Source: Lachnospiraceae bacterium
GTDB taxonomy: Bacteria; Bacillota; Clostridia; Lachnospirales; Lachnospiraceae
Length of the DNA: 64,000 nucleotides
Direction of reading: 5' to 3'
Assembly (NCBI GenBank): GCA_017396555.1
Contig: JAFQLS010000008.1
Coordinates: 25,924 to 89,923 of the forward strand
Positions 1-64,000 of the stretch are shown in pieces. The notes beneath the pieces are model-generated. The model was given only the letters and a program-made list of their open reading frames with translations. It was not told where the DNA came from and searched no databases. Numbering within the stretch: position 1 is the stretch's first letter; every line of letters begins with the position of its first letter. The position numbers and the translations under genes are program-made.

Positions 1-868
1 GGCACATGGAGCACATTTTGGAATTAGTAAGGAGTTTCCTGAATCTGCGCTTAAATGTGGGGCTGATATTGTAATTCAAAGCTTGCACAAGACTATGAAC
101 GCAATGACACAAACTGCATTAATTCATACCGGAAAAAATTCAATGGTGTCTGATGGCGAAATAAGTAAATATTTGGGAATGTATCAAAGTTCGAGTCCAT
201 CGTATGTTTTGATGGAGTCAATTGATTTATGCATAAATGAGATTATTTCGTGGGAAAAACAGAGTTTTGCAGAATATGAAAATTTATTATACGAATTTTA
301 TGATGAAATGAAGTGTCTGAAAAATATAAAGATTATTGATAATACCATAGTAAATTGCAAAGGTGTATTTGCCCGTGATATGGGAAAGCTTGTAATCTCT
401 CTAAAAGGAACTGATAAGAATGGAAAATGGCTATATGATGTTCTAAGAACCAGATACAAATTACAGCCGGAAATGGCATCTGGCGATTATGTTATTTGTA
501 TGACATCGTATATGGATACAAAGGATGGTTTCAAAAGATTACAAAATGCTCTAAAAGAGATTGATAATGAAGTGAATTTATTAGAAAAAAAGGTTGACAT
601 TATTTCGCTAAAGTCTAGTATAGTATGTGAAGATATATATAATGCGATGATTAGAGAACGACAGGTTCAAATAAAGTTGCCTGATAGTATAGGCAGAATT
701 TCAGGAGAGTTCATATATGCTTATCCGCCGGGGATTCCGCTTGTTGTTCCGGGTGAAAGAATTACCGGAGATATCCTTGCGATAATAGAAAAATATATAA
801 ATGATGGTTTAAGCATACAGGGAACTGAAGATGAAAGCTGTCAATATATTTATGTGCTTAGGCAATAG
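1..868 (+). CDS. Orn/Lys/Arg decarboxylase family protein (YaaO/SpeA type), 5' partial
   Basis: The reading frame is open from base 2 to the TAG at 868, so the window begins inside the gene and the N-terminus is missing. It is a PLP-dependent fold-I basic amino acid decarboxylase. Visible marks are AHGAHF at visible residues 1-6 (just after the PLP-contacting Asp) and SLHKT near residues 27-31, where the Lys forms the Schiff base with PLP. The C-terminal PPGIPLVVPGE block is typical of the short, YaaO-like group. Substrate (arginine, lysine or ornithine) cannot be told from sequence. It sits 12 bp ahead of a nucleotide kinase gene, as yaaO sits ahead of tmk in Bacillus, so it probably heads the same operon. 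Confidence 0.9.
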   Translation, partial: AHGAHFGISKEFPESALKCGADIVIQSLHKTMNAMTQTALIHTGKNSMVSDGEISKYLGMYQSSSPSYVLMESIDLCINEIISWEKQSFAEYENLLYEFYDEMKCLKNIKIIDNTIVNCKGVFARDMGKLVISLKGTDKNGKWLYDVLRTRYKLQPEMASGDYVICMTSYMDTKDGFKRLQNALKEIDNEVNLLEKKVDIISLKSSIVCEDIYNAMIRERQVQIKLPDSIGRISGEFIYAYPPGIPLVVPGERITGDILAIIEKYINDGLSIQGTEDESCQYIYVLRQ

Positions 869-880
869 AATGGAGGAAAT

Positions 881-1459
881 ATGGGATATATATATTTTGT
901 TATGGGGAAAAGTTCTTCAGGAAAGGACACTATATATAAGAAGTTAATGAGCGATAAGGAGTTAGGATTTGAAACCCTTGTAGGCTATACTACGAGACCT
1001 ATGCGCCAGGGAGAAGAAAACGGTAAGGAATACTTCTTTGTATCTGAGGAAGAAATGAAAAATATGGATGTAGATGGCAAGGTGATAGAATCAAGATGTT
1101 ATCATACAATATATGGTGACTGGTTTTATTTTACGGCAGATGACGGACAAGTGGGCCTTGACGATAAAGATTATCTTCTTATTGGAACTCTTGAGTCGTA
1201 TGCTAAAGTGAGGGCATATTATGGCGAAGAGATAGTTAAGCCTATATATATCGAGGTGGAAGACGGCGAACGTCTGATTAGAGCGATTAATAGGGAAAAG
1301 CAGCAGGATACGCCTAAATATGAGGAAATGTGTAGAAGATTTTTGGCGGATTGTAAAGATTTTTCAGAAGAAAAAATACTTGAGTGTGGGATTAAAAAGA
1401 GATATATTAATAACGATATAGAGAAGTGTATATTGGAGATAAAAAAGGATATTTTATAG
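881..1459 (+). CDS. Guanylate kinase-like P-loop kinase
   Basis: 192 aa. The P-loop GKSSSGKDT lies at residues 9-17, followed by GYTTRPMR (35-42) and the nearby GKEYFF, the GMP-binding pattern of guanylate kinases (TTRxxRxGExxGxxYxF). It should therefore phosphorylate GMP or a related nucleotide with ATP in the cytoplasm. ATG 881 is preceded by GGAGG at a good distance. In Bacillus the equivalent slot holds thymidylate kinase (tmk), so this looks like a family swap at a conserved locus. A housekeeping gmk is usually encoded elsewhere near rpoZ, so this may be a second, divergent copy; I therefore give no symbol. Confidence 0.85.
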   Translation: MGYIYFVMGKSSSGKDTIYKKLMSDKELGFETLVGYTTRPMRQGEENGKEYFFVSEEEMKNMDVDGKVIESRCYHTIYGDWFYFTADDGQVGLDDKDYLLIGTLESYAKVRAYYGEEIVKPIYIEVEDGERLIRAINREKQQDTPKYEEMCRRFLADCKDFSEEKILECGIKKRYINNDIEKCILEIKKDIL

Positions 1460-1483
1460 GCAGATATATTGGAGGATATAAAA

Positions 1484-2839
1484 ATGAAGATAATTATTGT
1501 TGGTTGCGGCAAAGTGGGTAGGGCTTTGATTGAACAGTTAGTTGCAGAAGGTCATGATATTACCATCATAGATAATAATGCCCAAAAGGTTCAGGATTAT
1601 GCAGAAATGTATGATGTTATGGGTGTGGTTGGAAATGGTGCAAGCTATAGTGTTCAAATGGAAGCGGGAATTAAGACTACAGATTTAATTATTGCAGTTA
1701 CGGATTCTGATGAACTTAATTTGTTATGCTGTACTATTGCAAAACAGGTTGGTGAGTGTGATGCGATTGCAAGAGTTAGGACACCGGATTATAGTGAAGA
1801 GGTTGCATATCTTAGGGAGAAGCTGGGTCTTACTATGATAATTAATCCAGATCTTGAATCAGCAAAGGAATCAGCAAGAGTTTTATATATGCCAACTGCA
1901 TTAGAAATAAATAGTTTTGCACACGGTCAGGTTGAATTAATTAAATTTAAGATTCCGGAAGGAAATATTCTTGATGAAATTACCGTAGAGAGTGTGGGAA
2001 AAGAAATCACAAATAATCTCCTTATTTGTGCTGTTCAACGAGAAGGCAATATATTCATACCATCGGGTAAATTTATATTAAAAGCCGGAGATGTTGTATC
2101 GTTTGTAGCCAGCAGAAATGAAGCAAAGTTTTTCCTTAAGGAAATTGGATTTGATACTAAACAGGTTAAGGATACAATGATTGTTGGAGGAGGTAAGGCG
2201 GCTTACTATCTTGCAAAGCAATTAATTTCGATGAATATCAGTGTTAAAATTATTGAGCAGGATCCAATCAGATGTGAAGAGCTTAGTGTATTGCTCCCAA
2301 AGGCAATAATTATAAATGGAGATGGAACTAATGAAGAACTTCTTAAAGAAGAAGGTATACAGTTCTGCGAATCATTCGTTCCTCTCACAGGAATAGATGA
2401 GCAGAACATCTTGCTTTCTCTTCATGCAAAAAGTGTTTCGAAGGCAAAGGTTATAACAAAGATTAATAGAAATACATTTTCTGGAATTATTAGTTCTATG
2501 GATTTAGGTAGTGTCATGTATCCTAAATATATTACATCTGAAGCAATTATTGCATATGTAAGAGCAAAGAATAATTCTACGAGCAGTAATATTGCAACGC
2601 TATACCATATGTTTGATTCGAAAGCAGAGGCTATAGAATTTACTGTTGATAGGGAATCAGAGGTTACAGGAAAGCCGTTGATGGAATTGTCAATTAAGAA
2701 GGATTTGCTTATAACATTTATTAATAGAAACGGTAAAATAATAATTCCTAGTGGTCAGGATACTATAGAGGTTGGCGATAGTGTGATGATATTTACTACA
2801 CACACGGGCTTTAACAGTATAAAAGATATTTTAAGATAG
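1484..2839 (+). CDS. trkA: Trk potassium uptake regulatory subunit TrkA
   Basis: 451 aa peripheral membrane protein that gates the K+ channel TrkH by binding NAD(H)/nucleotides. Two RCK halves are visible: an N-terminal Rossmann motif GCGKVG at residues 7-12 and a second one, MIVGGGKAAYYLAKQL, near residue 228, each followed by a TrkA_C-like domain (the last ends ...VGDSVMIFTTHTGF). I chose ATG 1484 because GGAGG stands just upstream; an in-frame TTG at 1469 would put that site inside the gene. trkH follows after 10 bp, so the two form one transcriptional unit. In Bacillus this slot holds yaaQ instead. Confidence 0.93.
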   Translation: MKIIIVGCGKVGRALIEQLVAEGHDITIIDNNAQKVQDYAEMYDVMGVVGNGASYSVQMEAGIKTTDLIIAVTDSDELNLLCCTIAKQVGECDAIARVRTPDYSEEVAYLREKLGLTMIINPDLESAKESARVLYMPTALEINSFAHGQVELIKFKIPEGNILDEITVESVGKEITNNLLICAVQREGNIFIPSGKFILKAGDVVSFVASRNEAKFFLKEIGFDTKQVKDTMIVGGGKAAYYLAKQLISMNISVKIIEQDPIRCEELSVLLPKAIIINGDGTNEELLKEEGIQFCESFVPLTGIDEQNILLSLHAKSVSKAKVITKINRNTFSGIISSMDLGSVMYPKYITSEAIIAYVRAKNNSTSSNIATLYHMFDSKAEAIEFTVDRESEVTGKPLMELSIKKDLLITFINRNGKIIIPSGQDTIEVGDSVMIFTTHTGFNSIKDILR

Positions 2840-2849
2840 AGGTAAGGAA

Positions 2850-4313
2850 ATGAATAATTCAATTATTAGATATATGCTTGGTATGTTGTTAAAATTTGAG
2901 TCGATTTTTCTTTTGCTTCCTTGCTTAATAGCGGTTATATATGGAGAAAGAGAAGGACTTTCATATCTTTTAGTAGCTGTTGTATGCGCAATACTTGGTA
3001 TAGTTTCCACGGCAAAAAAGCCTGAAAATACTACTTTTTACTTAAAAGAAGGTTGCGTAGTTACCGCATTATGTTGGATTATATTGAGTATGTTTGGTGC
3101 AGCACCTCTTGTGCTTACCGGAGAAATCACATCATTTGTAGATGCGTTATTCGAAATCGTGTCAGGTTTTACTACTACAGGTGCAAGTATACTTAGTGAT
3201 GTTGAGGCTTTATCCTATACAAGTAATATGTGGAGATGTTTTACTCATTGGATAGGTGGTATGGGAGTTCTTGTATTTATATTAGCGATAATGCCATTGA
3301 ATACAGGTAGCCATATAAATATTATGAAGGCAGAAAGTCCGGGCCCTTCGGTTGGTAAACTTGTACCAAAGGTAAGACAGACTGCAAGATTATTGTATGT
3401 TATTTATTTTGTTCTGACAGTTGTTCAGGTTATTTTGTTAGTTGTAGGAGATATGACATTATATGAATCACTTGCAACTGCGTTTGGTACAGCAGGAACA
3501 GGTGGCTTTGGAATTAAAAATACAAGTATTGGTGGATTTTCAGCTTATACACAGTGGGTAGTTACTATATTTATGATATTATTCGGTGTCAATTTTAATG
3601 CGTACTATTTGTTATTGCTTAGACAGTTTAAGAAAGCAATAAGCATTGAAGAAGTTAAGTGCTATTTTGTGATTGTATTTGCTGCAATAGGTATTATTTT
3701 TGTTCAGGTGTTTGAGGTGTTTGGAAATGTAGCAGATGCATTAAGACATTCGGCATTTCAAGTGGCAGCAATAATTACTACTACAGGATTTTCTACTACT
3801 GATTTTAATGTATGGTCTCAGACAGCTAAAACAGTACTTGTAATGCTTATGTTTATTGGTGCGTGTGCAGGTAGTACAGGCGGTGGAATGAAAGTGTCAC
3901 GTTTTATGATAGCCTTTAAAACCATTGTTAAAGAACTTAATTCTTACATTCATCCTAGAAGTGTGAAAAAAATTAAAATGGACGGAAAACCAATTGAACA
4001 TGAAGTTGTACGTTCTGTAAATGTGTATTTTTTGACATATATGATTATTTTTAGTATATCAGTGTTGCTGATATCGTTTGAAGGAAAGAGTCTGGTTACT
4101 AATTTTACGGCAATTGCAGCAACTATTAATAATATAGGACCAGGACTTGATGCAGTTGGTCCGACTCAAAACTTTTCTATATTTAGTCCGTTTTCTAAGT
4201 TGGTTATGGTTTTTGATATGCTGGCGGGAAGACTTGAATTATTTCCACTATTAGTGTTGTTCCATCCTGCGGCTTGGAAGGAAATTGTTAACAGACGTAA
4301 AAAACAGGTGTAA
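2850..4313 (+). CDS. trkH: Trk/Ktr potassium transporter membrane subunit TrkH
   Basis: 487 aa integral membrane K+ uptake protein of the TrkH/TrkG/KtrB superfamily with about ten hydrophobic segments. The four selectivity-filter loops typical of the family can be seen as Thr/Gly-rich stretches: SGFTTTGAS, GTAGTGGFG, TTTGFSTTDF and the fourth, degenerate INNIGPGLDAVGP. GACAGSTGGGMKVSR is the conserved loop near the fourth repeat. The ATG has AAGGAA upstream. It is partnered with the adjacent trkA, whose RCK ring would sit on its cytoplasmic face. No terminator is obvious after it, but a strong promoter for the next operon lies in the gap. Confidence 0.94.
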   Translation: MNNSIIRYMLGMLLKFESIFLLLPCLIAVIYGEREGLSYLLVAVVCAILGIVSTAKKPENTTFYLKEGCVVTALCWIILSMFGAAPLVLTGEITSFVDALFEIVSGFTTTGASILSDVEALSYTSNMWRCFTHWIGGMGVLVFILAIMPLNTGSHINIMKAESPGPSVGKLVPKVRQTARLLYVIYFVLTVVQVILLVVGDMTLYESLATAFGTAGTGGFGIKNTSIGGFSAYTQWVVTIFMILFGVNFNAYYLLLLRQFKKAISIEEVKCYFVIVFAAIGIIFVQVFEVFGNVADALRHSAFQVAAIITTTGFSTTDFNVWSQTAKTVLVMLMFIGACAGSTGGGMKVSRFMIAFKTIVKELNSYIHPRSVKKIKMDGKPIEHEVVRSVNVYFLTYMIIFSISVLLISFEGKSLVTNFTAIAATINNIGPGLDAVGPTQNFSIFSPFSKLVMVFDMLAGRLELFPLLVLFHPAAWKEIVNRRKKQV

Positions 4314-4316
4314 GAA

Positions 4317-4345
4317 TTGAAGAAATACGTATTTTGTGGTATAAT
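4317..4345 (+). promoter_or_regulatory. SigA-type promoter upstream of yaaR-holB
   Basis: TTGAAG (4317-4322), 17-base spacer, TATAAT (4340-4345), with an extended TGG just before the -10. It lies in the gap after trkH and about 35 bases before the yaaR start, so the yaaR-holB-yaaT operon can be transcribed independently of trkAH. Confidence 0.75.
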
Positions 4346-4380
4346 TAAGTGCTTGATAATTGAAGTTATGTGAGGGTATT

Positions 4381-4821
4381 ATGGAGATTAAAGTAAATGA
4401 ACTTAATAGTATAATGCAGACGGAACAGGTTAAATCTACCCAGGAAACGGATGGTAGCTTTAAGTTTATGCTTGCTAGTAATATTGAGGAAAGTGATCTT
4501 CAGGCAAAAATCACTTCTCTTATGGGAGAAATATCCGAGCAGGGTAAGAAATTGTCAAAGCACACAGATATTAAGGATATGCGAAGATACAGAGAGTTGA
4601 TTAAAAGCTTTTTAAATGAGGTTGTATACCGTTCTCATAGTTTTTCACGAGAGAACTTTTTAGATAGAAAAGGACGTCACAGAGTGTATGGTATTATTAA
4701 GCTTATTGACAAGAATTTGGATGAGTTAGCAGAAGCATTACTGGCAGATGAAAAGGACAATATTAGTATTCTTAATAAGATAGGTGAGATAAGAGGGCTG
4801 TTGTTAGATATTATAACCTAA
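4381..4821 (+). CDS. yaaR: YaaR family protein (DUF327)
   Basis: 146 aa soluble, mostly helical protein. The order yaaR-holB-yaaT is conserved across Firmicutes and supports the call, as does the profile with [29 protein letters not shown] in the C-terminal half, a block typical of DUF327. Its molecular role is not established. ATG 4381 follows GAGGG; an upstream in-frame TTG at 4360 would lack a ribosome site. holB starts 21 bp after its stop. Confidence 0.85.
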
Positions 4822-4842
4822 GCGTGTGTATGGGAGATTGAT

Positions 4843-5838
4843 ATGGCAGGATATGAACATATAATCGGTGAAAATCAGATTAAGGAACACTTTAGAAATG
4901 CTATAAAATATAATAAAATTTCTCATTCATATATTATTAGTGGAGAATCGGGAATGGGCAAAAAGACGCTTGCAAAAGCATTTGCAATGGCATTGCAATG
5001 TGAGAATAAAACAGGCGAACCATGTATGGAATGTGTATCATGCAAGCAGGCTCTATCTGGAAACCATCCTGATATTATATGGGTTACACATGATAAAGAT
5101 ACGGTTATTGGTATTGATGAAATAAGAGAACAGCTGGTTTCAGACATTCAGATTAAGCCATACAAAAGTCAGTATAAGATTTATATTGTTGACGATGCGC
5201 AGAAGATGAATGTAGCAACGCAGAATGCAGTACTAAAGACGATAGAAGAACCACCGGAGTATGGGGTTGTAATTTTTTTAACTACTAATATGGACATGTT
5301 TTTACAAACGATTTTATCAAGATGTATTAAGCTTAATGTTAAGCCGTTACAAAAGGATGTTATTAAAAAGCAGCTTATGAAGGAATACAAGATTCCGGAT
5401 TACAGGGCGGAGATTATTTCATCATTTTCAGGAGGGAATATGGGAAAAGCAATCAGACTTGCTTCGTCTGAGAGGTTTAATGAACTAAAAGATGAGGTTG
5501 TTCACTTAATTAAATATATAGGAGATATGGAAGTATATGAGATGGTTGCAGCAGTTAAGAGAACTGCAGACTATAAATCAGAGATAGAAGATTATCTGGA
5601 TATGTTTGTACTTTGGTTTAGAGATGTGCTTATGTATAAGGCATCGAAAGATGTTGATGAGCTATTGTTTAAAGAGGAGCTTTCTACAATAGCAGAACAG
5701 GCTGGTAAAGCGTCTTATAATGGACTTGAAAGTATTATAGATGGTATAGATAAGGCTAAGGTTAGATTAAGGGCAAATGTTAATTTTGATCTTACTGTTG
5801 AATTGATGTTTTTGAATATAAGAGATAACTTGAAATAA
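4843..5838 (+). CDS. holB: DNA polymerase III delta prime subunit (clamp loader)
   Basis: 331 aa clamp-loader ATPase-fold subunit. Features are the Walker A stretch GESGMGKKT near residues 31-39, a four-Cys zinc knuckle (CENKTGEPCMECVSC, residues about 50-64), IYIVDDAQKM (Walker B-like) near 110, and NAVLKTIEEPP, the sensor-side motif shared with DnaX. It works with DnaX and HolA to load the beta clamp at the fork. The partner dnaX lies 40 kb downstream in this window. The neighbourhood yaaR-holB-yaaT matches Bacillus. Confidence 0.95.
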   Translation: MAGYEHIIGENQIKEHFRNAIKYNKISHSYIISGESGMGKKTLAKAFAMALQCENKTGEPCMECVSCKQALSGNHPDIIWVTHDKDTVIGIDEIREQLVSDIQIKPYKSQYKIYIVDDAQKMNVATQNAVLKTIEEPPEYGVVIFLTTNMDMFLQTILSRCIKLNVKPLQKDVIKKQLMKEYKIPDYRAEIISSFSGGNMGKAIRLASSERFNELKDEVVHLIKYIGDMEVYEMVAAVKRTADYKSEIEDYLDMFVLWFRDVLMYKASKDVDELLFKEELSTIAEQAGKASYNGLESIIDGIDKAKVRLRANVNFDLTVELMFLNIRDNLK

Positions 5839-5856
5839 ATTAGGAGGAATACTATT

Positions 5857-6759
5857 GTGATAGAGATTATAGGCGTTAGATTTAGAAATGCAGGTAAGAT
5901 ATATTTTTTTGATCCTGCTGGAGAAAAGATAGAAAAAGGTGAACATGTTATCGTTGAGACAGCAAGAGGCGTCGAATATGGTATGGTTGTTCTTGGAAAT
6001 AAATTTGTTGAAGAAGAGAAGGTTATTCAGCCTCTAAAGCCGGTTATTAGAAAGGCAACACCTGAGGATGACAAAAAGGAAGAGGAAAATAAAGAAAAAG
6101 AGAAGAAGGCATTTGAAATTTGTCTTGAGAAGATTCAGAAGCATGGTCTTGAGATGAAATTGATTGATACCGAATATACATTTGATAATAATAAAGTATT
6201 ATTTTATTTTACAGCAGACGGAAGAATTGATTTTAGAGAATTAGTTAAGGATTTAGCAGCAGTATTTAGAACGCGTATAGAGTTGAGACAGATTGGTGTA
6301 AGAGATGAAACTAAGGCGCTTGGAGGTTACAGTATATGTGGAAGACCACTTTGCTGTAGCACATATTTGTCAGACTTTGTTCCGGTATCTATAAAGATGG
6401 CAAAGGAACAGAATTTGTCACTTAATCCTACTAAGATTTCAGGCGTGTGTGGAAGGCTTATGTGTTGTCTTAAAAATGAAGAAGAAACCTATGAATATCT
6501 TAACAGCAAATTACCTGATATAGGCGATAGGGTTACAACTATCGATGGACTTAAGGGTGAGGTACAGAGTGTATTTGTGCTTAGACAAAAGGTTAAGGTT
6601 ATAGTTGAGATTAATGATGAAAAAGAAATCAGAGAATATCATGTAGATGACTTGAAGTTTAAAAAGAAATTCAGAAAAGAACACGTTAAGCTTGATGATG
6701 AACTTAAGGCGCTTGAAGAGTTGGAGAGGCAGGAAGGAAAGTCTAAATTCGATGACTAA
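5857..6759 (+). CDS. ricT: PSP1-domain protein YaaT/RicT
   Basis: 300 aa. GTG start at 5857 preceded by TAGGAGGA. It contains the PSP1 domain with its Cys signatures CGRPLCC and CGRLMCC (around residues 165-205); in Bacillus these cysteines bind an Fe-S cluster in the Ric (YlbF-YmcA-YaaT) complex that guides RNase Y mRNA processing and affects sporulation, competence and biofilm formation. A charged Lys/Glu-rich segment lies between residues 65 and 90 and a basic tail follows the KOW-like segment near 220-245. It overlaps the next gene by 8 bp, implying translational coupling. Confidence 0.93.
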   Translation: MIEIIGVRFRNAGKIYFFDPAGEKIEKGEHVIVETARGVEYGMVVLGNKFVEEEKVIQPLKPVIRKATPEDDKKEEENKEKEKKAFEICLEKIQKHGLEMKLIDTEYTFDNNKVLFYFTADGRIDFRELVKDLAAVFRTRIELRQIGVRDETKALGGYSICGRPLCCSTYLSDFVPVSIKMAKEQNLSLNPTKISGVCGRLMCCLKNEEETYEYLNSKLPDIGDRVTTIDGLKGEVQSVFVLRQKVKVIVEINDEKEIREYHVDDLKFKKKFRKEHVKLDDELKALEELERQEGKSKFDD

Positions 6760-7498
6760 GATATATTCTTATGAGAGGTTAGATGACCTTGAGAGAAATG
6801 GTTATAAGATAATTCAGAATCCGGAGAAGTTTTGCTTTGGTATGGATGCAGTGTTACTTTCATCTTTTGCTGAAATTAGAAAAGGAGAATCATGTGTTGA
6901 CTTGGGAACGGGTACAGGAATTATTCCGATTCTTATGGAGGCAAAATATGGTGGTGAGTTCTACACAGCACTCGAAATTCAGCCGGAAAGTGCTGACATG
7001 GCGTTGCGAAGTGTTGAGTATAACGGGTTGGATGACAAGATAAGCGTGGTATGTGGAGATATTAAAGAGGCATCTATGTTGCTTGGGAAAGCTAAGTTTG
7101 ATGTGGTTACTTCTAATCCACCTTATATGAATGATAATCATGGTCTTAAGAATCCTGACTTGCCAAAGGCGATTGCGAGGCACGAGGTGTTATGCACTCT
7201 TGAAGATGTAGTTAGAGAGGCGAAGAATCTTCTTAAACCGGGTGGCAGATTCTATATGGTACACAGACCACACAGACTTATAGAAATAATAACTTGTCTT
7301 AAAGCTAATGGAATGGAACCTAAACGGATGAGAATGGTACATCCTTATGCGGACAAGGAAGCAAATATGGTTCTTATTGAATCGGTGCGAGGTGGCAAGT
7401 CTATGCTTAAGATGGAAGCGCCTATTATAGTGTATAAAGAAGTTGGTGTATATACAGATGAGATATACAGAATTTATGGTAAAACGATTGGAGAATAG
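6752..7498 (+). CDS. tRNA1(Val) (adenine37-N6)-methyltransferase-like protein (YabB/TrmN6)
   Basis: 248 aa class I SAM-dependent methyltransferase. DLGTGTGIIP is the SAM-binding glycine loop and TSNPPYMN carries the NPPY motif of N6-adenine methyltransferases. FGMDAVLLSSFA near the start is characteristic of the TrmN6/YabB group. ATG 6752 overlaps the end of ricT and has AGGAAGG upstream; a longer in-frame start would sit deep in ricT. The next gene, rsmI, follows after 2 bp. The tRNA substrate is inferred from family only. Confidence 0.88.
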   Translation: MTKIYSYERLDDLERNGYKIIQNPEKFCFGMDAVLLSSFAEIRKGESCVDLGTGTGIIPILMEAKYGGEFYTALEIQPESADMALRSVEYNGLDDKISVVCGDIKEASMLLGKAKFDVVTSNPPYMNDNHGLKNPDLPKAIARHEVLCTLEDVVREAKNLLKPGGRFYMVHRPHRLIEIITCLKANGMEPKRMRMVHPYADKEANMVLIESVRGGKSMLKMEAPIIVYKEVGVYTDEIYRIYGKTIGE

Positions 7499-7500
7499 AG

Positions 7501-8340
7501 ATGGGAATGCTTTATTTGTGTGCAACACCTATAGGTAATCTTGAAGATATAACCTATAGAGTAGTGCGTATTTTAAATGAAGTTGATATTATAGGGGCAG
7601 AGGATACCAGAAATAGTATCAAGCTACTTAATCATTTTAATATAAAGACTCCGATGACAAGCTACCATGAACACAATAAGGTAGAGAAGGCAAAATATCT
7701 TGTGAAACAAATGCAGGAAGGCAAGAATGTAGCAATCATTACTGATGCAGGAACTCCGGGTATATCAGACCCTGGCGAAGAGCTTGTGCGTCAGTGCTAT
7801 GAGGCAGGAATACAAGTTACATCACTTCCGGGGGCAGCAGCGTGTATAACAGCGCTTACCATGTCGGGACTTCCTACTAGAAGATTTGCATTTGAAGCAT
7901 TTTTGCCAAGTGATAAGAAGGAAAAAGCCAGAATTCTTGAAGAATTAAAAAATGAAACTAGAACAATTATTATATATGAGGCCCCTCATAGATTGATTAA
8001 AACTCTTGAGGAGTTAAAGAATACCATTGGTAACAGAAGAGTAACCTTATGTAAGGAACTTACCAAGCGATATGAAAATGCTATGCTAACAACATTTGAA
8101 GAGGCTATTGAATATTATGAGGAAAATGAACCTAAAGGTGAATTTGTTCTTGTGATTGAGGGTAGAAGCCATGAAGAAATAGACGAGGAAAATAAGCAGG
8201 AATGGCTCGCTATGACAGTTGAAGAACATATGGAGTTTTATGAAAAACAGGGAATTTCTCATAAGGATGCAATGAAAATGGTAGCTAAGGACAGAGGCGT
8301 ATCTAAGCGAGATATATATGCACAGATTGATGTGAAATAG
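7501..8340 (+). CDS. rsmI: 16S rRNA (cytidine1402-2'-O)-methyltransferase RsmI
   Basis: 279 aa tetrapyrrole-methylase fold enzyme that methylates the 2'-O of C1402 in the ribosomal decoding centre with SAM. Visible motifs are LYLCATPIGNLEDIT at the N-terminus, AEDTRNS, ITDAGTPGISDPGEELV and SLPGAAACITALTMSGLPT, all standard for RsmI. It is the last gene of the run started at yaaR; a terminator stands directly after it. Confidence 0.96.
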   Translation: MGMLYLCATPIGNLEDITYRVVRILNEVDIIGAEDTRNSIKLLNHFNIKTPMTSYHEHNKVEKAKYLVKQMQEGKNVAIITDAGTPGISDPGEELVRQCYEAGIQVTSLPGAAACITALTMSGLPTRRFAFEAFLPSDKKEKARILEELKNETRTIIIYEAPHRLIKTLEELKNTIGNRRVTLCKELTKRYENAMLTTFEEAIEYYEENEPKGEFVLVIEGRSHEEIDEENKQEWLAMTVEEHMEFYEKQGISHKDAMKMVAKDRGVSKRDIYAQIDVK

Positions 8341-8358
8341 TAGTGTAACATAAAAAAG

Positions 8359-8396
8359 CAAGACTAGATGTAAATAAACATTTAGTCTTGTTTTTT
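8359..8396 (+). terminator. Rho-independent terminator after rsmI
   Basis: A 13-bp stem (8359-8371 with 8378-8390, one G-T wobble), a 6-base loop and TTTTTT directly after. Confidence 0.85.
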
Positions 8397-8451
8397 AGTT
8401 ATTTTGCTGGCCATATATGAATAATATAATAAAAAATAATAAAGGTTTTTT

Positions 8452-9045
8452 ATGCTTAACTATATCTGGGGAGGAATGATTATTATTGGTATTGCCTATG
8501 CTATTTGCACTGGCAATATGGAAGCGGTTACTAATGGTATTATCTCATCATCCAAGGAAGCTATAAATTTAAGTATAACAATGCTTGGTGTGGTTAGCTT
8601 ATGGATGGGACTTATGGAAATAGCTGAGAAATCAGGGATAATGGACGGACTTGTAAAGGCAGTGGAGCCTTTTGTTAAGTGGTTTTTCCCGGAGGCGTCT
8701 AAAGATGAAACTGCTAGAAAATACATAGCAATTAATATAGTAGCTAATATAGTGGGACTGGGGCAGGCAGCAACACCAGCCGGACTTAAAGCGATGGAAG
8801 CAATGTCTGTGGCTAGAAAAGATAGTAAAAAAGAAATCGCAACGGATGATATGTGCGCATTTATTGTGTTGAATATTTCGTCGCTACAATTGATTCCGGT
8901 GAATATGATAGCCTATAGAAGTCAGTATGGCAGTGTCAATCCGGCAGGAATAATTGTGCCGGGGATAATAGCTACTACAATAGGGACTATAGTGGCTGTT
9001 ATATATTGTAAATTGAGATGCGGTAAAAAAAATAGAGGGCTTTGA
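8452..9045 (+). CDS. spmA: Spore maturation protein A
   Basis: 197 aa integral membrane protein of the nucleoside-recognition/Gate superfamily, needed in Bacillus for spore core dehydration. The opening LNYIWGGMIIIGIAYAICTG, the central VVSLWMGLMEIAEKSG and NIVANIVGLGQAATPAGLKAMEAM are diagnostic. The expected partner spmB is not adjacent: it lies 1.3 kb away on the other strand. The stop codon lies inside the downstream hairpin. Confidence 0.94.
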   Translation: MLNYIWGGMIIIGIAYAICTGNMEAVTNGIISSSKEAINLSITMLGVVSLWMGLMEIAEKSGIMDGLVKAVEPFVKWFFPEASKDETARKYIAINIVANIVGLGQAATPAGLKAMEAMSVARKDSKKEIATDDMCAFIVLNISSLQLIPVNMIAYRSQYGSVNPAGIIVPGIIATTIGTIVAVIYCKLRCGKKNRGL

Positions 9046-9064
9046 CAAATCAAATGTCAAAGCC
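9038..9064. terminator. Hairpin between spmA and the Rpn gene, probably bidirectional
   Basis: A perfect 10-bp stem (9038-9047 with 9055-9064) overlaps the spmA stop. Read on the minus strand it is followed by CTCTA and a long T run, so it suits the convergent Rpn-family gene best; the plus-strand tail is weaker. Confidence 0.65.
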
Positions 9065-9072
9065 TTATTAAG

Positions 9073-10274
9073 TTACTTAGGATCTTTAATTTTTTCTAAT
9101 TCTTCTTTGAGTTTCTTAATGATTTCGTCTTTTTCCTCGAGCGATTTCCTGAGCTTGTCCTCGTTCTTCTTGAGTTCAGCCTCGTTTTTCTTGAGTTCAG
9201 CCTCGTTTTTCTTGAGTTCAGCCTCGTTTTTCTTGAGTTCAGCCTCGTTTTTCTTGAGTTCAGCCTCGTTTTTCTTGAGTTCAGCCTCGTTTTTCCTGAG
9301 TTTGTCCTCGTTTTTCTTGAGTTCAGCCTCGTTTTTCTTGAGTTTGTCCTCGTTTTTCTTGAGTTCAGCCTCGTTTTTCTTGAGTTTGTCCTCGCTTTTC
9401 TTGAGTTCAGCCTCGCTTTTCCTGAGTTTGGCCTCACTTTTCCTGAGTTTGGCCTCACTTTTTTTAAGTGTCTCCTGCTTTTTATCTAACTCGCTTGTCT
9501 CTTATCCAGATTTTCATATCTTTTTTCTAAATGATCATATTCGAGAATTAATGATTCGTCCATTTCTTCTATAACCTCCGTATTATATTCAGAATAGAGA
9601 TGGCTGTATAATTTTATGGTTAATTGAATAAGTCGTCTGGCATCGCTTCCTGTTATATTACCCATAGAGTAATTAGTTTGTATGCTTCCGAGTATATCAT
9701 TTTTAACAAGGGATTTCAAGGTGTTCAAATTATCTTCGGTATGTTCCTTTTTTAAAAGTTCTCTAAATTTTAAGAGTTCAAAAGGAATAAGAACAATCAT
9801 TTTCATTTTGTTAATATCTTCAACGGTATAATCTTGATATTTAAATGTCTTAACTCGATATTCAAATTTTCCCTGACCTTCAAAATCGAGATTGAGAGTA
9901 TAAAAATCCGGAGCATCTTTTGCTTCACAAAAAAAGATGACTCTTGGTGCGGGGAATCTTAATGTAGCCGAATCACGATTATACTTAACAGAATGTCCAA
10001 AACCATATTCAAAAACGCGCAATACAATATCCTCATCTTGATACATTTGAGCTTCAATGTGATAATTATAAAAATCATTAATCGTAATTATAGTATCTGC
10101 AAGGGTTCTTCTTAGATTATTATCAATAGATTCGGTCCAATGATAAGTAATTTCGCTGTCGAGGGAATGATTGGTTCCATATAAACCGTTTATAAGATTA
10201 ATAACAGCTTTTTGAGACATTGTAAGAATCTTTTTGAATATTTTATCATAGATATGTGTAATTTTTTCTTCCAT
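9073..10274 (-). pseudogene. Rpn-family PD-(D/E)XK nuclease/putative transposase with heptad-repeat tail, frameshifted
   Basis: The N-terminal part (start 10274, GGAGG upstream) reads 262 aa and stops at 9486. It matches the Rpn/PDDEXK_2 family: the opening KITHIYDKIFKKILT, LADTIITINDFYNYHIEAQMYQDEDIVLRVFEYGF with the acidic nuclease-like residues, and the conserved EFRVKTFKYQDYTVEDI-like middle. Directly beyond the stop, another minus-strand frame continues without interruption as ETSELDKKQETLKKSEAKL... to a TAA at 9073-9075. Family members usually carry exactly such a Glu/Lys coiled-coil tail, so a one-base deletion near 9502-9512 best explains the break. The tail is built of about 16 seven-residue units encoded by 21-bp repeats. 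If the shift is real, the nuclease domain is still made, without its coiled coil. Confidence 0.75.
9140..9475. repeat. 21-bp tandem repeat array
   Basis: About 16 degenerate copies of a 21-bp unit, read on the plus strand as TTGAGTTCAGCCTCGTTTTTC with GTTTGTCC and GTTTGGCC variants. On the minus strand each copy encodes one heptad such as NEAELKK or NEDKLKK, so the array is a coding coiled-coil repeat of the Rpn gene. The period is a multiple of three, so copy-number changes would keep frame. Confidence 0.9.
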
Positions 10275-10369
10275 AAACCTCCAGACGTGCGCACAACAAA
10301 TATATTTAGTATACTATATATATGATAAACTTATTTAAACGAAATGTCAATACAAAAAATATACAATAT

Positions 10370-10897
10370 TTACATGATGCACGACACGGTTATTATGCTT
10401 CCGAGGATTCCTGCAAGAGTACAAATAAGTGCTCCTGCAAGAGTCCATTTTGTTTTAATGACTTTTGCAGCGATAAAATAGACAGACATAGTATAAAAGA
10501 TGGTTTCGGTGCTCGCTAATATAACAGAACCAAGAAATCCTTCATAGGAATCGGGTCCGTATTCTTTGAATAAATCTATTACAAGACCATTTGCTGCTGA
10601 TGAAGAAAAAATTTTTACAATAGCTATTGGTACTACTGGAGCAGGTAATCCTATAGTTTTAGTGGTATTACCTATTAGCCCTGCTAGAAATGTTAAAAAT
10701 CCTGAAGAACTAAGAGTTCCAACTGCTATCATTAGACCGATAAGAGTTGGAACCAGATTGACAACAATTTTTATCCCTTCAGTTGCACCTTTGATAAAGT
10801 CGGAGTATATATTTTGTTTATTTATTAATCCATGTGCAACTATGTAAAAAATAACCAAAGGGATAATAGAATTTGAGATAAATAAAATTAAATTCAT
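10370..10897 (-). CDS. spmB: Spore maturation protein B
   Basis: 175 aa membrane protein, partner of SpmA. The N-terminal hydrophobic segment, the GATEGIKIVVNLVPTLIGLMIA block and the C-terminal SVILASTETIFYTMSVYF segment are typical. It is encoded opposite to spmA with a nuclease gene between, whereas the two are adjacent in most spore formers. No strong ribosome site precedes ATG 10897, but a TATAAT-like box lies a few bases upstream. Confidence 0.92.
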   Translation of the reverse strand: MNLILFISNSIIPLVIFYIVAHGLINKQNIYSDFIKGATEGIKIVVNLVPTLIGLMIAVGTLSSSGFLTFLAGLIGNTTKTIGLPAPVVPIAIVKIFSSSAANGLVIDLFKEYGPDSYEGFLGSVILASTETIFYTMSVYFIAAKVIKTKWTLAGALICTLAGILGSIITVSCIM

Positions 10898-10932
10898 ATA
10901 ATTATACCGTTTTAGTTAATTATATGTAGATG

Positions 10933-12036
10933 TTAATTAAATCTTTCCATAAATATTTCTTCTAAGGTATTTAGATTAATATCAGAATGTTCTACTTCTC
11001 TGGCGTATCGATAACTAATCTCTATGCAATCTTCGAAAGTTATTTGCTTGTGGCGGCTTAACCAAGTACTAATAATTATTTCTTCAATAAAGAATACGGA
11101 AAATGTTGCAAGGGCAAGCTTGCTATATACACAGTCGTCATATACTGCTCCACAAAAATATGTGTAGACAAAAAACATTAATAGTTGTTCTTTAAAAATA
11201 TCCCATCTCTCAATAGATAAAAAACATACGAAATCCTGATAAAATTCATCTCTTATAATAGAGTAGTTATCAAAGGATATGTCATACAAATTGTGTTTTA
11301 GTTCACTAATAATTTCAGGCCATTTCTTATCTAAAATTTCCAATTCGATAAATAACATATATGTAGCAGTCGCATTTTCGTATCTGTGGTGAGGAGTTAT
11401 TGGAGGTACATCAGGTTTGGTATTTATAATATCCTCAATTTTATATATTTCTCCGTTATCCACACATAACTGCATTTCTTTGGCCAGAGTCATAATGTGT
11501 GCCATTCGCTCATCCGCAGACAATTCTCGGTTCTGAATTATACCAAACAAAACCTCTCTTGCCTGTTCTAATTGAGTGTGCATAAAGAAATCGAAATCTT
11601 CAAACTCATCAATTAATGGCTCTTCTAAATCGTCTTCCTGGGTGAGAAAAGTAAGCTTGTTTATTTCGTTTAGAATCATATTGGCTGCCACAGGACAGGA
11701 TAATGAAAGTGAGAATTCTCTTACACTTTCAAATTCTTCGATATGTCTAGGATATAAATGACATGTCTTGCAGAGAAATTCTTCGCCTTTAGCGGTTACT
11801 AAATCACATAAATTATTATCATTAAGCATAGCGCATCTGCCGTTATTCTGAAAAAATGCCCCTTCTTCCCAATCGATAGAATTCTTTAAACGGTGGCTAA
11901 ATTCATCTTTTTCCTTGCTGTATTTTTCAAGGGTACCTTCATCAATCATTATTTGCCATCCGGCACAACAGGTGCTAGGGCATTTATCAGCTATGCATTT
12001 AAAATTGTCGTAGTAATGTGGCTTGACATATCTCAT
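10933..12036 (-). CDS. fliB: Flagellin lysine-N-methylase (FliB family)
   Basis: 367 aa. The N-terminal Cys cluster C14, C19, C23-C24 (KCPSTCCAGW), then RCAMLNDNNLCDL and CKTCHLYPR, is the Cys-rich signature of FliB-family proteins, which methylate surface lysines of flagellin. The rest is helical with no other known domain. No flagellar gene lies in this window, so the flagellin link is from family knowledge only. It is transcribed away from the polysaccharide locus. Confidence 0.87.
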   Translation of the reverse strand: MRYVKPHYYDNFKCIADKCPSTCCAGWQIMIDEGTLEKYSKEKDEFSHRLKNSIDWEEGAFFQNNGRCAMLNDNNLCDLVTAKGEEFLCKTCHLYPRHIEEFESVREFSLSLSCPVAANMILNEINKLTFLTQEDDLEEPLIDEFEDFDFFMHTQLEQAREVLFGIIQNRELSADERMAHIMTLAKEMQLCVDNGEIYKIEDIINTKPDVPPITPHHRYENATATYMLFIELEILDKKWPEIISELKHNLYDISFDNYSIIRDEFYQDFVCFLSIERWDIFKEQLLMFFVYTYFCGAVYDDCVYSKLALATFSVFFIEEIIISTWLSRHKQITFEDCIEISYRYAREVEHSDINLNTLEEIFMERFN

Positions 12037-12173
12037 GGTTTTTACCTCGGTTGTTTGTAAATGATATTGATTATAACATTTTGAAAAGGGGAGTTCAATG
12101 TGGTTGGGATAGAACTATGAAAATACTTATATGTACATATAGTAATTAAAGAGTGTTAGAGATAAGCTTTATC

Positions 12174-12202
12174 TTGACCATAAACGAACTATCACTTATA
12201 CT
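12174..12202 (+). promoter_or_regulatory. SigA-type promoter of the polysaccharide locus
   Basis: TTGACC (12174-12179), 17-base spacer, TATACT (12197-12202), 30 bases before the first gene of the locus. Confidence 0.75.
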
Positions 12203-12232
12203 TATACTGATGTAATATATGGAGATGAGTTA

Positions 12233-13273
12233 ATGAAGACAAGAAATTCCAATTTAGAAATGTTGAGAATATTATGTATGTTGATGATTATTTCGCATCA
12301 TTATTCAGTACATGGTTTTGCATCGTTTGGTTTAACATATGGTACAAATAGACATTTAGTGGATATTTTGTCAATGGGCGGAAAATTAGGTGTTAATATA
12401 TTTGTGTTGATCTCAGGATATTTTGTAATAAAAACGGAGATAAGTATTTATAAAATAATATCAATTATAGTTCAGACTTGGTTTTATTCTATTGGGATAC
12501 TTGTATTATTCTTGACTGTATTATCAACCGAGAAAACAATCGAAGGTATAGACATAAAAAAAAGTATTATGCCATTATCGTATCAAACATATTGGTTTGT
12601 TACGTGCTATGTTATTTTGATGATACTAACACCGTATATAAATATTTTAGTAAATAACATATCAAAAAAGATGCACTGTAAATTAATAGTGATATTTCTA
12701 TGTATGTGGTCAGTAATACCGTCTATATTCAGAGAAAACTTATTAATGTATAGTGAATTAGGATGGTTTGTGTTGTTGTATTTTATAGCGACATATATTA
12801 GAAAATATGTAGACAATGATAAAATTAACCTTAAAAAACATATAGGTATAACTATTTTATCAGGAGTTTTATTAGTTGTTTCTGTGGTAATGCTGGATTG
12901 TATAGGACGTACGTATATGATAGAAGAATTATCAGTTATGAGAAGATGGTACTCTAGTATGAATAGTGTGATTGTAATAGTACTATCTATAGAGCTGTTT
13001 TTGGTTTTTCTTGCAATGAAAGAAAAAAGTAACAGATTCGTCAATACAATAGCAAGTGCTACATTTGGTGTATATTTGATACATGATAATTTTTTATTAA
13101 GGCCATATATATGGGATGTTATTTTTAAAAATAAGGAAATGTATTCATCGCAATATTTGATTGTACATGCTATATGCACGATAAGTATTATATTTGTAGT
13201 GTGTCTAATAATTGACTTGATAAGACAATTACTTGTTAAATTATTTATTAAATTTATTAGGAGGTTAAAATGA
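12233..13273 (+). CDS. Membrane acyltransferase, acyltransferase-3 family
   Basis: 346 aa with about ten hydrophobic segments. The opening RNSNLEMLRILCMLMIISHHYS carries the R...E.LR...M..I..HH pattern in which the His is thought to be catalytic. Such enzymes O-acetylate or succinylate sugars at the membrane. It heads the polysaccharide locus behind a good promoter, and its stop overlaps the start of the methyltransferase gene by 4 bp. The sugar it modifies is not predictable. Confidence 0.88.
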   Translation: MKTRNSNLEMLRILCMLMIISHHYSVHGFASFGLTYGTNRHLVDILSMGGKLGVNIFVLISGYFVIKTEISIYKIISIIVQTWFYSIGILVLFLTVLSTEKTIEGIDIKKSIMPLSYQTYWFVTCYVILMILTPYINILVNNISKKMHCKLIVIFLCMWSVIPSIFRENLLMYSELGWFVLLYFIATYIRKYVDNDKINLKKHIGITILSGVLLVVSVVMLDCIGRTYMIEELSVMRRWYSSMNSVIVIVLSIELFLVFLAMKEKSNRFVNTIASATFGVYLIHDNFLLRPYIWDVIFKNKEMYSSQYLIVHAICTISIIFVVCLIIDLIRQLLVKLFIKFIRRLK

Positions 13274-14664
13274 ACTATAATATTAAAGTAATTAGACCGG
13301 GATCAACACATGCTAAATTTTTGGATGAGATAGAACCAGGAAGTACTGTGCTTGAATGTGGATGTGCTACAGGATATATGACAAGATACATGAGTGAGGA
13401 GCTTGGTGTCAAGGTATGGATTGTAGAGTATGAGAAAAAAGCCTTTGATTTGGCTATAAATTATGCTGAAGGTGGACTCTGTGCAGATTTAATGGGTGAT
13501 GAATGGAGAGAATATTTTAGAGGATATAAGTTCGACTATATTATGTTCGCGGATGTTCTTGAACATGTATATGATCCTAAATATGTATTGCAGTCAGCAA
13601 CTGCCTTGCTAAAGAAGGAAGGTAAAATATTAGTTTCGCTTCCAAACATCGGACATAATGACATAATTATGAGTTTATACGAGGATAATTGGAATTATAA
13701 AACAACAGGTCTTTTAGATGAAACACATATAAGGTTCTTTGGTTATAAAAATATAGACAAATTTTTTAATGAGGCAGGACTTTCAATAATCAAAAAAGAT
13801 CATGTATTTACTAATCTTGGAGAAAGCGAACATAGAACAAAATTTAACAATAACAATGCTGTATTATTAGATGCCTTAAAACTAAGAAAATATGGAAATA
13901 TATATCAATTTGTTATAGTTGCGCAAAGAACAGACTATGTAGTGACAAATGATATTAAACAGGAAGAGATGCCGGTTAAGCCGATTAGTTTTATTGGGAA
14001 TGCGTTTTATAATGATACGATGGCATTTTCAGGAAACAAAAGAATAGATTTGAGGCTGAATGTAGATGGTATAATAAGAGAACAGTTTGATTACACGAAG
14101 ATAAATGATAAATATTTTAGATATGATCCGATAGAGGGAACTCATTGTGTAGTAAAGGGAATTCAATTTGAAGCAGATGGAAAAGTGTTGGATATAGAAT
14201 CGCACAATGGCGTACAGCTTAATGGTAGTGATAAGATTATATTTGAAAATGATGACCCAAGAATAATTGTTAGTGTTCCAGAGGGAACTAAGGAATTAAA
14301 GATTTCTGGAAGGGTTATTCCTATATTTACTAATTTAGAAAGAGAACTGGCAAAGAAGGCTGTCGAATTTGATAATATGAGACTTGAGGCCGAGAGAGAA
14401 AAGGAACAGATACGAATTGCCTTGGAGAATGCATATAAGCTATTAAATAATTGTACCAGTTCAGAAATAGTTGAGCGTGCAGCAAAGCTAGAAGCTATGT
14501 ATGAGGAATATGAAAATGCAGAAAAGAAAGAAAAGAAACAGTTGCTTAAGAATTATTCGAATGGTGTTATAGAAAATATTAATGTATCATATGAAGAGAC
14601 GGAGATTGCAAAGAAAAGCAATGAAATAAAAAATGTTATTAATTCTTTGAAAAAATATGTATAA
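13270..14664 (+). CDS. SAM-dependent methyltransferase with C-terminal coiled coil
   Basis: 464 aa. Residues about 1-210 form a class I methyltransferase: VLECGCATGYMTRYM is the SAM loop, and MFADVLEHVYDP is the post-II motif of the Methyltransf_11/23 group. A second region (about 235-350) looks beta-rich, and 360-464 is a Glu/Lys-rich coiled coil. Such two-part proteins in glycan loci often methylate a sugar or cap chain length; here that is inference from context. Start ATG has an AGGAGG upstream inside the previous gene. Confidence 0.8.
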   Translation: MNYNIKVIRPGSTHAKFLDEIEPGSTVLECGCATGYMTRYMSEELGVKVWIVEYEKKAFDLAINYAEGGLCADLMGDEWREYFRGYKFDYIMFADVLEHVYDPKYVLQSATALLKKEGKILVSLPNIGHNDIIMSLYEDNWNYKTTGLLDETHIRFFGYKNIDKFFNEAGLSIIKKDHVFTNLGESEHRTKFNNNNAVLLDALKLRKYGNIYQFVIVAQRTDYVVTNDIKQEEMPVKPISFIGNAFYNDTMAFSGNKRIDLRLNVDGIIREQFDYTKINDKYFRYDPIEGTHCVVKGIQFEADGKVLDIESHNGVQLNGSDKIIFENDDPRIIVSVPEGTKELKISGRVIPIFTNLERELAKKAVEFDNMRLEAEREKEQIRIALENAYKLLNNCTSSEIVERAAKLEAMYEEYENAEKKEKKQLLKNYSNGVIENINVSYEETEIAKKSNEIKNVINSLKKYV

Positions 14665-14678
14665 AAGAAGGATAAAAT

Positions 14679-15482
14679 ATGGAAATAGTAAAGACTACAG
14701 AAGACATAAAAAGTGTCGTAAATAATACTATTGAGTCTGGTAAAATCGAGTTGATTAATAGTACTATAACATTTTGTGGAGAAGGCAATATATTGGTGCT
14801 TGAGGATGGAGTTAAACTGGTAAATAGCAATATAAGATTTGAATCAGACAATTCGTTGATATATTTATCATCTTGTTATTGGGGTTATAGTTTGGAAATT
14901 CAAATATACAAGAATTGTGTATGTTCATTTGGAAAAAATAATTATATTAATGCAAGAATGTCGCTAATTATTGGAGAGGGAATGAACTTCTTTTGTGGAA
15001 AAGAATCCTTATTTGCAAGAGAAGTAAAAATCAGAACCTCCGACCATCATTTAATATACGATATTGATTCTATGAAAAGGATTAATTACGGAAAATCTGT
15101 ATATCTAGGAGACCATATTTGGCTAGCTGATGGATGTAGAATTTTTAAAGGTTCGATGATAGGTTCGGGTTCAATAATAGGAGCTGGAGCTACTATAACT
15201 AATAAAGTTATAGGAAGTAATGAAATGTGGGCTGGAACTAAACGAATTAAGAAAAAAGTATGTTTTCTTAGTGCGAGTCCTCTTAAGGATTATGGCGCAG
15301 AATTAGAAAAATATGATGAACTGGATAACAACAAATATATTTATAGTGAAGAAGGACAAATAATATCTTTTACCGATATCGAAGAGAAATTACAGGTAAT
15401 GAATGTAAATGATAAAAAGCAATATATTAAAGAGTTGTATCAGAACACCTCTAAAAATCTATTTTATATTAAAAGCTTATAA
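14679..15482 (+). CDS. Hexapeptide-repeat acyltransferase-like protein
   Basis: 267 aa. The middle is left-handed beta-helix-like: LGDHIWLADGCRIFKGSMIGSG and IIGAGATITNKVIGSNEMWAG show the isoleucine-rich hexapeptide pattern of LbH acetyltransferases, and RTSDHHLIYD contains the His expected for catalysis. The last 70 residues are unrelated and probably helical. A surface-sugar O- or N-acetyltransferase role is inferred from the surrounding genes. Confidence 0.78.
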   Translation: MEIVKTTEDIKSVVNNTIESGKIELINSTITFCGEGNILVLEDGVKLVNSNIRFESDNSLIYLSSCYWGYSLEIQIYKNCVCSFGKNNYINARMSLIIGEGMNFFCGKESLFAREVKIRTSDHHLIYDIDSMKRINYGKSVYLGDHIWLADGCRIFKGSMIGSGSIIGAGATITNKVIGSNEMWAGTKRIKKKVCFLSASPLKDYGAELEKYDELDNNKYIYSEEGQIISFTDIEEKLQVMNVNDKKQYIKELYQNTSKNLFYIKSL

Positions 15483-15506
15483 AATATAATAAAGGGAGTG
15501 ACAACA

Positions 15507-17333
15507 ATGTTTTTTGGAAAAAAGAAAGAAAAGAAAAAAATTCTTATTATAGAAAGTCTTACAAGAGAAAATATAAAAAGATTAACAGTTGAGTTTCCGA
15601 TAATGCATTATGACAACGTGTATGTTAAGAATGCGAATGGTACAACGCTTCCAAAGGAATATACCAATGTTATATATAACGAAGATGCATCAGATGTGGA
15701 TGGCGATAAGTATTATCTGGGAGTGGATAAGGCTGAAGGTCATATTATTAAGGAAGAGGAAGTGACATTTCCTGAACTTAATAAGCCATATATGAAGTAT
15801 AATTTTGGTAGTTTAAATCCAGATAAAACATTTTGTGTGTTTGTACCGGAAGAAAAAAATGGTTTGTTTTATTTTGTGAATTATTTTTCAAGATTACTTG
15901 ATTTCTGTGAAAAAAATGGAATAGAGCCAGTAGTAGATATGTCTAATTTCAGAAATCTTTATATATCCGATGATAATCTAGGAAAGTTCAATGCTTGGGA
16001 AAGTTATTTTGAAAATTTTACGAACATACCACTCAAAGAAGTATACAGTAGTCAAAATGTAATAATTGCTTCACAGGATATGAATAGCATAACTTACAAT
16101 AAATTTGGTAACGGCGATAGAATCAAAATATATGAAAAGTATTTCAAACTTAGCAAGAACTTAAATGCTGCAGCAGAAAAAGAAATTGAAAGATTAGGAC
16201 TAAATAATAGAAGAGTTCTAGGCGTATTGTGTAGAGGTACAGATTATCTTACAGCATATAAGCATGCTATCCCACTTGATGCTCACGAGATGGCTGCGGT
16301 GGCTATGAGGCATATGTTTGAATATCGTTGCGACTATGTATTCTTAAGTACTGAAGATCAGAGCATACTTGATTATTTTATATCAGTGTTTGGAGATAAA
16401 TGTTTGTATACTAATCAGCAGCGTTTCTCAAATATAGGTAATGAGAAGATTGGTCATATAATGAGAGATGTTAAAGAGAAGAGAGAGAATGATGAGTATT
16501 TAAGAGGAGAGGAATATTTTATAACTATTCATTGTCTTAGTAAATGTCATAATCTCACAGCTACTCATTGTGCAGGAACAAGAGCTGCAATTGTATTAAA
16601 TGGAAATAAATATGAGCATGTTAATGTAATGAATAAAGGAATATCTTGTGTTAATGGAGACAATCCTTTGTTTGTAGAAAGTCATAATAAGAACCTTATT
16701 TCAATTAAATTGGATAAGACTATACAAAAGTCTGGAATTACAATGGAAAATGCTGTAGATGGAAAGGTTCATATATTTGGAAAAGCTGAGGGCAAGGTTT
16801 CTCTATATATCAAGACCAGATGTAGAAGCTTCATTTGTGATGGTGTAACCTATTCAATGTCTATTAAAGGTTTTGAAAAGTATGATGTTAACGATGCTCA
16901 TTTCACAATGAAAACGTACTCATTGAATGATAAGGGTGAAGCTGTAGATAACAAATGGTGGTGCAAAAACGGAGAACATTTTGCCTACGAAAAAAAGCCT
17001 GAATATTATGACATATATATTGTGTTAGAAGAAGGTGTTGAAATAGATACCACAATTTCAGTTCAGTTTGAAATGGGAAAGGATTGTACAGCGTATGTTC
17101 AGAGCCACACGAGCATAACTGAGATAGGCTTAAAGGATGATAAAGGACAGTTTCATGAACTAGCTGAAGGTGATAAGATAAATCTGCAGAATGGTGTTAT
17201 GACTATAGGTTCTAAGAGAGTCGCCTTAAATCATGATGAGTTTAAGAAATATAGAAATATAGTACGTTATCAGAATGGAATTGTTTGTTATAAATATAAG
17301 GATTCATATATAAATGATGATATGATATTATAA
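15507..17333 (+). CDS. Fucosyltransferase-like glycan-locus protein
   Basis: 608 aa. Residues about 100-400 resemble the GT-B fucosyltransferase/NodZ-like fold: VLCRGTDYL corresponds to the HxRxxD-type donor-binding motif, CDYVFLSTEDQ to the following strand and LTATHCAGTRAAIVLNG to the C-terminal nucleotide-sugar site. The remaining 200 residues are beta-rich and unrecognised. ATG 15507 has GGGAG 8 bases upstream and is preferred over GTG 15498. Activity as a glycosyltransferase is likely; the sugar is uncertain. Confidence 0.65.
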   Translation: MFFGKKKEKKKILIIESLTRENIKRLTVEFPIMHYDNVYVKNANGTTLPKEYTNVIYNEDASDVDGDKYYLGVDKAEGHIIKEEEVTFPELNKPYMKYNFGSLNPDKTFCVFVPEEKNGLFYFVNYFSRLLDFCEKNGIEPVVDMSNFRNLYISDDNLGKFNAWESYFENFTNIPLKEVYSSQNVIIASQDMNSITYNKFGNGDRIKIYEKYFKLSKNLNAAAEKEIERLGLNNRRVLGVLCRGTDYLTAYKHAIPLDAHEMAAVAMRHMFEYRCDYVFLSTEDQSILDYFISVFGDKCLYTNQQRFSNIGNEKIGHIMRDVKEKRENDEYLRGEEYFITIHCLSKCHNLTATHCAGTRAAIVLNGNKYEHVNVMNKGISCVNGDNPLFVESHNKNLISIKLDKTIQKSGITMENAVDGKVHIFGKAEGKVSLYIKTRCRSFICDGVTYSMSIKGFEKYDVNDAHFTMKTYSLNDKGEAVDNKWWCKNGEHFAYEKKPEYYDIYIVLEEGVEIDTTISVQFEMGKDCTAYVQSHTSITEIGLKDDKGQFHELAEGDKINLQNGVMTIGSKRVALNHDEFKKYRNIVRYQNGIVCYKYKDSYINDDMIL

Positions 17334-17418
17334 TAAAAAGTTTACACTTTGAATTTACAATGTTAAAATGAGACAAGTAGTGTATGTGAATAAATATCGA
17401 AAGAAGGAAAATCGCATT

Positions 17419-20391
17419 ATGATAAAGAAAAAAACGAAAGAGTATAAAGCAATTGAAAATTCGGAATTCTTTGACAGTGCATATTATGCAAGTCATAGAA
17501 AGTCATTGGCGTCTAAGGATGTGGATTTAGTTGAACATTATTTAAAATCCGGTTGGATAGATGGTTTAAATCCAAGCAAAGATTTTATAGGTGATGATTA
17601 CCTAACCTTGAATCCGGATGTAAAGGAGCAGAATATTAATCCCCTTGCACATTATGAGATGTTTGGTAAAAATGAAAAACGTAAATACAAAATCATTCAA
17701 AAGAAAATGAGAAGAAAAAAGGTTGAAAAGCCGAAACTTGATACAAGATTTGTTGATGTAGCAAGAGTGCAGGCGGCTATGTTTAAGATTGAGGAAGAAG
17801 CAAAGGGAAGTGTGAAATTTATTTTGCTTTTCTCGCATATGCTGAATCTTACAGGAGCACCTAGAGCATTATTTAATATGGCTATGGTGTTAAAAGAACA
17901 GGGATATTATCCGGTTATTCTGTCACTTAGAGGTGGTGACATGTCAAAGGAGCTTGAAGAGAATAATATTCCTTATCTTGTGGTAGCAGATTTCAAGGAT
18001 CCTACAACCTGCCAGATCATATCTGAATTTATGAATTTATTTGATGTTACAATATTCAACACATTGGTAACAGTGAAGCTTGTGAATAAGCTTATGGACA
18101 ATAATACTTATAAAATTGCATGGATTCATGAAGGCTCGTTTGAGTATGATAATGCTACCGCGGATACAGATATTGGAAAGTCTCTTAATTGCTTCGATAA
18201 GGTATATTCTGTTGGTTCATATTCAAAGAGTTTTACAGATAAGTATATATCAAATGAGAAATCGTCTTCCCTTTTATATGGTATGGATGACACTGCATCT
18301 GGTGATGATTATACAACATCTCACGATAAGGTGGTATTTTCTGTAACGGGGTCTATTAGTGAAAGAAAGGCGCAGTCAGTTTTGCTTGATGCTATAGAGC
18401 TGATGCCAAAGAATCAGCTTGATAAGTGTGAATTTGTATTTATGGGACCATCCCTCGACGTTGAAACTACAGTTCGATTATTTAGAATGGAAAGAGAATA
18501 TTCTAATATTAAATATTTGGGCTCGCTACCATATGATGAGATTCTTGATATGATGCATCATATTGATGTAGTAGTTACTCCTTCACTTGATGATCCAATG
18601 CCAATAGTTGCTACAGAGGCAATGATGTTTAAAAAAGTTTCAATTGTATCTAGAAACACAGGAACAGCTTCGTTTATTAAAGATGGAATAAATGGATATG
18701 TGGTTGAAGCTGGAGATGCTAAAGGCTTATGCGATACTCTTGTAAGAGCTATTAATGAACGTGAGAAATTTGCGAGCATGGGTGAAGAAGGTAGAAAGGT
18801 TTATGAGGAAAACTTTACTACAGAGTGCTTTACTAAGAATATTAGAGATATTATTGCTGAATATGAGAAATGCATTGAAATAAAGAGAAATAAAGAAAAA
18901 GAAGAGGACTCAGTACAGACATTGGAAGTAAAGCTGTTTGATATTGAATGTGGACAGAATGAGACAAGATTTGCAATAGGTATTCCTTGTGAAAATGATG
19001 TTACAATGACAATTGATGGAGTAGCAGTTGATCTGCTAGAAACTTATGATAGAGAAGATTATAAATGCTTTAATGAGTTTTTAGGTGATTCCGAGCAGAA
19101 ACTATGTATATTTAAGACAGATATATGTAAGGAAAAGTTGTTTGGAAAAGAGATTTTAGTTGTCACAGAAGATGAAATTAAGGTCAAACTTATTTTGTCT
19201 AACTATGTAAACATGTATGTACTTTCAAAGAAAGGCTACTATGTTCAGATTGTAGACGATAATAAGATTAAGATATGTGAAAGAGATGAATTTATAGAAT
19301 ATGCAAAGCTTAAGGCGGGAGAAAGAGGGGCAACAAGAGAGATTTTAGATGAGCTTCTTTTAGAGCCAGAGAAGGAATATAGCTTGTATATAGAAACTCT
19401 TAACAATCATAATGACAATGCGTATAGTTTATTCCTTGAAGATTTAAAGACAAATGATAAGGCATATTTCGTAACTTCAAAACAGGTATATGACAACGAG
19501 CCTAACATATTCTATAAGGATCATTATGTGGTATTAAATACAGAAAAATATAAGAGTATGGTGCCTCGTGCAAAGAAGATAGTGGCATCTTGGTGGATGT
19601 TCCCGGTTTATGGGTATGAAAGATCAGAAATACTTTATCCATTTTTGAATTATGAGTTTACATCAGTTCTTCATGGTGTATCTTATGATAAGAATTCATA
19701 TTATCTTCATTACTTCAATTTTGGAAGGGCGAAGGAAACAATTTGTTGTTCGGAATTTGAAAAGGAATATTTAGAAACATGTGTTGGTCTTGATAATGTA
19801 AAGGTTATGGGTTATCCTCGTATGGACAAATGGGCTGATAAGAAGCTGGATGAAAAAATGATTGTTCTTTTCCCTACATGGAGAAAGGAAGTGTCAGATA
19901 CATATGTAAATGACATTTGCAGAATCTGTCTTTATATAAAAGATAAGCATCCTGAATATAAGATAATTTATGCAGCACATCCATCAGTTCGTCCGGGAAT
20001 ATATAACAAGATAATCGATAGGTTACAGTTCATATCAGAAGATATTATTGCAATTAATGCTATGGATAGTAATGCATTCAATGAATATTTTGCTAAAGCG
20101 AAATATTTAATCACAGATTACTCTTCTGTTGCGTATGATTTTGCATATAAGAAGGATAGTGTAGTTATTTATTATCTGAATGAAAAAATGATAGGTAACC
20201 ATTATGATCTTAGAGATGTATTCTATGAAGGACATTGTGGTGTGCTTACAAAGGAAATCCCTGAAATATTGTCAGTAATAGAAGGTAATTATGATTCTAA
20301 GAAGCTTGAAGAAAGAAAGAAGAAGTTCTTTACCTATAGAGATGGAAAGAATGTAGAGAGAGTAATGAAAGAAATAGAATCTAATTCATAA
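17419..20391 (+). CDS. Two-domain glycosyltransferase: GT4 plus CDP-glycerol glycerophosphotransferase (TagF-like)
   Basis: 990 aa. Residues about 10-100 carry a small module (FDSAYYASH...HYLKSGW...NPSKDF...HYEMFGK) shared with the protein encoded at 20454-22241. Residues about 130-500 are a GT4 glycosyltransferase (NLTGAPRALFNMA; TPSLDDPMPIVATEAM is the E-x7-E donor region). Residues about 700-985 match CDP-glycerol:polyglycerophosphate glycerophosphotransferases (VLHGVSYDKN, VMGYPRMDKW, LFPTWRKE, ITDYSSVAYDFAY). It could add a sugar and a polyol-phosphate to the same chain, as in teichoic-acid-like polymers. ATG 17419 has AAGAAGGAAA upstream; the longer 17368 start has none. Confidence 0.85.
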   Translation: MIKKKTKEYKAIENSEFFDSAYYASHRKSLASKDVDLVEHYLKSGWIDGLNPSKDFIGDDYLTLNPDVKEQNINPLAHYEMFGKNEKRKYKIIQKKMRRKKVEKPKLDTRFVDVARVQAAMFKIEEEAKGSVKFILLFSHMLNLTGAPRALFNMAMVLKEQGYYPVILSLRGGDMSKELEENNIPYLVVADFKDPTTCQIISEFMNLFDVTIFNTLVTVKLVNKLMDNNTYKIAWIHEGSFEYDNATADTDIGKSLNCFDKVYSVGSYSKSFTDKYISNEKSSSLLYGMDDTASGDDYTTSHDKVVFSVTGSISERKAQSVLLDAIELMPKNQLDKCEFVFMGPSLDVETTVRLFRMEREYSNIKYLGSLPYDEILDMMHHIDVVVTPSLDDPMPIVATEAMMFKKVSIVSRNTGTASFIKDGINGYVVEAGDAKGLCDTLVRAINEREKFASMGEEGRKVYEENFTTECFTKNIRDIIAEYEKCIEIKRNKEKEEDSVQTLEVKLFDIECGQNETRFAIGIPCENDVTMTIDGVAVDLLETYDREDYKCFNEFLGDSEQKLCIFKTDICKEKLFGKEILVVTEDEIKVKLILSNYVNMYVLSKKGYYVQIVDDNKIKICERDEFIEYAKLKAGERGATREILDELLLEPEKEYSLYIETLNNHNDNAYSLFLEDLKTNDKAYFVTSKQVYDNEPNIFYKDHYVVLNTEKYKSMVPRAKKIVASWWMFPVYGYERSEILYPFLNYEFTSVLHGVSYDKNSYYLHYFNFGRAKETICCSEFEKEYLETCVGLDNVKVMGYPRMDKWADKKLDEKMIVLFPTWRKEVSDTYVNDICRICLYIKDKHPEYKIIYAAHPSVRPGIYNKIIDRLQFISEDIIAINAMDSNAFNEYFAKAKYLITDYSSVAYDFAYKKDSVVIYYLNEKMIGNHYDLRDVFYEGHCGVLTKEIPEILSVIEGNYDSKKLEERKKKFFTYRDGKNVERVMKEIESNS

Positions 20392-20408
20392 GTTTGTGAA
20401 TATTAAAT

Positions 20409-20456
20409 ATCCCCGTAAATCAACAATTTTAGTTGACTTGCGGGGATTACTTTTTA
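20409..20456. terminator. Bidirectional terminator between convergent genes
   Basis: A 16-bp stem (20409-20424 with 20432-20447, two wobbles), 7-base loop, and TACTTTTTAA after it on the plus strand. It separates the 17419 gene from the convergent 20454 gene. Confidence 0.8.
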
Positions 20457-22241
20457 AAACTTTATCGCATAATAAATTACATATATCCAATTAAGAAGTC
20501 CATGTAAAATTGCCCAACCGATTGACTTCCAAGCTGTATATGAGATGACAATTGCAAGTGAAGCACCGAATGAAAGGAACATTCTAAATGCTGTCCATAG
20601 CTTAGGAACAATTATGGATTTAAACTTTTCTTTCTTTAACTGCTGTGGGTCTTTTGCAAAAGAAACCTTTAATACTTTTGCTTTATAATTTTCACCATAT
20701 AGATGCATTAAGCAACATGCTCTATGCTGACCGTCAAGCAGGATGTTTGTTTTGCTGACTACTATTATATTATCAGGATTATATCCGTTTTCTTTTATGC
20801 TATTAATTAATGTATCAAATCTAAGTCTTGTCATATCAGGAAGATTATTAATGTGATGATATTCGCAGTACTCATCATACGCCTTTGTATCTCCCTGGAG
20901 ATATTTGTATGGTGCACATTCTGTAAGAGAATAAATTAGACCATCAAACCATCTTCTTCTGATTTTGTTAAGAGGCATCTCAACAATTTCCCAACTCTGA
21001 ACTCTTCTGTGTTCAAGACCACGATAAAAGAATTCATCATCAAGCGTAAATCTGTCGTCGTATAACATTCTTATTGCCGATGTCTTACGATAGTCATCTA
21101 CACCGATACTTCTAATTTTCTGTCTTAATCTGCATACCTTTGTTCCGTAGAACTTATATCCCTGCTCTGTTATGTCAAGACAAACGACTCTTTCCATTCC
21201 GTGAGCAAGTGAAAATGTTCCTCTTGCAGAATCCGCAAAGCTGTCAAGATTCATATTAAGACGTTTAATGTTATTCTGAAGTTCTGCTCTTACGGCAAAA
21301 CATGTTCCGGCAATATATTCATAACCATTCTTTGGTCTTTCAATATTAAGCTCGTCCATCCATTTATATAGAAGATTCTGTTTGTGAGGAGGATCTTCTA
21401 CAATAAGATTTGAAGAAGCAACTAATCCGTATTCGTTCTTTTCCGAAAGAATCTTAATAGTCTTATGAACATTGAAGCTTCCGAGAACACCTTCAAAAAG
21501 GTATAAGAACCAGTCTCTCTTTTTAAAGAAGTTATTATATATAAATATTTTTTCGCGGGCAGTTCCCTTTGAATGAAGCTTGAAAATTATATCATATTGT
21601 GTTAAGTCGTATGAATTAAGAGCTTCAAGATAAGGACCTACATCAAAGCCTTTGTTTGCACAAGCAAATATCTTTGCATCAGGCTTGAATTTCTTTATAT
21701 CATTCATAACAGATTCATCATACAAACCTTCAGGATATGTTATACATAAATCGAAGTCGTAAGGCTTGAGGTTCTTAAAATATTCCTTAATTTCCTTCCA
21801 ACTCTGCATATAGAACAAATGAAGGCAAAGAAGAATCTTTTTATCTTTATTTTTACGAATCGTATTGCAATAAATAATTCTACCTAAGTGGCGTCCGATA
21901 AATCTTCTAACAGCATGTCTCTTGTACTTGCTGATTTCAAATTTCTGTGCTTCGCCATAGGTACGACCTTCTTTCTTTCCGAATAATTCATAATGAAGAA
22001 GAGGACACATTCCGCTATCTTCTACATCAGAGTACATACTCAGATATTCCTGATTCGAAAAGCTGGTTGAAGGGTTAAAAGATTTTTGCCAACCTTCGGT
22101 AAGGTAATGCTTTTCAGGAGAAATTTTCTTGAAGTCAATATCAAGGTGTTGATTCATATACCATCTTCTATCAAACAAGCCTGATTTTTTGATGGCTTTA
22201 ACATTTCGACGCATCTTAATGCTTTCTTTCAAATTGCTCAT
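20454..22241 (-). CDS. RgpF-family glycan protein fused to a ParB-like DGQHR domain and membrane tail
   Basis: 595 aa. Residues about 20-100 are the HYLTEGW/NPSTSF/HYELFGK module shared with the 17419 gene. Residues about 130-350 are a rhamnan synthesis protein F domain (CANKGFDVGPYLEAL, DIIFKLHSKG, GYEYIAGTCFAVRAE). Residues about 440-530 contain ILLDGQHRACCLMHLYG, the core of ParB/sulfiredoxin-like domains (DGQHR at 503-507). Two hydrophobic segments end the protein (about 551-570 and 575-595). Glycan transfer is inferred for the RgpF part; the role of the ParB-like part is unknown. It is the only minus-strand gene within the polysaccharide locus. Confidence 0.8.
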   Translation of the reverse strand: MSNLKESIKMRRNVKAIKKSGLFDRRWYMNQHLDIDFKKISPEKHYLTEGWQKSFNPSTSFSNQEYLSMYSDVEDSGMCPLLHYELFGKKEGRTYGEAQKFEISKYKRHAVRRFIGRHLGRIIYCNTIRKNKDKKILLCLHLFYMQSWKEIKEYFKNLKPYDFDLCITYPEGLYDESVMNDIKKFKPDAKIFACANKGFDVGPYLEALNSYDLTQYDIIFKLHSKGTAREKIFIYNNFFKKRDWFLYLFEGVLGSFNVHKTIKILSEKNEYGLVASSNLIVEDPPHKQNLLYKWMDELNIERPKNGYEYIAGTCFAVRAELQNNIKRLNMNLDSFADSARGTFSLAHGMERVVCLDITEQGYKFYGTKVCRLRQKIRSIGVDDYRKTSAIRMLYDDRFTLDDEFFYRGLEHRRVQSWEIVEMPLNKIRRRWFDGLIYSLTECAPYKYLQGDTKAYDEYCEYHHINNLPDMTRLRFDTLINSIKENGYNPDNIIVVSKTNILLDGQHRACCLMHLYGENYKAKVLKVSFAKDPQQLKKEKFKSIIVPKLWTAFRMFLSFGASLAIVISYTAWKSIGWAILHGLLNWIYVIYYAIKF

Positions 22242-22368
22242 AACAATAAGCTACCTCCAAAAATAATTATTAAAAATTTACATACAATTTCATAATAACA
22301 TTAACAATATACATTAGGCAAGAGAATTTTGAATTAACTTCACCGAAGAGGTAAAGAATCTTCTATAC

Positions 22369-22397
22369 TTTACAATATTGGTAAGTTATGTTATTAT
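22369..22397 (+). promoter_or_regulatory. SigA-type promoter of the ABC exporter operon
   Basis: TTTACA (22369-22374), 17-base spacer ending in an extended TGT, TATTAT (22392-22397), about 40 bases before the permease start. Confidence 0.7.
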
Positions 22398-22437
22398 GCA
22401 AACGTATCCAGAAAATATATAGATTGGAGATAATATA

Positions 22438-23214
22438 ATGAAGCATTCTATTGAGAATTTCCTTAAGTACAGATTTTTGCTTATGGAGCTTGTTAAGAAA
22501 GGTGTTAAATTAAAGTATAGACGTTCATACCTTGGTATTATATGGACATTATTAGAGCCGTTGCTCACAATGATAGTTCTTACGGTTGTATTTGGAACTC
22601 TATTTGGAAATACTGATAAGTCATTTCCTGTATATATTTTAACGGGAAGATTGTTGTATTCGTTCTTTTCACAGGCAACGAGTGGTGCGCTTAAGTCAAT
22701 ACAGAGTAATGCAGCTATGATAAAGAAGGTATATGTTCCAAAATACCTCTATCCGCTTGCAAATGTATTATTTAACTTTGTTATTTTCTTATTATCATTA
22801 ATAGTGCTTATTGCGGTTTCATTAGTTCTTGGTGTATATCCTACATGGAGTACATTATTGCTTATAATTCCACTGATAACTATATTGTTATTCTCATTTG
22901 GCGTGGGTATGATTTTGGCAACGGTAGGTGTATATTTCAGGGATATGGAGTATTTATGGAGCGTTGCGTTAATGCTAGTAATGTATTCGTGTGCAATTTT
23001 CTATTATCCGGATGTTATTCTTAATAGTAAATTTGCATGGATTCTCAAGTTTAATCCTTTATATAGAATAATAGAGTGCTTCAGAGCAACTATTTTTGGA
23101 ACTGCAATTAACGTAAAGGGAATGGTATATGCATTCGGATTTAGTGTGGTTACAATAATTATTGGTTTGATTTTATTCAAGAAAAAGCAAGATAATTTTA
23201 TTCTTCATATATAG
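22438..23214 (+). CDS. Polysaccharide ABC transporter permease (TagG/RfbA type)
   Basis: 258 aa ABC-2 family permease with six hydrophobic segments. KYRRSYLGIIWTLLEPLL at the N-terminus is the conserved amphipathic helix of TagG/Wzm permeases, and RDMEYLWSVALMLVMYSCAIFYYP is the typical mid-protein block. It would form the membrane channel that exports the finished, lipid-linked polymer. The ATPase gene follows 13 bp after its stop, counting from ATG 23228. Confidence 0.92.
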   Translation: MKHSIENFLKYRFLLMELVKKGVKLKYRRSYLGIIWTLLEPLLTMIVLTVVFGTLFGNTDKSFPVYILTGRLLYSFFSQATSGALKSIQSNAAMIKKVYVPKYLYPLANVLFNFVIFLLSLIVLIAVSLVLGVYPTWSTLLLIIPLITILLFSFGVGMILATVGVYFRDMEYLWSVALMLVMYSCAIFYYPDVILNSKFAWILKFNPLYRIIECFRATIFGTAINVKGMVYAFGFSVVTIIIGLILFKKKQDNFILHI

Positions 23215-23227
23215 AATGGAGGACATT

Positions 23228-23965
23228 ATGGGAAAAGAAGTATTGCGTGTTGAAAACGTAAGTATGAGATTTAATCTTAGTAAGGAAAAAATTGATTCCA
23301 TAAAAGAATATGTAATTAAGTTCATAAAGGGTCAGATTAAGTATCAGGAATTCTGGGCACTGAAAAATATTAATTTTACATTGGAAAAGGGTGACAGAAT
23401 AGGAATACTTGGACTTAATGGTGCGGGTAAAAGTACTCTTCTTAAGGTTATAGCAGGTGTATACAAGCCTTCAGAGGGTTCTGTTACAAGAGAAGGAGTG
23501 GTTGCACCACTTCTTGAACTGGGTGCAGGTTTTGATCAGCAGTATACGGGAGCAGAGAATATTTACCTCTATGGTTCGGTGCTCGGATATTCAAAGAAAT
23601 TCATTGATGAGAAGTTTGATGAAATTGTTGAGTTTTCGGAGTTGAAGGAATTTATAGATGTACCTATTAAGAATTATTCGTCAGGTATGAAGGCAAGACT
23701 TGGTTTTTCGATTGTAAGTCTTATATCACCAGACATACTTATCCTTGATGAGGTGTTGGCGGTTGGTGATGCAAGATTCAGGAAAAAAAGTGAAGCAAAG
23801 GTAATGAGCATGTTTGATGCAGGAACAACAGTATTGTTTGTTTCACATTCTCTTGCACAGGTTAAGAGACTTTGTAACAAGGCGATGATACTTGAGCATG
23901 GTGAAATAAAAGCAATTGGCGACATTGATGAAATCGCTAAGATTTATGAGACGATGATAGAGTAG
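23228..23965 (+). CDS. Polysaccharide ABC transporter ATP-binding protein (TagH/RfbB type)
   Basis: 245 aa. Walker A GLNGAGKST, signature SSGMKARLGFS, Walker B ILILDEVLAVGD and the switch His in VSHSL are all intact. FWALKNINFTLEKGDRIGILG is the usual lead-in for TagH/Wzt ATPases. It lacks the C-terminal sugar-recognition domain of long Wzt proteins, so substrate selectivity would lie elsewhere. ATG 23228 is preferred because GGAGG lies just after the alternative ATG 23216. Confidence 0.92.
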   Translation: MGKEVLRVENVSMRFNLSKEKIDSIKEYVIKFIKGQIKYQEFWALKNINFTLEKGDRIGILGLNGAGKSTLLKVIAGVYKPSEGSVTREGVVAPLLELGAGFDQQYTGAENIYLYGSVLGYSKKFIDEKFDEIVEFSELKEFIDVPIKNYSSGMKARLGFSIVSLISPDILILDEVLAVGDARFRKKSEAKVMSMFDAGTTVLFVSHSLAQVKRLCNKAMILEHGEIKAIGDIDEIAKIYETMIE

Positions 23966-23967
23966 AT

Positions 23968-25536
23968 ATGAATAATAAGATATTGGGAATATGCATTCTA
24001 AAAAATGCAGAGGAAAAAACTGAAAAAAATACCGAGTACATTTTAGCTGAGCTTGAGAAGCTTTGTGATAAGGTAAAATTAGTTGAGGCTTCGCAGTATA
24101 CAGATATTGCTGATGCAGTGATGTACACGGAATGGGAAGAATATGAGTATGTATTATTCGTTGATACAGAAGGCTTTGGTCCTGTCAGAAGCTTTGAACA
24201 GGTGCTTTTAAATGTGATAGATAATGGTGCTGCATTTTATCAGATACCTCATCTTATATGGGTTAATTCCAAGGCGGAGCTTTCGAATATGAAGGAATGT
24301 TCAGACGAAATATATAATTTGTATGAGGATGTAGCATTTAATAATTTTGCCTTTTTACCTAAGAAGGCATTTATTAATGAAAAGTCGGATACACTTATTC
24401 ATAACAATGGTTCAGACTTGAGGAAATGTATGGATTATTTGCAAAACGAATCAGACTATGATGTGAGCATTATTTATGACTATCTGATAAGGCATTGTAA
24501 TCTTGATGATATTAAGGAAAGTCTAAATCTAAACTTTATTTTACCGGAGCTGTATAAGCCTGTCTGCGACTATGGTAATAAGAAGATCGCGGTAGTATCA
24601 CATATGTATTACGAAGATTTGTTTGAGTATGATTTAAGATATTTAAGGAATCTTCCTAAAAATGCAGATTTATATCTTACAACTGAATCACAGGAGAAAA
24701 AAGCAAAACTAGAAGAAATGTTTGAGCCTGTATTTGGTGATAGATTAAAGGTTATAATTGTAGAGAAAAGAGGAAGAGAGTTGTCGGCATTATTGATTAG
24801 CTGCAAGGATATTCCCAAGAATTATGACTATTTTTGTTTTATTCATGATAAGAAATCTTCTCAGGCTGGATTTGCTACAGTGGGCGCGGCATTTAGGGAT
24901 TTGTTGTGGGAAAATATGCTGTATAATGAGAATTATATTGGTCATATTATAGATACGTTTGAAAAGAATCCATGGGTAGGTATGCTTGTACCACCGAATG
25001 TGTGCCATGGAACTTATTTTGGAACTAGTGCTGATTATTGGACTATTTGCTATAAAAAGGCAAAGAATATTGCAAAAAGACTTAAGCTTAATGCTGATAT
25101 AGACAGGGATAAGCCACCGATTGCTATTGGTTCGGTATTCTGGTGCAAGTCGGATGCAATAGAGCCACTTATGAAGGAGCAGTGGTCTTACGAAGATTTT
25201 CCGGAGGAGCCTTTGCCGGATGATGGCAGCTTTAGCCATGCACTTGAGAGAATTTTTCCTTATGTTGCACAGTCACAGGGTTATTTATCCGGAATTGTAA
25301 TGACTACAGAGTGTGCCAGAACAGAGGTATCAAATTACAGATATATGACAACAGGAATGATTAAGTCACTTATCGGACTTCCGATTGTAAAGATGACTAC
25401 ATATGAGGAAATGTCTGATACAGTTAAAGAGGTTTCAAGACTGATAAATGAAGGTGAGTTTGATGTGGGGCTTAAACGCACGGTTAAGAATTTTATTAAC
25501 AAGCGTACACCACTAAATATAGGAGGTAGGAAATAA
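23968..25536 (+). CDS. Rhamnan synthesis protein F (RgpF) family protein
   Basis: 522 aa. The C-terminal two thirds match the RgpF domain: IAVVSHMYYEDLFEYDLRYL, DYFCFIHDKKSSQAG, VGMLVPPNVCHGTYFG and AIGSVFWCKSDAIEPL. RgpF-type proteins act in assembly of rhamnose polysaccharides such as the streptococcal rhamnan. The N-terminal 190 residues are probably a further alpha/beta domain (YEYVLFVDTEGFG). It starts 2 bp after the ABC ATPase stop and overlaps rmlD by 1 bp, tying export, assembly and precursor supply in one transcript. Confidence 0.85.
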   Translation: MNNKILGICILKNAEEKTEKNTEYILAELEKLCDKVKLVEASQYTDIADAVMYTEWEEYEYVLFVDTEGFGPVRSFEQVLLNVIDNGAAFYQIPHLIWVNSKAELSNMKECSDEIYNLYEDVAFNNFAFLPKKAFINEKSDTLIHNNGSDLRKCMDYLQNESDYDVSIIYDYLIRHCNLDDIKESLNLNFILPELYKPVCDYGNKKIAVVSHMYYEDLFEYDLRYLRNLPKNADLYLTTESQEKKAKLEEMFEPVFGDRLKVIIVEKRGRELSALLISCKDIPKNYDYFCFIHDKKSSQAGFATVGAAFRDLLWENMLYNENYIGHIIDTFEKNPWVGMLVPPNVCHGTYFGTSADYWTICYKKAKNIAKRLKLNADIDRDKPPIAIGSVFWCKSDAIEPLMKEQWSYEDFPEEPLPDDGSFSHALERIFPYVAQSQGYLSGIVMTTECARTEVSNYRYMTTGMIKSLIGLPIVKMTTYEEMSDTVKEVSRLINEGEFDVGLKRTVKNFINKRTPLNIGGRK

Positions 25537-26390
25537 TGATAAAATTATTTATTACAGGCTGTAACGGACAGCTTGGAAGAGAGATTAACAAGAAGTATGC
25601 AGGAAGAGATGACATTGAGTTAATCAATACAGATGTTGCTGAACTTGATATTACAAATGTGGATGCAGTTGTTAAGATGATTGAAGAAGTTAAGCCTTAT
25701 GCAATTATTAACTGTGCAGCGCATACAGCAGTTGATAAGTGTGAGGATGATGTGGATAATGCGTATAAGATAAATGCAATTGGACCAAGAAATCTTAGCA
25801 TAGCAGCTAACAAGGTGGGGGCTAAGATGGTACACATTTCAACAGACTATGTATTTGAAGGAAATGGAACTAAGCCATATACAGAGTTTGATGAAACTAA
25901 TCCACAGGGTATGTATGGAAGAACAAAGCTTGAAGGCGAGAAGTTTGTTGAGAAATTTGCAGATAAATATTTTATAATAAGAACAGCATGGCTTTATGGT
26001 GATGGTAAGAATTTTGTTAAGACTATGCTTAGATTATCAGAGACAAATGACGAAGTAAGAGTTGTTGGTGATCAGATTGGTTCACCTACAAGTACTGCAG
26101 TTCTTGCAGATATTATTGATAATCTTATCTGGACAGATAATTACGGATTGTTCCATGGAACATGCGAAGGTGTATGTAGCTGGGCAGATTTTACTGAAGA
26201 GATATTCAGACTTGCGGGAAAGACAACAAAGGTTAATCATATAACAACAGCAGAGTATCCAACGCCTGCTAAGAGACCTGCATATTCAGTTCTTGATAAT
26301 TATATGCTTAAGATTACTACAGGTTATGTTGCGGCTGACTGGAAGGATGCTATTGCAGTATATATGAAAGAATTATTAGAAAATAATTAG
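25536..26390 (+). CDS. rfbD: dTDP-4-dehydrorhamnose reductase
   Basis: 284 aa SDR-family enzyme, last step of dTDP-L-rhamnose synthesis (NADPH-dependent reduction). GCNGQLGREI is the nucleotide-binding glycine motif; AAHTAVDKCE, STDYVFEGNG and YGRTKLEGE (catalytic Tyr/Lys) are classic RmlD blocks. AGGAGGT upstream, start overlapping the previous stop (TAATG). Confidence 0.97.
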   Translation: MIKLFITGCNGQLGREINKKYAGRDDIELINTDVAELDITNVDAVVKMIEEVKPYAIINCAAHTAVDKCEDDVDNAYKINAIGPRNLSIAANKVGAKMVHISTDYVFEGNGTKPYTEFDETNPQGMYGRTKLEGEKFVEKFADKYFIIRTAWLYGDGKNFVKTMLRLSETNDEVRVVGDQIGSPTSTAVLADIIDNLIWTDNYGLFHGTCEGVCSWADFTEEIFRLAGKTTKVNHITTAEYPTPAKRPAYSVLDNYMLKITTGYVAADWKDAIAVYMKELLENN

Positions 26391-26397
26391 AAACAAT

Positions 26398-26426
26398 TTG
26401 ACATATTATACTATTTTGACTATGAT
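26398..26426 (+). promoter_or_regulatory. SigA-type promoter of rfbB
   Basis: TTGACA (26398-26403), 17-base spacer, TATGAT (26421-26426). Confidence 0.75.
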
Positions 26427-26464
26427 ACAAGTATGTACAATATTTAATATTTTTGGAGGTAATA

Positions 26465-27544
26465 ATGAGAACTTATTTAGTAACAGGCGGTGCCGGATTT
26501 ATCGGTTCTAACTACATTCATTACATGTTTAAGAAATATGACAACGAGATTAGAATTATCAATGTTGACTGCTTAACATATGCAGGTAACCTTGAGAATC
26601 TTAAAGAAGTAGAAGATAGAGACAATTATACATTTGTAAAGGCTGACATTTGTGATAAAGATGCAATTGCTAAGATATTTGCAGAAAATGATATTGACAG
26701 AGTAGTTCATTTTGCAGCAGAGAGTCACGTTGACAGAAGTATTCGTAATCCTGAAGTATTTGTTCAGACTAATGTACTTGGTACAGCAGTTATGCTTAAC
26801 TGTGCTAAGAATGCTTGGGAATTACCAGATGGAACATTTAAGGAAGGTAAGAAGTTCCTTCATGTATCAACAGATGAGGTATATGGTTCTCTTCCGGATG
26901 ATGAGAATGCATTTTTCTATGAGACATCACCAATCGATCCTCATAGCCCATATTCAGCAAGTAAGGCTTCATCTGATATGTTAGTTAAGGCTTATATTGA
27001 TACTTATAAGTTCCCTGCTAATATTACTAACTGCAGTAACAACTATGGTCCTTACCAGTTCCCAGAGAAGCTTATTCCACTTATCATTAACAATGCACTT
27101 CAGGGCAAGAAGCTTCCGGTATATGGTGATGGAAAGAATGTAAGAGACTGGTTATATGTTGAAGACCATGCTAAGGCTATTGATATGGTTCAGGAATATG
27201 GTAAGCTTGGTGAAAGATACAATGTTGGTGGACATAATGAGAAACAGAACATTGAAATCATTACAATCATTCTTGAGACACTTCAGGAAATGCTTCCAGA
27301 GGGAGATCCAAGAAAGGAACTTGTAAGCAAGGATCTTATTACTTATGTTGAAGATAGAAAGGGTCACGATAGAAGATATGCTATCGCTCCTGATAAGATT
27401 AAGGAAGAGATTGGCTGGTATCCGGAGACAATGTTCAAGGATGGTATTAAGCTTACAATTAAGTGGTTCTTTGAAAATGAAGATTGGATGAAGAATGTAA
27501 CAAGTGGTGACTATCAGAAATACTATGCTGATATGTACAAATAA
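26465..27544 (+). CDS. rfbB: dTDP-glucose 4,6-dehydratase
   Basis: 359 aa SDR enzyme, second step of dTDP-rhamnose synthesis. VTGGAGFIGSNYI binds NAD+; HFAAESHVDRSI, STDEVYG and PYSASKASSD (YxxxK) are active-site blocks; NCSNNYGPYQFPEKL is family specific. ATG 26465 follows TTGGAGGTAATA; the upstream in-frame TTG 26453 overlaps that ribosome site. Has its own promoter and a hairpin behind it. Confidence 0.97.
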   Translation: MRTYLVTGGAGFIGSNYIHYMFKKYDNEIRIINVDCLTYAGNLENLKEVEDRDNYTFVKADICDKDAIAKIFAENDIDRVVHFAAESHVDRSIRNPEVFVQTNVLGTAVMLNCAKNAWELPDGTFKEGKKFLHVSTDEVYGSLPDDENAFFYETSPIDPHSPYSASKASSDMLVKAYIDTYKFPANITNCSNNYGPYQFPEKLIPLIINNALQGKKLPVYGDGKNVRDWLYVEDHAKAIDMVQEYGKLGERYNVGGHNEKQNIEIITIILETLQEMLPEGDPRKELVSKDLITYVEDRKGHDRRYAIAPDKIKEEIGWYPETMFKDGIKLTIKWFFENEDWMKNVTSGDYQKYYADMYK

Positions 27545-27563
27545 TTATTTACAAGTAAATTAT

Positions 27564-27596
27564 AATGGGAACATGTTAGATATACGTGTTCCCATT
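27564..27596 (+). terminator. Hairpin after rfbB, possible weak terminator
   Basis: A 12-bp stem (27564-27575 with 27585-27596, one wobble). No T run follows, so it may attenuate read-through to rfbA or protect the mRNA 3' end rather than stop transcription fully. Confidence 0.5.
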
Positions 27597-27635
27597 CGGT
27601 GTGTTAAAAAATAAGTTTATTCTGGAGGTCAAATT

Positions 27636-28505
27636 ATGAAAGGTATTATTTTAGCAGGCGGTTCAGGAACTCGTCTTTACCCATTAACAAAGGCTGTATC
27701 TAAACAGATTATGCCTGTATATGACAAACCAATGATTTATTATCCACTGTCAACACTTATGTTGGCTGGAATCAACGAGGTATTGATTATTTCTACACCA
27801 AGAGATCTACCGGTGTTTAAGGAATTACTTGGTTCAGGTGAGCAGCTTGGTATGAGATTTGAATATGCCATTCAGGAACAACCAAGAGGACTTGCCGATG
27901 CGTTTATTATTGGTGCTGATTTTATCGGTGATGATAGTGTTGCACTTGTACTTGGAGATAACATTTTCTATGGTCAGAGTTTCTCAAAGGTATTAAGAAG
28001 TGCTGCTAGCAGAGAAAAGGGAGCAACAATATTTGGATACTATGTAAAGGATCCAAGAGAATATGGTGTTGTTGAATTTGATGAAAATGGTAAGGCTTTA
28101 TCAATTGAAGAAAAGCCTGAGAATCCAAAGTCGAACTACGCAGTTCCGGGACTTTACTTCTACGATAATGATGTAGTTGAGATTGCTAAAAATGTTAAGC
28201 CTTCAGCTAGAGGAGAAATCGAAATCACATCTATTAATAACGAATACCTCAACAGAGGAACACTTATGGTTGAGACTCTTGGTAGAGGATTTGCATGGCT
28301 TGATACAGGTAACCACGATATGCTACTTGATGCGGCAGATTTCGTGGCTGCATTCCAGAAGAGACAGGGATTATATATTTCATGTATCGAAGAAATTGCT
28401 TATAAGAGAGGTTTCATAGACAGAGAGCAGTTGCTTAAGCTTGCAGAGCCACTTATGAAGACTGCGTATGGACAGTATTTGGTAGATGTAGCAAACGGAC
28501 TATAA
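27636..28505 (+). CDS. rfbA: Glucose-1-phosphate thymidylyltransferase
   Basis: 289 aa. Makes dTDP-glucose from dTTP and glucose-1-phosphate, the first step of the rhamnose pathway. [14 protein letters not shown] is the nucleotide-binding signature; [49 protein letters not shown] and [15 protein letters not shown] are diagnostic. TCTGGAGGTC lies upstream at proper spacing. Confidence 0.97.
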
Positions 28506-28547
28506 AATTATTGATTTCGAAAAAAGAAAGAAAAAAGGAGATTTGAT

Positions 28548-29111
28548 ATGGGTAAGATTACAGTTGAAACCTGTGATATTGAAGGATTAAAGGTTATTAC
28601 ACCAACAGTGTTTGGTGATGAAAGAGGATATTTTATGGAGACCTATAATTACAACGATTATAAGGCTGCAGGTATTGATATGGAGTTTGTTCAGGATAAC
28701 CAGTCAAGCTCTAAAAAAGGAGTTCTTAGAGGACTTCATTTCCAGATTAATTTTCCACAGGACAAGCTTGTTAGAGTTGTAAGCGGAGAAGTGTTTGATG
28801 TGGCTGTTGATCTCAGAGAAGGCTCGGAGACATTTGGACAGTGGTATGGAGTTGTATTATCAGCAGAGAACAAAAAACAGTTTTTTATTCCTAAAAACTT
28901 TGCACATGGATTTGTAGTTTTATCAGAGTCAGCAGAATTTGCATATAAATGTACAGATTTTTATCATCCAAATGATGAAGGTGGGCTTGCTTGGAATGAC
29001 CCTGAAATCGGTATTGAGTGGCCTATACCAGAGGACATGGAGCTTACTATTTCTGAGAAGGATCAGAATTGGGGCGGCATAGCGGAATTTGTAGCAAATA
29101 AGAAAAAATAA
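28548..29111 (+). CDS. rfbC: dTDP-4-dehydrorhamnose 3,5-epimerase
   Basis: 187 aa cupin enzyme, third step of the pathway. FGDERGYFMETYN, QDNQSSSKKGVLRGLHFQ (catalytic His), SGEVFDVAVDLREGS and FFIPKNFAHGFVVLSE are typical. AAAGGAG upstream. It completes the rfbDBAC set of this locus, so dTDP-L-rhamnose can be made from local genes alone. Confidence 0.97.
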   Translation: MGKITVETCDIEGLKVITPTVFGDERGYFMETYNYNDYKAAGIDMEFVQDNQSSSKKGVLRGLHFQINFPQDKLVRVVSGEVFDVAVDLREGSETFGQWYGVVLSAENKKQFFIPKNFAHGFVVLSESAEFAYKCTDFYHPNDEGGLAWNDPEIGIEWPIPEDMELTISEKDQNWGGIAEFVANKKK

Positions 29112-29134
29112 GCTTTGGAGATAGTGTGAAATAA

Positions 29135-30121
29135 ATGGAACAGGTTACAGTTATTATACCTAATTACAATGGAATAAAATTTCTTGAAGCATGCCTAAGT
29201 TCACTTAGTAAGCAGAATTATACGGATTTTAAGACGGTGGTAATTGATAATGCGTCAGAGGATGGTAGCCAGGAATATATTAGAGAAAATTATCCTGACG
29301 TTGAGATTGTTCAGATGGATAAGAATTATGGTTTTACAGGTGCTGTAAATGAAGGAATCAAGAGGACAAAGACACCATATCTTATACTGCTTAACAATGA
29401 TACAGAGGTTGAACCGGATTTTGTTGAAGAATTATATAAAGCTATCGAGAAAAGTGACGATATATTTTCTGTAAGCAGTAAAATGATAAATTATCACAAT
29501 AGAGAAGATATTGATGATGCAGGAGATTTGTATACTGTTGTTGGATGGCAGGCACAAAGAGGAACAGGGCTTGATGTCGAGGATTATGACAAGGACTGTG
29601 AGGTATTTACAGCATGTGCAGGTGCGGCAATATACAGAAGAGATGCATTTGACATAATAGGCTTTTTTGATGATATGCACTTTGCTTATCTTGAGGATAT
29701 TGATATCGGATACAGAGCAAGAATATTTGGATATAAGAATATGTATTGTTCGAAGGCGGTTGTTTATCACATTGGAAGCGCAACAAGCGGGACAGGATAT
29801 TCGGACTTTAAGGTTAAGCTATCTTCAAGAAATAACATTTATCTAATTGTTAAGAATATGCCGGTACTTCAGCAAGGAATTAATTTCTTCCCTATTCTTG
29901 CAGGACATATTGTTAAATACAGACATTTTAAAAAGATAGGATTTGACAAAGCGTATTTGGAAGGGATTAAGGAAGGTATTCTTACTTCGTATAAATGCAA
30001 GAAGGTCGAATACGATAAAAATAATTTGTTAAATTATGTAAATATTGAATTACAGTTGATTAAAAATACCTTTATATATGTCAGAGAACATATGTTATTA
30101 AAAGAAAAGAAAAATTTTTAA
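29135..30121 (+). CDS. GT2 glycosyltransferase, rhamnosyltransferase-like
   Basis: 328 aa. VTVIIPNYNGIKFLEACLSSL opens a GT-A/GT2 fold; LLNNDTEVEPDF holds the DxD-like metal site and YLEDIDIGYRARIFGY the ED motif of the WbbL/RfbF rhamnosyltransferase group. Immediately downstream of rfbC, it most likely uses dTDP-rhamnose. It is the last gene of the polysaccharide locus. Confidence 0.88.
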   Translation: MEQVTVIIPNYNGIKFLEACLSSLSKQNYTDFKTVVIDNASEDGSQEYIRENYPDVEIVQMDKNYGFTGAVNEGIKRTKTPYLILLNNDTEVEPDFVEELYKAIEKSDDIFSVSSKMINYHNREDIDDAGDLYTVVGWQAQRGTGLDVEDYDKDCEVFTACAGAAIYRRDAFDIIGFFDDMHFAYLEDIDIGYRARIFGYKNMYCSKAVVYHIGSATSGTGYSDFKVKLSSRNNIYLIVKNMPVLQQGINFFPILAGHIVKYRHFKKIGFDKAYLEGIKEGILTSYKCKKVEYDKNNLLNYVNIELQLIKNTFIYVREHMLLKEKKNF

Positions 30122-30129
30122 ATTAGGTA

Positions 30130-30159
30130 TTGAAATCAGCTTATGAAATATAGTACAAT
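30130..30159 (+). promoter_or_regulatory. Promoter of the 54-aa small gene
   Basis: TTGAAA (30130-30135), 18-base spacer, TACAAT (30154-30159). Confidence 0.6.
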
Positions 30160-30218
30160 AGTACTAGAAGACAACGTAAACATTAAAATATATTATAAAA
30201 AGAGGGAGGCTTTTAAAA

Positions 30219-30383
30219 ATGGAAAATTTTGTGGCTGCATTTGATTTTGAATCAGTTGTTGAAGAACTTAACAAGAACAACGAAGGTAAAGACATGAGCA
30301 TTGTTTCACAGAATATGAGCGAAGAGATGGAAGCTTCAAGGAGAAGGGTAGAAGAATATATCTTAAAGAATAAGGGCGAATAG
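30219..30383 (+). CDS. Small acidic helical protein, 54 aa
   Basis: Reads MENFVAAFDFESVVEELNKN followed by a charged helix ending KNKGE. It has its own promoter, a GGGAGG ribosome site 10 bases upstream and a strong terminator behind it, so it forms a complete monocistronic unit and is very likely translated. No family recognised; no Cys, signal peptide or membrane segment. The two halves look like amphipathic helices, which could suit a small regulator or a protein-protein adaptor, but that is a guess. Confidence 0.7.
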   Translation: MENFVAAFDFESVVEELNKNNEGKDMSIVSQNMSEEMEASRRRVEEYILKNKGE

Positions 30384-30399
30384 AATATGTTTTACGAAA

Positions 30400-30434
30400 A
30401 GGACTATTGCTGTGGTAGCGATAGTTCTTTTTTT
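30400..30434 (+). terminator. Rho-independent terminator after the 54-aa gene
   Basis: A 12-bp stem (30400-30411 with 30417-30428, two wobbles), 5-base loop, TTTTTTT tail. Confidence 0.85.
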
Positions 30435-30452
30435 GATTTATAGGAAATTCCT

Positions 30453-30536
30453 ATGAATCAAAAGCTTCAGGACTCTTTGGTTAAAAGCGGTGAAATTACT
30501 CCGATAATTAACGGATCAAAAGAGAATATCGTATGA
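30453..30536 (+). CDS. Possible 27-aa leader peptide
   Basis: ATG 30453 follows AGGAAATTCCT, and the frame ends in ATGA overlapping the next gene start, which suggests translational coupling. The peptide (MNQKLQDSLVKSGEITPIIN and seven more residues) matches no family I know. Too short to be sure it is expressed. Confidence 0.35.
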   Translation: MNQKLQDSLVKSGEITPIINGSKENIV

Positions 30537-30837
30537 TAGAGTTGGAGTATAAGCAGGCAAAATATATGGCAACGAATTATAGAAATAAGTACAAGAATAA
30601 AAGTAAAATTTGTGTGGTTTATGTATCGTTGGCTATGTTGATGGTTTTGTTTTACAAGGGGACTTTTACCCATACCGTACCTATGTTGTCTCCTATTATT
30701 ATTATATTGAGACCAATTTTTTGGGTTATAGGGGGTATTTATGGTGTTTTTTTGATAAAAAAGCTAATCATTATGCTAATATTTTGAAAGATATTGAAGA
30801 TTTGATAATGGAGGAAGAAATAAAAGAAAAATGTTAG
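30533..30837 (+). pseudogene. Small two-TM membrane protein, probably frameshifted at a T tract
   Basis: The first frame (30533-30787, 84 aa) has a basic N-terminus, two hydrophobic segments (VVYVSLAMLMVLFY and IIIILRPIFWVIGGIYGVF) and then a nonsense-like tail. In the +1 neighbouring frame the sequence continues after the tract TTTTTTT (about 30746-30752) as FDKKANHYANILKDIEDLI and ends in a Lys/Glu helix at 30837, a far more natural C-terminus. One missing T would explain it. Either a decayed gene or a slippery tract. Family unknown. Confidence 0.5.
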
Positions 30838-30893
30838 ATTGATGAGATTTAATAAAGACTATCCTTAAAAAGTAAGGTCTGTATCAAGTGATA

Positions 30894-30922
30894 TTGACAA
30901 ATAATGACAAAAGATATATACT
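30894..30922 (+). promoter_or_regulatory. Near-consensus promoter with a 150-base leader
   Basis: TTGACA (30894-30899), 17-base spacer, TATACT (30917-30922). The next start codon is at 31073, leaving a leader of about 150 bases, which contains a partial palindrome around CCTTAAGG near 30948. No known riboswitch recognised in it. Confidence 0.75.
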
Positions 30923-31072
30923 TGGTCGTATATTATTTGTATATACCTTAAGGTGTATGCAAGTAATAGAATGGTAACTAAATTGTGTTTATATAAATCT
31001 AATGTATATCTAAGAGCAAATGTTATGATAAATGTGATAGGATATATGTATATGTTTTAAGTTGGTGATAAA

Positions 31073-31630
31073 ATGGTACAAAGTGAATCAATATATATAG
31101 TGGTATCAAGAACAAATACCAAAATGGGCAGATTTATACGAAAATTTACTAGATATGATTATAATCACATATCCGTATCGTTGAATGATGCATTAGAGCC
31201 GATGTACTCATTTGCTAGAGAGTATTATAATAATTGTTTACAGGGAAGATTTGTTGAAGAATCTCTTAATCGTTATGGAATGAATAATATGCAAAGTAAA
31301 TTGAAGATATATGAGATACCGGTTGATAGAGAAACATATATAAGAGTTAAAAGCAAAATTAAACAAATGTATATTGCTAGAAAAGAATATCCTTACGATT
31401 TTGTTGGTGCTGTAGTTAAGAGAAAAAGAGGTAAGAATCAGAAATATACTTGTATATCGTTTATAAATGAGATATTGGAAGATGTTTTGGACAATGAAGG
31501 TTACGAAACGCAGAATAGCGTGAAAGGTATATGTAAAGAATTAGAGAAATACTTTTTAAAAGATTTGTCTATCTGTAACGAAAACCATAGTTGGGGAAAT
31601 GATTTGTACTACAGTAAAAAAATATCTTAG
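31073..31630 (+). CDS. Permuted NlpC/P60-like (YiiX/LRAT-type) protein
   Basis: 185 aa, no signal peptide. DYNHISVSL (His32) and QKYTCISFINEIL (Cys127) match the His-before-Cys order of circularly permuted papain-like folds such as YiiX/LRAT; the PYDFVGAVV stretch before the Cys is also typical. Family members cleave peptides or acyl groups; the substrate here is unknown. The start ATG has only a weak ribosome site (GTTGGTGAT). It stands alone between a strong promoter and a terminator. Confidence 0.65.
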   Translation: MVQSESIYIVVSRTNTKMGRFIRKFTRYDYNHISVSLNDALEPMYSFAREYYNNCLQGRFVEESLNRYGMNNMQSKLKIYEIPVDRETYIRVKSKIKQMYIARKEYPYDFVGAVVKRKRGKNQKYTCISFINEILEDVLDNEGYETQNSVKGICKELEKYFLKDLSICNENHSWGNDLYYSKKIS

Positions 31631-31636
31631 TTTAAG

Positions 31637-31668
31637 AAAGGGAACGTAAAATTGTAACGTTCCCTTTT
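31637..31668. terminator. Bidirectional terminator between convergent genes
   Basis: An 11-bp perfect stem (31637-31647 with 31657-31667) with T-rich flanks on both strands, between the 31073 gene and the convergent DUF885 gene. Confidence 0.8.
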
Positions 31669-31680
31669 AAAAATTTGTTT

Positions 31681-33540
31681 TTATTTCTGCTCTTCAATCC
31701 ATTCTTCCATATAATCTTCAATTACACTAAATTGTGCAGGTCCAAAATCAAGTATAAAAGTATGGAATTCTTTTAAATCAAAATCATCGCCCAGCGCCTC
31801 TTTAGCTGTATCGCGAAGGTTAATCAGTTCCAAATATCCAACATAATAATTAAGATAATTACCCGGTTCTTCTATGAGAGATTTATAAATCTCCTCGGCA
31901 TATTCATCAGCGGTTTCTTCACCAAAGTTAGTAGTAATAAAATCAGCCACTTTTTTCTGATCCCAACCATAATAGTTAACGCCTATATCCATTTGACAGT
32001 AGATGTTCAAGGTCAGGGTTTTGTTAATACGATTAAAGTCGGCAGCAGCCTCACTAAGTCCGCCATAGCCATATGAATATGTTTCAGCATAGGTTGCCCA
32101 GCCTTCAGAATATCCGGTGCAATGGAAGAGACATCTTATTAGTGAAGGATTTGTATTTGCATAATAGGTATTCTGATATAAATGTCCAGGGTATCCCTCA
32201 TGAGCAAGAGTAACCACGTATTCAGCACCGGTGCTCTCGCTCGAATTATTTATATAAATAATATTTTCATTAAGCTTGTCTAGTGCAGGTGTAAGATACA
32301 TGGCAGGTGACAGATGTTCTTCAAGAGATTTATCGACATATTTAACTGTGAAATTATCACTGCAACCCTCAGGAAATACATCTTTAATACTTGTTTTTAA
32401 ATAATTTAGAAGATTTTCCGGTGTATCATCCGGATTTATCTCGCTGTAATCATCCAGAGTATCCAAAATATTTGGATGGAATGTATAAAGCAATGAAAGC
32501 TCTTGTAACTGGTCGTTATAGTCCTCCTTGAGCATTTCGTTGATTTCATCTATTGAGCGATAGGTGCCGGCACCTGTTTTAACAAGGTATTCATAGTATT
32601 CCTTACCATATTCATAATTACACAAACCACCTTGATTTTTGCCGTTTCCTTTAAGCTTTGTAAGCTCGTCGATGAGATATTGATATGCCGGGATGACCTT
32701 ATTAATGACGGTATCCTTATTCTGCTTTTTGTAGGATTTTTTTGTGTTGTCATCTATATCCAATTTGTCAATTGAATTATTAAATGTTGAAATAAGAAGG
32801 TTGCTTTCGGGATTTTTAATATATCCCTGGCATTGTGCGACTATATCATCTACTGCAAAGTCAGCCATAAATAATCCGGCTTTAACCTTTCTGTTTTCAA
32901 ATTCTATTATACTTTTGAAATAGCCGTCTATCAATTCAAGTGTTTTAAGATAGTCTTTAACATCACCTTCATCGTAAAAATGATATTCAGCCAAAAGTAT
33001 TGGAAGCTGAGCCTGCTCTCCAATTGTAGGGGATAAATTTTCAGTATACAAATACAAATCCCTGTATTCCTTTTCGGTCTCAAAAGAGAGGGTAAGTATG
33101 TCATAAGTAATCTGCTGTGACTGTGTTAAAATTTCGTAGTCAAAGTCATAAAGCTCCTCTAAATATTCATCAATGTCTTCATTGTATTCGTCCATACTTT
33201 CTTCGGAATAATCACCAAGTGTTACTTCGTAATCTGTAATTCCGTAATTCTCAGGATGTGCAAGATTATAATGCAAATTGATAATATTTGCGGATACCTC
33301 ATCACGAAACATTTCGTCTGTGAATTCATCAAAAGCTTCCTGCTCTTCAATAGCTTCTTTAGAAGTAATATCAACACTTGCCTCTGTTGTTGGCGACTCG
33401 GTAGTGGTCTGGGCAGTAGTAGTAGTTTCAGATGAGGAAATACTCTCGGACGTTTTTTTACTATGTGCACAGCCTGAAAATACAAGTGCACAAGATAGAG
33501 TAAGTGATAATAAAAGTTGATATATGTTGTGTTTTCTCAT
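31681..33540 (-). CDS. DUF885 family lipoprotein, probable zinc metallopeptidase
   Basis: 619 aa. The signal peptide ends in the lipobox FSGC (Cys about residue 23), followed by a Ser/Thr-rich linker, so it should be anchored outside the membrane. HEGYPGH (447-453) and SEGWATYAE (478-486) are the metal-binding motifs of DUF885 (HExxPGH and EGWxxYxE). An extracellular peptidase role is inferred from these. I start at ATG 33540: AGGAGG lies 9 bases upstream, while the ATG at 33549 abuts that site. Divergent from the 33663 gene with a palindrome between. Confidence 0.88.
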   Translation of the reverse strand: MRKHNIYQLLLSLTLSCALVFSGCAHSKKTSESISSSETTTTAQTTTESPTTEASVDITSKEAIEEQEAFDEFTDEMFRDEVSANIINLHYNLAHPENYGITDYEVTLGDYSEESMDEYNEDIDEYLEELYDFDYEILTQSQQITYDILTLSFETEKEYRDLYLYTENLSPTIGEQAQLPILLAEYHFYDEGDVKDYLKTLELIDGYFKSIIEFENRKVKAGLFMADFAVDDIVAQCQGYIKNPESNLLISTFNNSIDKLDIDDNTKKSYKKQNKDTVINKVIPAYQYLIDELTKLKGNGKNQGGLCNYEYGKEYYEYLVKTGAGTYRSIDEINEMLKEDYNDQLQELSLLYTFHPNILDTLDDYSEINPDDTPENLLNYLKTSIKDVFPEGCSDNFTVKYVDKSLEEHLSPAMYLTPALDKLNENIIYINNSSESTGAEYVVTLAHEGYPGHLYQNTYYANTNPSLIRCLFHCTGYSEGWATYAETYSYGYGGLSEAAADFNRINKTLTLNIYCQMDIGVNYYGWDQKKVADFITTNFGEETADEYAEEIYKSLIEEPGNYLNYYVGYLELINLRDTAKEALGDDFDLKEFHTFILDFGPAQFSVIEDYMEEWIEEQK

Positions 33541-33613
33541 AGATTTCATCCTCCTGTTAGTATTATGTTATAGTAACATAAAAAATATACTATTGCAATT
33601 GTTAAACAAAAAT

Positions 33614-33636
33614 GATAATATATAAAATATATTATC
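33614..33636. promoter_or_regulatory. Perfect palindrome between divergent genes
   Basis: GATAATATAT, AAA, ATATATTATC: ten-base arms around three bases, in the 122-bp divergent gap between the lipoprotein and the large secreted protein. It could be an operator for one or both. AT-rich composition makes chance palindromes likelier. Confidence 0.4.
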
Positions 33637-33662
33637 GGTATTATTTTCGGAAATGAGGGATA

Positions 33663-36242
33663 ATGAAAAGGATTTTAATTTTGATTATTTTATCGACAAT
33701 TAGTATTATTTTGTTTAATACCAGAATCATGGCAGCAGATGTTTCGGATTATTATAAGGAGATTCTTGAATTTGATGAGGAAGGCAATTTATTAATGACT
33801 ACTCATGATAAGAAGGCAACATCTAAGATTACATACAAGACTCTTGGATGGATAATTAAGAGGTATGATGCACCTCTTGATGCGCCGGGACAGAAGTATG
33901 CAGTGATAAAAATGAAATATGCAGATATAAGCTACAGAGATGATCCGAGTGACAGTGCATATATGTATTGCTATTATTATGGTGATAAGCAGGATATATA
34001 TTTAGCTATATCCGATGCTAATTCCAAATGGCAGCAGATTTTGTATAACTACGGAGATTATGTATACATTGATGAGGTTATGACTGTTTGTTCCAATGGT
34101 GTTCCGCTTGGTACACTTACCTCTGATTCAAGTAATTGTATAAAATATACAGGAGAGGTTTATTATGATTATGAGGGGATATCAGGAGCAAGAAATTGGG
34201 CATCAAAAGCAAGTCTTTTAACACATTTTGACAAAAAGGTAAAGTATCCAAGTATGGTAAGGGCTCCTGAATTTGCAATTAGGGAAGGTAAGGGCAATTC
34301 AGTAGAATATAAGAATAATGCAGTGGCAATCGGCACAATTGGAAGTAATGAATTGGGGGAAGAGATATATGACGTTGTACAGGGTATACCGGTCAATGAG
34401 GGTTTGTATGTTAAAGCTGTAGCAGATTCTGCTGTATATGAAATGAGATTTGATAAATATGGGGGAAGTGCACTATTTCCGGTTAAGGTTATAACTACAT
34501 ATCATTTTAAATGGACGGACTATTATGGAGTAGCAAGAGAAGAAGATGTTAAAGCCATAAGATGGTATTTGATTGAGAGGGCATTTTCATATTGGAGAGT
34601 AGGTAAATTTACATACAAATATTTGAGTGGAATTAAGATTAATAATTACGCTATTCCGGGTGGAAAATACCAGGTGTCAGGGCTAAGTGGTCCGGATATA
34701 GTTTTGGAACAGAGTGCAGGATATAATAATCATATAAGCATATCTTCGTATACCAAGTCGATTAAGGTTGACGGAGGTACTGTAAAAGGTAAGAACGGAT
34801 TACGACCAAGTATTCCGGATGAGGATTATTCTGATGTGGCAGAGGAATGTGTTGGGGAATATAAGGTTTGGAATGATTATCTCAAAATAGGAAGTAAGGT
34901 TGTCCTTAAAAAAGCTAAGACGGAAAAGGCAGGAACTAATCCGGTGACTTTTTCGTCGGAGGACAAGACATTTTATAAAAAAGGTTTGATTATTCCGGAA
35001 GATAGGCTGAATGGAAAGAATTATGAGAGTACCGGTACGGCTTATTATACAGGCTATAAGAATGGTACGGTGTATTCAGCGGAGGTTCAGGCAATAGAGC
35101 CGGTTACTATATATACGCCAGTTTTATGTGAGAGTAGTATGAACTCAACTAATGAGTTTAATCAGAGTATTGCACCGGATTTATCTATGAATAATGTGGT
35201 TATCGGTAAAGCATTTTTGATTAATTATGGTTGTACCGGAAATCATCTTAATATTCCGGGATATGGATATCGTAATTATAGTGAATATGTCGCTGTAAGT
35301 CAGGTACGTTTTCCTATAGAGATATATTATGATGGTAAACTTTATTCTAAGATGACGTGGATTAGAATAAAGGGTGGAGCGTCATTTGTGGTTCCGGTAG
35401 GGGTAAAAGAGGGGCGATATACTTATGAGATAAGGAATATAGCCATTAATGCACCGGGTGGAGAACAATATACAGGCGCAGGTTATGCTATTTACAATAG
35501 AAGTATCAATAGTTATGCGGCACTAGATACAGGTGAATTTAATGTTGTTGGAAGAATTTATGATTTTAAAGTAAGATTAAGGAATGAAGATGTCTGGCAT
35601 ACTGTTGGAAATAAAGATAAAAATGGTAATAAAAACAATTCTCAATATTTTATGCCGGTAGAAATAAATAATTCGAGTGTAAGATTTGAGGTTACAACCA
35701 TTGGTGGATATGCAGATACGAATGATAGCATAAGACTATATTTAAATTATTATTTTATCAAAGACGGAGAGAGAATTCCGGTTAATATTTATCGAAGAAA
35801 TGATAAGGAATGTACTATCTTGGGTGATTATTTGGAGCTTTCACATAGTCAGATGAGATGCGTAGGAGACAAGGAATTGATAAAAGTATCTTCTGTAAGT
35901 GATGCAAAGAAGGGGGCACAGATTTGGAATGGAGAAATAGATTTAAGTGGAAAGCTTGTTGTTGTGGGTAAAGGAGATTATGGAAAAAAAGTGGCTTATA
36001 ATAAGCTTAAGTCTGAGATATTAAAGGGTGGAAATATTATTGTTAATGCGGATATCTATGCAGTGGACGCAGGAACCGAGGAATTATCCTATATTAATGC
36101 GGACAACTGGAAAAAGGGATGTTGCAATATGTGGAATAAAGAAGGCTTTGACTATAAGGAAGGGTTTATTGACGGTGATTTTCTTGTAGGTAATGTTAAA
36201 AATGCAGAAAGAGAAGATTATGTAGTTGTTGGGACACATTAG
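33663..36242 (+). CDS. Large secreted protein of unknown function
   Basis: 859 aa. A clear signal peptide (KRILILIILSTISIILFNTR...MAA, cleavage after about residue 24) and no later membrane span or sortase motif. The body is Tyr-rich and beta-rich, with FKWTDYYGVAREEDVKAIRWYLIERAF in the middle and Ig-like stretches after 480. It recalls the large Lachnospiraceae exported proteins annotated with DUF5704, but I cannot confirm that. Stands alone; possibly a surface or matrix protein. Confidence 0.75.
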   Translation: MKRILILIILSTISIILFNTRIMAADVSDYYKEILEFDEEGNLLMTTHDKKATSKITYKTLGWIIKRYDAPLDAPGQKYAVIKMKYADISYRDDPSDSAYMYCYYYGDKQDIYLAISDANSKWQQILYNYGDYVYIDEVMTVCSNGVPLGTLTSDSSNCIKYTGEVYYDYEGISGARNWASKASLLTHFDKKVKYPSMVRAPEFAIREGKGNSVEYKNNAVAIGTIGSNELGEEIYDVVQGIPVNEGLYVKAVADSAVYEMRFDKYGGSALFPVKVITTYHFKWTDYYGVAREEDVKAIRWYLIERAFSYWRVGKFTYKYLSGIKINNYAIPGGKYQVSGLSGPDIVLEQSAGYNNHISISSYTKSIKVDGGTVKGKNGLRPSIPDEDYSDVAEECVGEYKVWNDYLKIGSKVVLKKAKTEKAGTNPVTFSSEDKTFYKKGLIIPEDRLNGKNYESTGTAYYTGYKNGTVYSAEVQAIEPVTIYTPVLCESSMNSTNEFNQSIAPDLSMNNVVIGKAFLINYGCTGNHLNIPGYGYRNYSEYVAVSQVRFPIEIYYDGKLYSKMTWIRIKGGASFVVPVGVKEGRYTYEIRNIAINAPGGEQYTGAGYAIYNRSINSYAALDTGEFNVVGRIYDFKVRLRNEDVWHTVGNKDKNGNKNNSQYFMPVEINNSSVRFEVTTIGGYADTNDSIRLYLNYYFIKDGERIPVNIYRRNDKECTILGDYLELSHSQMRCVGDKELIKVSSVSDAKKGAQIWNGEIDLSGKLVVVGKGDYGKKVAYNKLKSEILKGGNIIVNADIYAVDAGTEELSYINADNWKKGCCNMWNKEGFDYKEGFIDGDFLVGNVKNAEREDYVVVGTH

Positions 36243-36333
36243 GAAATAATATGACTAGACAAAGCATTGTAATTATTGTAAAATTTATCCTATATATGCA
36301 AATATGATAGACGGAAAAGAGGTTTCACATATT

Positions 36334-38271
36334 ATGGAAAAAAAGAAATATTATTTAACAACAGCTATTGCTTATACATCAGGTAAGCCACATATTGGTA
36401 ACACATATGAAATTGTGTTGGCTGATAGTATAGCAAGATATAAAAGACTTGAAGGATATGATGTAAAGTTTCAGACAGGTACAGATGAACATGGTCAGAA
36501 AATTGAGCTTAAAGCAGCCGAGGCATCGGTTACGCCTAAGCAGTTCGTAGATGATGTTTCTACAGAGATTAAGAGAATTTGGGATCTTATGAATACATCA
36601 TATGATAAATTTATCAGAACAACAGATGATTACCATGAAAAGCAGGTTCAGAAGATATTTAAGAAGTTATATGAACAAGGAGATATTTATAAAGGGCATT
36701 ACGAAGGAATGTATTGCACACCTTGTGAGTCTTTCTTTACACCAAGCCAGCTGGTAGATGGAAAATGTCCTGACTGTGGAAGAGAATGTCAGGCAGCACA
36801 GGAAGAAGCATATTTCCTTAAGTTAAGCAAATATACGGACAGATTAATTGAGCATATTAATACACATCCTGAATTTATTCAGCCGGAGTCTAGAAAGAAT
36901 GAGATGATGAATAACTTTATTCTTGCAGGGCTTCAGGATCTTTGTGTATCCAGAACCTCATTCAAATGGGGCGTACCTGTAGATTTTGATGACAAGCATG
37001 TTGTGTATGTTTGGATTGATGCGTTATCTAACTATATCACAGGACTTGGATATGATGTGGATGGTAACCATGATAACTTATATAATGAATACTGGCCTGC
37101 AGATTTACATTTGATTGGTAAGGATATTTTAAGATTCCATACTATTTACTGGCCTATTATGTTAATGGCTCTCGACGTTCCGTTGCCTAAGCAGATATTT
37201 GGACATCCTTGGTTATTACAGGGAGACGGCAAGATGAGCAAGTCAAAGGGAAATGTTATATATGCAGATGACCTTGTTGATGTATTTGGTGTAGATGCTG
37301 TAAGATTCTTTGTACTTCACGAAATGCCATTTGAAAGTGATGGTATTATAACATGGGATTTAGTTGTTGAGAGAGTTAATTCAGAGCTTGCTAATACACT
37401 TGGTAATCTTGTTAATAGAACAATCTCTATGTCTAACAAATATTTTGGTGGAGTTGTTAATAACAAGGGTGTATCAGAAGAGGTAGATAATGACCTTAAG
37501 AAGGTGGTTCTTGACACTCCTGTTAAGGTGGCACAGAAGATGGAGAAACTTCGTGTTGCGGATGCAATTACAGAGATATTTACGTTGTTTAAGAGATGTA
37601 ATAAATATATTGATGAAACTATGCCTTGGGCACTTGCAAAGGAAGAGGATAAGGCAGAGAGACTTGAAACGGTATTATATAATCTTATTGAAAGTATCAC
37701 TATTGGCGCGAGCTTGTTAGAAGCATTTCTTCCTGAGACAAGTGAGAAGATTTTAAAACAGCTTAATACAGTTAAGAGGAATCTTGATGATATGACTGAG
37801 TTTGGAAAATATCCATCAGGAAACAAAGTGACAGATGCTCCTGAAATTTTATTTGCAAGACTTGATGCGAAGGAAGTGCTTGCTAAGGCAGAAGAGATTA
37901 AGAAGGCTCAGGCAGGACCAAAATATCCGGAGGTAGAGCCAAAGGCAGAGATAACAATTGAAGATTTTGATAAGATTCAGTTACAGGTAGGAGAGGTTAT
38001 CGCTTGTGAAAAAGTTAAGAAGGCTAAGAAGCTTCTTGTATCTCAGATTAGAATTGGAAATGAAGTTAGACAGATTGTATCCGGTATAGCACTTCATTAT
38101 GAACCAGAGCAGATGGTAGGTAAAAAGGTTGCTGTAGTTACTAACTTAAAGCCTTGTAAGTTATGCGGAATTGAGTCGCAAGGTATGATTCTTGCTGCAT
38201 CAGATGATGAAAATAATCTATCAGTGCTTACTCTTGATAAAGATATGATAAGCGGTTCGGAGATTTGTTAA
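36334..38271 (+). CDS. metG: Methionyl-tRNA synthetase with C-terminal tRNA-binding domain
   Basis: 645 aa class I synthetase. HIGN (in GKPHIGNTYE) and KMSKSKGN are the ATP-binding signatures; CTPCESFF and CPDCGREC form the zinc knuckle; the last 110 residues (DFDKIQLQVGEV...) are the EMAPII/Trbp111-like OB domain. ATG 36334 has AGAGGT upstream; the 36304 ATG has no ribosome site. It is followed after 1 bp by tatD, then ksgA, the same order as metS-yabD-ksgA in Bacillus. Confidence 0.96.
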   Translation: MEKKKYYLTTAIAYTSGKPHIGNTYEIVLADSIARYKRLEGYDVKFQTGTDEHGQKIELKAAEASVTPKQFVDDVSTEIKRIWDLMNTSYDKFIRTTDDYHEKQVQKIFKKLYEQGDIYKGHYEGMYCTPCESFFTPSQLVDGKCPDCGRECQAAQEEAYFLKLSKYTDRLIEHINTHPEFIQPESRKNEMMNNFILAGLQDLCVSRTSFKWGVPVDFDDKHVVYVWIDALSNYITGLGYDVDGNHDNLYNEYWPADLHLIGKDILRFHTIYWPIMLMALDVPLPKQIFGHPWLLQGDGKMSKSKGNVIYADDLVDVFGVDAVRFFVLHEMPFESDGIITWDLVVERVNSELANTLGNLVNRTISMSNKYFGGVVNNKGVSEEVDNDLKKVVLDTPVKVAQKMEKLRVADAITEIFTLFKRCNKYIDETMPWALAKEEDKAERLETVLYNLIESITIGASLLEAFLPETSEKILKQLNTVKRNLDDMTEFGKYPSGNKVTDAPEILFARLDAKEVLAKAEEIKKAQAGPKYPEVEPKAEITIEDFDKIQLQVGEVIACEKVKKAKKLLVSQIRIGNEVRQIVSGIALHYEPEQMVGKKVAVVTNLKPCKLCGIESQGMILAASDDENNLSVLTLDKDMISGSEIC

Positions 38272-38272
38272 T

Positions 38273-39043
38273 ATGATATTTGATACACATGCACATTATG
38301 ATGATGAAGCTTTTGATGAAGACAGAGAAGTAATTCTGTCTTCATTGAAATCAAATAATATATCCTATGTAACTAATATAGGAGCAAGTATTGCAAGTTC
38401 AAGAATGTCGCTTGAGCTTGCCAAGAAGAATAATTTTATCTTTGCAGCCATAGGTGTTCATCCAAATGAAGTAGATGAACTAAATGAAGAGAAAATTCAG
38501 TGGTTAAAAGATAATTCATCACATCCTAAGGTTGTTGCAATTGGCGAGATTGGACTCGATTACTATTGGAATGAGCCGTCACCTGATATTCAGAAAAAAT
38601 GGTTTGAAAGGCAACTTGATTTGGCAAGAGAAGTTAAGCTTCCGGTGGTAATTCATAGTAGAGATGCCGCTAAGGATACGATGGATATTATGAAATATAA
38701 GAAGGCAGAGGAGTTAGGAGGAGTAATTCACTGTTATTCATATCATAAGGAACAGGCAAGGGAATATCTTGATATGGGTTTTTATTTTGGCATTGGAGGA
38801 GTAATTACATTTAACAATGCTAAGAAATTAAGAGAAGTGGTTGAATATCTTCCGATGGATAAAATAGTGCTTGAAACAGATGCACCATATCTTTCGCCTG
38901 TACCAAACAGAGGTAAGAGAAATTCATCGCTAAACCTTCCTTATGTTGTAAAAACTATTGCAGAAATCAAAGGTATCAGCGAAAAAGAAGTAATGGATTT
39001 AACTAGAATTAATGCGAAAGCATTATATAGATTAGAGGTATAA
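38273..39043 (+). CDS. tatD: TatD family metal-dependent DNase
   Basis: 256 aa TIM-barrel hydrolase. FDTHAHYDDEAF (first metal ligands), GEIGLDYYWN, VIHSRDAAKDT, GGVIHCYS and ETDAPYLSPVP are the conserved metal-binding blocks. Family members act as 3'-5' exonucleases or D-aminoacyl hydrolases. Placed between metG and ksgA as in most Firmicutes. Confidence 0.95.
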   Translation: MIFDTHAHYDDEAFDEDREVILSSLKSNNISYVTNIGASIASSRMSLELAKKNNFIFAAIGVHPNEVDELNEEKIQWLKDNSSHPKVVAIGEIGLDYYWNEPSPDIQKKWFERQLDLAREVKLPVVIHSRDAAKDTMDIMKYKKAEELGGVIHCYSYHKEQAREYLDMGFYFGIGGVITFNNAKKLREVVEYLPMDKIVLETDAPYLSPVPNRGKRNSSLNLPYVVKTIAEIKGISEKEVMDLTRINAKALYRLEV

Positions 39044-39049
39044 GAACAT

Positions 39050-39910
39050 ATGGCGAATCTTGGAATTCCGGCAAATACAATAGCAATATTAAATAAATAC
39101 AAATTTGTATTTCAGAAGAAATATGGACAAAATTTTCTTATTGATACACATGTATTGGAGAGAATTATTGATGAATCCGGAATTACGAAGGAAGATATGG
39201 TTCTGGAGATTGGTCCGGGTATTGGAACTATGACTCAGTATTTGTGTGAAAATGCAAGAGAAGTAGTTGCGGTTGAGATAGATAAAATGCTCATTCCAAT
39301 ACTTACAGATGATACTCTTAAGGCTTACGATAATGTAACTATTCTTAATGAAGATATATTGAAATGTGATATTAATAAGATTGTAAATGAAAAGAATAGT
39401 GGGAAACCTATAAAAGTGGTGGCTAATTTACCATATTATATAACAACACCAATAATAATGGGATTGTTTGAAAATGAAGTGCCAATAGACAGTATAACAA
39501 TTATGGTACAAAAAGAGGTTGCCGACAGAATGCAATCAGGTCCGGGAAGTAAGGATTATGGAGCCTTGTCGTTAGCGGTACAATATTACAGCGAGCCTAA
39601 AGTAGTGGCAAATGTTCCGCCGAACTGCTTTATGCCAAGACCTAATGTGGGGTCTGCGGTAATACGCTTAACAAGGCATAAGGATTGTCCGGTCAAGCCA
39701 AAGAATGATAAACTTATGTTTAAGATAATAAGAGCTGCATTTAATCAGAGAAGAAAGACTCTTATTAATAGTCTTAACAACTCGCCGGAGGTTCCGGTCA
39801 CTAAGGAACAGGTGTCGATGGCTCTTGAAGAAATGGGGCTGTCTCAGACTATAAGAGGTGAAGCACTCACACTGGAGCAATTTGCTACATTATCCGATTT
39901 GCTTTCATAA
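39050..39910 (+). CDS. rsmA: 16S rRNA (adenine1518/1519-N6)-dimethyltransferase
   Basis: 286 aa (KsgA). KKYGQNFLIDTHVLERI, VLEIGPGIGTMTQYL (SAM loop), NLPYYITTPI (NLPY catalytic motif) and AAFNQRRKTL are diagnostic. It dimethylates two adenines in the 3' hairpin of 16S rRNA late in 30S assembly. The ribonuclease M5 gene that often precedes it is absent here. Confidence 0.96.
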   Translation: MANLGIPANTIAILNKYKFVFQKKYGQNFLIDTHVLERIIDESGITKEDMVLEIGPGIGTMTQYLCENAREVVAVEIDKMLIPILTDDTLKAYDNVTILNEDILKCDINKIVNEKNSGKPIKVVANLPYYITTPIIMGLFENEVPIDSITIMVQKEVADRMQSGPGSKDYGALSLAVQYYSEPKVVANVPPNCFMPRPNVGSAVIRLTRHKDCPVKPKNDKLMFKIIRAAFNQRRKTLINSLNNSPEVPVTKEQVSMALEEMGLSQTIRGEALTLEQFATLSDLLS

Positions 39911-39933
39911 TATAGAAATAGCTTTCATATATT

Positions 39934-39960
39934 TTTCTATGGACGGATTATCCATAGAAA
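39934..39960 (+). promoter_or_regulatory. Perfect hairpin touching the next gene's ribosome site
   Basis: TTTCTATGGA, 7-base loop, TCCATAGAAA. The last bases of the 3' arm (GAAA) run into the AAAGGA ribosome site of the 39972 gene. No T run follows on either strand, so a translation or mRNA-stability role is likelier than termination. Confidence 0.5.
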
Positions 39961-39971
39961 GGATGAAAGAA

Positions 39972-40577
39972 ATGACTGATTATGTAAGGATTCTGTCATA
40001 TATTTATTTGTATGAAAATGGCAGAAAAGTAAAAAATGTGGGATTTGTTAAAATGGATGGACGAGATGGTATGATTAAAATATCTGTAAATATTCGTATT
40101 CCATTTAAAAATGATTTGAGAAAATTGCGACTTATAGTTTATAATGAAAAAGAAGGGGAAATAATTCCGACACAGGTAGGGGAAATGCATCTGGTAAAAG
40201 GTATGGGAGAATTTCAGGGTCATTTGAAATTAGAATCGGATGCAAATTATATAGGAATGAATATATGTTCTGTTGATGAGGGCGAGCTACTACAGTTTGC
40301 AACATATTTTAAAGATACAGATATAAATATAATAAAAATAGAGGAAAAGCCGATATATAATGATATAGACATTAAGGCTGCCAGTATAGAAAAAAATAGT
40401 ATGGAAGTATCAGAGCCAGGCTGGTGGTCCGATTTATCAGGAAGCTATTGTAAAAGCAGAATTCTTGGTGATGAATATCAGTGCATAAAGGTTAATGATA
40501 AAGGTATACTTCTGATAAGGTGTAATAAGGATAATACATATTATATAGGTGTACCAAGTCGTATTGAAGATATATAG
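39972..40577 (+). CDS. Conserved hypothetical protein (DUF6128-like)
   Basis: 201 aa, soluble, no signal peptide. The N-terminal 100 residues are beta-rich (VRILSYIYLYENGRKVKNVG). The C-terminal part has GWWSDLSGSY. I associate this layout with a Lachnospiraceae protein often annotated DUF6128, but this is from memory. ATG 39972 has AAAGGA 8 bases upstream. It precedes the HD-domain gene by 19 bp and may be co-transcribed with it. Confidence 0.65.
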   Translation: MTDYVRILSYIYLYENGRKVKNVGFVKMDGRDGMIKISVNIRIPFKNDLRKLRLIVYNEKEGEIIPTQVGEMHLVKGMGEFQGHLKLESDANYIGMNICSVDEGELLQFATYFKDTDINIIKIEEKPIYNDIDIKAASIEKNSMEVSEPGWWSDLSGSYCKSRILGDEYQCIKVNDKGILLIRCNKDNTYYIGVPSRIEDI

Positions 40578-40596
40578 TAATGTGGGAGGGCTGCAT

Positions 40597-41709
40597 ATGT
40601 TGTGTTTAAGACCTGACGAGTTAAAACAAGGAATGATAATAGCAAGACCAATATATAATAAGCAGGGTGTTTTATTATATGATAGAAATACAAAGCTTAC
40701 CAGACAGAGTGTTCAAAGTATCAAAAACTTTGGACTTCTTGCAGTGTTTATTCTTGAACCAACAGAGCCGGTGCCTGATATTACTGATGAAGAAAGAATG
40801 TTTGAAAGATTTCAGACCATGGCAATGTTTGCTCTTAAGGATGAGTTGGATGGACTGTCAAATGGAAAAGGACTTAAAAATATTGAAAATCTTGCAGCGA
40901 AAATCATTAAGATGTATGGTGGATTAGAGCACAAGATGAATTTTATTGGAAGCTTAAGAAGTGCTGAAGATTACGTATATAAACATTCTTTGAATGTTGC
41001 AATAATAAGTGCAGTGATTGCGCATCATATGAAAATGAAGCATACTGAACAGATGGATGTTGTTATTGCAGCACTTTTACATGAAACAGGAAAAGCAATG
41101 CTGCCTAAGAGTATAATTGCAAAAAAAGAAGATGATTTAACAGAAGAAGATAAATTTATGATTAAGAAGTACGAGATAGATGGTAATGAGCTTATTCAGC
41201 AAGACAATAATATTTCGGCTTCTGTAAAGGCAATAATTAATCAGAACTTTAAAGAACTTGCAGGAAAGAGTGGCTCGAATCCTAGATTTCTTGAAGGAAC
41301 CAGAGTTCTTAGAATTGCAGATGTGTTTGATACTATGACAGAGGTTGGTGTAAATCATGAAACCTTCTCGAAGGTTGCTGTTATAAAATATTTCTTATCA
41401 GAGCTTGATTTTTATGGAGAAAAAGGGGTCGGAGCTTTGATAAAGGGAATTAATATTTTGAATCCGGGGGTATGTGTTGAACTTACTAATGGTGTAAGAG
41501 CATTGGTAATCAAGGAAAATGAAGAAAATTTATTAAGACCTATATTATTAGATCTTGATAATAATGTTGTATATGACCTGAATAGAGATGATTTATATAA
41601 CAAAGTGCAGATAAAGGATGTTCTTAAAACTATGGATAAGAGAGTAAAATTATCCGATGATTTTGTAAACAGATTTCTTGAAAGTATTAATAATCGGAAA
41701 CAGGATTAA
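40597..41709 (+). CDS. HD-GYP-like protein with degenerate catalytic residues
   Basis: 370 aa. Residues about 1-60 resemble the DUF3391/PilZ-like N-terminal segment common in HD-GYP proteins (LRPDELKQGMIIARPIYNKQGVLL). Residues about 120-320 follow the HD-GYP fold: HSLNVAIISAVIAHH (His130) and LLHETGKAMLP, where HD has become HE (162-163), and the GYP motif with its preceding His pair is missing. The c-di-GMP phosphodiesterase activity of the family is therefore doubtful; it may bind rather than cleave. ATG 40597 has GGGAGGG upstream. Confidence 0.85.
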   Translation: MLCLRPDELKQGMIIARPIYNKQGVLLYDRNTKLTRQSVQSIKNFGLLAVFILEPTEPVPDITDEERMFERFQTMAMFALKDELDGLSNGKGLKNIENLAAKIIKMYGGLEHKMNFIGSLRSAEDYVYKHSLNVAIISAVIAHHMKMKHTEQMDVVIAALLHETGKAMLPKSIIAKKEDDLTEEDKFMIKKYEIDGNELIQQDNNISASVKAIINQNFKELAGKSGSNPRFLEGTRVLRIADVFDTMTEVGVNHETFSKVAVIKYFLSELDFYGEKGVGALIKGINILNPGVCVELTNGVRALVIKENEENLLRPILLDLDNNVVYDLNRDDLYNKVQIKDVLKTMDKRVKLSDDFVNRFLESINNRKQD

Positions 41710-42244
41710 GAAGTGAATATCTTTCATGAGTCTGCCAGCCATAGCTCATTTTAACGAGATTGGTTGAGGTGCCCTCATGATCAAAACCAAGCCTTTCTAC
41801 CAATCGTAGAGAGGCATTGTTATTTGGCATAACAAGAGCTTCGATTCGATGTAATTTGAATTCATTAAACATAATGCTTATACACATATCAATTGCTTCT
41901 GTGGCGTAACCATTTCCGTGAAAATCCTTGTCAAATTTATATCCGATGGTGGTATCAAAATATGGAAAATTACGAATATTCGAAAAGGAAACTGTACCGA
42001 TGATTGCATAAGGAGCACTTTTTAAATAAACGTAGAACCTGGCATAGCGCTTTTCAAGGTAAGCGGTAAATTCTGAATGCAGGGTATCAGCCTGAAACTG
42101 TGTTGTATAATAGAGAGGAGATTTTTCGCATTCGAAAGGCTCAAAAATAGCTCTGTTTCTGCTTAGGAAGTCAAGAACGTCCGTAGCTGAATCAGAGTTT
42201 AATACTCTTATATACAATCTGTCAGTTTCGTAATCAAAATTCAT
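41687..42244 (-). CDS. GNAT acetyltransferase (RimJ/RimL type)
   Basis: 185 aa. ETDRLYIRVLNSDSATDVLDF opens an Acetyltransf_3 domain; YKFDKDFHGNGYATEAIDMCI holds the acetyl-CoA pyrophosphate loop and RIEALVMPNNNASLRLVERLGF the C-terminal block. Probable N-terminal protein acetyltransferase or resistance-type enzyme. Start at ATG 42244 (GGTGA upstream) keeps the canonical ETDRL start. It converges with the HD-GYP-like gene and overlaps it by 23 bp at the 3' ends. Confidence 0.88.
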   Translation of the reverse strand: MNFDYETDRLYIRVLNSDSATDVLDFLSRNRAIFEPFECEKSPLYYTTQFQADTLHSEFTAYLEKRYARFYVYLKSAPYAIIGTVSFSNIRNFPYFDTTIGYKFDKDFHGNGYATEAIDMCISIMFNEFKLHRIEALVMPNNNASLRLVERLGFDHEGTSTNLVKMSYGWQTHERYSLLNPVSDY

Positions 42245-42322
42245 AAATTCACCGTTCCCTGTTGTAATAAATATAAGACAAGTATACAATAAATTAAATA
42301 AAAAATAAAGATAGGATATAGT

Positions 42323-42793
42323 GTGGATATTATGACAAGAGAAGAAAAATATATGAAAGAAGCCCTAAAACAGGCCAAAAAAGCAAGGGATATAGAAGAA
42401 GTACCTATTGGTTGTGTTATCGTATATCAGAATAAGATAATTGGAAGGGGCTACAATAGGCGCAGAGTTGACAAGAATACATTGTCACATGCGGAGTTAA
42501 ACGCTATTAAAAAGGCAAGCAAAAAAATGGGGGACTGGCGACTTGATGACTGTGAAATGTACGTTACTCTTGAACCTTGCCAGATGTGTGCCGGCGCAAT
42601 TGTTCAGTCGAGAATTAAAAAGGTATATATCGGCTGTATGAACCCAAAGGCAGGGTGTGCAGGTTCGATTTTAAATTTGCTTCAAGTTGAGAAGTTTAAT
42701 CATCAGGTTGAGATAATAAAGGGGATTCTTGAAGAAGAATGTAGTAGTATTATGAAGGAGTTCTTTAAAAATCTACGTTTGAAGGGGAAATGA
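42323..42793 (+). CDS. tadA: tRNA-specific adenosine deaminase
   Basis: 156 aa. Converts A34 to inosine in tRNA-Arg(ACG). SHAELNAI supplies the zinc His and catalytic Glu, and TLEPCQMCAGAI the PCxxC zinc cysteines. The GTG start at 42323 sits 6 bases after AGGA; ATG 42332 is the alternative. In Firmicutes tadA typically lies just upstream of the SRP RNA and dnaX, as here, but about 1 kb of decayed sequence has been inserted. Confidence 0.94.
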   Translation: MDIMTREEKYMKEALKQAKKARDIEEVPIGCVIVYQNKIIGRGYNRRRVDKNTLSHAELNAIKKASKKMGDWRLDDCEMYVTLEPCQMCAGAIVQSRIKKVYIGCMNPKAGCAGSILNLLQVEKFNHQVEIIKGILEEECSSIMKEFFKNLRLKGK

Positions 42794-42794
42794 A

Positions 42795-42864
42795 AGGGCA
42801 TAAAGCTAGAAGTCTAAGGTAGTGGTTATAATAAAGGTTATTACTAAGATAGTTCGGTTATTAC
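42795..42864 (+). promoter_or_regulatory. Degenerate GEMM-like (c-di-GMP-I) riboswitch remnant
   Basis: AGGGCA, then AAAGCTAGAAGTCTAA and, after a short hairpin, GTTCGGTTATTAC. These align with the intact switch at 63714-63796 (GGGCAAAC..., GCAAAGCTAGAAGCCTAA, GGTTCGGTTGC), but the first stem with its GAAA loop and the GGGACGC core are deleted. It should not bind c-di-GMP. It begins 2 bp after tadA. Confidence 0.55.
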
Positions 42865-42874
42865 GTTGGTTCTT

Positions 42875-43018
42875 ATGAACATTTCAATAATACTTATGTT
42901 TTTAGGAGAAATTTTGCCGATTGATTTTGGTGCATTAGTAATTTTGTTTGTGATTTCGTTTATTTATTTGGTTGCAGATCTTTTACATAGTTTGCTAATT
43001 TGCAAAAAAATGGAATAA
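42875..43018 (+). CDS. 47-aa single-span membrane peptide
   Basis: MNISIILMFLGEILPIDFGA followed by LVILFVISFIYLV and ending LICKKME: one long hydrophobic helix with a basic end. It follows the riboswitch-like remnant and precedes a terminator, so it might be the remaining target of that switch. No convincing ribosome site is present. Could equally be the trimmed end of a larger membrane gene. Confidence 0.35.
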   Translation: MNISIILMFLGEILPIDFGALVILFVISFIYLVADLLHSLLICKKME

Positions 43019-43039
43019 ATATTATGTAAAATAATAGAC

Positions 43040-43095
43040 GCCTTTTTGTCAGATAATTCAATGCAATATAGAATGACAAAAAGGCAATTATTTTT
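43040..43095 (+). terminator. Terminator-like hairpin
   Basis: Perfect 12-bp arms (43040-43051 with 43074-43085), 22-base loop, then AATTATTTTT. Confidence 0.65.
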
Positions 43096-43108
43096 GTGAG
43101 AGGTAAAA

Positions 43109-43588
43109 ATGAAAAATTGTATAATATTTTTGATGGTTATATGTATATTTTTATGTGGATGTGTAAAAGAAGATGAAAATATTGTTTCTAAAACTCAACA
43201 GATTGATAACATAAGAGAAGAGGAAATTACTTGTGTTATAGAAGTTCGGGATATTGAACAGTGGGCTATTGATAATAAAGGTGAATTTCCAAGTTTTTTA
43301 GGTAACTTGAATTCATGGGAGTGGGATGAAAAAGAGTTTAGCAGTCACGGTACATTTTTGACAGGAATAATGTGTGCAAAAAATGATAGATTCAATGGCG
43401 TATTTGTTAATAGTAAGTGTAAAGTTATGTGTGTAAAAGCATTAGAAGGGGAAAGCTTGAGTTTTTCTACATTTGCGTACAACGATAAATTATATGAGTG
43501 TATGAAGAAATCAAAAATGCTTTTTATTACTCCGAGTGCAAACCAAGGACTTGAATTATGTGACGAATTAATGGTTTATCCGGCTTGA
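43109..43588 (+). pseudogene. Truncated subtilase-like lipoprotein
   Basis: 159 aa. Signal peptide with lipobox LCGC (Cys18). SSHGTFLTGIM (His80) matches the His box of S8 peptidases, and LFITPSANQG...VYPA (Asn145) the oxyanion-hole Asn segment. The expected Asp box is at best degenerate (CVIEVRDIE), and translation stops before the Ser box GTSxA, of which no trace follows in the next 200 bases. It cannot be an active protease. GAGAGGT upstream indicates it may still be translated. Subtilase assignment rests on motif spacing only. Confidence 0.6.
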
Positions 43589-43794
43589 TATATTCGTGTT
43601 ATGAAACAGAATTAAATGCATATGAAATAAAAAGTGTAATATGTGAAAATGTTACATATAATGAAAAGATGAAGACAAAGTAAAATATCAAGGGTTTGTT
43701 AATTATAAAAAAGCGTTAAGTTATAAGATGCAATGAATTAAGGAAGTATGGAAATTAATTGTATCACAAATCCAGATTACAAGACTACTCAATA

Positions 43795-43823
43795 TTGACA
43801 AAGAGGTCAGAATTATGTATACT
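43795..43823 (+). promoter_or_regulatory. Promoter of the SRP RNA
   Basis: TTGACA (43795-43800), 17-base spacer, TATACT (43818-43823); transcription would start near 43830, about 27 bases before the mature RNA end. The 43589-43794 stretch before it holds nothing I can name. Confidence 0.8.
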
Positions 43824-43856
43824 TGAGTAACGTAAAAATCAAAATGTCATAAAGCT

Positions 43857-44120
43857 TCCGTGCAGCCGGGGAGATAGCGGTGCCCTGTACCTGCAATCCG
43901 CTCTAGCAGGGGTGATATCTTGTGTCGGATATTTTCTTGCGAAGCTGCCCCTGGTAAGTGGCGATGACGTTCTGGTCTTACGCAATGGGAATCTACGAAC
44001 CGTGTCAGGTCGGGAACGGAGCAGCACTAAGTAGAACCTCTCATGTGCCGTAAGGGTGCCGGGACTGAGTTAACTGCCAGGGTAACGTTTGTGAGAGGTA
44101 TACAAAGCAAGATGCACGGA
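43857..44120 (+). ncRNA. ffs: Signal recognition particle RNA, large Gram-positive type
   Basis: About 264 nt. The universally conserved SRP domain is visible at about 44008-44037 (GTCAGGTCGGGAACGGAGCA then GCACTAAGTA), which binds Ffh. The ends pair perfectly (TCCGTGCA at 43857 with TGCACGGA at 44113), and the Alu-type 5' domain (GCCGGGGAGATAGCGGTGCC) is present, so it is the long Bacillus/Clostridium form. Exact ends are inferred from the terminal pairing. It has its own promoter and terminator, between tadA and pfkA-dnaX. Confidence 0.95.
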
Positions 44121-44140
44121 TTTTAAATAAAATGTAAATG

Positions 44141-44170
44141 CGTTAGATGAGAAATCGTCTAACGTTTTTT
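44141..44170 (+). terminator. Terminator of the SRP RNA
   Basis: A 10-bp stem (44141-44150 with 44155-44164, one wobble), GAAA loop and TTTTTT tail. Confidence 0.88.
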
Positions 44171-44201
44171 ATAATTAACAAATTTTAAACAGTACTTATC
44201 G

Positions 44202-44230
44202 TTGAAGTTAATGCGATTTTGGGGTATAAT
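44202..44230 (+). promoter_or_regulatory. Promoter of pfkA-dnaX operon
   Basis: TTGAAG (44202-44207), 17-base spacer, TATAAT (44225-44230). Confidence 0.78.
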
Positions 44231-44281
44231 ATAAAAAGCTAGGTTTTTGAAAAATATCAAAAAAAGAGAGGGTGTTTCAAA

Positions 44282-45355
44282 GTGAAGAGAATAGGAATGC
44301 TTACGAGTGGTGGAGATTGTCAGAGTCTTAATGCGTCTATGAGAGGTGTGGCAAAGACTTTGTATAAGAATCTTAAGGACGTAGAGATAATAGGGTTTAA
44401 TGAAGGCTACAAGGGATTGATTTATGGAAACTACAGAATAATGTCACCATCGGATTTTTCGGGGATACTTACACAGGGTGGAACAATTCTGGGAACATCA
44501 AGACAGCCCTTCAAGCAGATGAGAGTACCGGATGAAAATGGTCTTGATAAGGTAGAAGCAATGAAGGACACATATAAGAAGCTTAGACTTGAGTGTCTTG
44601 TGATTCTAGGTGGAAACGGAACACATAAGACAGCTAATCTTCTTAGAGAAGAAGGGCTTAATGTGGTTACTTTACCAAAGACAATAGATAACGATATTTG
44701 GGGAACAGATATGACATTTGGTTTTCAGAGTGCTGTGGATATTGCAACAGAAGCAATTGACTGCATTCATACAACAGCGGCTTCTCATAGCAGAGTATTT
44801 ATTGTTGAGGTTATGGGTCATAAGGTTGGATGGATGACATTGTATGCAGGTATAGCAGGTGGTGCGGATGTAATTCTTATTCCTGAGATTCCATATGATA
44901 TTGATTCGGTAGTAAAGGCTATTGCAAAGAGAACTAAACAGGGAAAACGTTTCTCGATTTTAGCGGTAGCGGAAGGAGCTATTTCTAAGGAAGAGGCTAA
45001 GCTATCTAAGAAGGAACTTAAGAAAAGAAGACTTGATATGCCATATCCATCGGTGTCATATGAAATCGGTGATGCTATTAGCAAAAAAACAGGTCAGGAG
45101 ATCAGAGTTACAATTCCGGGTCATACACAAAGAGGTGGAAGCCCTGATTCGTACGATAGAGTTATATCAAGCAGATTTGGTGCAGCAGCAGCTAATCTTA
45201 TTCTTAACAAAGAATATGGATATATGGTGGGAATGAAGAATGGTGATATAGTAAAAGTGCCACTTGAAGAGGTGGCAGGCAAGCTTAAAGTAGTTGAGCC
45301 GGACTCATCTATTATAAAAGAGGCTAAATTATTAGGTATAAGTTTTGGAGATTAA
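44282..45355 (+). CDS. pfkA: 6-phosphofructokinase
   Basis: 357 aa, GTG start with GAGAGGGTG upstream. LTSGGDCQSLNAS is the N-terminal nucleotide loop, PKTIDND (132-138) the catalytic block, and IPGHTQRGGSPDSYDR the effector/substrate region. The usual GGDGS loop reads GGNGT (110-114): the Asp is Asn while the following Gly, which marks ATP rather than PPi use, is retained. Commits fructose-6-phosphate to glycolysis. Placed 4 bp before dnaX, an unusual partnership. Confidence 0.93.
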   Translation: MKRIGMLTSGGDCQSLNASMRGVAKTLYKNLKDVEIIGFNEGYKGLIYGNYRIMSPSDFSGILTQGGTILGTSRQPFKQMRVPDENGLDKVEAMKDTYKKLRLECLVILGGNGTHKTANLLREEGLNVVTLPKTIDNDIWGTDMTFGFQSAVDIATEAIDCIHTTAASHSRVFIVEVMGHKVGWMTLYAGIAGGADVILIPEIPYDIDSVVKAIAKRTKQGKRFSILAVAEGAISKEEAKLSKKELKKRRLDMPYPSVSYEIGDAISKKTGQEIRVTIPGHTQRGGSPDSYDRVISSRFGAAAANLILNKEYGYMVGMKNGDIVKVPLEEVAGKLKVVEPDSSIIKEAKLLGISFGD

Positions 45356-45359
45356 GTAA

Positions 45360-46916
45360 ATGTCATACACAGCATTATACAGGAAGTTCAGACCGGATAA
45401 TTTTGATAAGGTTAAAGGTCAGGACCATATTGTGACAACATTGAAAAATCAAATACAGGCAAATAGAATTGGACATGCATACCTTTTTTGTGGAACAAGA
45501 GGAACAGGTAAAACAACAGTTGCAAAGCTATTTGCAAAGGCAGTAAATTGCGAGCACACAACGGATGGAAGTCCTTGTAATGAATGTCAGACGTGTAAGA
45601 GCATTATGTCGGGAACATCCATGAATGTAATTGAGATAGATGCAGCATCAAATAATGGTGTTGATAATATTCGTATGATAAATGAGGAAGTTCAGTATTC
45701 ACCTACAGAAGGTAAATACAAGGTGTATATTATTGATGAGGTGCATATGCTATCTATAGGAGCCTTTAATGCATTGTTAAAGACTCTTGAGGAGCCACCT
45801 TCGTATGTAATATTTATACTTGCTACGACAGAAGTGCACAAGATTCCGATAACCATTATGTCAAGATGCCAGAGATATGATTTTAAGCATATAACGGTAG
45901 AAACTATTGAAAAGAATCTTAAGGATTTATCCGACATAGAAGGACTTGATGTTGAAGAAAAGGCGTTGAGATACATTGCAAAGGCTGCAGATGGTTCTAT
46001 GAGAGATGCACTTAGTCTGCTTGACCAATGTAGTGCATTTTATATAGGTAAGTCATTAACCTATGAAAATGTTCTTGAGGTTCTCGGAGCTGTTGATACG
46101 GAGGTATTTAGCAGACTCTTAAGACATATAATTGCAGGGGATAATGTTTCGGCGGTTCATTTGTTGGAAGAAATAATAATGAATGGACGAGAACTGTCAC
46201 AGTTTGTAGTAGATTTTATCTGGTATATGAGAAATCTACTGCTTATGAAAACTTCAGATGATATAGAAAATGTTATTGATGCCTCTCCTGAGAGAATAAA
46301 GGCTCTCAAGGAAGAAGGGGATATGATTGAGGAAGAAGTACTTATGAGATATATCAGGGTATTTTCAGAATTGTCAAATCAGATTAAATATTCATCGCAG
46401 AAGCGAGTTCTTATAGAGATTGCAATTATCAAGCTAACCCGCCCGGCAATGGAGAATGACCTATCAGCTATGCTTAACAGAATAAGTAATCTTGAAAAGT
46501 TGATAGAAGATGGCAACTTTACCACAGGTATGCCGGTAGCGACAACAGTGGAGCAACGGCAAAAACCGTCAAAGCCAAAGGCACAAATAGCCGTTCCGGA
46601 GGATGTACAAGAGGTTGTTAATAACTGGTCGACAATTAGCAGAAAGCTGATAGGCGGAACGAGAACATATATTAAAAATGCAAGACTTGCCGCTGGAGAA
46701 GCTAATGGTTTATATATTGTGTTTAAGGATAGCGTAGGCTATGAATATGTCTCAAGAGAAGACAGGGTCAGAGAAATAGAAGAACTGATAGAAGAAGTAA
46801 TCAATAAGCAGGTTAAGGTAATACCAAAGCTGCTTGAAGATAACAGCAGGTTTGAAGAAAACTATGTTGAAATAGAAAATATTATTAATTTTGAAATAGT
46901 ACAGGAGGATTTTTAA
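45360..46916 (+). CDS. dnaX: DNA polymerase III subunit gamma/tau
   Basis: 518 aa. FCGTRGTGKTT (P-loop, 45-53), the zinc cysteines ending CNECQTC, VYIIDEVHML (Walker B) and NALLKTLEEPP are the clamp-loader ATPase hallmarks. The C-terminal 130 residues form the tau-type extension. I saw no obvious slippery heptamer plus stop that would yield a gamma form. Followed after 1 bp by ybaB, then recR, as almost everywhere in bacteria. Confidence 0.96.
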   Translation: MSYTALYRKFRPDNFDKVKGQDHIVTTLKNQIQANRIGHAYLFCGTRGTGKTTVAKLFAKAVNCEHTTDGSPCNECQTCKSIMSGTSMNVIEIDAASNNGVDNIRMINEEVQYSPTEGKYKVYIIDEVHMLSIGAFNALLKTLEEPPSYVIFILATTEVHKIPITIMSRCQRYDFKHITVETIEKNLKDLSDIEGLDVEEKALRYIAKAADGSMRDALSLLDQCSAFYIGKSLTYENVLEVLGAVDTEVFSRLLRHIIAGDNVSAVHLLEEIIMNGRELSQFVVDFIWYMRNLLLMKTSDDIENVIDASPERIKALKEEGDMIEEEVLMRYIRVFSELSNQIKYSSQKRVLIEIAIIKLTRPAMENDLSAMLNRISNLEKLIEDGNFTTGMPVATTVEQRQKPSKPKAQIAVPEDVQEVVNNWSTISRKLIGGTRTYIKNARLAAGEANGLYIVFKDSVGYEYVSREDRVREIEELIEEVINKQVKVIPKLLEDNSRFEENYVEIENIINFEIVQEDF

Positions 46917-46917
46917 A

Positions 46918-47262
46918 ATGGCAAAAAGAGGTGGATTTCCAGGAGGTATGCCTGGTAATATGAATAATCTTATGAAGCAGGCTCAGAAGATGCAGAAGCA
47001 GATGGAGGAGACTACAAAGGAGCTTGAAGAAAAGGAGATTACAACAACATCAGGTGGTGGTGCTGTTGAGGTAACAGTATCAGGAAAGAAGGAAATCACA
47101 AAGATAAAGCTTTCTGAAGAAGTTGTAGATCCAGATGATATCGAGATGCTGGAAGATCTTATAATGGCAGCTGTAAATGAAGCATTCAGACAAATGGAGG
47201 AATATTCATCAGCGCAAATGGCTAAGATAACAGGTGGATTTGGCGGAGGTTTCCCATTCTAA
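46918..47262 (+). CDS. ybaB: YbaB/EbfC family nucleoid-associated protein
   Basis: 114 aa, helical centre ([26 protein letters not shown]) and the strand block [22 protein letters not shown]. Gly/Met-rich ends ([11 protein letters not shown] and GGFGGGFPF) are typical of clostridial members. Binds DNA as a dimer; the tight spacing with dnaX and recR is conserved. Confidence 0.95.
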
Positions 47263-47263
47263 T

Positions 47264-47860
47264 ATGAATTACTACGGAAGCTACATAAATAAATTAATAG
47301 AAGAATTTTCAAAGTTGCCGGGGATTGGTCCAAAATCTGCCGGCAGGCTGGCATTTCATATTATTAATATGCCAAAAGAAAAGGTAGATGCTCTTTCAGA
47401 TGCAATAAGAGATGCGAAGAATAATGTTAAGTATTGTAGTCAGTGTTACACACTCACTGATGAAGAAGTGTGTCCTATTTGCAGAAATGACAAGAGGGAC
47501 CATAAGACTATTATGGTTGTAGAGAATACCAGAGACCTTGCTGCGTATGAAAAGACAGGTCAGTATAATGGCGTGTATCATGTGTTGCATGGCGCGATTG
47601 ATCCGTCTCTTGGAATAGGTCCTGAGCATATTAAGCTTAAGGAGCTAATTGTAAGATTAAGAGAGGATGTTGAAGAGGTTATCATATCGACAAATTCTAG
47701 TGTGGAAGGTGAAATTACAGCCGTATACATCAGTAAGATGATTAAACCGACAGGAATAAAGGTTAGTCGAATTGCAAGCGGAGTTCCGGTAGGTGGAGAT
47801 TTAGAGTATATTGACGAAGTTACGTTATTGAGAGCATTAGAAGGAAGGACAGAACTATAG
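47264..47860 (+). CDS. recR: Recombination protein RecR
   Basis: 198 aa. [16 protein letters not shown] (helix-hairpin-helix), the zinc finger [16 protein letters not shown] and the Toprim motif [13 protein letters not shown] are complete. Works with RecF/RecO to load RecA on gapped DNA. ATG 47264 starts right after the ybaB stop; the ribosome site would be GGAGG inside ybaB. Confidence 0.96.
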
Positions 47861-47878
47861 AGGAAAGGTGCAGTTATT

Positions 47879-48448
47879 ATGGCTACAGGCGGATTTTGTT
47901 TTTGCAAAGGTGAATTAGTTGAATGTAGTACAGGACGAGTTCAGGACTGTAATACTAAACAGATTCATGCGTGTCCTTTAGAGGAGAAAAAGGAAGAAAA
48001 AACAGAAGATAAGACAGAATTTGGTGGTTTTTGTTTCTGCAAAGGCGAATTAGTTGAATGTATAGCAGGGAGAGTACAGGATTGTAATACTAAACAGGTA
48101 CATACTTGTCCACTTGAAGAGAAGGAAAAAGAGCCAGAGAATAAAAACGAAGAAGTGGTACAGGAATCATCAGAAGAAAAACCAGAGCAAACTAAGGAAA
48201 TAGGTGGTTTCTGTTTCTGTAAGGGGGAACTTGTTGAATGTATAGCCGGACGAGTGCAGGATTGTAATACAAAGCAGGTTCATAAATGTCCTTTAGAGAA
48301 AAAGGAAGAAAAAACAGAAGATAAAGATGAGAGTAAAGATGAGTGTGGTGGATTCTGTTTTTGTAAAGGTGAATTGGTAAATTGTAGCACAGGACGAGTG
48401 CAGGATTGCAACACCAAACAGATTCATAAATGTCCTAAAGAGGAGTAA
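47879..48448 (+). CDS. Four-repeat Cys-rich protein of unknown function
   Basis: 189 aa, no signal peptide or membrane span. Four near-identical 30-residue modules start at residues of about 4, 48, 107 and 155. Each opens GGFCFCKGEL, continues with a Cys, GRVQDCNTKQ and ends HxCP, giving CxC-x6-C-x7-C-x7-C plus a His: 20 Cys in total. Linkers are Glu/Lys-rich and disordered looking. The regular Cys/His set suggests metal binding or an intracellular redox/zinc module; I know of no named family. AAAGGTG precedes the ATG. It lies 18 bp after recR and 9 bp before the JetA-type gene, so it is probably co-transcribed with both. Confidence 0.85.
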   Translation: MATGGFCFCKGELVECSTGRVQDCNTKQIHACPLEEKKEEKTEDKTEFGGFCFCKGELVECIAGRVQDCNTKQVHTCPLEEKEKEPENKNEEVVQESSEEKPEQTKEIGGFCFCKGELVECIAGRVQDCNTKQVHKCPLEKKEEKTEDKDESKDECGGFCFCKGELVNCSTGRVQDCNTKQIHKCPKEE

Positions 48449-48457
48449 TCAGATAAT

Positions 48458-49969
48458 ATGTCACAGGAATTTGTATTAAAAAGAGACATAGTATATGATC
48501 ATAATGAGCGTATGCTGAATATCAGGAAATATTACCCATATTTTAAGCTTATTGAGTCTACATTTTCACAGTATAAGGAAGGTAGATACATAGAACTTGA
48601 TATGGGCTATATTATGATGGCAGTAATACGTTTTTTTATTGAGGAAAATAATTTTAAAGAGAAAAATGTAACCTATCAGGAATTCAAGGATTTTGTATCT
48701 GAAATAATAAGAAGAGACTTTGAACTTGCCCTTTCACAGGATGAAGAAGGCGAGCTTATAGGCTATATTTTTGATAAAATGAAAAATGACGGTAAGCCAT
48801 TTATATACGAATATTTCGATCCTTCCATAAAAAAGAAGAAGTCGGTAAGGGTTAAGCTTATAGAGGATAAGCTTGAGGGAGATAATGTTGTATATTCGAT
48901 AACCTCTGATGCGATAGAATTTTATCTTGATACCAAGGAAATCAAAGATGAAAGTACTATCACAACCTCTCAGCTATTACTGGGTAAGTTGATAGCATCT
49001 AAGAATTTTAAGGGAGGCACTGAGGTTGTAAAGAGAATTAACAACGAGGTGAGCCGACTTATTTCCAAAAAGAATGAAGTTTTAAGCCTGTTGAGTGTTG
49101 ATGTTTTTGAAGGTGTAAAATCATTCGAAGAATTTCAACATACGGGTATGAAATGGTTTGAAGAAGAGCAGAAGCTATTTGCTAAGAATAGGGAATTAAT
49201 CGAAAAAACCTTAAGACAGGGAGAGGCAGAGGGGAAATATCACAATGCCATGGAAGATATATATGTGCTTGAGGCACAACTAAATAAGGCAATGACAAGG
49301 CACAGTGATTTGCTTACAGCCTGTACTTCGCTTCAATTAAAGGCAGATGAGATAGTTACTGCAGCTAAATTTGTTAAGCTCAGAACGACACTTGATTTTA
49401 AGAATACGCTTAACAGACTTATGGAAAAGGATAGACCGGATATTTTGGAGCTAATGATAGCGCCTGCATTTGGTCTTCATCCGGCAAAATTATGGAGTCT
49501 TAATTCTATTGATGACTTGTTAAATTGCAAGACGGATAAGGAAGAAAAAGGCGAGCTAATAAAAGACAGCAGGGAGGATACAAGCTATGTATATCCGGAT
49601 GAACTTGAAGAAATGAGAATTGAAAATAATTACAAATACTTTCTTGAAGCATTATTTACAATGCTCGTTGAGAAGGAAGAATTTACACTTTCTGATTATA
49701 AGAATTATCTTGAAGAATTGCTTGGAGATATTAGCAGAAATGGTGATTATTACTCATTTATGATACATTTGTGCGGAAAAGACTCCTACGATATGAGAGA
49801 AGTCGTGGAAAAGCCGGATACATTTCTTGAAGATAATATCAAGGGTTTCATCGAAGAAAATGTAAAATATTCGGATATGGTATTTGAGATTGAGAGAACG
49901 GGAATGGATAGTCTCATTAATACTGTAGATGATTATGTGATGTCAGATGTTGTATTTAGAAAGCTATAG
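48458..49969 (+). CDS. jetA: Wadjet JetA/MukF-type kleisin subunit
   Basis: 503 aa, helical. Opening winged-helix-like region (YFKLIESTFSQYKEGRYIELD) followed by YSITSDAIEFYLDTKEI, the phrase that in MukF/MksF/JetA kleisins precedes the helical neck, then a long helical core with coiled-coil stretches (residues about 200-320). In this family the kleisin bridges the SMC heads. The order kleisin-small subunit-SMC with the next two genes is that of MukFEB/MksFEB and Wadjet JetABC; it looks closest to type III Wadjet from memory. Confidence 0.75.
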   Translation: MSQEFVLKRDIVYDHNERMLNIRKYYPYFKLIESTFSQYKEGRYIELDMGYIMMAVIRFFIEENNFKEKNVTYQEFKDFVSEIIRRDFELALSQDEEGELIGYIFDKMKNDGKPFIYEYFDPSIKKKKSVRVKLIEDKLEGDNVVYSITSDAIEFYLDTKEIKDESTITTSQLLLGKLIASKNFKGGTEVVKRINNEVSRLISKKNEVLSLLSVDVFEGVKSFEEFQHTGMKWFEEEQKLFAKNRELIEKTLRQGEAEGKYHNAMEDIYVLEAQLNKAMTRHSDLLTACTSLQLKADEIVTAAKFVKLRTTLDFKNTLNRLMEKDRPDILELMIAPAFGLHPAKLWSLNSIDDLLNCKTDKEEKGELIKDSREDTSYVYPDELEEMRIENNYKYFLEALFTMLVEKEEFTLSDYKNYLEELLGDISRNGDYYSFMIHLCGKDSYDMREVVEKPDTFLEDNIKGFIEENVKYSDMVFEIERTGMDSLINTVDDYVMSDVVFRKL

Positions 49970-49984
49970 GAGAAAGAGGAACTT

Positions 49985-50686
49985 ATGAACGATAAAAATC
50001 TTGAAAAAGCTTTAGATATAGTTGGAACACTTATGAATGGTGAGCAGATAAGTAAGGCTCAGTATGAGGAGTATGTTTCAAATGGAGAAATTTATGATTA
50101 TGTCCAGATGATTTGCAAAAAGTTTAATCTTGATGTGTATGAGCATGGAAATGGTCTGTATATGTGCGCAGGATATAACAATAGCTTGTTTGGATATAGT
50201 CATGAAGAGCTTAAGAAAGAAATGGGTATAAAATTAAACAGAGAATTGTATATGTGCTATTTTATTACATATTCCATAATCACAGGATTTTATAAAGATT
50301 CAGCAACTTATAGCTATGTTGAATATGTAAAGCTTGAAGATATTATACAAAATGTTGATAATCTTCTAAAAGGTATAACAGGTAAACTAAAGCTTATGAC
50401 ACTTGAAGAAGTGGAGGAAAACAGCTTTAAGACATTGGCGCTTATGTGGGAAGATTTGCCAATGGTTGTAAATGAGGAAACCACATCGAGAGCAGCAAGA
50501 GGTTCGAAGAAGGGATTTGTAAAGCTGACACTTAACTTCCTTCTTAGCAGGGACCTGCTCCTTGAGACAGAAGGACGTTATTATCCGACTGACAGATTTA
50601 GGGCCTATATTGAGAATTATTTTGAAAAATATAAGGGTCGTATTTTAGAAATTATGAAAGGAGATGTACAGGATGCCACATATTAA
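49985..50686 (+). CDS. jetB: Wadjet JetB/MukE-type subunit (DUF6063-like)
   Basis: 233 aa with predicted winged-helix parts; LTLNFLLSRDLLLETEGRYYPTDRF near the C-terminus reads as a wHTH with wing, as in MukE/JetB KITE proteins, which dimerise on the kleisin. It lies between the kleisin and SMC genes and overlaps the SMC start by 14 bp, implying fixed stoichiometry. Identification is by context more than by motif. Confidence 0.7.
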   Translation: MNDKNLEKALDIVGTLMNGEQISKAQYEEYVSNGEIYDYVQMICKKFNLDVYEHGNGLYMCAGYNNSLFGYSHEELKKEMGIKLNRELYMCYFITYSIITGFYKDSATYSYVEYVKLEDIIQNVDNLLKGITGKLKLMTLEEVEENSFKTLALMWEDLPMVVNEETTSRAARGSKKGFVKLTLNFLLSRDLLLETEGRYYPTDRFRAYIENYFEKYKGRILEIMKGDVQDATY

Positions 50687-53600
50687 CAGAATCAGAGTAA
50701 ACAATGTTAAATATAATTTTGGAACACAGTATTATGATGATTTTCTTATGCGTTTCAATGGAAAAAATACAATATATGATCTGGCGAATGGTGGCGGTAA
50801 AAGTGTATTGATGCTGTTACTTTTTCAAAATCTTATACCAAACTGTACATTAGATGACAAACAGCCTATTGAAAAATTATTCCGTACAAGTGATGGAAGT
50901 AAAACAATACATTCTCTTATAGAGTGGAATTTGAGTGACATACATGTAAAAGATAATTACAAATATATGTTGACGGGGTTTTGTGCAAGAAAGGCGAAGG
51001 AGTCTGATTCAGGAAATCGTGATAATGCATCAATAGAATATTTTAATTATTGTATTTTTTACCGTGAATATAATGACAATGATATTAAGAACCTTCCTTT
51101 GAAAAATGGCAAAGAGAGGGTTACTTATAGTGGACTTAAGAATTATCTTAAGGAGCTTGAAAGAAAAGACTTGAGCCTTAGTGTGAAAATATTTGAGAAG
51201 AAAAGCGACTATCAGAGATTCATAAGTGATTATGGTCTGTATGAGAGCGAATGGGAAATTATAAGAGGCATTAATAAGACTGAAGGTCATGTTAGAACCT
51301 ATTTTGAAACAAATTACAGAAACACGAGAAAAGTAGTTGAAGATTTGTTGATTGAAGAAATTATTCAAAAATCATTTATGAACAAATATGGAAATCAGGA
51401 AGAAGATACAATGGCTCAAACCCTTCTTGATATCAAGGATAAACTTATTGAGTTGTCAGAGAAAAAGGCTCAGATAGAAAATTTTGACAGACAGCAGGAG
51501 ATTATAGAGGCATTTGTGTCAAGAATATCATCTATTAAGCAGATGTATTTTGGGAAAGAAAATATCGAAAGTCAGGTTTGTAAAATTTATAATACAATCC
51601 GTATGAAGGAAGAGAAATACAATACAGACAGAGACAGTCTTGTATCGCGTCTGGAGGAAGTAAGGGCATCTATAAATGATCTTGCAAGACTTTGTGATAC
51701 AGCAAAGGTTATGAAGGAAAAAGCTGTTATAGATCAGATGAACGAAAAACTTGAAGATATTTCAAAGGATGCAGATGAACTGAAAAATGTTCTTGAGGCA
51801 AAAAAGACGGAGCTTAAGTTCAAGGAAAGCGGAAATGATTACCTCGATTATATACATAGCAAAATGGAAGCTGATTCCATAAGGGAGGCAATTAGTGCAA
51901 GAAAACAGGATAGCAGTGCGATTCTAATTGAGACAGAACATTTTGTTACAGAGTTATTTGCAAGAAATAAGGTAAAACTGTCAGAAATTGACGAGAATCT
52001 TGCAAAAGAAGAAGCAGCAGCAGAAAAAGAAAATTCCGTTAATGAAGAACTTACAAAAAAGGAAAGAGAACTCGCAGGAAATCAGGCAGTACTTGAATTT
52101 AAATATAATAATCTAAAAAATGAATATGATGAAAAGTCGAGTAGAGTTGCTAAGAGAATGTCGGATTTGGGTGTTATTGTTTCATCAACTATTCAAAATG
52201 ATATAAAGAATAAGCAGAGAGAATTGCAGTCATTGCAGAATAAAAAATCAGAAATATTAGAGTCTGTTAATACCGAGAAGGAAAATGAAAAGAAGCTTTT
52301 AATCTTAATGGAAACTGGCAAGCTTGAGTTAGATATGCTTAGTTCCAAGGAAAAGGAATTGACCAAGCTTGATAAGGCTAGCAGAGAACGAAGAGAAAGA
52401 TTTGAAAAAATCAGTAGTGTATATGCGGATAAAAAAATAGAAAATATGCATATGGATGTTATCAGGCAAATTGCTGAAAAGGAACAGAAGTTAAAGCATA
52501 AGGAAGAGATTTTAAAGAATCTTAAAAATAATATATCCGTTCCAATGTCCCCAAATATGAAGGGCATTTGTGAATATATTGAGAGATATCATGGTGATAT
52601 TTGTGTTCATGGTGCAAAATATTTGAGCACAAAATCAGAGGAAGAAAGAGAAACTATTATAAACAGAATACCAATTCTTCCTTACAGCATAGTTATTCTT
52701 AAGAATTTTGAAAGAGTAATAGAAGACACAAAGCTTCTTGATATGAATGATGGCATGGTGCCTGATTTTATCATAGACGAGGATGCTATAAGACAGGGTA
52801 AGGATATAATAAACAATGACAATATTATAGTATCTATGAAAAAGCGTGAATATATATTCAATAATAGGGCGATGGAAGCTGAATTGAGTTCTATAGAGGA
52901 GGAAATAAAGGAATTAACCCGTTCACTTCGTCATTTGTATGAGTATGAGGAAGTGATAAGAGAGGATTATGTATTTATCAAAAATTTCACCAACACATCT
53001 GATATTGAAGATATGTCTAATATTAAAGAGAGCTTAAAGGAAATGGAAATTAAGTTTGAGCAATCAAAGGAGGATTATAATTCATGTCTTTCTACAATAA
53101 ATGTGCTTAATGAGTCACTCCTTGAATGTGACAGAGATATTGACAGAATATGTGCAGATATTGCAGAAATGGAAATAATCATTAAGGAAAATTCAGAATG
53201 TGAAATTCTTGAGAAGGAATTGACAGGAACAAAAGCAGAACTTGAAAATCTGATAAAGGAGCATAAGAATATTGCTGCGAGACTTGAAGCAGCACTTAAT
53301 CAGGCGAAAAATCGAGCTGCGAAAATAAAGGGAATCAAGGAACAGAGGCTTAAGATAGAGGATGACTGGAATAATAAATACAAGATTTATTATAAAGAAG
53401 GTCATAATGTCAAGATTAGTGGTGATTATGAGACAGTTGTTTCTAAGCTTAACGGTCTTATTGATGCTCTGCGTGATGAGAATTCGGATCTTGCAGACAA
53501 GGAAAAGCTGCTTAAATCCTATGAGGATTCTATGAATAAAGCACTTGAAAATATCAGATATAGAGAAACCAGTGAAGAGGAGCTAAAGAAATCATACGAG

Positions 53601-55031
53601 GCCAATGAATTGCTTAAGTCTGATAATAATATTCTTTGGGATATAAAATCAGAGTGCAGGAAAATAAATGATGAGCTTGAAAATATCTATAGAGAAATGG
53701 ATGATTTGCGTTCAAAGAGAGATAAGTCAGAGGGAGGGATTTCTCAAGGAATTAACAATATCATAGAGAAGTATGGTGTATTTGATGAAGAGGGAATTGA
53801 AACAGATAAAATTGATGAGTTTATTAATACCCAAAAGGTTGCTGTTAAGGGTATAGAAGAAATGGAAATTCGCCTTGCAGCCGAGCTTAAGGAATTTGAT
53901 AATTTTGCAGGAAAGCAGATTATTTTAAGAGATAATCTTGAAAGGATTTTAAATTCCGGAAATATCAATATTTCTAATTATTCAGGTTATGTAGATGAAG
54001 GTGTTGATTTGTATGCGGCAACAAAGGAAATATCAGAAAAATATGACTTGTTTACAAAGCAGTTGTTCGAAAAGAAGCAGGAATTTGACGGAAATAAGAG
54101 AATGTTGATTACTACACTTAATACCTTGAATGCGGCAGAGCTGGCAAATGAGATAGAGAATAATGTAGTATTTCCTGATTCGGTGGAAGCAACAACAGGA
54201 CTTGTTACAAGGTTGAATGATACAAACATGTGCCTTGAGCTTGAAAAGGAAAGAGTAAGCAAGGGTATTGAGGATATGGAAAGGATAAAAGATAACTTTG
54301 AGAATCAATGTATACAGAGTTGTATAAAGATAAAGACAGAGCTTGAGCGTCTTCCAAAGTTATCTAAGATTAATATGGATGGAGAAAACATTTCCATTAT
54401 TGATTTAAGAATTCCGTATGTAAATGAAGAATCGTATAAGGAAAGAATGTCAGCATATATTGATGAAACAGCAAATGAGGCAGATGCCTTAAAGGAAAAT
54501 GAAGAGAAGCTTAAATATATAAGAAGCAGACTTACATGGAAGAAGTTATTTTCGGTAATTGTTACTGATATGAATGGAATTCGTTTGAAATTATATAAGA
54601 GAGAACGAATAGCCGAAAACAGCAGATATTTACCATATGAAGAGGCTGTTGGTAGTACGGGACAGTCACAAGGTATTTATATTCAGTTCCTTGTTGCAGT
54701 TATTAATTATATTTCCAGTGTTAATTCCAGAGGAGCTGAGGCATCGGGGCTTAAAAAGGTTATTTTTATAGATAATCCTTTTGGCGCAGCAAAGGACGTA
54801 TATATTTGGGAACCTATATTTAAACTGCTTAATACAAATAATGTTCAGCTGGTAGTTCCGGCTAGAGGTGCAACGCCTGCAATAACCGGAAGGTTTGACG
54901 TTAATTATATTTTAGGTCAGAAATTAATAGATGGAAGACAACAGACTGTAGTTGTAGATTATTTTAGTAATGTTGATTCTAAGACGATGGAATATACAAC
55001 TTTATCGTATGAACAGACATCTATGTTTTGA
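50673..55031 (+). CDS. jetC: Wadjet JetC/MukB-type SMC ATPase
   Basis: 1452 aa. N-terminal head with Walker A LANGGGKSVLM (Gly40-Ser44), then about 1000 residues of coiled coil broken by a hinge-like globular part near 610-740 (GICEYIERYHGDICVHGAKYL... to the DFIIDEDAI region), and a C-terminal head with the ABC signature GSTGQSQG (about 1327-1334) and Walker B VIFIDNPFG (about 1363-1371). Asn, not Glu, follows the Walker B Asp. Such motors extrude DNA loops. Start ATG 50673 has AAAGGAG 9 bases upstream. No JetD-like nuclease follows. Confidence 0.83.
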   Translation: MPHINRIRVNNVKYNFGTQYYDDFLMRFNGKNTIYDLANGGGKSVLMLLLFQNLIPNCTLDDKQPIEKLFRTSDGSKTIHSLIEWNLSDIHVKDNYKYMLTGFCARKAKESDSGNRDNASIEYFNYCIFYREYNDNDIKNLPLKNGKERVTYSGLKNYLKELERKDLSLSVKIFEKKSDYQRFISDYGLYESEWEIIRGINKTEGHVRTYFETNYRNTRKVVEDLLIEEIIQKSFMNKYGNQEEDTMAQTLLDIKDKLIELSEKKAQIENFDRQQEIIEAFVSRISSIKQMYFGKENIESQVCKIYNTIRMKEEKYNTDRDSLVSRLEEVRASINDLARLCDTAKVMKEKAVIDQMNEKLEDISKDADELKNVLEAKKTELKFKESGNDYLDYIHSKMEADSIREAISARKQDSSAILIETEHFVTELFARNKVKLSEIDENLAKEEAAAEKENSVNEELTKKERELAGNQAVLEFKYNNLKNEYDEKSSRVAKRMSDLGVIVSSTIQNDIKNKQRELQSLQNKKSEILESVNTEKENEKKLLILMETGKLELDMLSSKEKELTKLDKASRERRERFEKISSVYADKKIENMHMDVIRQIAEKEQKLKHKEEILKNLKNNISVPMSPNMKGICEYIERYHGDICVHGAKYLSTKSEEERETIINRIPILPYSIVILKNFERVIEDTKLLDMNDGMVPDFIIDEDAIRQGKDIINNDNIIVSMKKREYIFNNRAMEAELSSIEEEIKELTRSLRHLYEYEEVIREDYVFIKNFTNTSDIEDMSNIKESLKEMEIKFEQSKEDYNSCLSTINVLNESLLECDRDIDRICADIAEMEIIIKENSECEILEKELTGTKAELENLIKEHKNIAARLEAALNQAKNRAAKIKGIKEQRLKIEDDWNNKYKIYYKEGHNVKISGDYETVVSKLNGLIDALRDENSDLADKEKLLKSYEDSMNKALENIRYRETSEEELKKSYEANELLKSDNNILWDIKSECRKINDELENIYREMDDLRSKRDKSEGGISQGINNIIEKYGVFDEEGIETDKIDEFINTQKVAVKGIEEMEIRLAAELKEFDNFAGKQIILRDNLERILNSGNINISNYSGYVDEGVDLYAATKEISEKYDLFTKQLFEKKQEFDGNKRMLITTLNTLNAAELANEIENNVVFPDSVEATTGLVTRLNDTNMCLELEKERVSKGIEDMERIKDNFENQCIQSCIKIKTELERLPKLSKINMDGENISIIDLRIPYVNEESYKERMSAYIDETANEADALKENEEKLKYIRSRLTWKKLFSVIVTDMNGIRLKLYKRERIAENSRYLPYEEAVGSTGQSQGIYIQFLVAVINYISSVNSRGAEASGLKKVIFIDNPFGAAKDVYIWEPIFKLLNTNNVQLVVPARGATPAITGRFDVNYILGQKLIDGRQQTVVVDYFSNVDSKTMEYTTLSYEQTSMF

Positions 55032-55056
55032 CAAGCATTTATTGGTGTGATAAACT
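55028..55056 (+). promoter_or_regulatory. Promoter of the TPR-AAA gene
   Basis: TTGACA (55028-55033), 17-base spacer with extended TGA, TAAACT (55051-55056). It overlaps the JetC stop codon. Confidence 0.65.
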
Positions 55057-55088
55057 AACAGAGAGAATCTTTAGAGAGGTGACAAGCT

Positions 55089-58049
55089 TTGGATAATTAC
55101 GAATATAATATTAAGTCGGATCAAATTAAAAAGCTTTATAATAAAAGAGACTATGCTACAGCAGCTAAGGTTGCTGATAGCATTGACTGGAGAAGAGTCA
55201 AGAATATCTCTATGCTTAGTCTTGTAGGGGATATTTATGACAGATGTAAAGAGTACGAAAAAGCAAGAAATGTATTGCTTATTGCCTATGACAGAACCAG
55301 CACCGGAAGACAGTTGGCATACAAGCTTACTATTCTGTCTTTAAGACTTAAAGATTTTGTAGAGGCGGATGAGTTCTATCAGGATTTTATTGAAATAGCA
55401 CCTGAAGATACTACACAGTATATTCTTAAGTATAGAATTGCTAAGACAAAGGGTGAAGATAATGATGTCCTTATTCAGATTCTTGAAGCATATGTTGATG
55501 TGGAAATGGACGAAAGATGGCAGTATGAGCTTGCTAAACTATATGCCCAGACAGATCAGGTTCGCAAGTGTGTGGATATGTGTGACCAGATTATTCTCTG
55601 GTTTAGTGAGGGCAAGTATGTAGAGAAAGCTATGGAGCTTAAGATGAAGTATGAGCCTTTGACACCTGACCAGCAGGAAAAATATGATAACAGAGAGTCG
55701 CTTAAACAGACAAAGATTGAGGACGTACCGGCAGCTATTCCTGTTGAAGAATCAACAGAGTCATCGGATGTGAATAGGTTTGATACTAAGACGGATATAC
55801 TAAATGATACGTTTGGTAATATTCCTGTTATCACTGATGAGGTTATCAAAGAAGAAAAAAAGGAAACAGAAGCTAAGAAAGAAGAGGCTTCGGCTGAAAG
55901 TATAGAAGATAATGAAGCAAGACAGCAGCAAGAGGAAGATATTAAGCAGTTGGATAAAGAAATGTATGGTGATAATAGTACCATAGAGATTTATGATTTT
56001 TCAGATTCATCTGATGAGAAGATGAGCAAAATAGGCGAGAGTCTTATGAAGACAACGGAAATTGATATTGATGAAATTAATTTCAGAGCAATGAATGTAA
56101 GTGATTATGATACCGCAAATATACAGGCGGCAATTGCAAAGAGTATGGAAATCATTTTGAAGGAAAGCAACCCGGCAGATGTGCCAAAGGTTGCTGATAA
56201 TACTGCGCCAATTAATGGAGATTTGGGAAAGACTAAATCTATTGATACTCTCCAGATAAAAGAATTAATGAATGCAAGAACAGTTATGAATGCGGATACA
56301 ACAGAGATAGATACATCTGTATCAGTTGTTAGAAGTGCATTTGACCAGCCTACCGAGGATGAAATTCGTAAGGAAACTCTTATGAATGAAGCTAGAATCA
56401 ATGTAATGAAAGAGCATTTAGAAAGGGAAAAAGCAGAGAGTATGGCTGATAAGGTTAATATTTATCATACAGTTCCTCTTAATCCGATGTTTGAGCAGGA
56501 AGAGGATGGACAGATTGGATTAGCTGAACCAGACGAAGAGGAAGCACAGATTGAAGGTCAGATGACAATTGAGGAAGTGCTTCATGAGTACGAAATTAGA
56601 GCAAAATATGAGGCGGCATTAGCAGAGGTTGCTAAGTATGAAGCAGAAATAAAGAAACAGGAAGAACGTAGAAAAGCAAGAGAAGCTGCAATTGTATTAG
56701 AACAGAATAAGCAGGAAGAGTTTTCTTCTGAATCTGATGAGGATACATTAAGCGATGAAAATGACGAGCTTGTTCAGGTGGAGGAAGGAACTGATTCGGA
56801 CTGGATTGAGGATACAGGCGAGATTCCAACAGAAACAGTTAAGCATTTGGACAGAGAAGACCCTGTGGAGGAACAGGAAGAAGAGTCGGAAGAACTGGAA
56901 ATTGATGAGCAGCAGGATTTAGTAAATGCTCTTTTTGGAGAGCTGCCTAGTGTAGAAGAGGTTCTGGAGCAGAGAGATGATGAGGAAGTGCCAATGCCGG
57001 CATTTGGTCAGCCGGGTAGTATTGATGCCATACCTATAGCTACACCTGTAGTAGCACCTGTAGTTGAGCCGGTAGTTACACCTGCGATTGAACCGGAAGT
57101 ATTACCTGTGTCAGAAGAGGCTGAAGCACAGTCAGAAGATATGGAAATTGCGTCTGAGGTAGCTGAGCCGATAGATGAATCAGAGGATGATCCGGGAGTG
57201 GTGGCACAGCCAGAGGAAGAACCTGAAGCTGAACATGAAGAACAGGAAAGAGTAGAAATTCAAAATAGAGATGAAGAGGAACTTGGAAAAATTCGTCTTA
57301 AGGATGAATACAGGGCTGTATTTGCTGATTTCTTAGATATGCCGGGACTTGAAGAACAGCTTGTAAAAACTATTGATCGTCTTGTCAATGAATTTGAGGT
57401 GGACGGAACTTCTAAAAATAACAATGTTGTTATTATGGGTGATGCTAAGACTGGAAAGACAACTCTTGCACTTGGAATTATCAAGGTTGCAAACAGAGCA
57501 AGAGGAAATGGTCGTGCAGGAAGAAAAGTTGCTAAAATTAAAGCAGAGATTCTCAATAAAAAGGGTGTTACATCAGCTATGCCAAAGATTCTTGGTGCCG
57601 ATTTGGTTATCGAAAAAGCTGGAAATCTCACACCAACAACAGTAATTGACCTTATAGAGATAATGAATACTTATACAGAGGAAATGCTTATTGTTATGGA
57701 AGATGATCAGGCAGCAATTGAAAGGCTTTTTAATACTACACCTAAGCTTAAGAAGGTATTTGACAATACAATATTTATTAAAGGTCATGATGTTGATGAT
57801 TATGTTCATATGGCAAAGGATTATGCAGCTAAGAGAAGATATGTTGTAAACGAAATGGGTACTCTTGCACTATATGAGAGAATTGGTGATATCTTTGGAA
57901 GAAATCAATGTGTTACTAAAGATGAGTTAGAGGGTATCATTGACGAAGCTATTAATCATTCTGAGCGTGGAGGCATTAAGAGATTATTTGGAATGGTAAA
58001 GCGAAATAAGGATGAATTTGGAATTCTTAAAGAGGAAGATTTTATATAA
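55089..58049 (+). CDS. TPR and AAA-ATPase two-part protein of unknown function
   Basis: 986 aa, TTG start (AGAGGTG 7 bases upstream). Residues 1-200 are TPR-like helical repeats (DQIKKLYNKRDYATAAKVAD, EYEKARNVLLIAY). Residues about 205-750 are long, acidic and low-complexity, with many EE/PV runs and a coiled coil near 500-560. Residues about 755-986 resemble the CbbX/SpoVK-type AAA domain: P-loop GDAKTGKTT (784-792), Walker B-like LIVMEDD (about 867), and FDNTIFIKGHDVDDY. Arginine finger and sensor residues are not evident. Might assemble or remodel a complex; no enzyme role can be assigned. Confidence 0.75.
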   Translation: MDNYEYNIKSDQIKKLYNKRDYATAAKVADSIDWRRVKNISMLSLVGDIYDRCKEYEKARNVLLIAYDRTSTGRQLAYKLTILSLRLKDFVEADEFYQDFIEIAPEDTTQYILKYRIAKTKGEDNDVLIQILEAYVDVEMDERWQYELAKLYAQTDQVRKCVDMCDQIILWFSEGKYVEKAMELKMKYEPLTPDQQEKYDNRESLKQTKIEDVPAAIPVEESTESSDVNRFDTKTDILNDTFGNIPVITDEVIKEEKKETEAKKEEASAESIEDNEARQQQEEDIKQLDKEMYGDNSTIEIYDFSDSSDEKMSKIGESLMKTTEIDIDEINFRAMNVSDYDTANIQAAIAKSMEIILKESNPADVPKVADNTAPINGDLGKTKSIDTLQIKELMNARTVMNADTTEIDTSVSVVRSAFDQPTEDEIRKETLMNEARINVMKEHLEREKAESMADKVNIYHTVPLNPMFEQEEDGQIGLAEPDEEEAQIEGQMTIEEVLHEYEIRAKYEAALAEVAKYEAEIKKQEERRKAREAAIVLEQNKQEEFSSESDEDTLSDENDELVQVEEGTDSDWIEDTGEIPTETVKHLDREDPVEEQEEESEELEIDEQQDLVNALFGELPSVEEVLEQRDDEEVPMPAFGQPGSIDAIPIATPVVAPVVEPVVTPAIEPEVLPVSEEAEAQSEDMEIASEVAEPIDESEDDPGVVAQPEEEPEAEHEEQERVEIQNRDEEELGKIRLKDEYRAVFADFLDMPGLEEQLVKTIDRLVNEFEVDGTSKNNNVVIMGDAKTGKTTLALGIIKVANRARGNGRAGRKVAKIKAEILNKKGVTSAMPKILGADLVIEKAGNLTPTTVIDLIEIMNTYTEEMLIVMEDDQAAIERLFNTTPKLKKVFDNTIFIKGHDVDDYVHMAKDYAAKRRYVVNEMGTLALYERIGDIFGRNQCVTKDELEGIIDEAINHSERGGIKRLFGMVKRNKDEFGILKEEDFI

Positions 58050-58070
58050 GGAACAGAAAGGTTGGAAGTT

Positions 58071-58907
58071 ATGAATCAGTTAGAACTAAAAAAGACGGCT
58101 AATGAAGTAAGAAAAGGTATTGTAACTGCAGTCCATAGTGCAAAATCAGGACATCCAGGTGGTTCATTGTCGGCAGCAGATATTTTGACTTACCTGTATT
58201 TTGAAGAAATGAATGTAGATCCACAGATGCCTCAGATGGAGGAAAGAGACAGATTTGTATTGTCGAAGGGACACGTTGCGCCTGCACTTTATTCAGTGCT
58301 CGCTCATAGAGGATATTTTCCGGTTGAAGACCTTAAGACGCTTAGAAAGGTTGGTTCATATCTTCAGGGACATCCTGATAAAAAGGGGACGCCGGGTGTT
58401 GATATGTCCAGTGGTTCATTGGGACAGGGAATTTCTGTTGCAGTAGGTATGGCTTTATCTGCAAAGCTTCAGGATAGAGCCTATAGAGTATATACATTAC
58501 TTGGAGATGGAGAAATTCAGGAAGGACAGGTTTGGGAAGCCGCTATGTTTGCAGGTCATAAGAACCTTGATAATCTCGTAGTAATAGTTGATAACAATGG
58601 ATTACAGATTGATGGAAGCATTGATGCTGTATGTTCTCCATATCCAATTGATGAAAAATTTAAAGCATTTAACTTTAATGTAATCAATATAGATGCTCAC
58701 GATTTTGAACAGATTGAAGCAGCACTTAAAGAAGCTAGGAACACAAAAGGTATGCCTACAGCGATTATTGCTAAAAGTGTTAAGGGTAAGGGCGTTTCAT
58801 TTATGGAGAATAAAGCAGAGTGGCATGGAAGTGCTCCAAATGATGAAAAATATGAAATAGCTATGGAAGAACTTAAGAAAGCAGGTGAAGCATTATGTCA
58901 GAAGTAA
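58071..58907 (+). CDS. Transketolase, N-terminal subunit
   Basis: 278 aa. HSAKSGHPGGSLSAADIL and RDRFVLSKGHVAPALY are active-site blocks; GDGEIQEGQVWEAAMFAGHKNLDNLVVIVDNN is the thiamine-diphosphate motif (GDG through NN). Split transketolases with separate halves are common in Firmicutes and archaea; both halves are needed for the pentose-phosphate reaction. ATG 58071 is preferred over TTG 58062. The C-terminal half overlaps by 13 bp. Confidence 0.95.
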   Translation: MNQLELKKTANEVRKGIVTAVHSAKSGHPGGSLSAADILTYLYFEEMNVDPQMPQMEERDRFVLSKGHVAPALYSVLAHRGYFPVEDLKTLRKVGSYLQGHPDKKGTPGVDMSSGSLGQGISVAVGMALSAKLQDRAYRVYTLLGDGEIQEGQVWEAAMFAGHKNLDNLVVIVDNNGLQIDGSIDAVCSPYPIDEKFKAFNFNVINIDAHDFEQIEAALKEARNTKGMPTAIIAKSVKGKGVSFMENKAEWHGSAPNDEKYEIAMEELKKAGEALCQK

Positions 58908-59833
58908 TTAAAAAGGCAACAAGGGAAGGTTATGGTGCAGGTCTTGTAGAACTTGGTAAAGAGGCAGAGAATTTAATCGTACTTGATGCTGACCTTGCGG
59001 AAGCGACTAAGACTAACATGTTTAAAAAGGAATTTCCGGACAGACATATAGATTGTGGTATTGCAGAGTGTAATATGATGGGTATTGCAGCTGGCTTAGC
59101 ACTTACAGGATATGTTCCATTTGCCAGTTCATTTGCTATGTTTTCAGCAGGAAGAGCATTTGAACAGGTTAGAAATACAGTGGGATATCCACATTTAAAT
59201 GTTAAAATTGGAGCAACTCACGCAGGTATTTCAGTTGGAGAAGATGGGGCAACTCATCAGTGTAACGAGGATATAGCTCTTATGAGAACAATTCCGGGAA
59301 TGACTATTATTAATCCTGCAGATTTCGTTGAAGCTAAAGAAGCAGTTAAGGCTGCATATAAAATTGATGGACCGGTTTATTTGAGATTTGGTCGTCTTGC
59401 AGTTCCGGTTATGAATGATAATCCTGATTACAAATTTGAAGTAGGAAAGGGTATCGTATTAAGAGAAGGAACTGATGTAACAATTATTGCTACAGGACTT
59501 CCGGTGTCAGAGGCACTTATAGCAGCAGATGAGCTTGCAAGGGAAGGTATATCAGCTGAGGTTATAAATATTCATACAATTAAGCCTCTTGATGAGGAAC
59601 TTGTAATTGCATCAGCTAAGAAGACAGGAAATGTAGTTACTGTTGAAGAACATTCAGTTATTGGTGGTCTTGGAAGTGCTGTGTGTGATGTTTTATCAGA
59701 AAAATGTCCTACAAAGGTGACTAAGATTGGAATGTATGACAAGTACGGCGAATCCGGTCCGGCAGTTGAATTAATTCATAAATATGGATTGGATGCAGAA
59801 GGAATTATTGCTAAGATAAAAGAAGTTTTATAG
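58895..59833 (+). CDS. Transketolase, C-terminal subunit
   Basis: 312 aa: pyrimidine-binding domain (VLDADLAEATKTN, DCGIAECNMMGIAAGLAL with the catalytic Glu, FASSFAMFSAGRAFEQVRN) followed by the C-terminal domain (VTIIATGLPVSEALIAADELA, VTVEEHSVIGGLGSAV). Forms the active site with the preceding subunit. Confidence 0.95.
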   Translation: MSEVIKKATREGYGAGLVELGKEAENLIVLDADLAEATKTNMFKKEFPDRHIDCGIAECNMMGIAAGLALTGYVPFASSFAMFSAGRAFEQVRNTVGYPHLNVKIGATHAGISVGEDGATHQCNEDIALMRTIPGMTIINPADFVEAKEAVKAAYKIDGPVYLRFGRLAVPVMNDNPDYKFEVGKGIVLREGTDVTIIATGLPVSEALIAADELAREGISAEVINIHTIKPLDEELVIASAKKTGNVVTVEEHSVIGGLGSAVCDVLSEKCPTKVTKIGMYDKYGESGPAVELIHKYGLDAEGIIAKIKEVL

Positions 59834-59863
59834 TTTTATAGGATACATTAGGGAGGAAATGAA

Positions 59864-60541
59864 ATGTTTTGTACTACTTGTGGAAGAGAATTGCCTGACG
59901 GAAGTAAATTTTGTTCAGGTTGTGGATTACCTATAAATAATGTGGAAATAGAAGATACTTTTAATAATCCGGTTGAAGATTATAGTCAGAATAATATGTA
60001 TAATCAGAATGGATACACATATCAGCAAACGGCAAATGAGTATATTGCTTATAAGAAGAAGGTTGCACCTTTTAAGGTAATTGCGGCGATAATAAATTTA
60101 TTGACTACATTTACACTAGGGTTTATGGCTTTAGCATATATAGGTGTTGGCTCTGGTGTGGAAGGCATGGATGTGGTTGAAAAAGTAGATCCAAATGTAT
60201 CTACAGGTTTCATGATATGTGGATTTGTTTTACTTATATTTTCATTTTTTATGTTAATTGCATCAATAGTTGCGATAATTGTTCCGGCAAAGGCGGGAGT
60301 TATATGTAATCTGATATTTACAATCAGTTGTGGTATTTTATTGATATGGTCTATTGTACTTAATTTTAAATTGGGTGGAGTTGCAGATAAACTTAATTCA
60401 TATGGAATTAGTATGGATTCTACTCAGTTAGTTTCGGATATGGTAGTTGGATTATATGTATTTATTTTCCTTAATGCCGGAGGACAGTTTATTTCATTTA
60501 TATTAAGTATAATTGGAATGATGTTTAAAAAGAAAAAATAA
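59864..60541 (+). CDS. Zinc-ribbon membrane protein
   Basis: 225 aa. The N-terminal zinc ribbon CTTCGRELPDGSKFCSGCG is followed by an acidic, Asn/Gln-rich linker and four hydrophobic segments (about 65-90, 110-140, 143-165, 190-220). Common clostridial membrane protein type (zf-ribbon_3 plus DUF) with no established role. GGGAGGAAATG upstream. Confidence 0.85.
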   Translation: MFCTTCGRELPDGSKFCSGCGLPINNVEIEDTFNNPVEDYSQNNMYNQNGYTYQQTANEYIAYKKKVAPFKVIAAIINLLTTFTLGFMALAYIGVGSGVEGMDVVEKVDPNVSTGFMICGFVLLIFSFFMLIASIVAIIVPAKAGVICNLIFTISCGILLIWSIVLNFKLGGVADKLNSYGISMDSTQLVSDMVVGLYVFIFLNAGGQFISFILSIIGMMFKKKK

Positions 60542-60546
60542 AAAAC

Positions 60547-60582
60547 AGACTGCAGTTCAGTTAAAAAAACAGGCTGCAGTCT
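60547..60582. terminator. Bidirectional terminator
   Basis: Perfect 9-bp stem (AGACTGCAG with CTGCAGTCT); on the minus strand it is followed by a T-rich tail, on the plus strand by TATTATTTATT. Serves the convergent zinc-ribbon and sigma genes. Confidence 0.75.
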
Positions 60583-60598
60583 TATTATTTATTACAAT

Positions 60599-61375
60599 CT
60601 ATTCTTCACCAGTACTATTTAGGGCATCAAGAGAGTATTTTAAAATGTTTCGTATTTCTTCCTCGGGTAAGCCCATTCCATATGCAAGTTCCTCGAGGGT
60701 GGCTTCCCTACCATTTTCTTTGGCAAATTCTGTTGAAAATCTATCAAGTGCATTTGCTCTGTCTGCAAGATGCTTGCCAATTCTACCGGCATCAATTTCC
60801 TCGTCAATTACACCTTGGATGGCGTACTCTATACATTTATCAATATGAGAGTTAAATGATGCTATAGAAATGTCATCATTAAATGTTGCCACACCTTCTA
60901 TTAATCCCATGTTACCCTCTTGTATAAGGTCGGATGTAGGAATTGACTTGCCGGTGTATTTGTTAGCAATGCTTACAACACGTTTAAGATTTATTTCTAT
61001 GAGCTTGTCTTTTGCCTTTGTGTCACCGCTGTAAGCCTGTCGGATTAATTCTAATTCTTCGGGCAGACTGACATCCGGAATATCATTTAGTTCATTCATA
61101 TACATATTTATATATGCCTGCTCGGTTGCAGATTCTTTGTACTCAGTGTCAGTGCCGGAGCTTGTAGTAGTGTCTGATGATTTTAAAGGTTCAATGTAAC
61201 CTTTGATGACTACTTTGTTTTCAATAAGATATTCGTATACATGTTCCATCATATCCTTATCAATGATACCTTCAAATGCATTTTCTATTTGCTTGGTTGT
61301 AAGTGTATTTGCATTAGCAGCTGCTAATTCTATAAGTGAAGTAAGAGCTGTATTAAATTCTAATTTTTTATTCAT
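60599..61375 (-). CDS. Sigma-70-like protein lacking region 4
   Basis: 258 aa. N-terminal region (TLTTKQIENAFEGIIDKDMM) resembles sigma region 1.1. Then region 1.2/2: LKRVVSIANKYTGKSIPTSDLIQEGNMGLIEGV is a good match to NLRLVVSIAKKY...DLIQEGNIGL. Region 2.4 has lost the WWIRQA core (reads HIDKCIEYAIQ), and region 3 (GREATLEELAYGMGLPEEEIRNIL) follows. The protein stops there: no region 4 helix-turn-helix. It could act with a separate -35-binding partner or as a decoy. ATG 61375 has GGAGGT upstream; it overlaps the response-regulator gene by 8 bp. Confidence 0.85.
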   Translation of the reverse strand: MNKKLEFNTALTSLIELAAANANTLTTKQIENAFEGIIDKDMMEHVYEYLIENKVVIKGYIEPLKSSDTTTSSGTDTEYKESATEQAYINMYMNELNDIPDVSLPEELELIRQAYSGDTKAKDKLIEINLKRVVSIANKYTGKSIPTSDLIQEGNMGLIEGVATFNDDISIASFNSHIDKCIEYAIQGVIDEEIDAGRIGKHLADRANALDRFSTEFAKENGREATLEELAYGMGLPEEEIRNILKYSLDALNSTGEE

Positions 61376-62150
61376 TTTGACCTCCATAATCAAGTAATTT
61401 TTTGGCATAATATAGTACAAATTTTTTAAGGGTTGGATGCCCTTTAGCTCTATCAATACTACCATCATAATACATAAATAAGACTTCAATACTGGTTGAA
61501 TTCCAAGCTCGTTTAATAGCACGCTGCATAGCACGTTCAACGCTGGGAACTGTTTGACCATATTTATCAGCAAGGTTGTCAAGGGAATAGTCTAAGTTAT
61601 TTATACATGTATTTAATATTATGTCACATAAATATGTGTAGCCTTTAGATTTTCTGTGAAAATTAAAGGGCGCTAATTCTATCTCGATTTGTTGGCGTAA
61701 TAGTTCCTCGGATTGAATACCGGGTGAAATATGCGTATTACGATTTTTAACAATTGTATGCCTAAGAATACGAAGTAAACTAATTGGCTCCTTATGTGTA
61801 TAGCCTTCAGAGTATTTTGTTAATATGAAGTCGGTTCCTAAAGCTCTTGCTTCTTCTTTAATGAGATTACTAACATTGTGTGTAGTTAAGAGAATAAAAG
61901 GCTTATGCTTTCCGAAGGTGTTGGCTAACTTCGTAAGGAAATCTAAGCCGTTTCCACCGCCCTCATGCAATTCCAAATCAAGTATAACTGCATCCGGCAT
62001 GTTTTCAAGAGTGTAGCTGTAAGCATCAACTGAGTTGTTAGTAGTTTTTATAATCCTTATATCGTCAAATGTATTAGCATACTCGGCTATTTGAGCACAA
62101 GTATCTTCATCATCTTCAACTAACATGATAGTTAGTACATCGTCCATCAT
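61368..62150 (-). CDS. Spo0A-like response regulator
   Basis: 260 aa. Receiver domain with the acidic pocket EDDED (12-16), phospho-acceptor Asp58 (AVILDLEL) and Lys about 107. The C-terminal 110 residues follow the Spo0A DNA-binding fold: LCDIILNTCINNLDYSLDNL, SVERAMQRAIKRAW (203-216, matching Spo0A RVERAIRHAIEVAW) and KGHPTLKKFVLYYAKKL. The recognition helix context is conserved, so it should bind a 0A-like box. Overlap with the sigma-like gene means they are made together. Not the housekeeping Spo0A by sequence; no kinase gene is nearby. Confidence 0.87.
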   Translation of the reverse strand: MMDDVLTIMLVEDDEDTCAQIAEYANTFDDIRIIKTTNNSVDAYSYTLENMPDAVILDLELHEGGGNGLDFLTKLANTFGKHKPFILLTTHNVSNLIKEEARALGTDFILTKYSEGYTHKEPISLLRILRHTIVKNRNTHISPGIQSEELLRQQIEIELAPFNFHRKSKGYTYLCDIILNTCINNLDYSLDNLADKYGQTVPSVERAMQRAIKRAWNSTSIEVLFMYYDGSIDRAKGHPTLKKFVLYYAKKLLDYGGQNE

Positions 62151-62181
62151 TTATATCCTCCGTTTTGATAAGTATTGTTTT

Positions 62182-62210
62182 ATTATAATATATAGTTACA
62201 AAAATGTACA
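62182..62210 (-). promoter_or_regulatory. Promoter of the Spo0A-like/sigma operon
   Basis: On the minus strand TGTACA (62210-62205), 17-base spacer, TATAAT (62187-62182). Confidence 0.65.
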
Positions 62211-62240
62211 TAAAAATAAAATTTAATAAAAATTTTATAA

Positions 62241-62289
62241 AAACAAACGAAATTGCGAAAAACAAACAAAAATATTGTCGAAAACAAAC
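62241..62289. promoter_or_regulatory. Three AAACAAAC direct repeats with a TGTCGAA box
   Basis: AAACAAAC occurs at 62241, 62260 and 62282 (spacings 19 and 22, about two helix turns), and TGTCGAA, identical to the Spo0A box core, at 62276-62282. It lies 31 to 79 bases upstream of the minus-strand -35 box, the natural place for an activator or autoregulatory site. Confidence 0.55.
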
Positions 62290-62325
62290 GGATTTATATA
62301 AATTTATGTGGTATGATTAAGGTGT

Positions 62326-63099
62326 ATGGATTGTTTATATATTTCGCGAAGATTAAAGTCCAATAACCAAGCACTTATAAAAAATAGTAGTAGGATAAGA
62401 TTATGTAAGACATTTGGTCTTGATAATAAAAAGGGTAACAGAAATGAGGATGATAAAAGTTATATCTATGAAGCGGATGATGTAAGATTAAAAATATACG
62501 ATAATGGAACATATTTGTATGAGATAAATAAATATGGTGAAGATATGGTAACAGTTAGTGATAAGGAAGCTATAGAAATTGCGGAAAAATTTCTAAAAAA
62601 CAACAATTTGTTGCCAGAAGATTTTGAGTATTGTGGAATAAGTAGAGATATTGTTCAAGGAGGAAAAGATAACAAGGAAGTGGAGGTTGCTAAAATTATA
62701 TATTTTTCAAGATTTATTAATGGAGAACAAGTAGATGGTAATTCTCAGGTTTATGTTATGTTAATTAATGATGGTGAAATTAATCAAGTATACAGTTCGT
62801 TTATTAAAAATCAAAAAAAGAAAAAAGTTAATGATAATTTCTTTATTGATATAAATGAAGGTGTTGAAAATTTGGTAAACCCTAATAACTTTCTTGATAT
62901 AGATGAATCTGCTGATGAAATTAGTGTGGAAAATATAGAAATAGAATACTGGGAAGATTCATCACCATATTCCGAAGATAATTATATTCAACCAATTTAT
63001 AGGATTACTGGAAATGAATATTCTGAGGGGAAAAATATTGGAGAATTTGAAATTTTAACGCAGGCATTGAAACCACAAGAAAAAGGGAAGGAGAAATAG
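62326..63099 (+). CDS. Hypothetical protein (C-terminal YycI/PepSY-like region)
   Basis: 257 aa. The first 40 residues are basic and unlike a signal peptide; residues about 50-250 are acidic alpha/beta, with DKEAIEIAEKFLKNNNLLPEDF and VYVMLINDGEINQVYSSFI resembling the repeats of extracellular YycI/YycH-like proteins that normally follow a membrane anchor. The N-terminus may therefore be broken, the original anchor being lost. The start has only AAGGTG a few bases upstream and a TATGAT box 9 bases before the ATG, so the real start is uncertain. Confidence 0.5.
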   Translation: MDCLYISRRLKSNNQALIKNSSRIRLCKTFGLDNKKGNRNEDDKSYIYEADDVRLKIYDNGTYLYEINKYGEDMVTVSDKEAIEIAEKFLKNNNLLPEDFEYCGISRDIVQGGKDNKEVEVAKIIYFSRFINGEQVDGNSQVYVMLINDGEINQVYSSFIKNQKKKKVNDNFFIDINEGVENLVNPNNFLDIDESADEISVENIEIEYWEDSSPYSEDNYIQPIYRITGNEYSEGKNIGEFEILTQALKPQEKGKEK

Positions 63100-63127
63100 T
63101 TTTTAAATAGTACTATAAGTGAACATT

Positions 63128-63706
63128 ATGAAGAAAAAGATAGGGATGGTTTTATTAATTATATGTCTTATTGTAGACATTCTTTTAGTAGGATTGTTTT
63201 GGAAAAATTATATGTATTATATGGCGGATGTAGACGGATGGACCATTGGTTTGTTCATAGGCGCTGTGATTATATTAGAAAGTATTATAGTGATAGTACA
63301 TTGTATAAAGGGACAAGATTTTTTAATATATAAGATAGTTATATCTGTATCTCTATTATTTATCGTTGGTACAAGTATATATAAAATTTATAACGATTCT
63401 GTGCATTATAATTTAAAATATGAGAATGTAGAGAGCATAAGAAGTATGGATAGAGATTTTAATGATGAGGAAACAAAGAATTTTATTGAGCTATTTAATA
63501 ATGCTAAATATATCAAAAGAAATCTTAGTTGTGAGGAAGAGGGAACACCTGATAAGACAATTTTAGTTAAATTATCTGATGGAGAGTTTGTATCACTTTG
63601 CACATTTGGTGAACAGATTGCTGTTCATGTTACAGGTAGGAGTTATGAGAATAGTAGTTATTGGATGGAGCAAAAGGAAATAAGTGAAATAATTAGTATA
63701 AAATAG
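63128..63706 (+). CDS. Membrane protein of unknown function
   Basis: 192 aa from ATG 63128 (GTG 63119 is an alternative). Three hydrophobic segments (KIGMVLLIICLIVDILLVGLF, TIGLFIGAVIILESIIVIVH, FLIYKIVISVSLLFIVGTSI) precede a soluble C-terminal domain of about 95 residues. No family recognised. It ends 8 bp before the riboswitch. Confidence 0.6.
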   Translation: MKKKIGMVLLIICLIVDILLVGLFWKNYMYYMADVDGWTIGLFIGAVIILESIIVIVHCIKGQDFLIYKIVISVSLLFIVGTSIYKIYNDSVHYNLKYENVESIRSMDRDFNDEETKNFIELFNNAKYIKRNLSCEEEGTPDKTILVKLSDGEFVSLCTFGEQIAVHVTGRSYENSSYWMEQKEISEIISIK

Positions 63707-63713
63707 ATTAATA

Positions 63714-63796
63714 GGGCAAACTCAAGGGAAACGTGGGGACGCAAAGCTAGAAGCCTAACGTAATGCATATAGCATTTTTATGGTGGTTCGGTTGCA
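63714..63796 (+). promoter_or_regulatory. c-di-GMP-I (GEMM-I) riboswitch
   Basis: GGGCAAACTC, a GAAA tetraloop stem (AGGGAAACGT), GGGGACGCAAAGCT, the GCCTAA junction and, after the second hairpin, the tetraloop-receptor side GGTTCGGTTGC all occur in GEMM-I order and spacing. The 3' strand runs into a terminator, so ligand binding should switch transcription of the downstream gene. Confidence 0.88.
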
Positions 63797-63823
63797 ATGA
63801 GATGGATTCATTGCAACCTTTTT
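63790..63823 (+). terminator. Riboswitch-controlled terminator
   Basis: Perfect 11-bp stem (63790-63800 with 63808-63818), 7-base loop, TTTTT. Its 5' arm shares bases with the riboswitch closing strand, so aptamer and terminator compete. Confidence 0.85.
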
Positions 63824-63861
63824 GTGTTTTGAGAAAGATAAAATTGGAGGATTAATATTAT

Positions 63862-64000
63862 GAAAATGGTTGTGTGATAGAAGATGGAGTATTAATAAAG
63901 TATTTTACAGATGACAAAGAAATAACAATCCCGGATAATGTTGAGGAACTAGGCTCGGGATGTATTGTATCAAACCTCGAAAGAATAGATAAAATTACAA
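63862..64000 (+). pseudogene. BspA-type leucine-rich repeat protein fragment, frame broken at start, 3' cut by window
   Basis: GGAGG stands 9 bases before ATG 63860, but that frame ends after five codons (MKMVV). The neighbouring frame reads ENGCVIEDGVLIKYFTDDKE then ITIPDNVEELGSG, which is the LRR_5/BspA repeat pattern (DGVLxKYxxxxxxxxIPDxVxxIG). One missing base at the start codon would reconcile them. BspA-like proteins are surface adhesins; control by c-di-GMP would be sensible. The window ends inside the ORF, so length and true status are unknown. Confidence 0.6.

Follow-up and report, generated by a model that had tools for sequence, protein, structure and literature searches.

A JetABC locus of the Wadjet type III family without JetD in Lachnospiraceae, probably domesticated as a second chromosomal SMC complex

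The stretch of DNA analysed here (the window, 64,000 nucleotides from a Lachnospiraceae bacterium) carries a JetABC gene set of the Wadjet type III family that lacks the nuclease JetD and belongs to a JetD-less clade found mainly in Lachnospiraceae. We think that this set is derived from a type III Wadjet and was probably domesticated as a second chromosomal SMC complex beside Smc, a function that we infer from sequence comparisons. The earlier note had left three options for these genes, namely a chromosomal condensin, a defence system with its nuclease elsewhere in the genome, or a system with a new effector, and it is the first of these that is now favoured.

The genes jetA, jetB and jetC are three intact open reading frames on one strand, with an overlap of 23 bases between jetB and jetC (Table 1). 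Their description as kleisin-, KITE- and SMC-type genes in JetABC order is borne out by profile searches and can be made more precise, as the best PADLOC model is of type III in each case: JetA3 for the jetA product (E 3.9e-198, with four more JetA3 models matching), JetB3 for the jetB product (E 2.9e-94; Pfam DUF6063, E 4e-46) and JetC3 for the jetC product (E 0, 1671.5 bits). By profile, the locus is a JetABC of the Wadjet type III family. A profile-profile comparison of the jetA product with 14 canonical JetA proteins gave a probability of 98.9 (E 1.7e-17) over 440 columns. Neither JetA nor JetC matched an informative Pfam family, and in sequence searches of solved structures the JetC profile retrieved only coiled-coil-type matches (among the best 60 of 107) and the JetA profile weak, unrelated ones.

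Table 1. Features of the jetABC region, with positions counted in the window
Feature	Positions	Strand	Remark
recR, upstream neighbour	47234..47860	+	name from reading of the sequence
Protein with four repeats rich in Cys, encoded between recR and jetA	47879..48448	+	189 aa
jetA, kleisin subunit	48458..49969	+	503 aa; type III Wadjet family
jetB, KITE subunit	49985..50686	+	233 aa
jetC, SMC ATPase	50664..55031	+	1455 aa
JetC Walker A (ANGGGKSV)	50784..50807	+	from alignment; N42-S47 invariant in 29 aligned clade members
JetC ABC signature region (EEAVGSTGQSQGIY)	54639..54680	+	residues 1326-1339 invariant in 29 aligned clade members
JetC Walker B and D-loop region (VIFIDNPFGAAKD)	54759..54797	+	from alignment
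TPR-AAA protein, directly downstream	55089..58049	+	986 aa; Pfam

In type III Wadjet, JetD (Toprim) is encoded together with JetABC, and this is not the case here. JetD had already been noted as missing beside jetABC, and none was found elsewhere in the window's own genome, where PF09983 gave no match at E<=10 and a profile built from 14 type III JetDs none at E<=1. As this assembly consists of 57 contigs and is 85% complete, its own negative result says little, and the claim is carried by a survey of 200 sampled genera of Lachnospiraceae. Clade JetABC was found in 30 of these genera, and at none of the 30 loci, 26 of which include sequence upstream of jetA, does a JetD adjoin it, while the canonical type III loci of the same survey possess JetD in 16 of 16 cases. 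The type III JetD profile matched with E<=1e-105 in all 16 genomes that have a canonical type III locus, and for the 28 genomes that have only the clade version it gave no match stronger than E 1e-5; the five weaker matches there are on contigs other than that of jetC. The profile also found one true JetD that PF09983 had missed (G135). A working Wadjet with JetD encoded in trans is therefore highly improbable. JetD_C matches do exist on other contigs in 9 of the 30 clade genomes, and in two of these (G150 and G173) they belong to an additional type III locus of the canonical kind, but such matches are no commoner with the clade than without it (55 of 170 genomes), the type III profile adds only weak ones, and 21 of the 30 clade genomes, most of them at least 98% complete, have none.

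A conserved neighbouring nuclease was not recognised either. The Pfam scan covered 27 open reading frames of 18 clade loci, that is 26 frames of at least 104 aa immediately next to jetA or jetC (recR, the TPR-AAA protein, the Cys-rich frame and shorter neighbours being left out) and one frame between jetA and jetB; 20 of them fell into a Pfam family and 7 did not, and no recognisable DNA nuclease was among them. In one locus (L088), a calcineurin-like phosphoesterase adjoins jetC; this fold also includes Mre11/SbcD. The JetA and JetB residues that are conserved in the presence of JetD were checked for loss in the clade as a candidate docking site, which yielded one column in JetA and none in JetB. 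The comparison thus gives no sign that a nuclease-docking site was remodelled, a point against the condensin reading.

The flanks given in the earlier note hold as well: the reading of the sequences gives pfk-dnaX-ybaB-recR upstream, and Pfam gives the TPR/AAA protein followed by a split transketolase downstream of jetC. Between recR and jetA, the window contains a Cys-rich frame that the note did not mention; among the loci compared, it occurs only here and, as a single repeat, in L089 (G181), and it does not belong to the conserved genes. Sequence upstream of jetA is available for 26 loci of the family survey; in 10 of them recR lies there, separated from jetA by at most three frames, and in the other 16 recR is not near jetA, which counts against the condensin reading. 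Some loci are led instead by a frame of about 760-780 aa, and some of these frames have a weak cyclic-nucleotide-binding domain.

The TPR-AAA protein could in principle form a functional unit with JetABC, as loader, unloader or effector. In the window, its gene begins 57 bases after jetC on the same strand, the family survey places it at most two frames from jetC in 20 of the 29 loci where the end of jetC is visible, and it follows JetABC both at recR and at the loci led by the 760-780-aa frame. However, it was matched in 188 of the 200 genera (in some of them weakly, perhaps through the TPR part alone) as compared with 30 for clade JetABC, and of the 12 genomes that gave no TPR-AAA match, 5 have clade JetABC (G040, G070, G128, G159, G179). 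In 6 of 20 genomes that lack JetABC, its gene immediately follows recR. The protein is a core gene of the family and not specific to JetABC, so that the idea of a dedicated new effector had to be dropped, and a functional unit of the two is unlikely.

The history of the nuclease can be traced outside the family: of the 18 type III loci that could be read there, 16 have JetD immediately before JetA. JetD is present in Clostridium vincentii, the neighbour of the clade in the JetC tree, as well as in L228 and L229, which are more distant. Since a close outgroup possesses it, JetD was most likely lost in the clade and not absent from the beginning. Type III JetABC without JetD is not confined to the clade, being seen also in C. 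akagii (L221), a close neighbour of C. vincentii with a 70% identical JetC, and in L247, and thus the loss of JetD does not by itself indicate domestication; L235 has no recognisable jetA or jetB besides lacking JetD. The sequence L069 (G092) lies outside the clade in the tree, with an AU test that does not reject a placement inside (p 0.144); its contig begins inside jetB, which hides the region beside jetA, and a search of its genome found no JetD.

It is the combination of the missing JetD with an inheritance like that of an ordinary chromosomal gene that suggests that JetABC probably works on the cell's own chromosome. In the clade, JetC and RpoB are correlated with a Spearman coefficient of 0.79 (n=30; 0 of 999 permutations as high), and 19 of 27 splits are common to both trees, whereas canonical JetC reaches 0.51 (n=16; 15 of 999 permutations) and 2 of 13 splits. 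JetA shares 20 of 25 splits with RpoB in the clade (n=28) and 1 of 13 in the canonical versions. The JetD-less JetABC is thus inherited mostly vertically, unlike canonical type III in Lachnospiraceae. Because the window's genome was the only one available for its genus, persistence was followed in the genus of G008, where clade JetABC occurs in 18 of 22 genomes (12 of the 13 good ones). Of 16 further loci from this genus, 15 include the upstream side, and each of these has the uninterrupted order dnaX-ybaB-recR-jetA-jetB-jetC, at a JetC identity of about 44-53%. Two points count against the condensin reading: the set is patchy in the family (30 of 200 genera) and hence dispensable at the genus scale, and the JetC rate is about 4.4 times that of RpoB, about equal to the 4.9 times of the canonical versions.

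Both this patchiness and the fast evolution would also fit a complex that still confers immunity without cutting, by entrapping and compacting small circular DNA and so silencing or mis-partitioning plasmids, or by recruiting a distant effector other than JetD. Canonical type III Wadjet has reportedly been tested for plasmid restriction, and the canonical relatives are anti-plasmid systems in the literature. A similar action is proposed for human Smc5/6, by compaction of circular viral DNA (PMC10586767). We nevertheless regard such an immune complex as rather unlikely, given the congruence with RpoB and the fixed synteny in one genus, which canonical type III in Lachnospiraceae does not have. 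Moreover, 50,697 phage records gave no match and 72,556 plasmid records a single partial one (24% identical), and the scanned neighbours of the clade loci have no effector in common.

That the clade is merely the decaying remnant of a defence locus can be dismissed almost with certainty. One gene of four is gone, and C. akagii and L247 offer other JetD-less cases, but dN/dS is 0.06-0.12 in two unsaturated clade pairs, pointing to purifying selection, the jetC frames are open across the survey and the ATPase motifs are invariant. These motifs are kept in a nuclease-free kleisin-KITE-SMC set whose host genomes retain the gene of canonical Smc in 30 of 30 cases (29 over the cut-off, with the Smc of G040 split over two contigs), as would be expected of a condensin coexisting with Smc.

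SMC proteins usually carry a catalytic glutamate at Walker B, and JetC has an asparagine at this position. The ABC signature reads GSTGQSQGIY in clade JetC and NSGGEGF in 13 of 16 canonical rows. An altered signature as a mark of nuclease loss was considered and rejected, as GSTGQ is also present in the JetD-bearing C. vincentii (and GSEGQ in the JetD-bearing L228 and L229), and it therefore marks the lineage. Together, the lineage-specific signature and the asparagine could indicate a DNA clamp that acts slowly where DNA is replicated or repaired, and not a fast extruder. A further independent origin of a bacterial chromosomal condensin, from type III Wadjet in Lachnospiraceae by an ancient nuclease loss, with the complex situated behind dnaX-ybaB-recR beside Smc and perhaps acting as such a clamp, is a tentative proposal.

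For the domesticated complex, we propose an ancestral type III Wadjet of the order JetD-JetA-JetB-JetC that would have lost JetD at or near the base of the mainly lachnospiraceal clade. The remaining JetABC would then have been retained at sites in the chromosome, often immediately after dnaX-ybaB-recR, with mostly vertical transmission, and would most likely serve as a second condensin on its presumed substrate, the chromosome, beside Smc. The JetC heads would bind ATP, JetA would bridge them and JetB would sit on the kleisin, so that the complex could entrap DNA and possibly extrude loops without cutting, with a putative role in folding, segregation or repair.

In a review (PMC10586767), MukBEF and MksBEF are proposed to come from Wadjet-like defence, with JetD loss as origin of the MksBEF of Pseudomonas aeruginosa. 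The step from Wadjet to housekeeping may be directly visible here, in a JetD-less clade with RpoB-like inheritance and its JetD-bearing sister C. vincentii. Further cases for comparison are the JetD-less C. akagii as well as G150 and G173, where JetD-less and canonical versions lie side by side in one genome, and this makes the transition from defence to housekeeping testable. Defence-gene callers that accept JetA3, JetB3 and JetC3 without JetD may score a housekeeping complex as immunity.

Among the closest known systems is Wadjet type III. The JetA, JetB and JetC of the window match its models, the gene order agrees, and JetC has the Walker A (NGGGK) and Walker B (DNP) motifs of type III; the clade differs in the absence of JetD, the RpoB-like inheritance and the signature mentioned above. 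With the MksBEF of P. aeruginosa it would share the nature of a nuclease-free MukBEF-like condensin beside Smc, but it belongs to another lineage of the superfamily and another phylum, and its source is type III with a known JetD-bearing sister. The MksBEFG of Corynebacterium glutamicum is likewise a kleisin-KITE-SMC operon, beside Smc-ScpAB there and beside Smc here, but it has the nuclease MksG, and PMC7083940 and PMC10123090 report action on plasmids and no role found in chromosome organisation. Enterobacterial MukBEF, finally, is a kleisin-KITE-SMC complex without nuclease that organises chromosomes; there it replaced Smc-ScpAB (PMC10586767), whereas Smc is present in all 30 clade genomes.

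The earlier note had described kleisin, KITE and SMC genes in JetABC order, and the profile search that it proposed confirms this, as the best PADLOC models of the three proteins are the type III models JetA3 (E 3.9e-198), JetB3 (2.9e-94) and JetC3 (0). By these profiles the SMC ATPase JetC of the window is of the type III Wadjet kind. The KITE protein JetB falls into the Pfam family DUF6063, and the kleisin JetA aligns over 440 columns and most of its length with the JetA of canonical type III loci, which are linked to the nuclease JetD (probability 98.9, E 1.7e-17). Inside the run of genes from pfk to transketolase C there is a single weak + strand terminator match, located in recR. The ORF between recR and jetA encodes four near-identical Cys-rich repeats (GGFCFCKGELVECxxGRVQDCNTKQxHxCP) with acidic linkers between them and has no match in Pfam, NCBIfam or PADLOC; a single-repeat version is found at the same place in one related genome (L089, G181).

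Coordinates of features in the window (G000:C46:25924-89923) and in other loci
Feature	Location	Remark
Bacterial large SRP RNA	window 43858-44119	just upstream of pfk
Strongest terminator-like site	window, ends at 44165	between SRP RNA and pfk
pfk to transketolase C	window 44282 (pfk) to 59833 (transketolase C)	every gene on + strand, intergenic gaps <=57 bases
Cys-rich ORF	window 47879-48448	189 aa
jetABC	window 48458-55031	three intact genes
JetC Walker B	window 54759-54797	DNP
TPR-AAA gene	window 55089-58049	product with long acidic middle
c-di-GMP-I riboswitch	window 63705-63799	near window end
Canonical type III locus L084	G175:C10:79000-98900	2433-aa ORF and two smaller ones between jetD and jetA
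Clostridium vincentii JetD	L216 6607-7761	ahead of JetABC
C. akagii, next to jetA	L221 64-1399	opposite-strand ORF, putative tyrosine recombinase; no JetD

JetD_C (PF09983) has no match at E<=10 in the window's genome, and the control Corynebacterium glutamicum was found by the same search. As one incomplete genome (G000; 2.34 Mb, 57 contigs, 85% complete) proves little, 200 Lachnospiraceae genomes, one per genus, were surveyed with a JetC cut-off of E<=1e-10. The matches form two groups, namely 30 of at least 990 bits, which are the clade that includes the window, and 16 canonical ones at 123-190 bits. JetD is present in all 16 canonical loci, directly before JetA in 14 of them; that of L078 is cut by a contig end, and in L084 JetD lies about 9 kb upstream with genes between. 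It was seen beside none of the 30 clade loci, the sequence upstream of jetA being visible in 26.

A nuclease encoded elsewhere, as the earlier note had also considered, finds no support in these genomes. JetD_C matches occur in 9 of 30 genomes with the clade vs 55 of 170 without it, and being as common with the clade as without speaks against a JetD acting in trans. PF09983 overlooked one true JetD (G135). A profile made from 14 type III JetDs was run over all 44 genomes with a clade and/or canonical locus, two of which (G150 and G173) hold both versions; it matched strongly (E<=1e-105) in all 16 genomes with a canonical locus, and in the 28 clade-only genomes it found just five matches, all of them weak (E between 1e-5 and 0.04) and none on the contig of jetC.

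In the class as a whole, JetC was matched in 25 of 391 genomes (28 matches in total). Twenty stretches were read from these, of which 19 lie outside the family, with six other outside matches left out. JetD stands directly before JetA in 16 of 18 outside loci (fragment L232 left out), and the exceptions, L235 and L247, are both from G524. Neither of these two type III loci has a recognisable JetD, and one is also without recognisable jetA and jetB. When genomes representing 84,980 species were searched with the clade JetC profile, 248 relatives came up, of which the best 80 were read, overlapping with the 30 family-survey members. By organism name, 54 of these best 80 are Lachnospiraceae; the others carry broad names or belong to other genera, and some share contigs with family-survey genomes (e.g. 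L174 and G008). Among the best 80 of 248 a single JetD was found, the C. vincentii 384-aa ORF overlapping jetA (E 3e-36), and 17 of the 80 show no jetA with an upstream gene, so that a JetD might have escaped notice in these. The JetC tree places C. vincentii and C. akagii together as sister to the rest of the clade (support 94; 96.7 in a smaller tree); the JetD-bearing L228 and L229 lie farther out, and the position of L069 (G092) is uncertain. On the simplest account, JetD was lost at the clade's base or close to it, and independently in C. akagii and L247. For tests of JetD loss, C. vincentii and C. akagii make a natural pair.

Across 29 aligned clade JetC sequences (L068, cut before the signature, was left out), neither Walker A (NGGGKS) nor the signature EEAVGSTGQSQGIY varies. 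The JetD-bearing C. vincentii shares the signature, which is therefore older than the JetD loss. SMC proteins usually have DE at Walker B, and type III JetC has Asn in place of the expected catalytic Glu: DNP is found in every type III row that has residues at this site, whether or not the locus carries JetD (the window, L070-L085 and L228-L247).

Clade JetC distances follow those of RpoB (n=30, Spearman 0.79, a value reached by 0 of 999 permutations, with 19 of 27 splits in common; 0.69-0.90 at 5-95% when subsampled to 16 rows), and the canonical JetC of the same family gave 0.51 (n=16, 15 of 999 permutations, 2 of 13 splits). For JetA, 20 of 25 splits (n=28) are shared with RpoB in the clade and 1 of 13 (n=16) in the canonical set. 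Within the genus of G008, JetC is encoded in 18 of 22 genomes and 12 of 13 good ones, 44-53% identical to that of G008, one 70% piece apart. Sixteen of the 17 other loci were read, and dnaX-ybaB-recR-jetA-jetB-jetC is unbroken in all 15 showing the upstream side; TPR-AAA comes next in 14, the 15th stopping at a contig end. dN/dS is 0.06-0.12 for all three genes in two unsaturated clade pairs (12 pairs tested) and 0.05-0.19 between C. vincentii and C. akagii. JetC had no match in phage records and one in plasmid records, on a megaplasmid (24% identity over 19% of JetC). To judge from these comparisons, clade jetABC behaves like a housekeeping gene. The strongest rival explanation is that JetABC silences plasmids without a nuclease, with which the patchiness of the clade and its evolution as fast as that of the canonical versions would agree.

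The survey of genomic context in related Lachnospiraceae, suggested earlier, placed recR near jetA in 10 of 26 clade loci; in other loci the neighbours vary (aldolase, ApbE, Mur ligase, IspD, radical SAM, polyphosphate kinase, GGDEF proteins), and no recognised DNA nuclease is among 27 neighbouring ORFs of 18 loci. TPR-AAA is matched in 188 of 200 family genera, no Pfam or NCBIfam model being above cut-off. TPR-AAA sits immediately next to recR in 6 of 20 JetABC-free genomes, an arrangement that resembles either a clean loss or the unoccupied state. In L065, L094, L096 and L104, a radical SAM protein of about 290 aa takes the place of TPR-AAA directly behind jetC (Pfam match above cut-off in L094 and L104, below in L096; L065 from length and position only). 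L064, L068 and L093 have a 759-778-aa protein directly before jetA, with a weak cyclic-nucleotide-binding domain in L068 and L093, and ORFs matching in length only precede TPR-AAA in some JetABC-free genomes.

Canonical Smc is present in 30 of 30 clade genomes, so clade JetABC is an addition and not a replacement. We think it fairly probable that JetABC lost its cutter and was retained for chromosome work beside Smc, a confidence that takes account of the JetD-less cases outside the clade. JetABC would entrap DNA and probably extrude loops, and after the loss of JetD the complex would no longer cut and would be kept for the chromosome; its genes adjoin those of the clamp loader and a recombination mediator. 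That the chromosome is the substrate, and what precisely the complex does there, we infer. Among the three readings offered earlier a chromosomal condensin is now favoured, and the nuclease elsewhere is not supported. No description of this clade was found in the open-access titles and abstracts listed, a scope with most subscription papers and preprints outside it. The articles consulted include PMC10123090, PMC7083940, PMC12287153 and PMC10586767, and according to the last of these MksBEF of P. aeruginosa is thought to be likewise a complex that lost its cutter and works on the chromosome.
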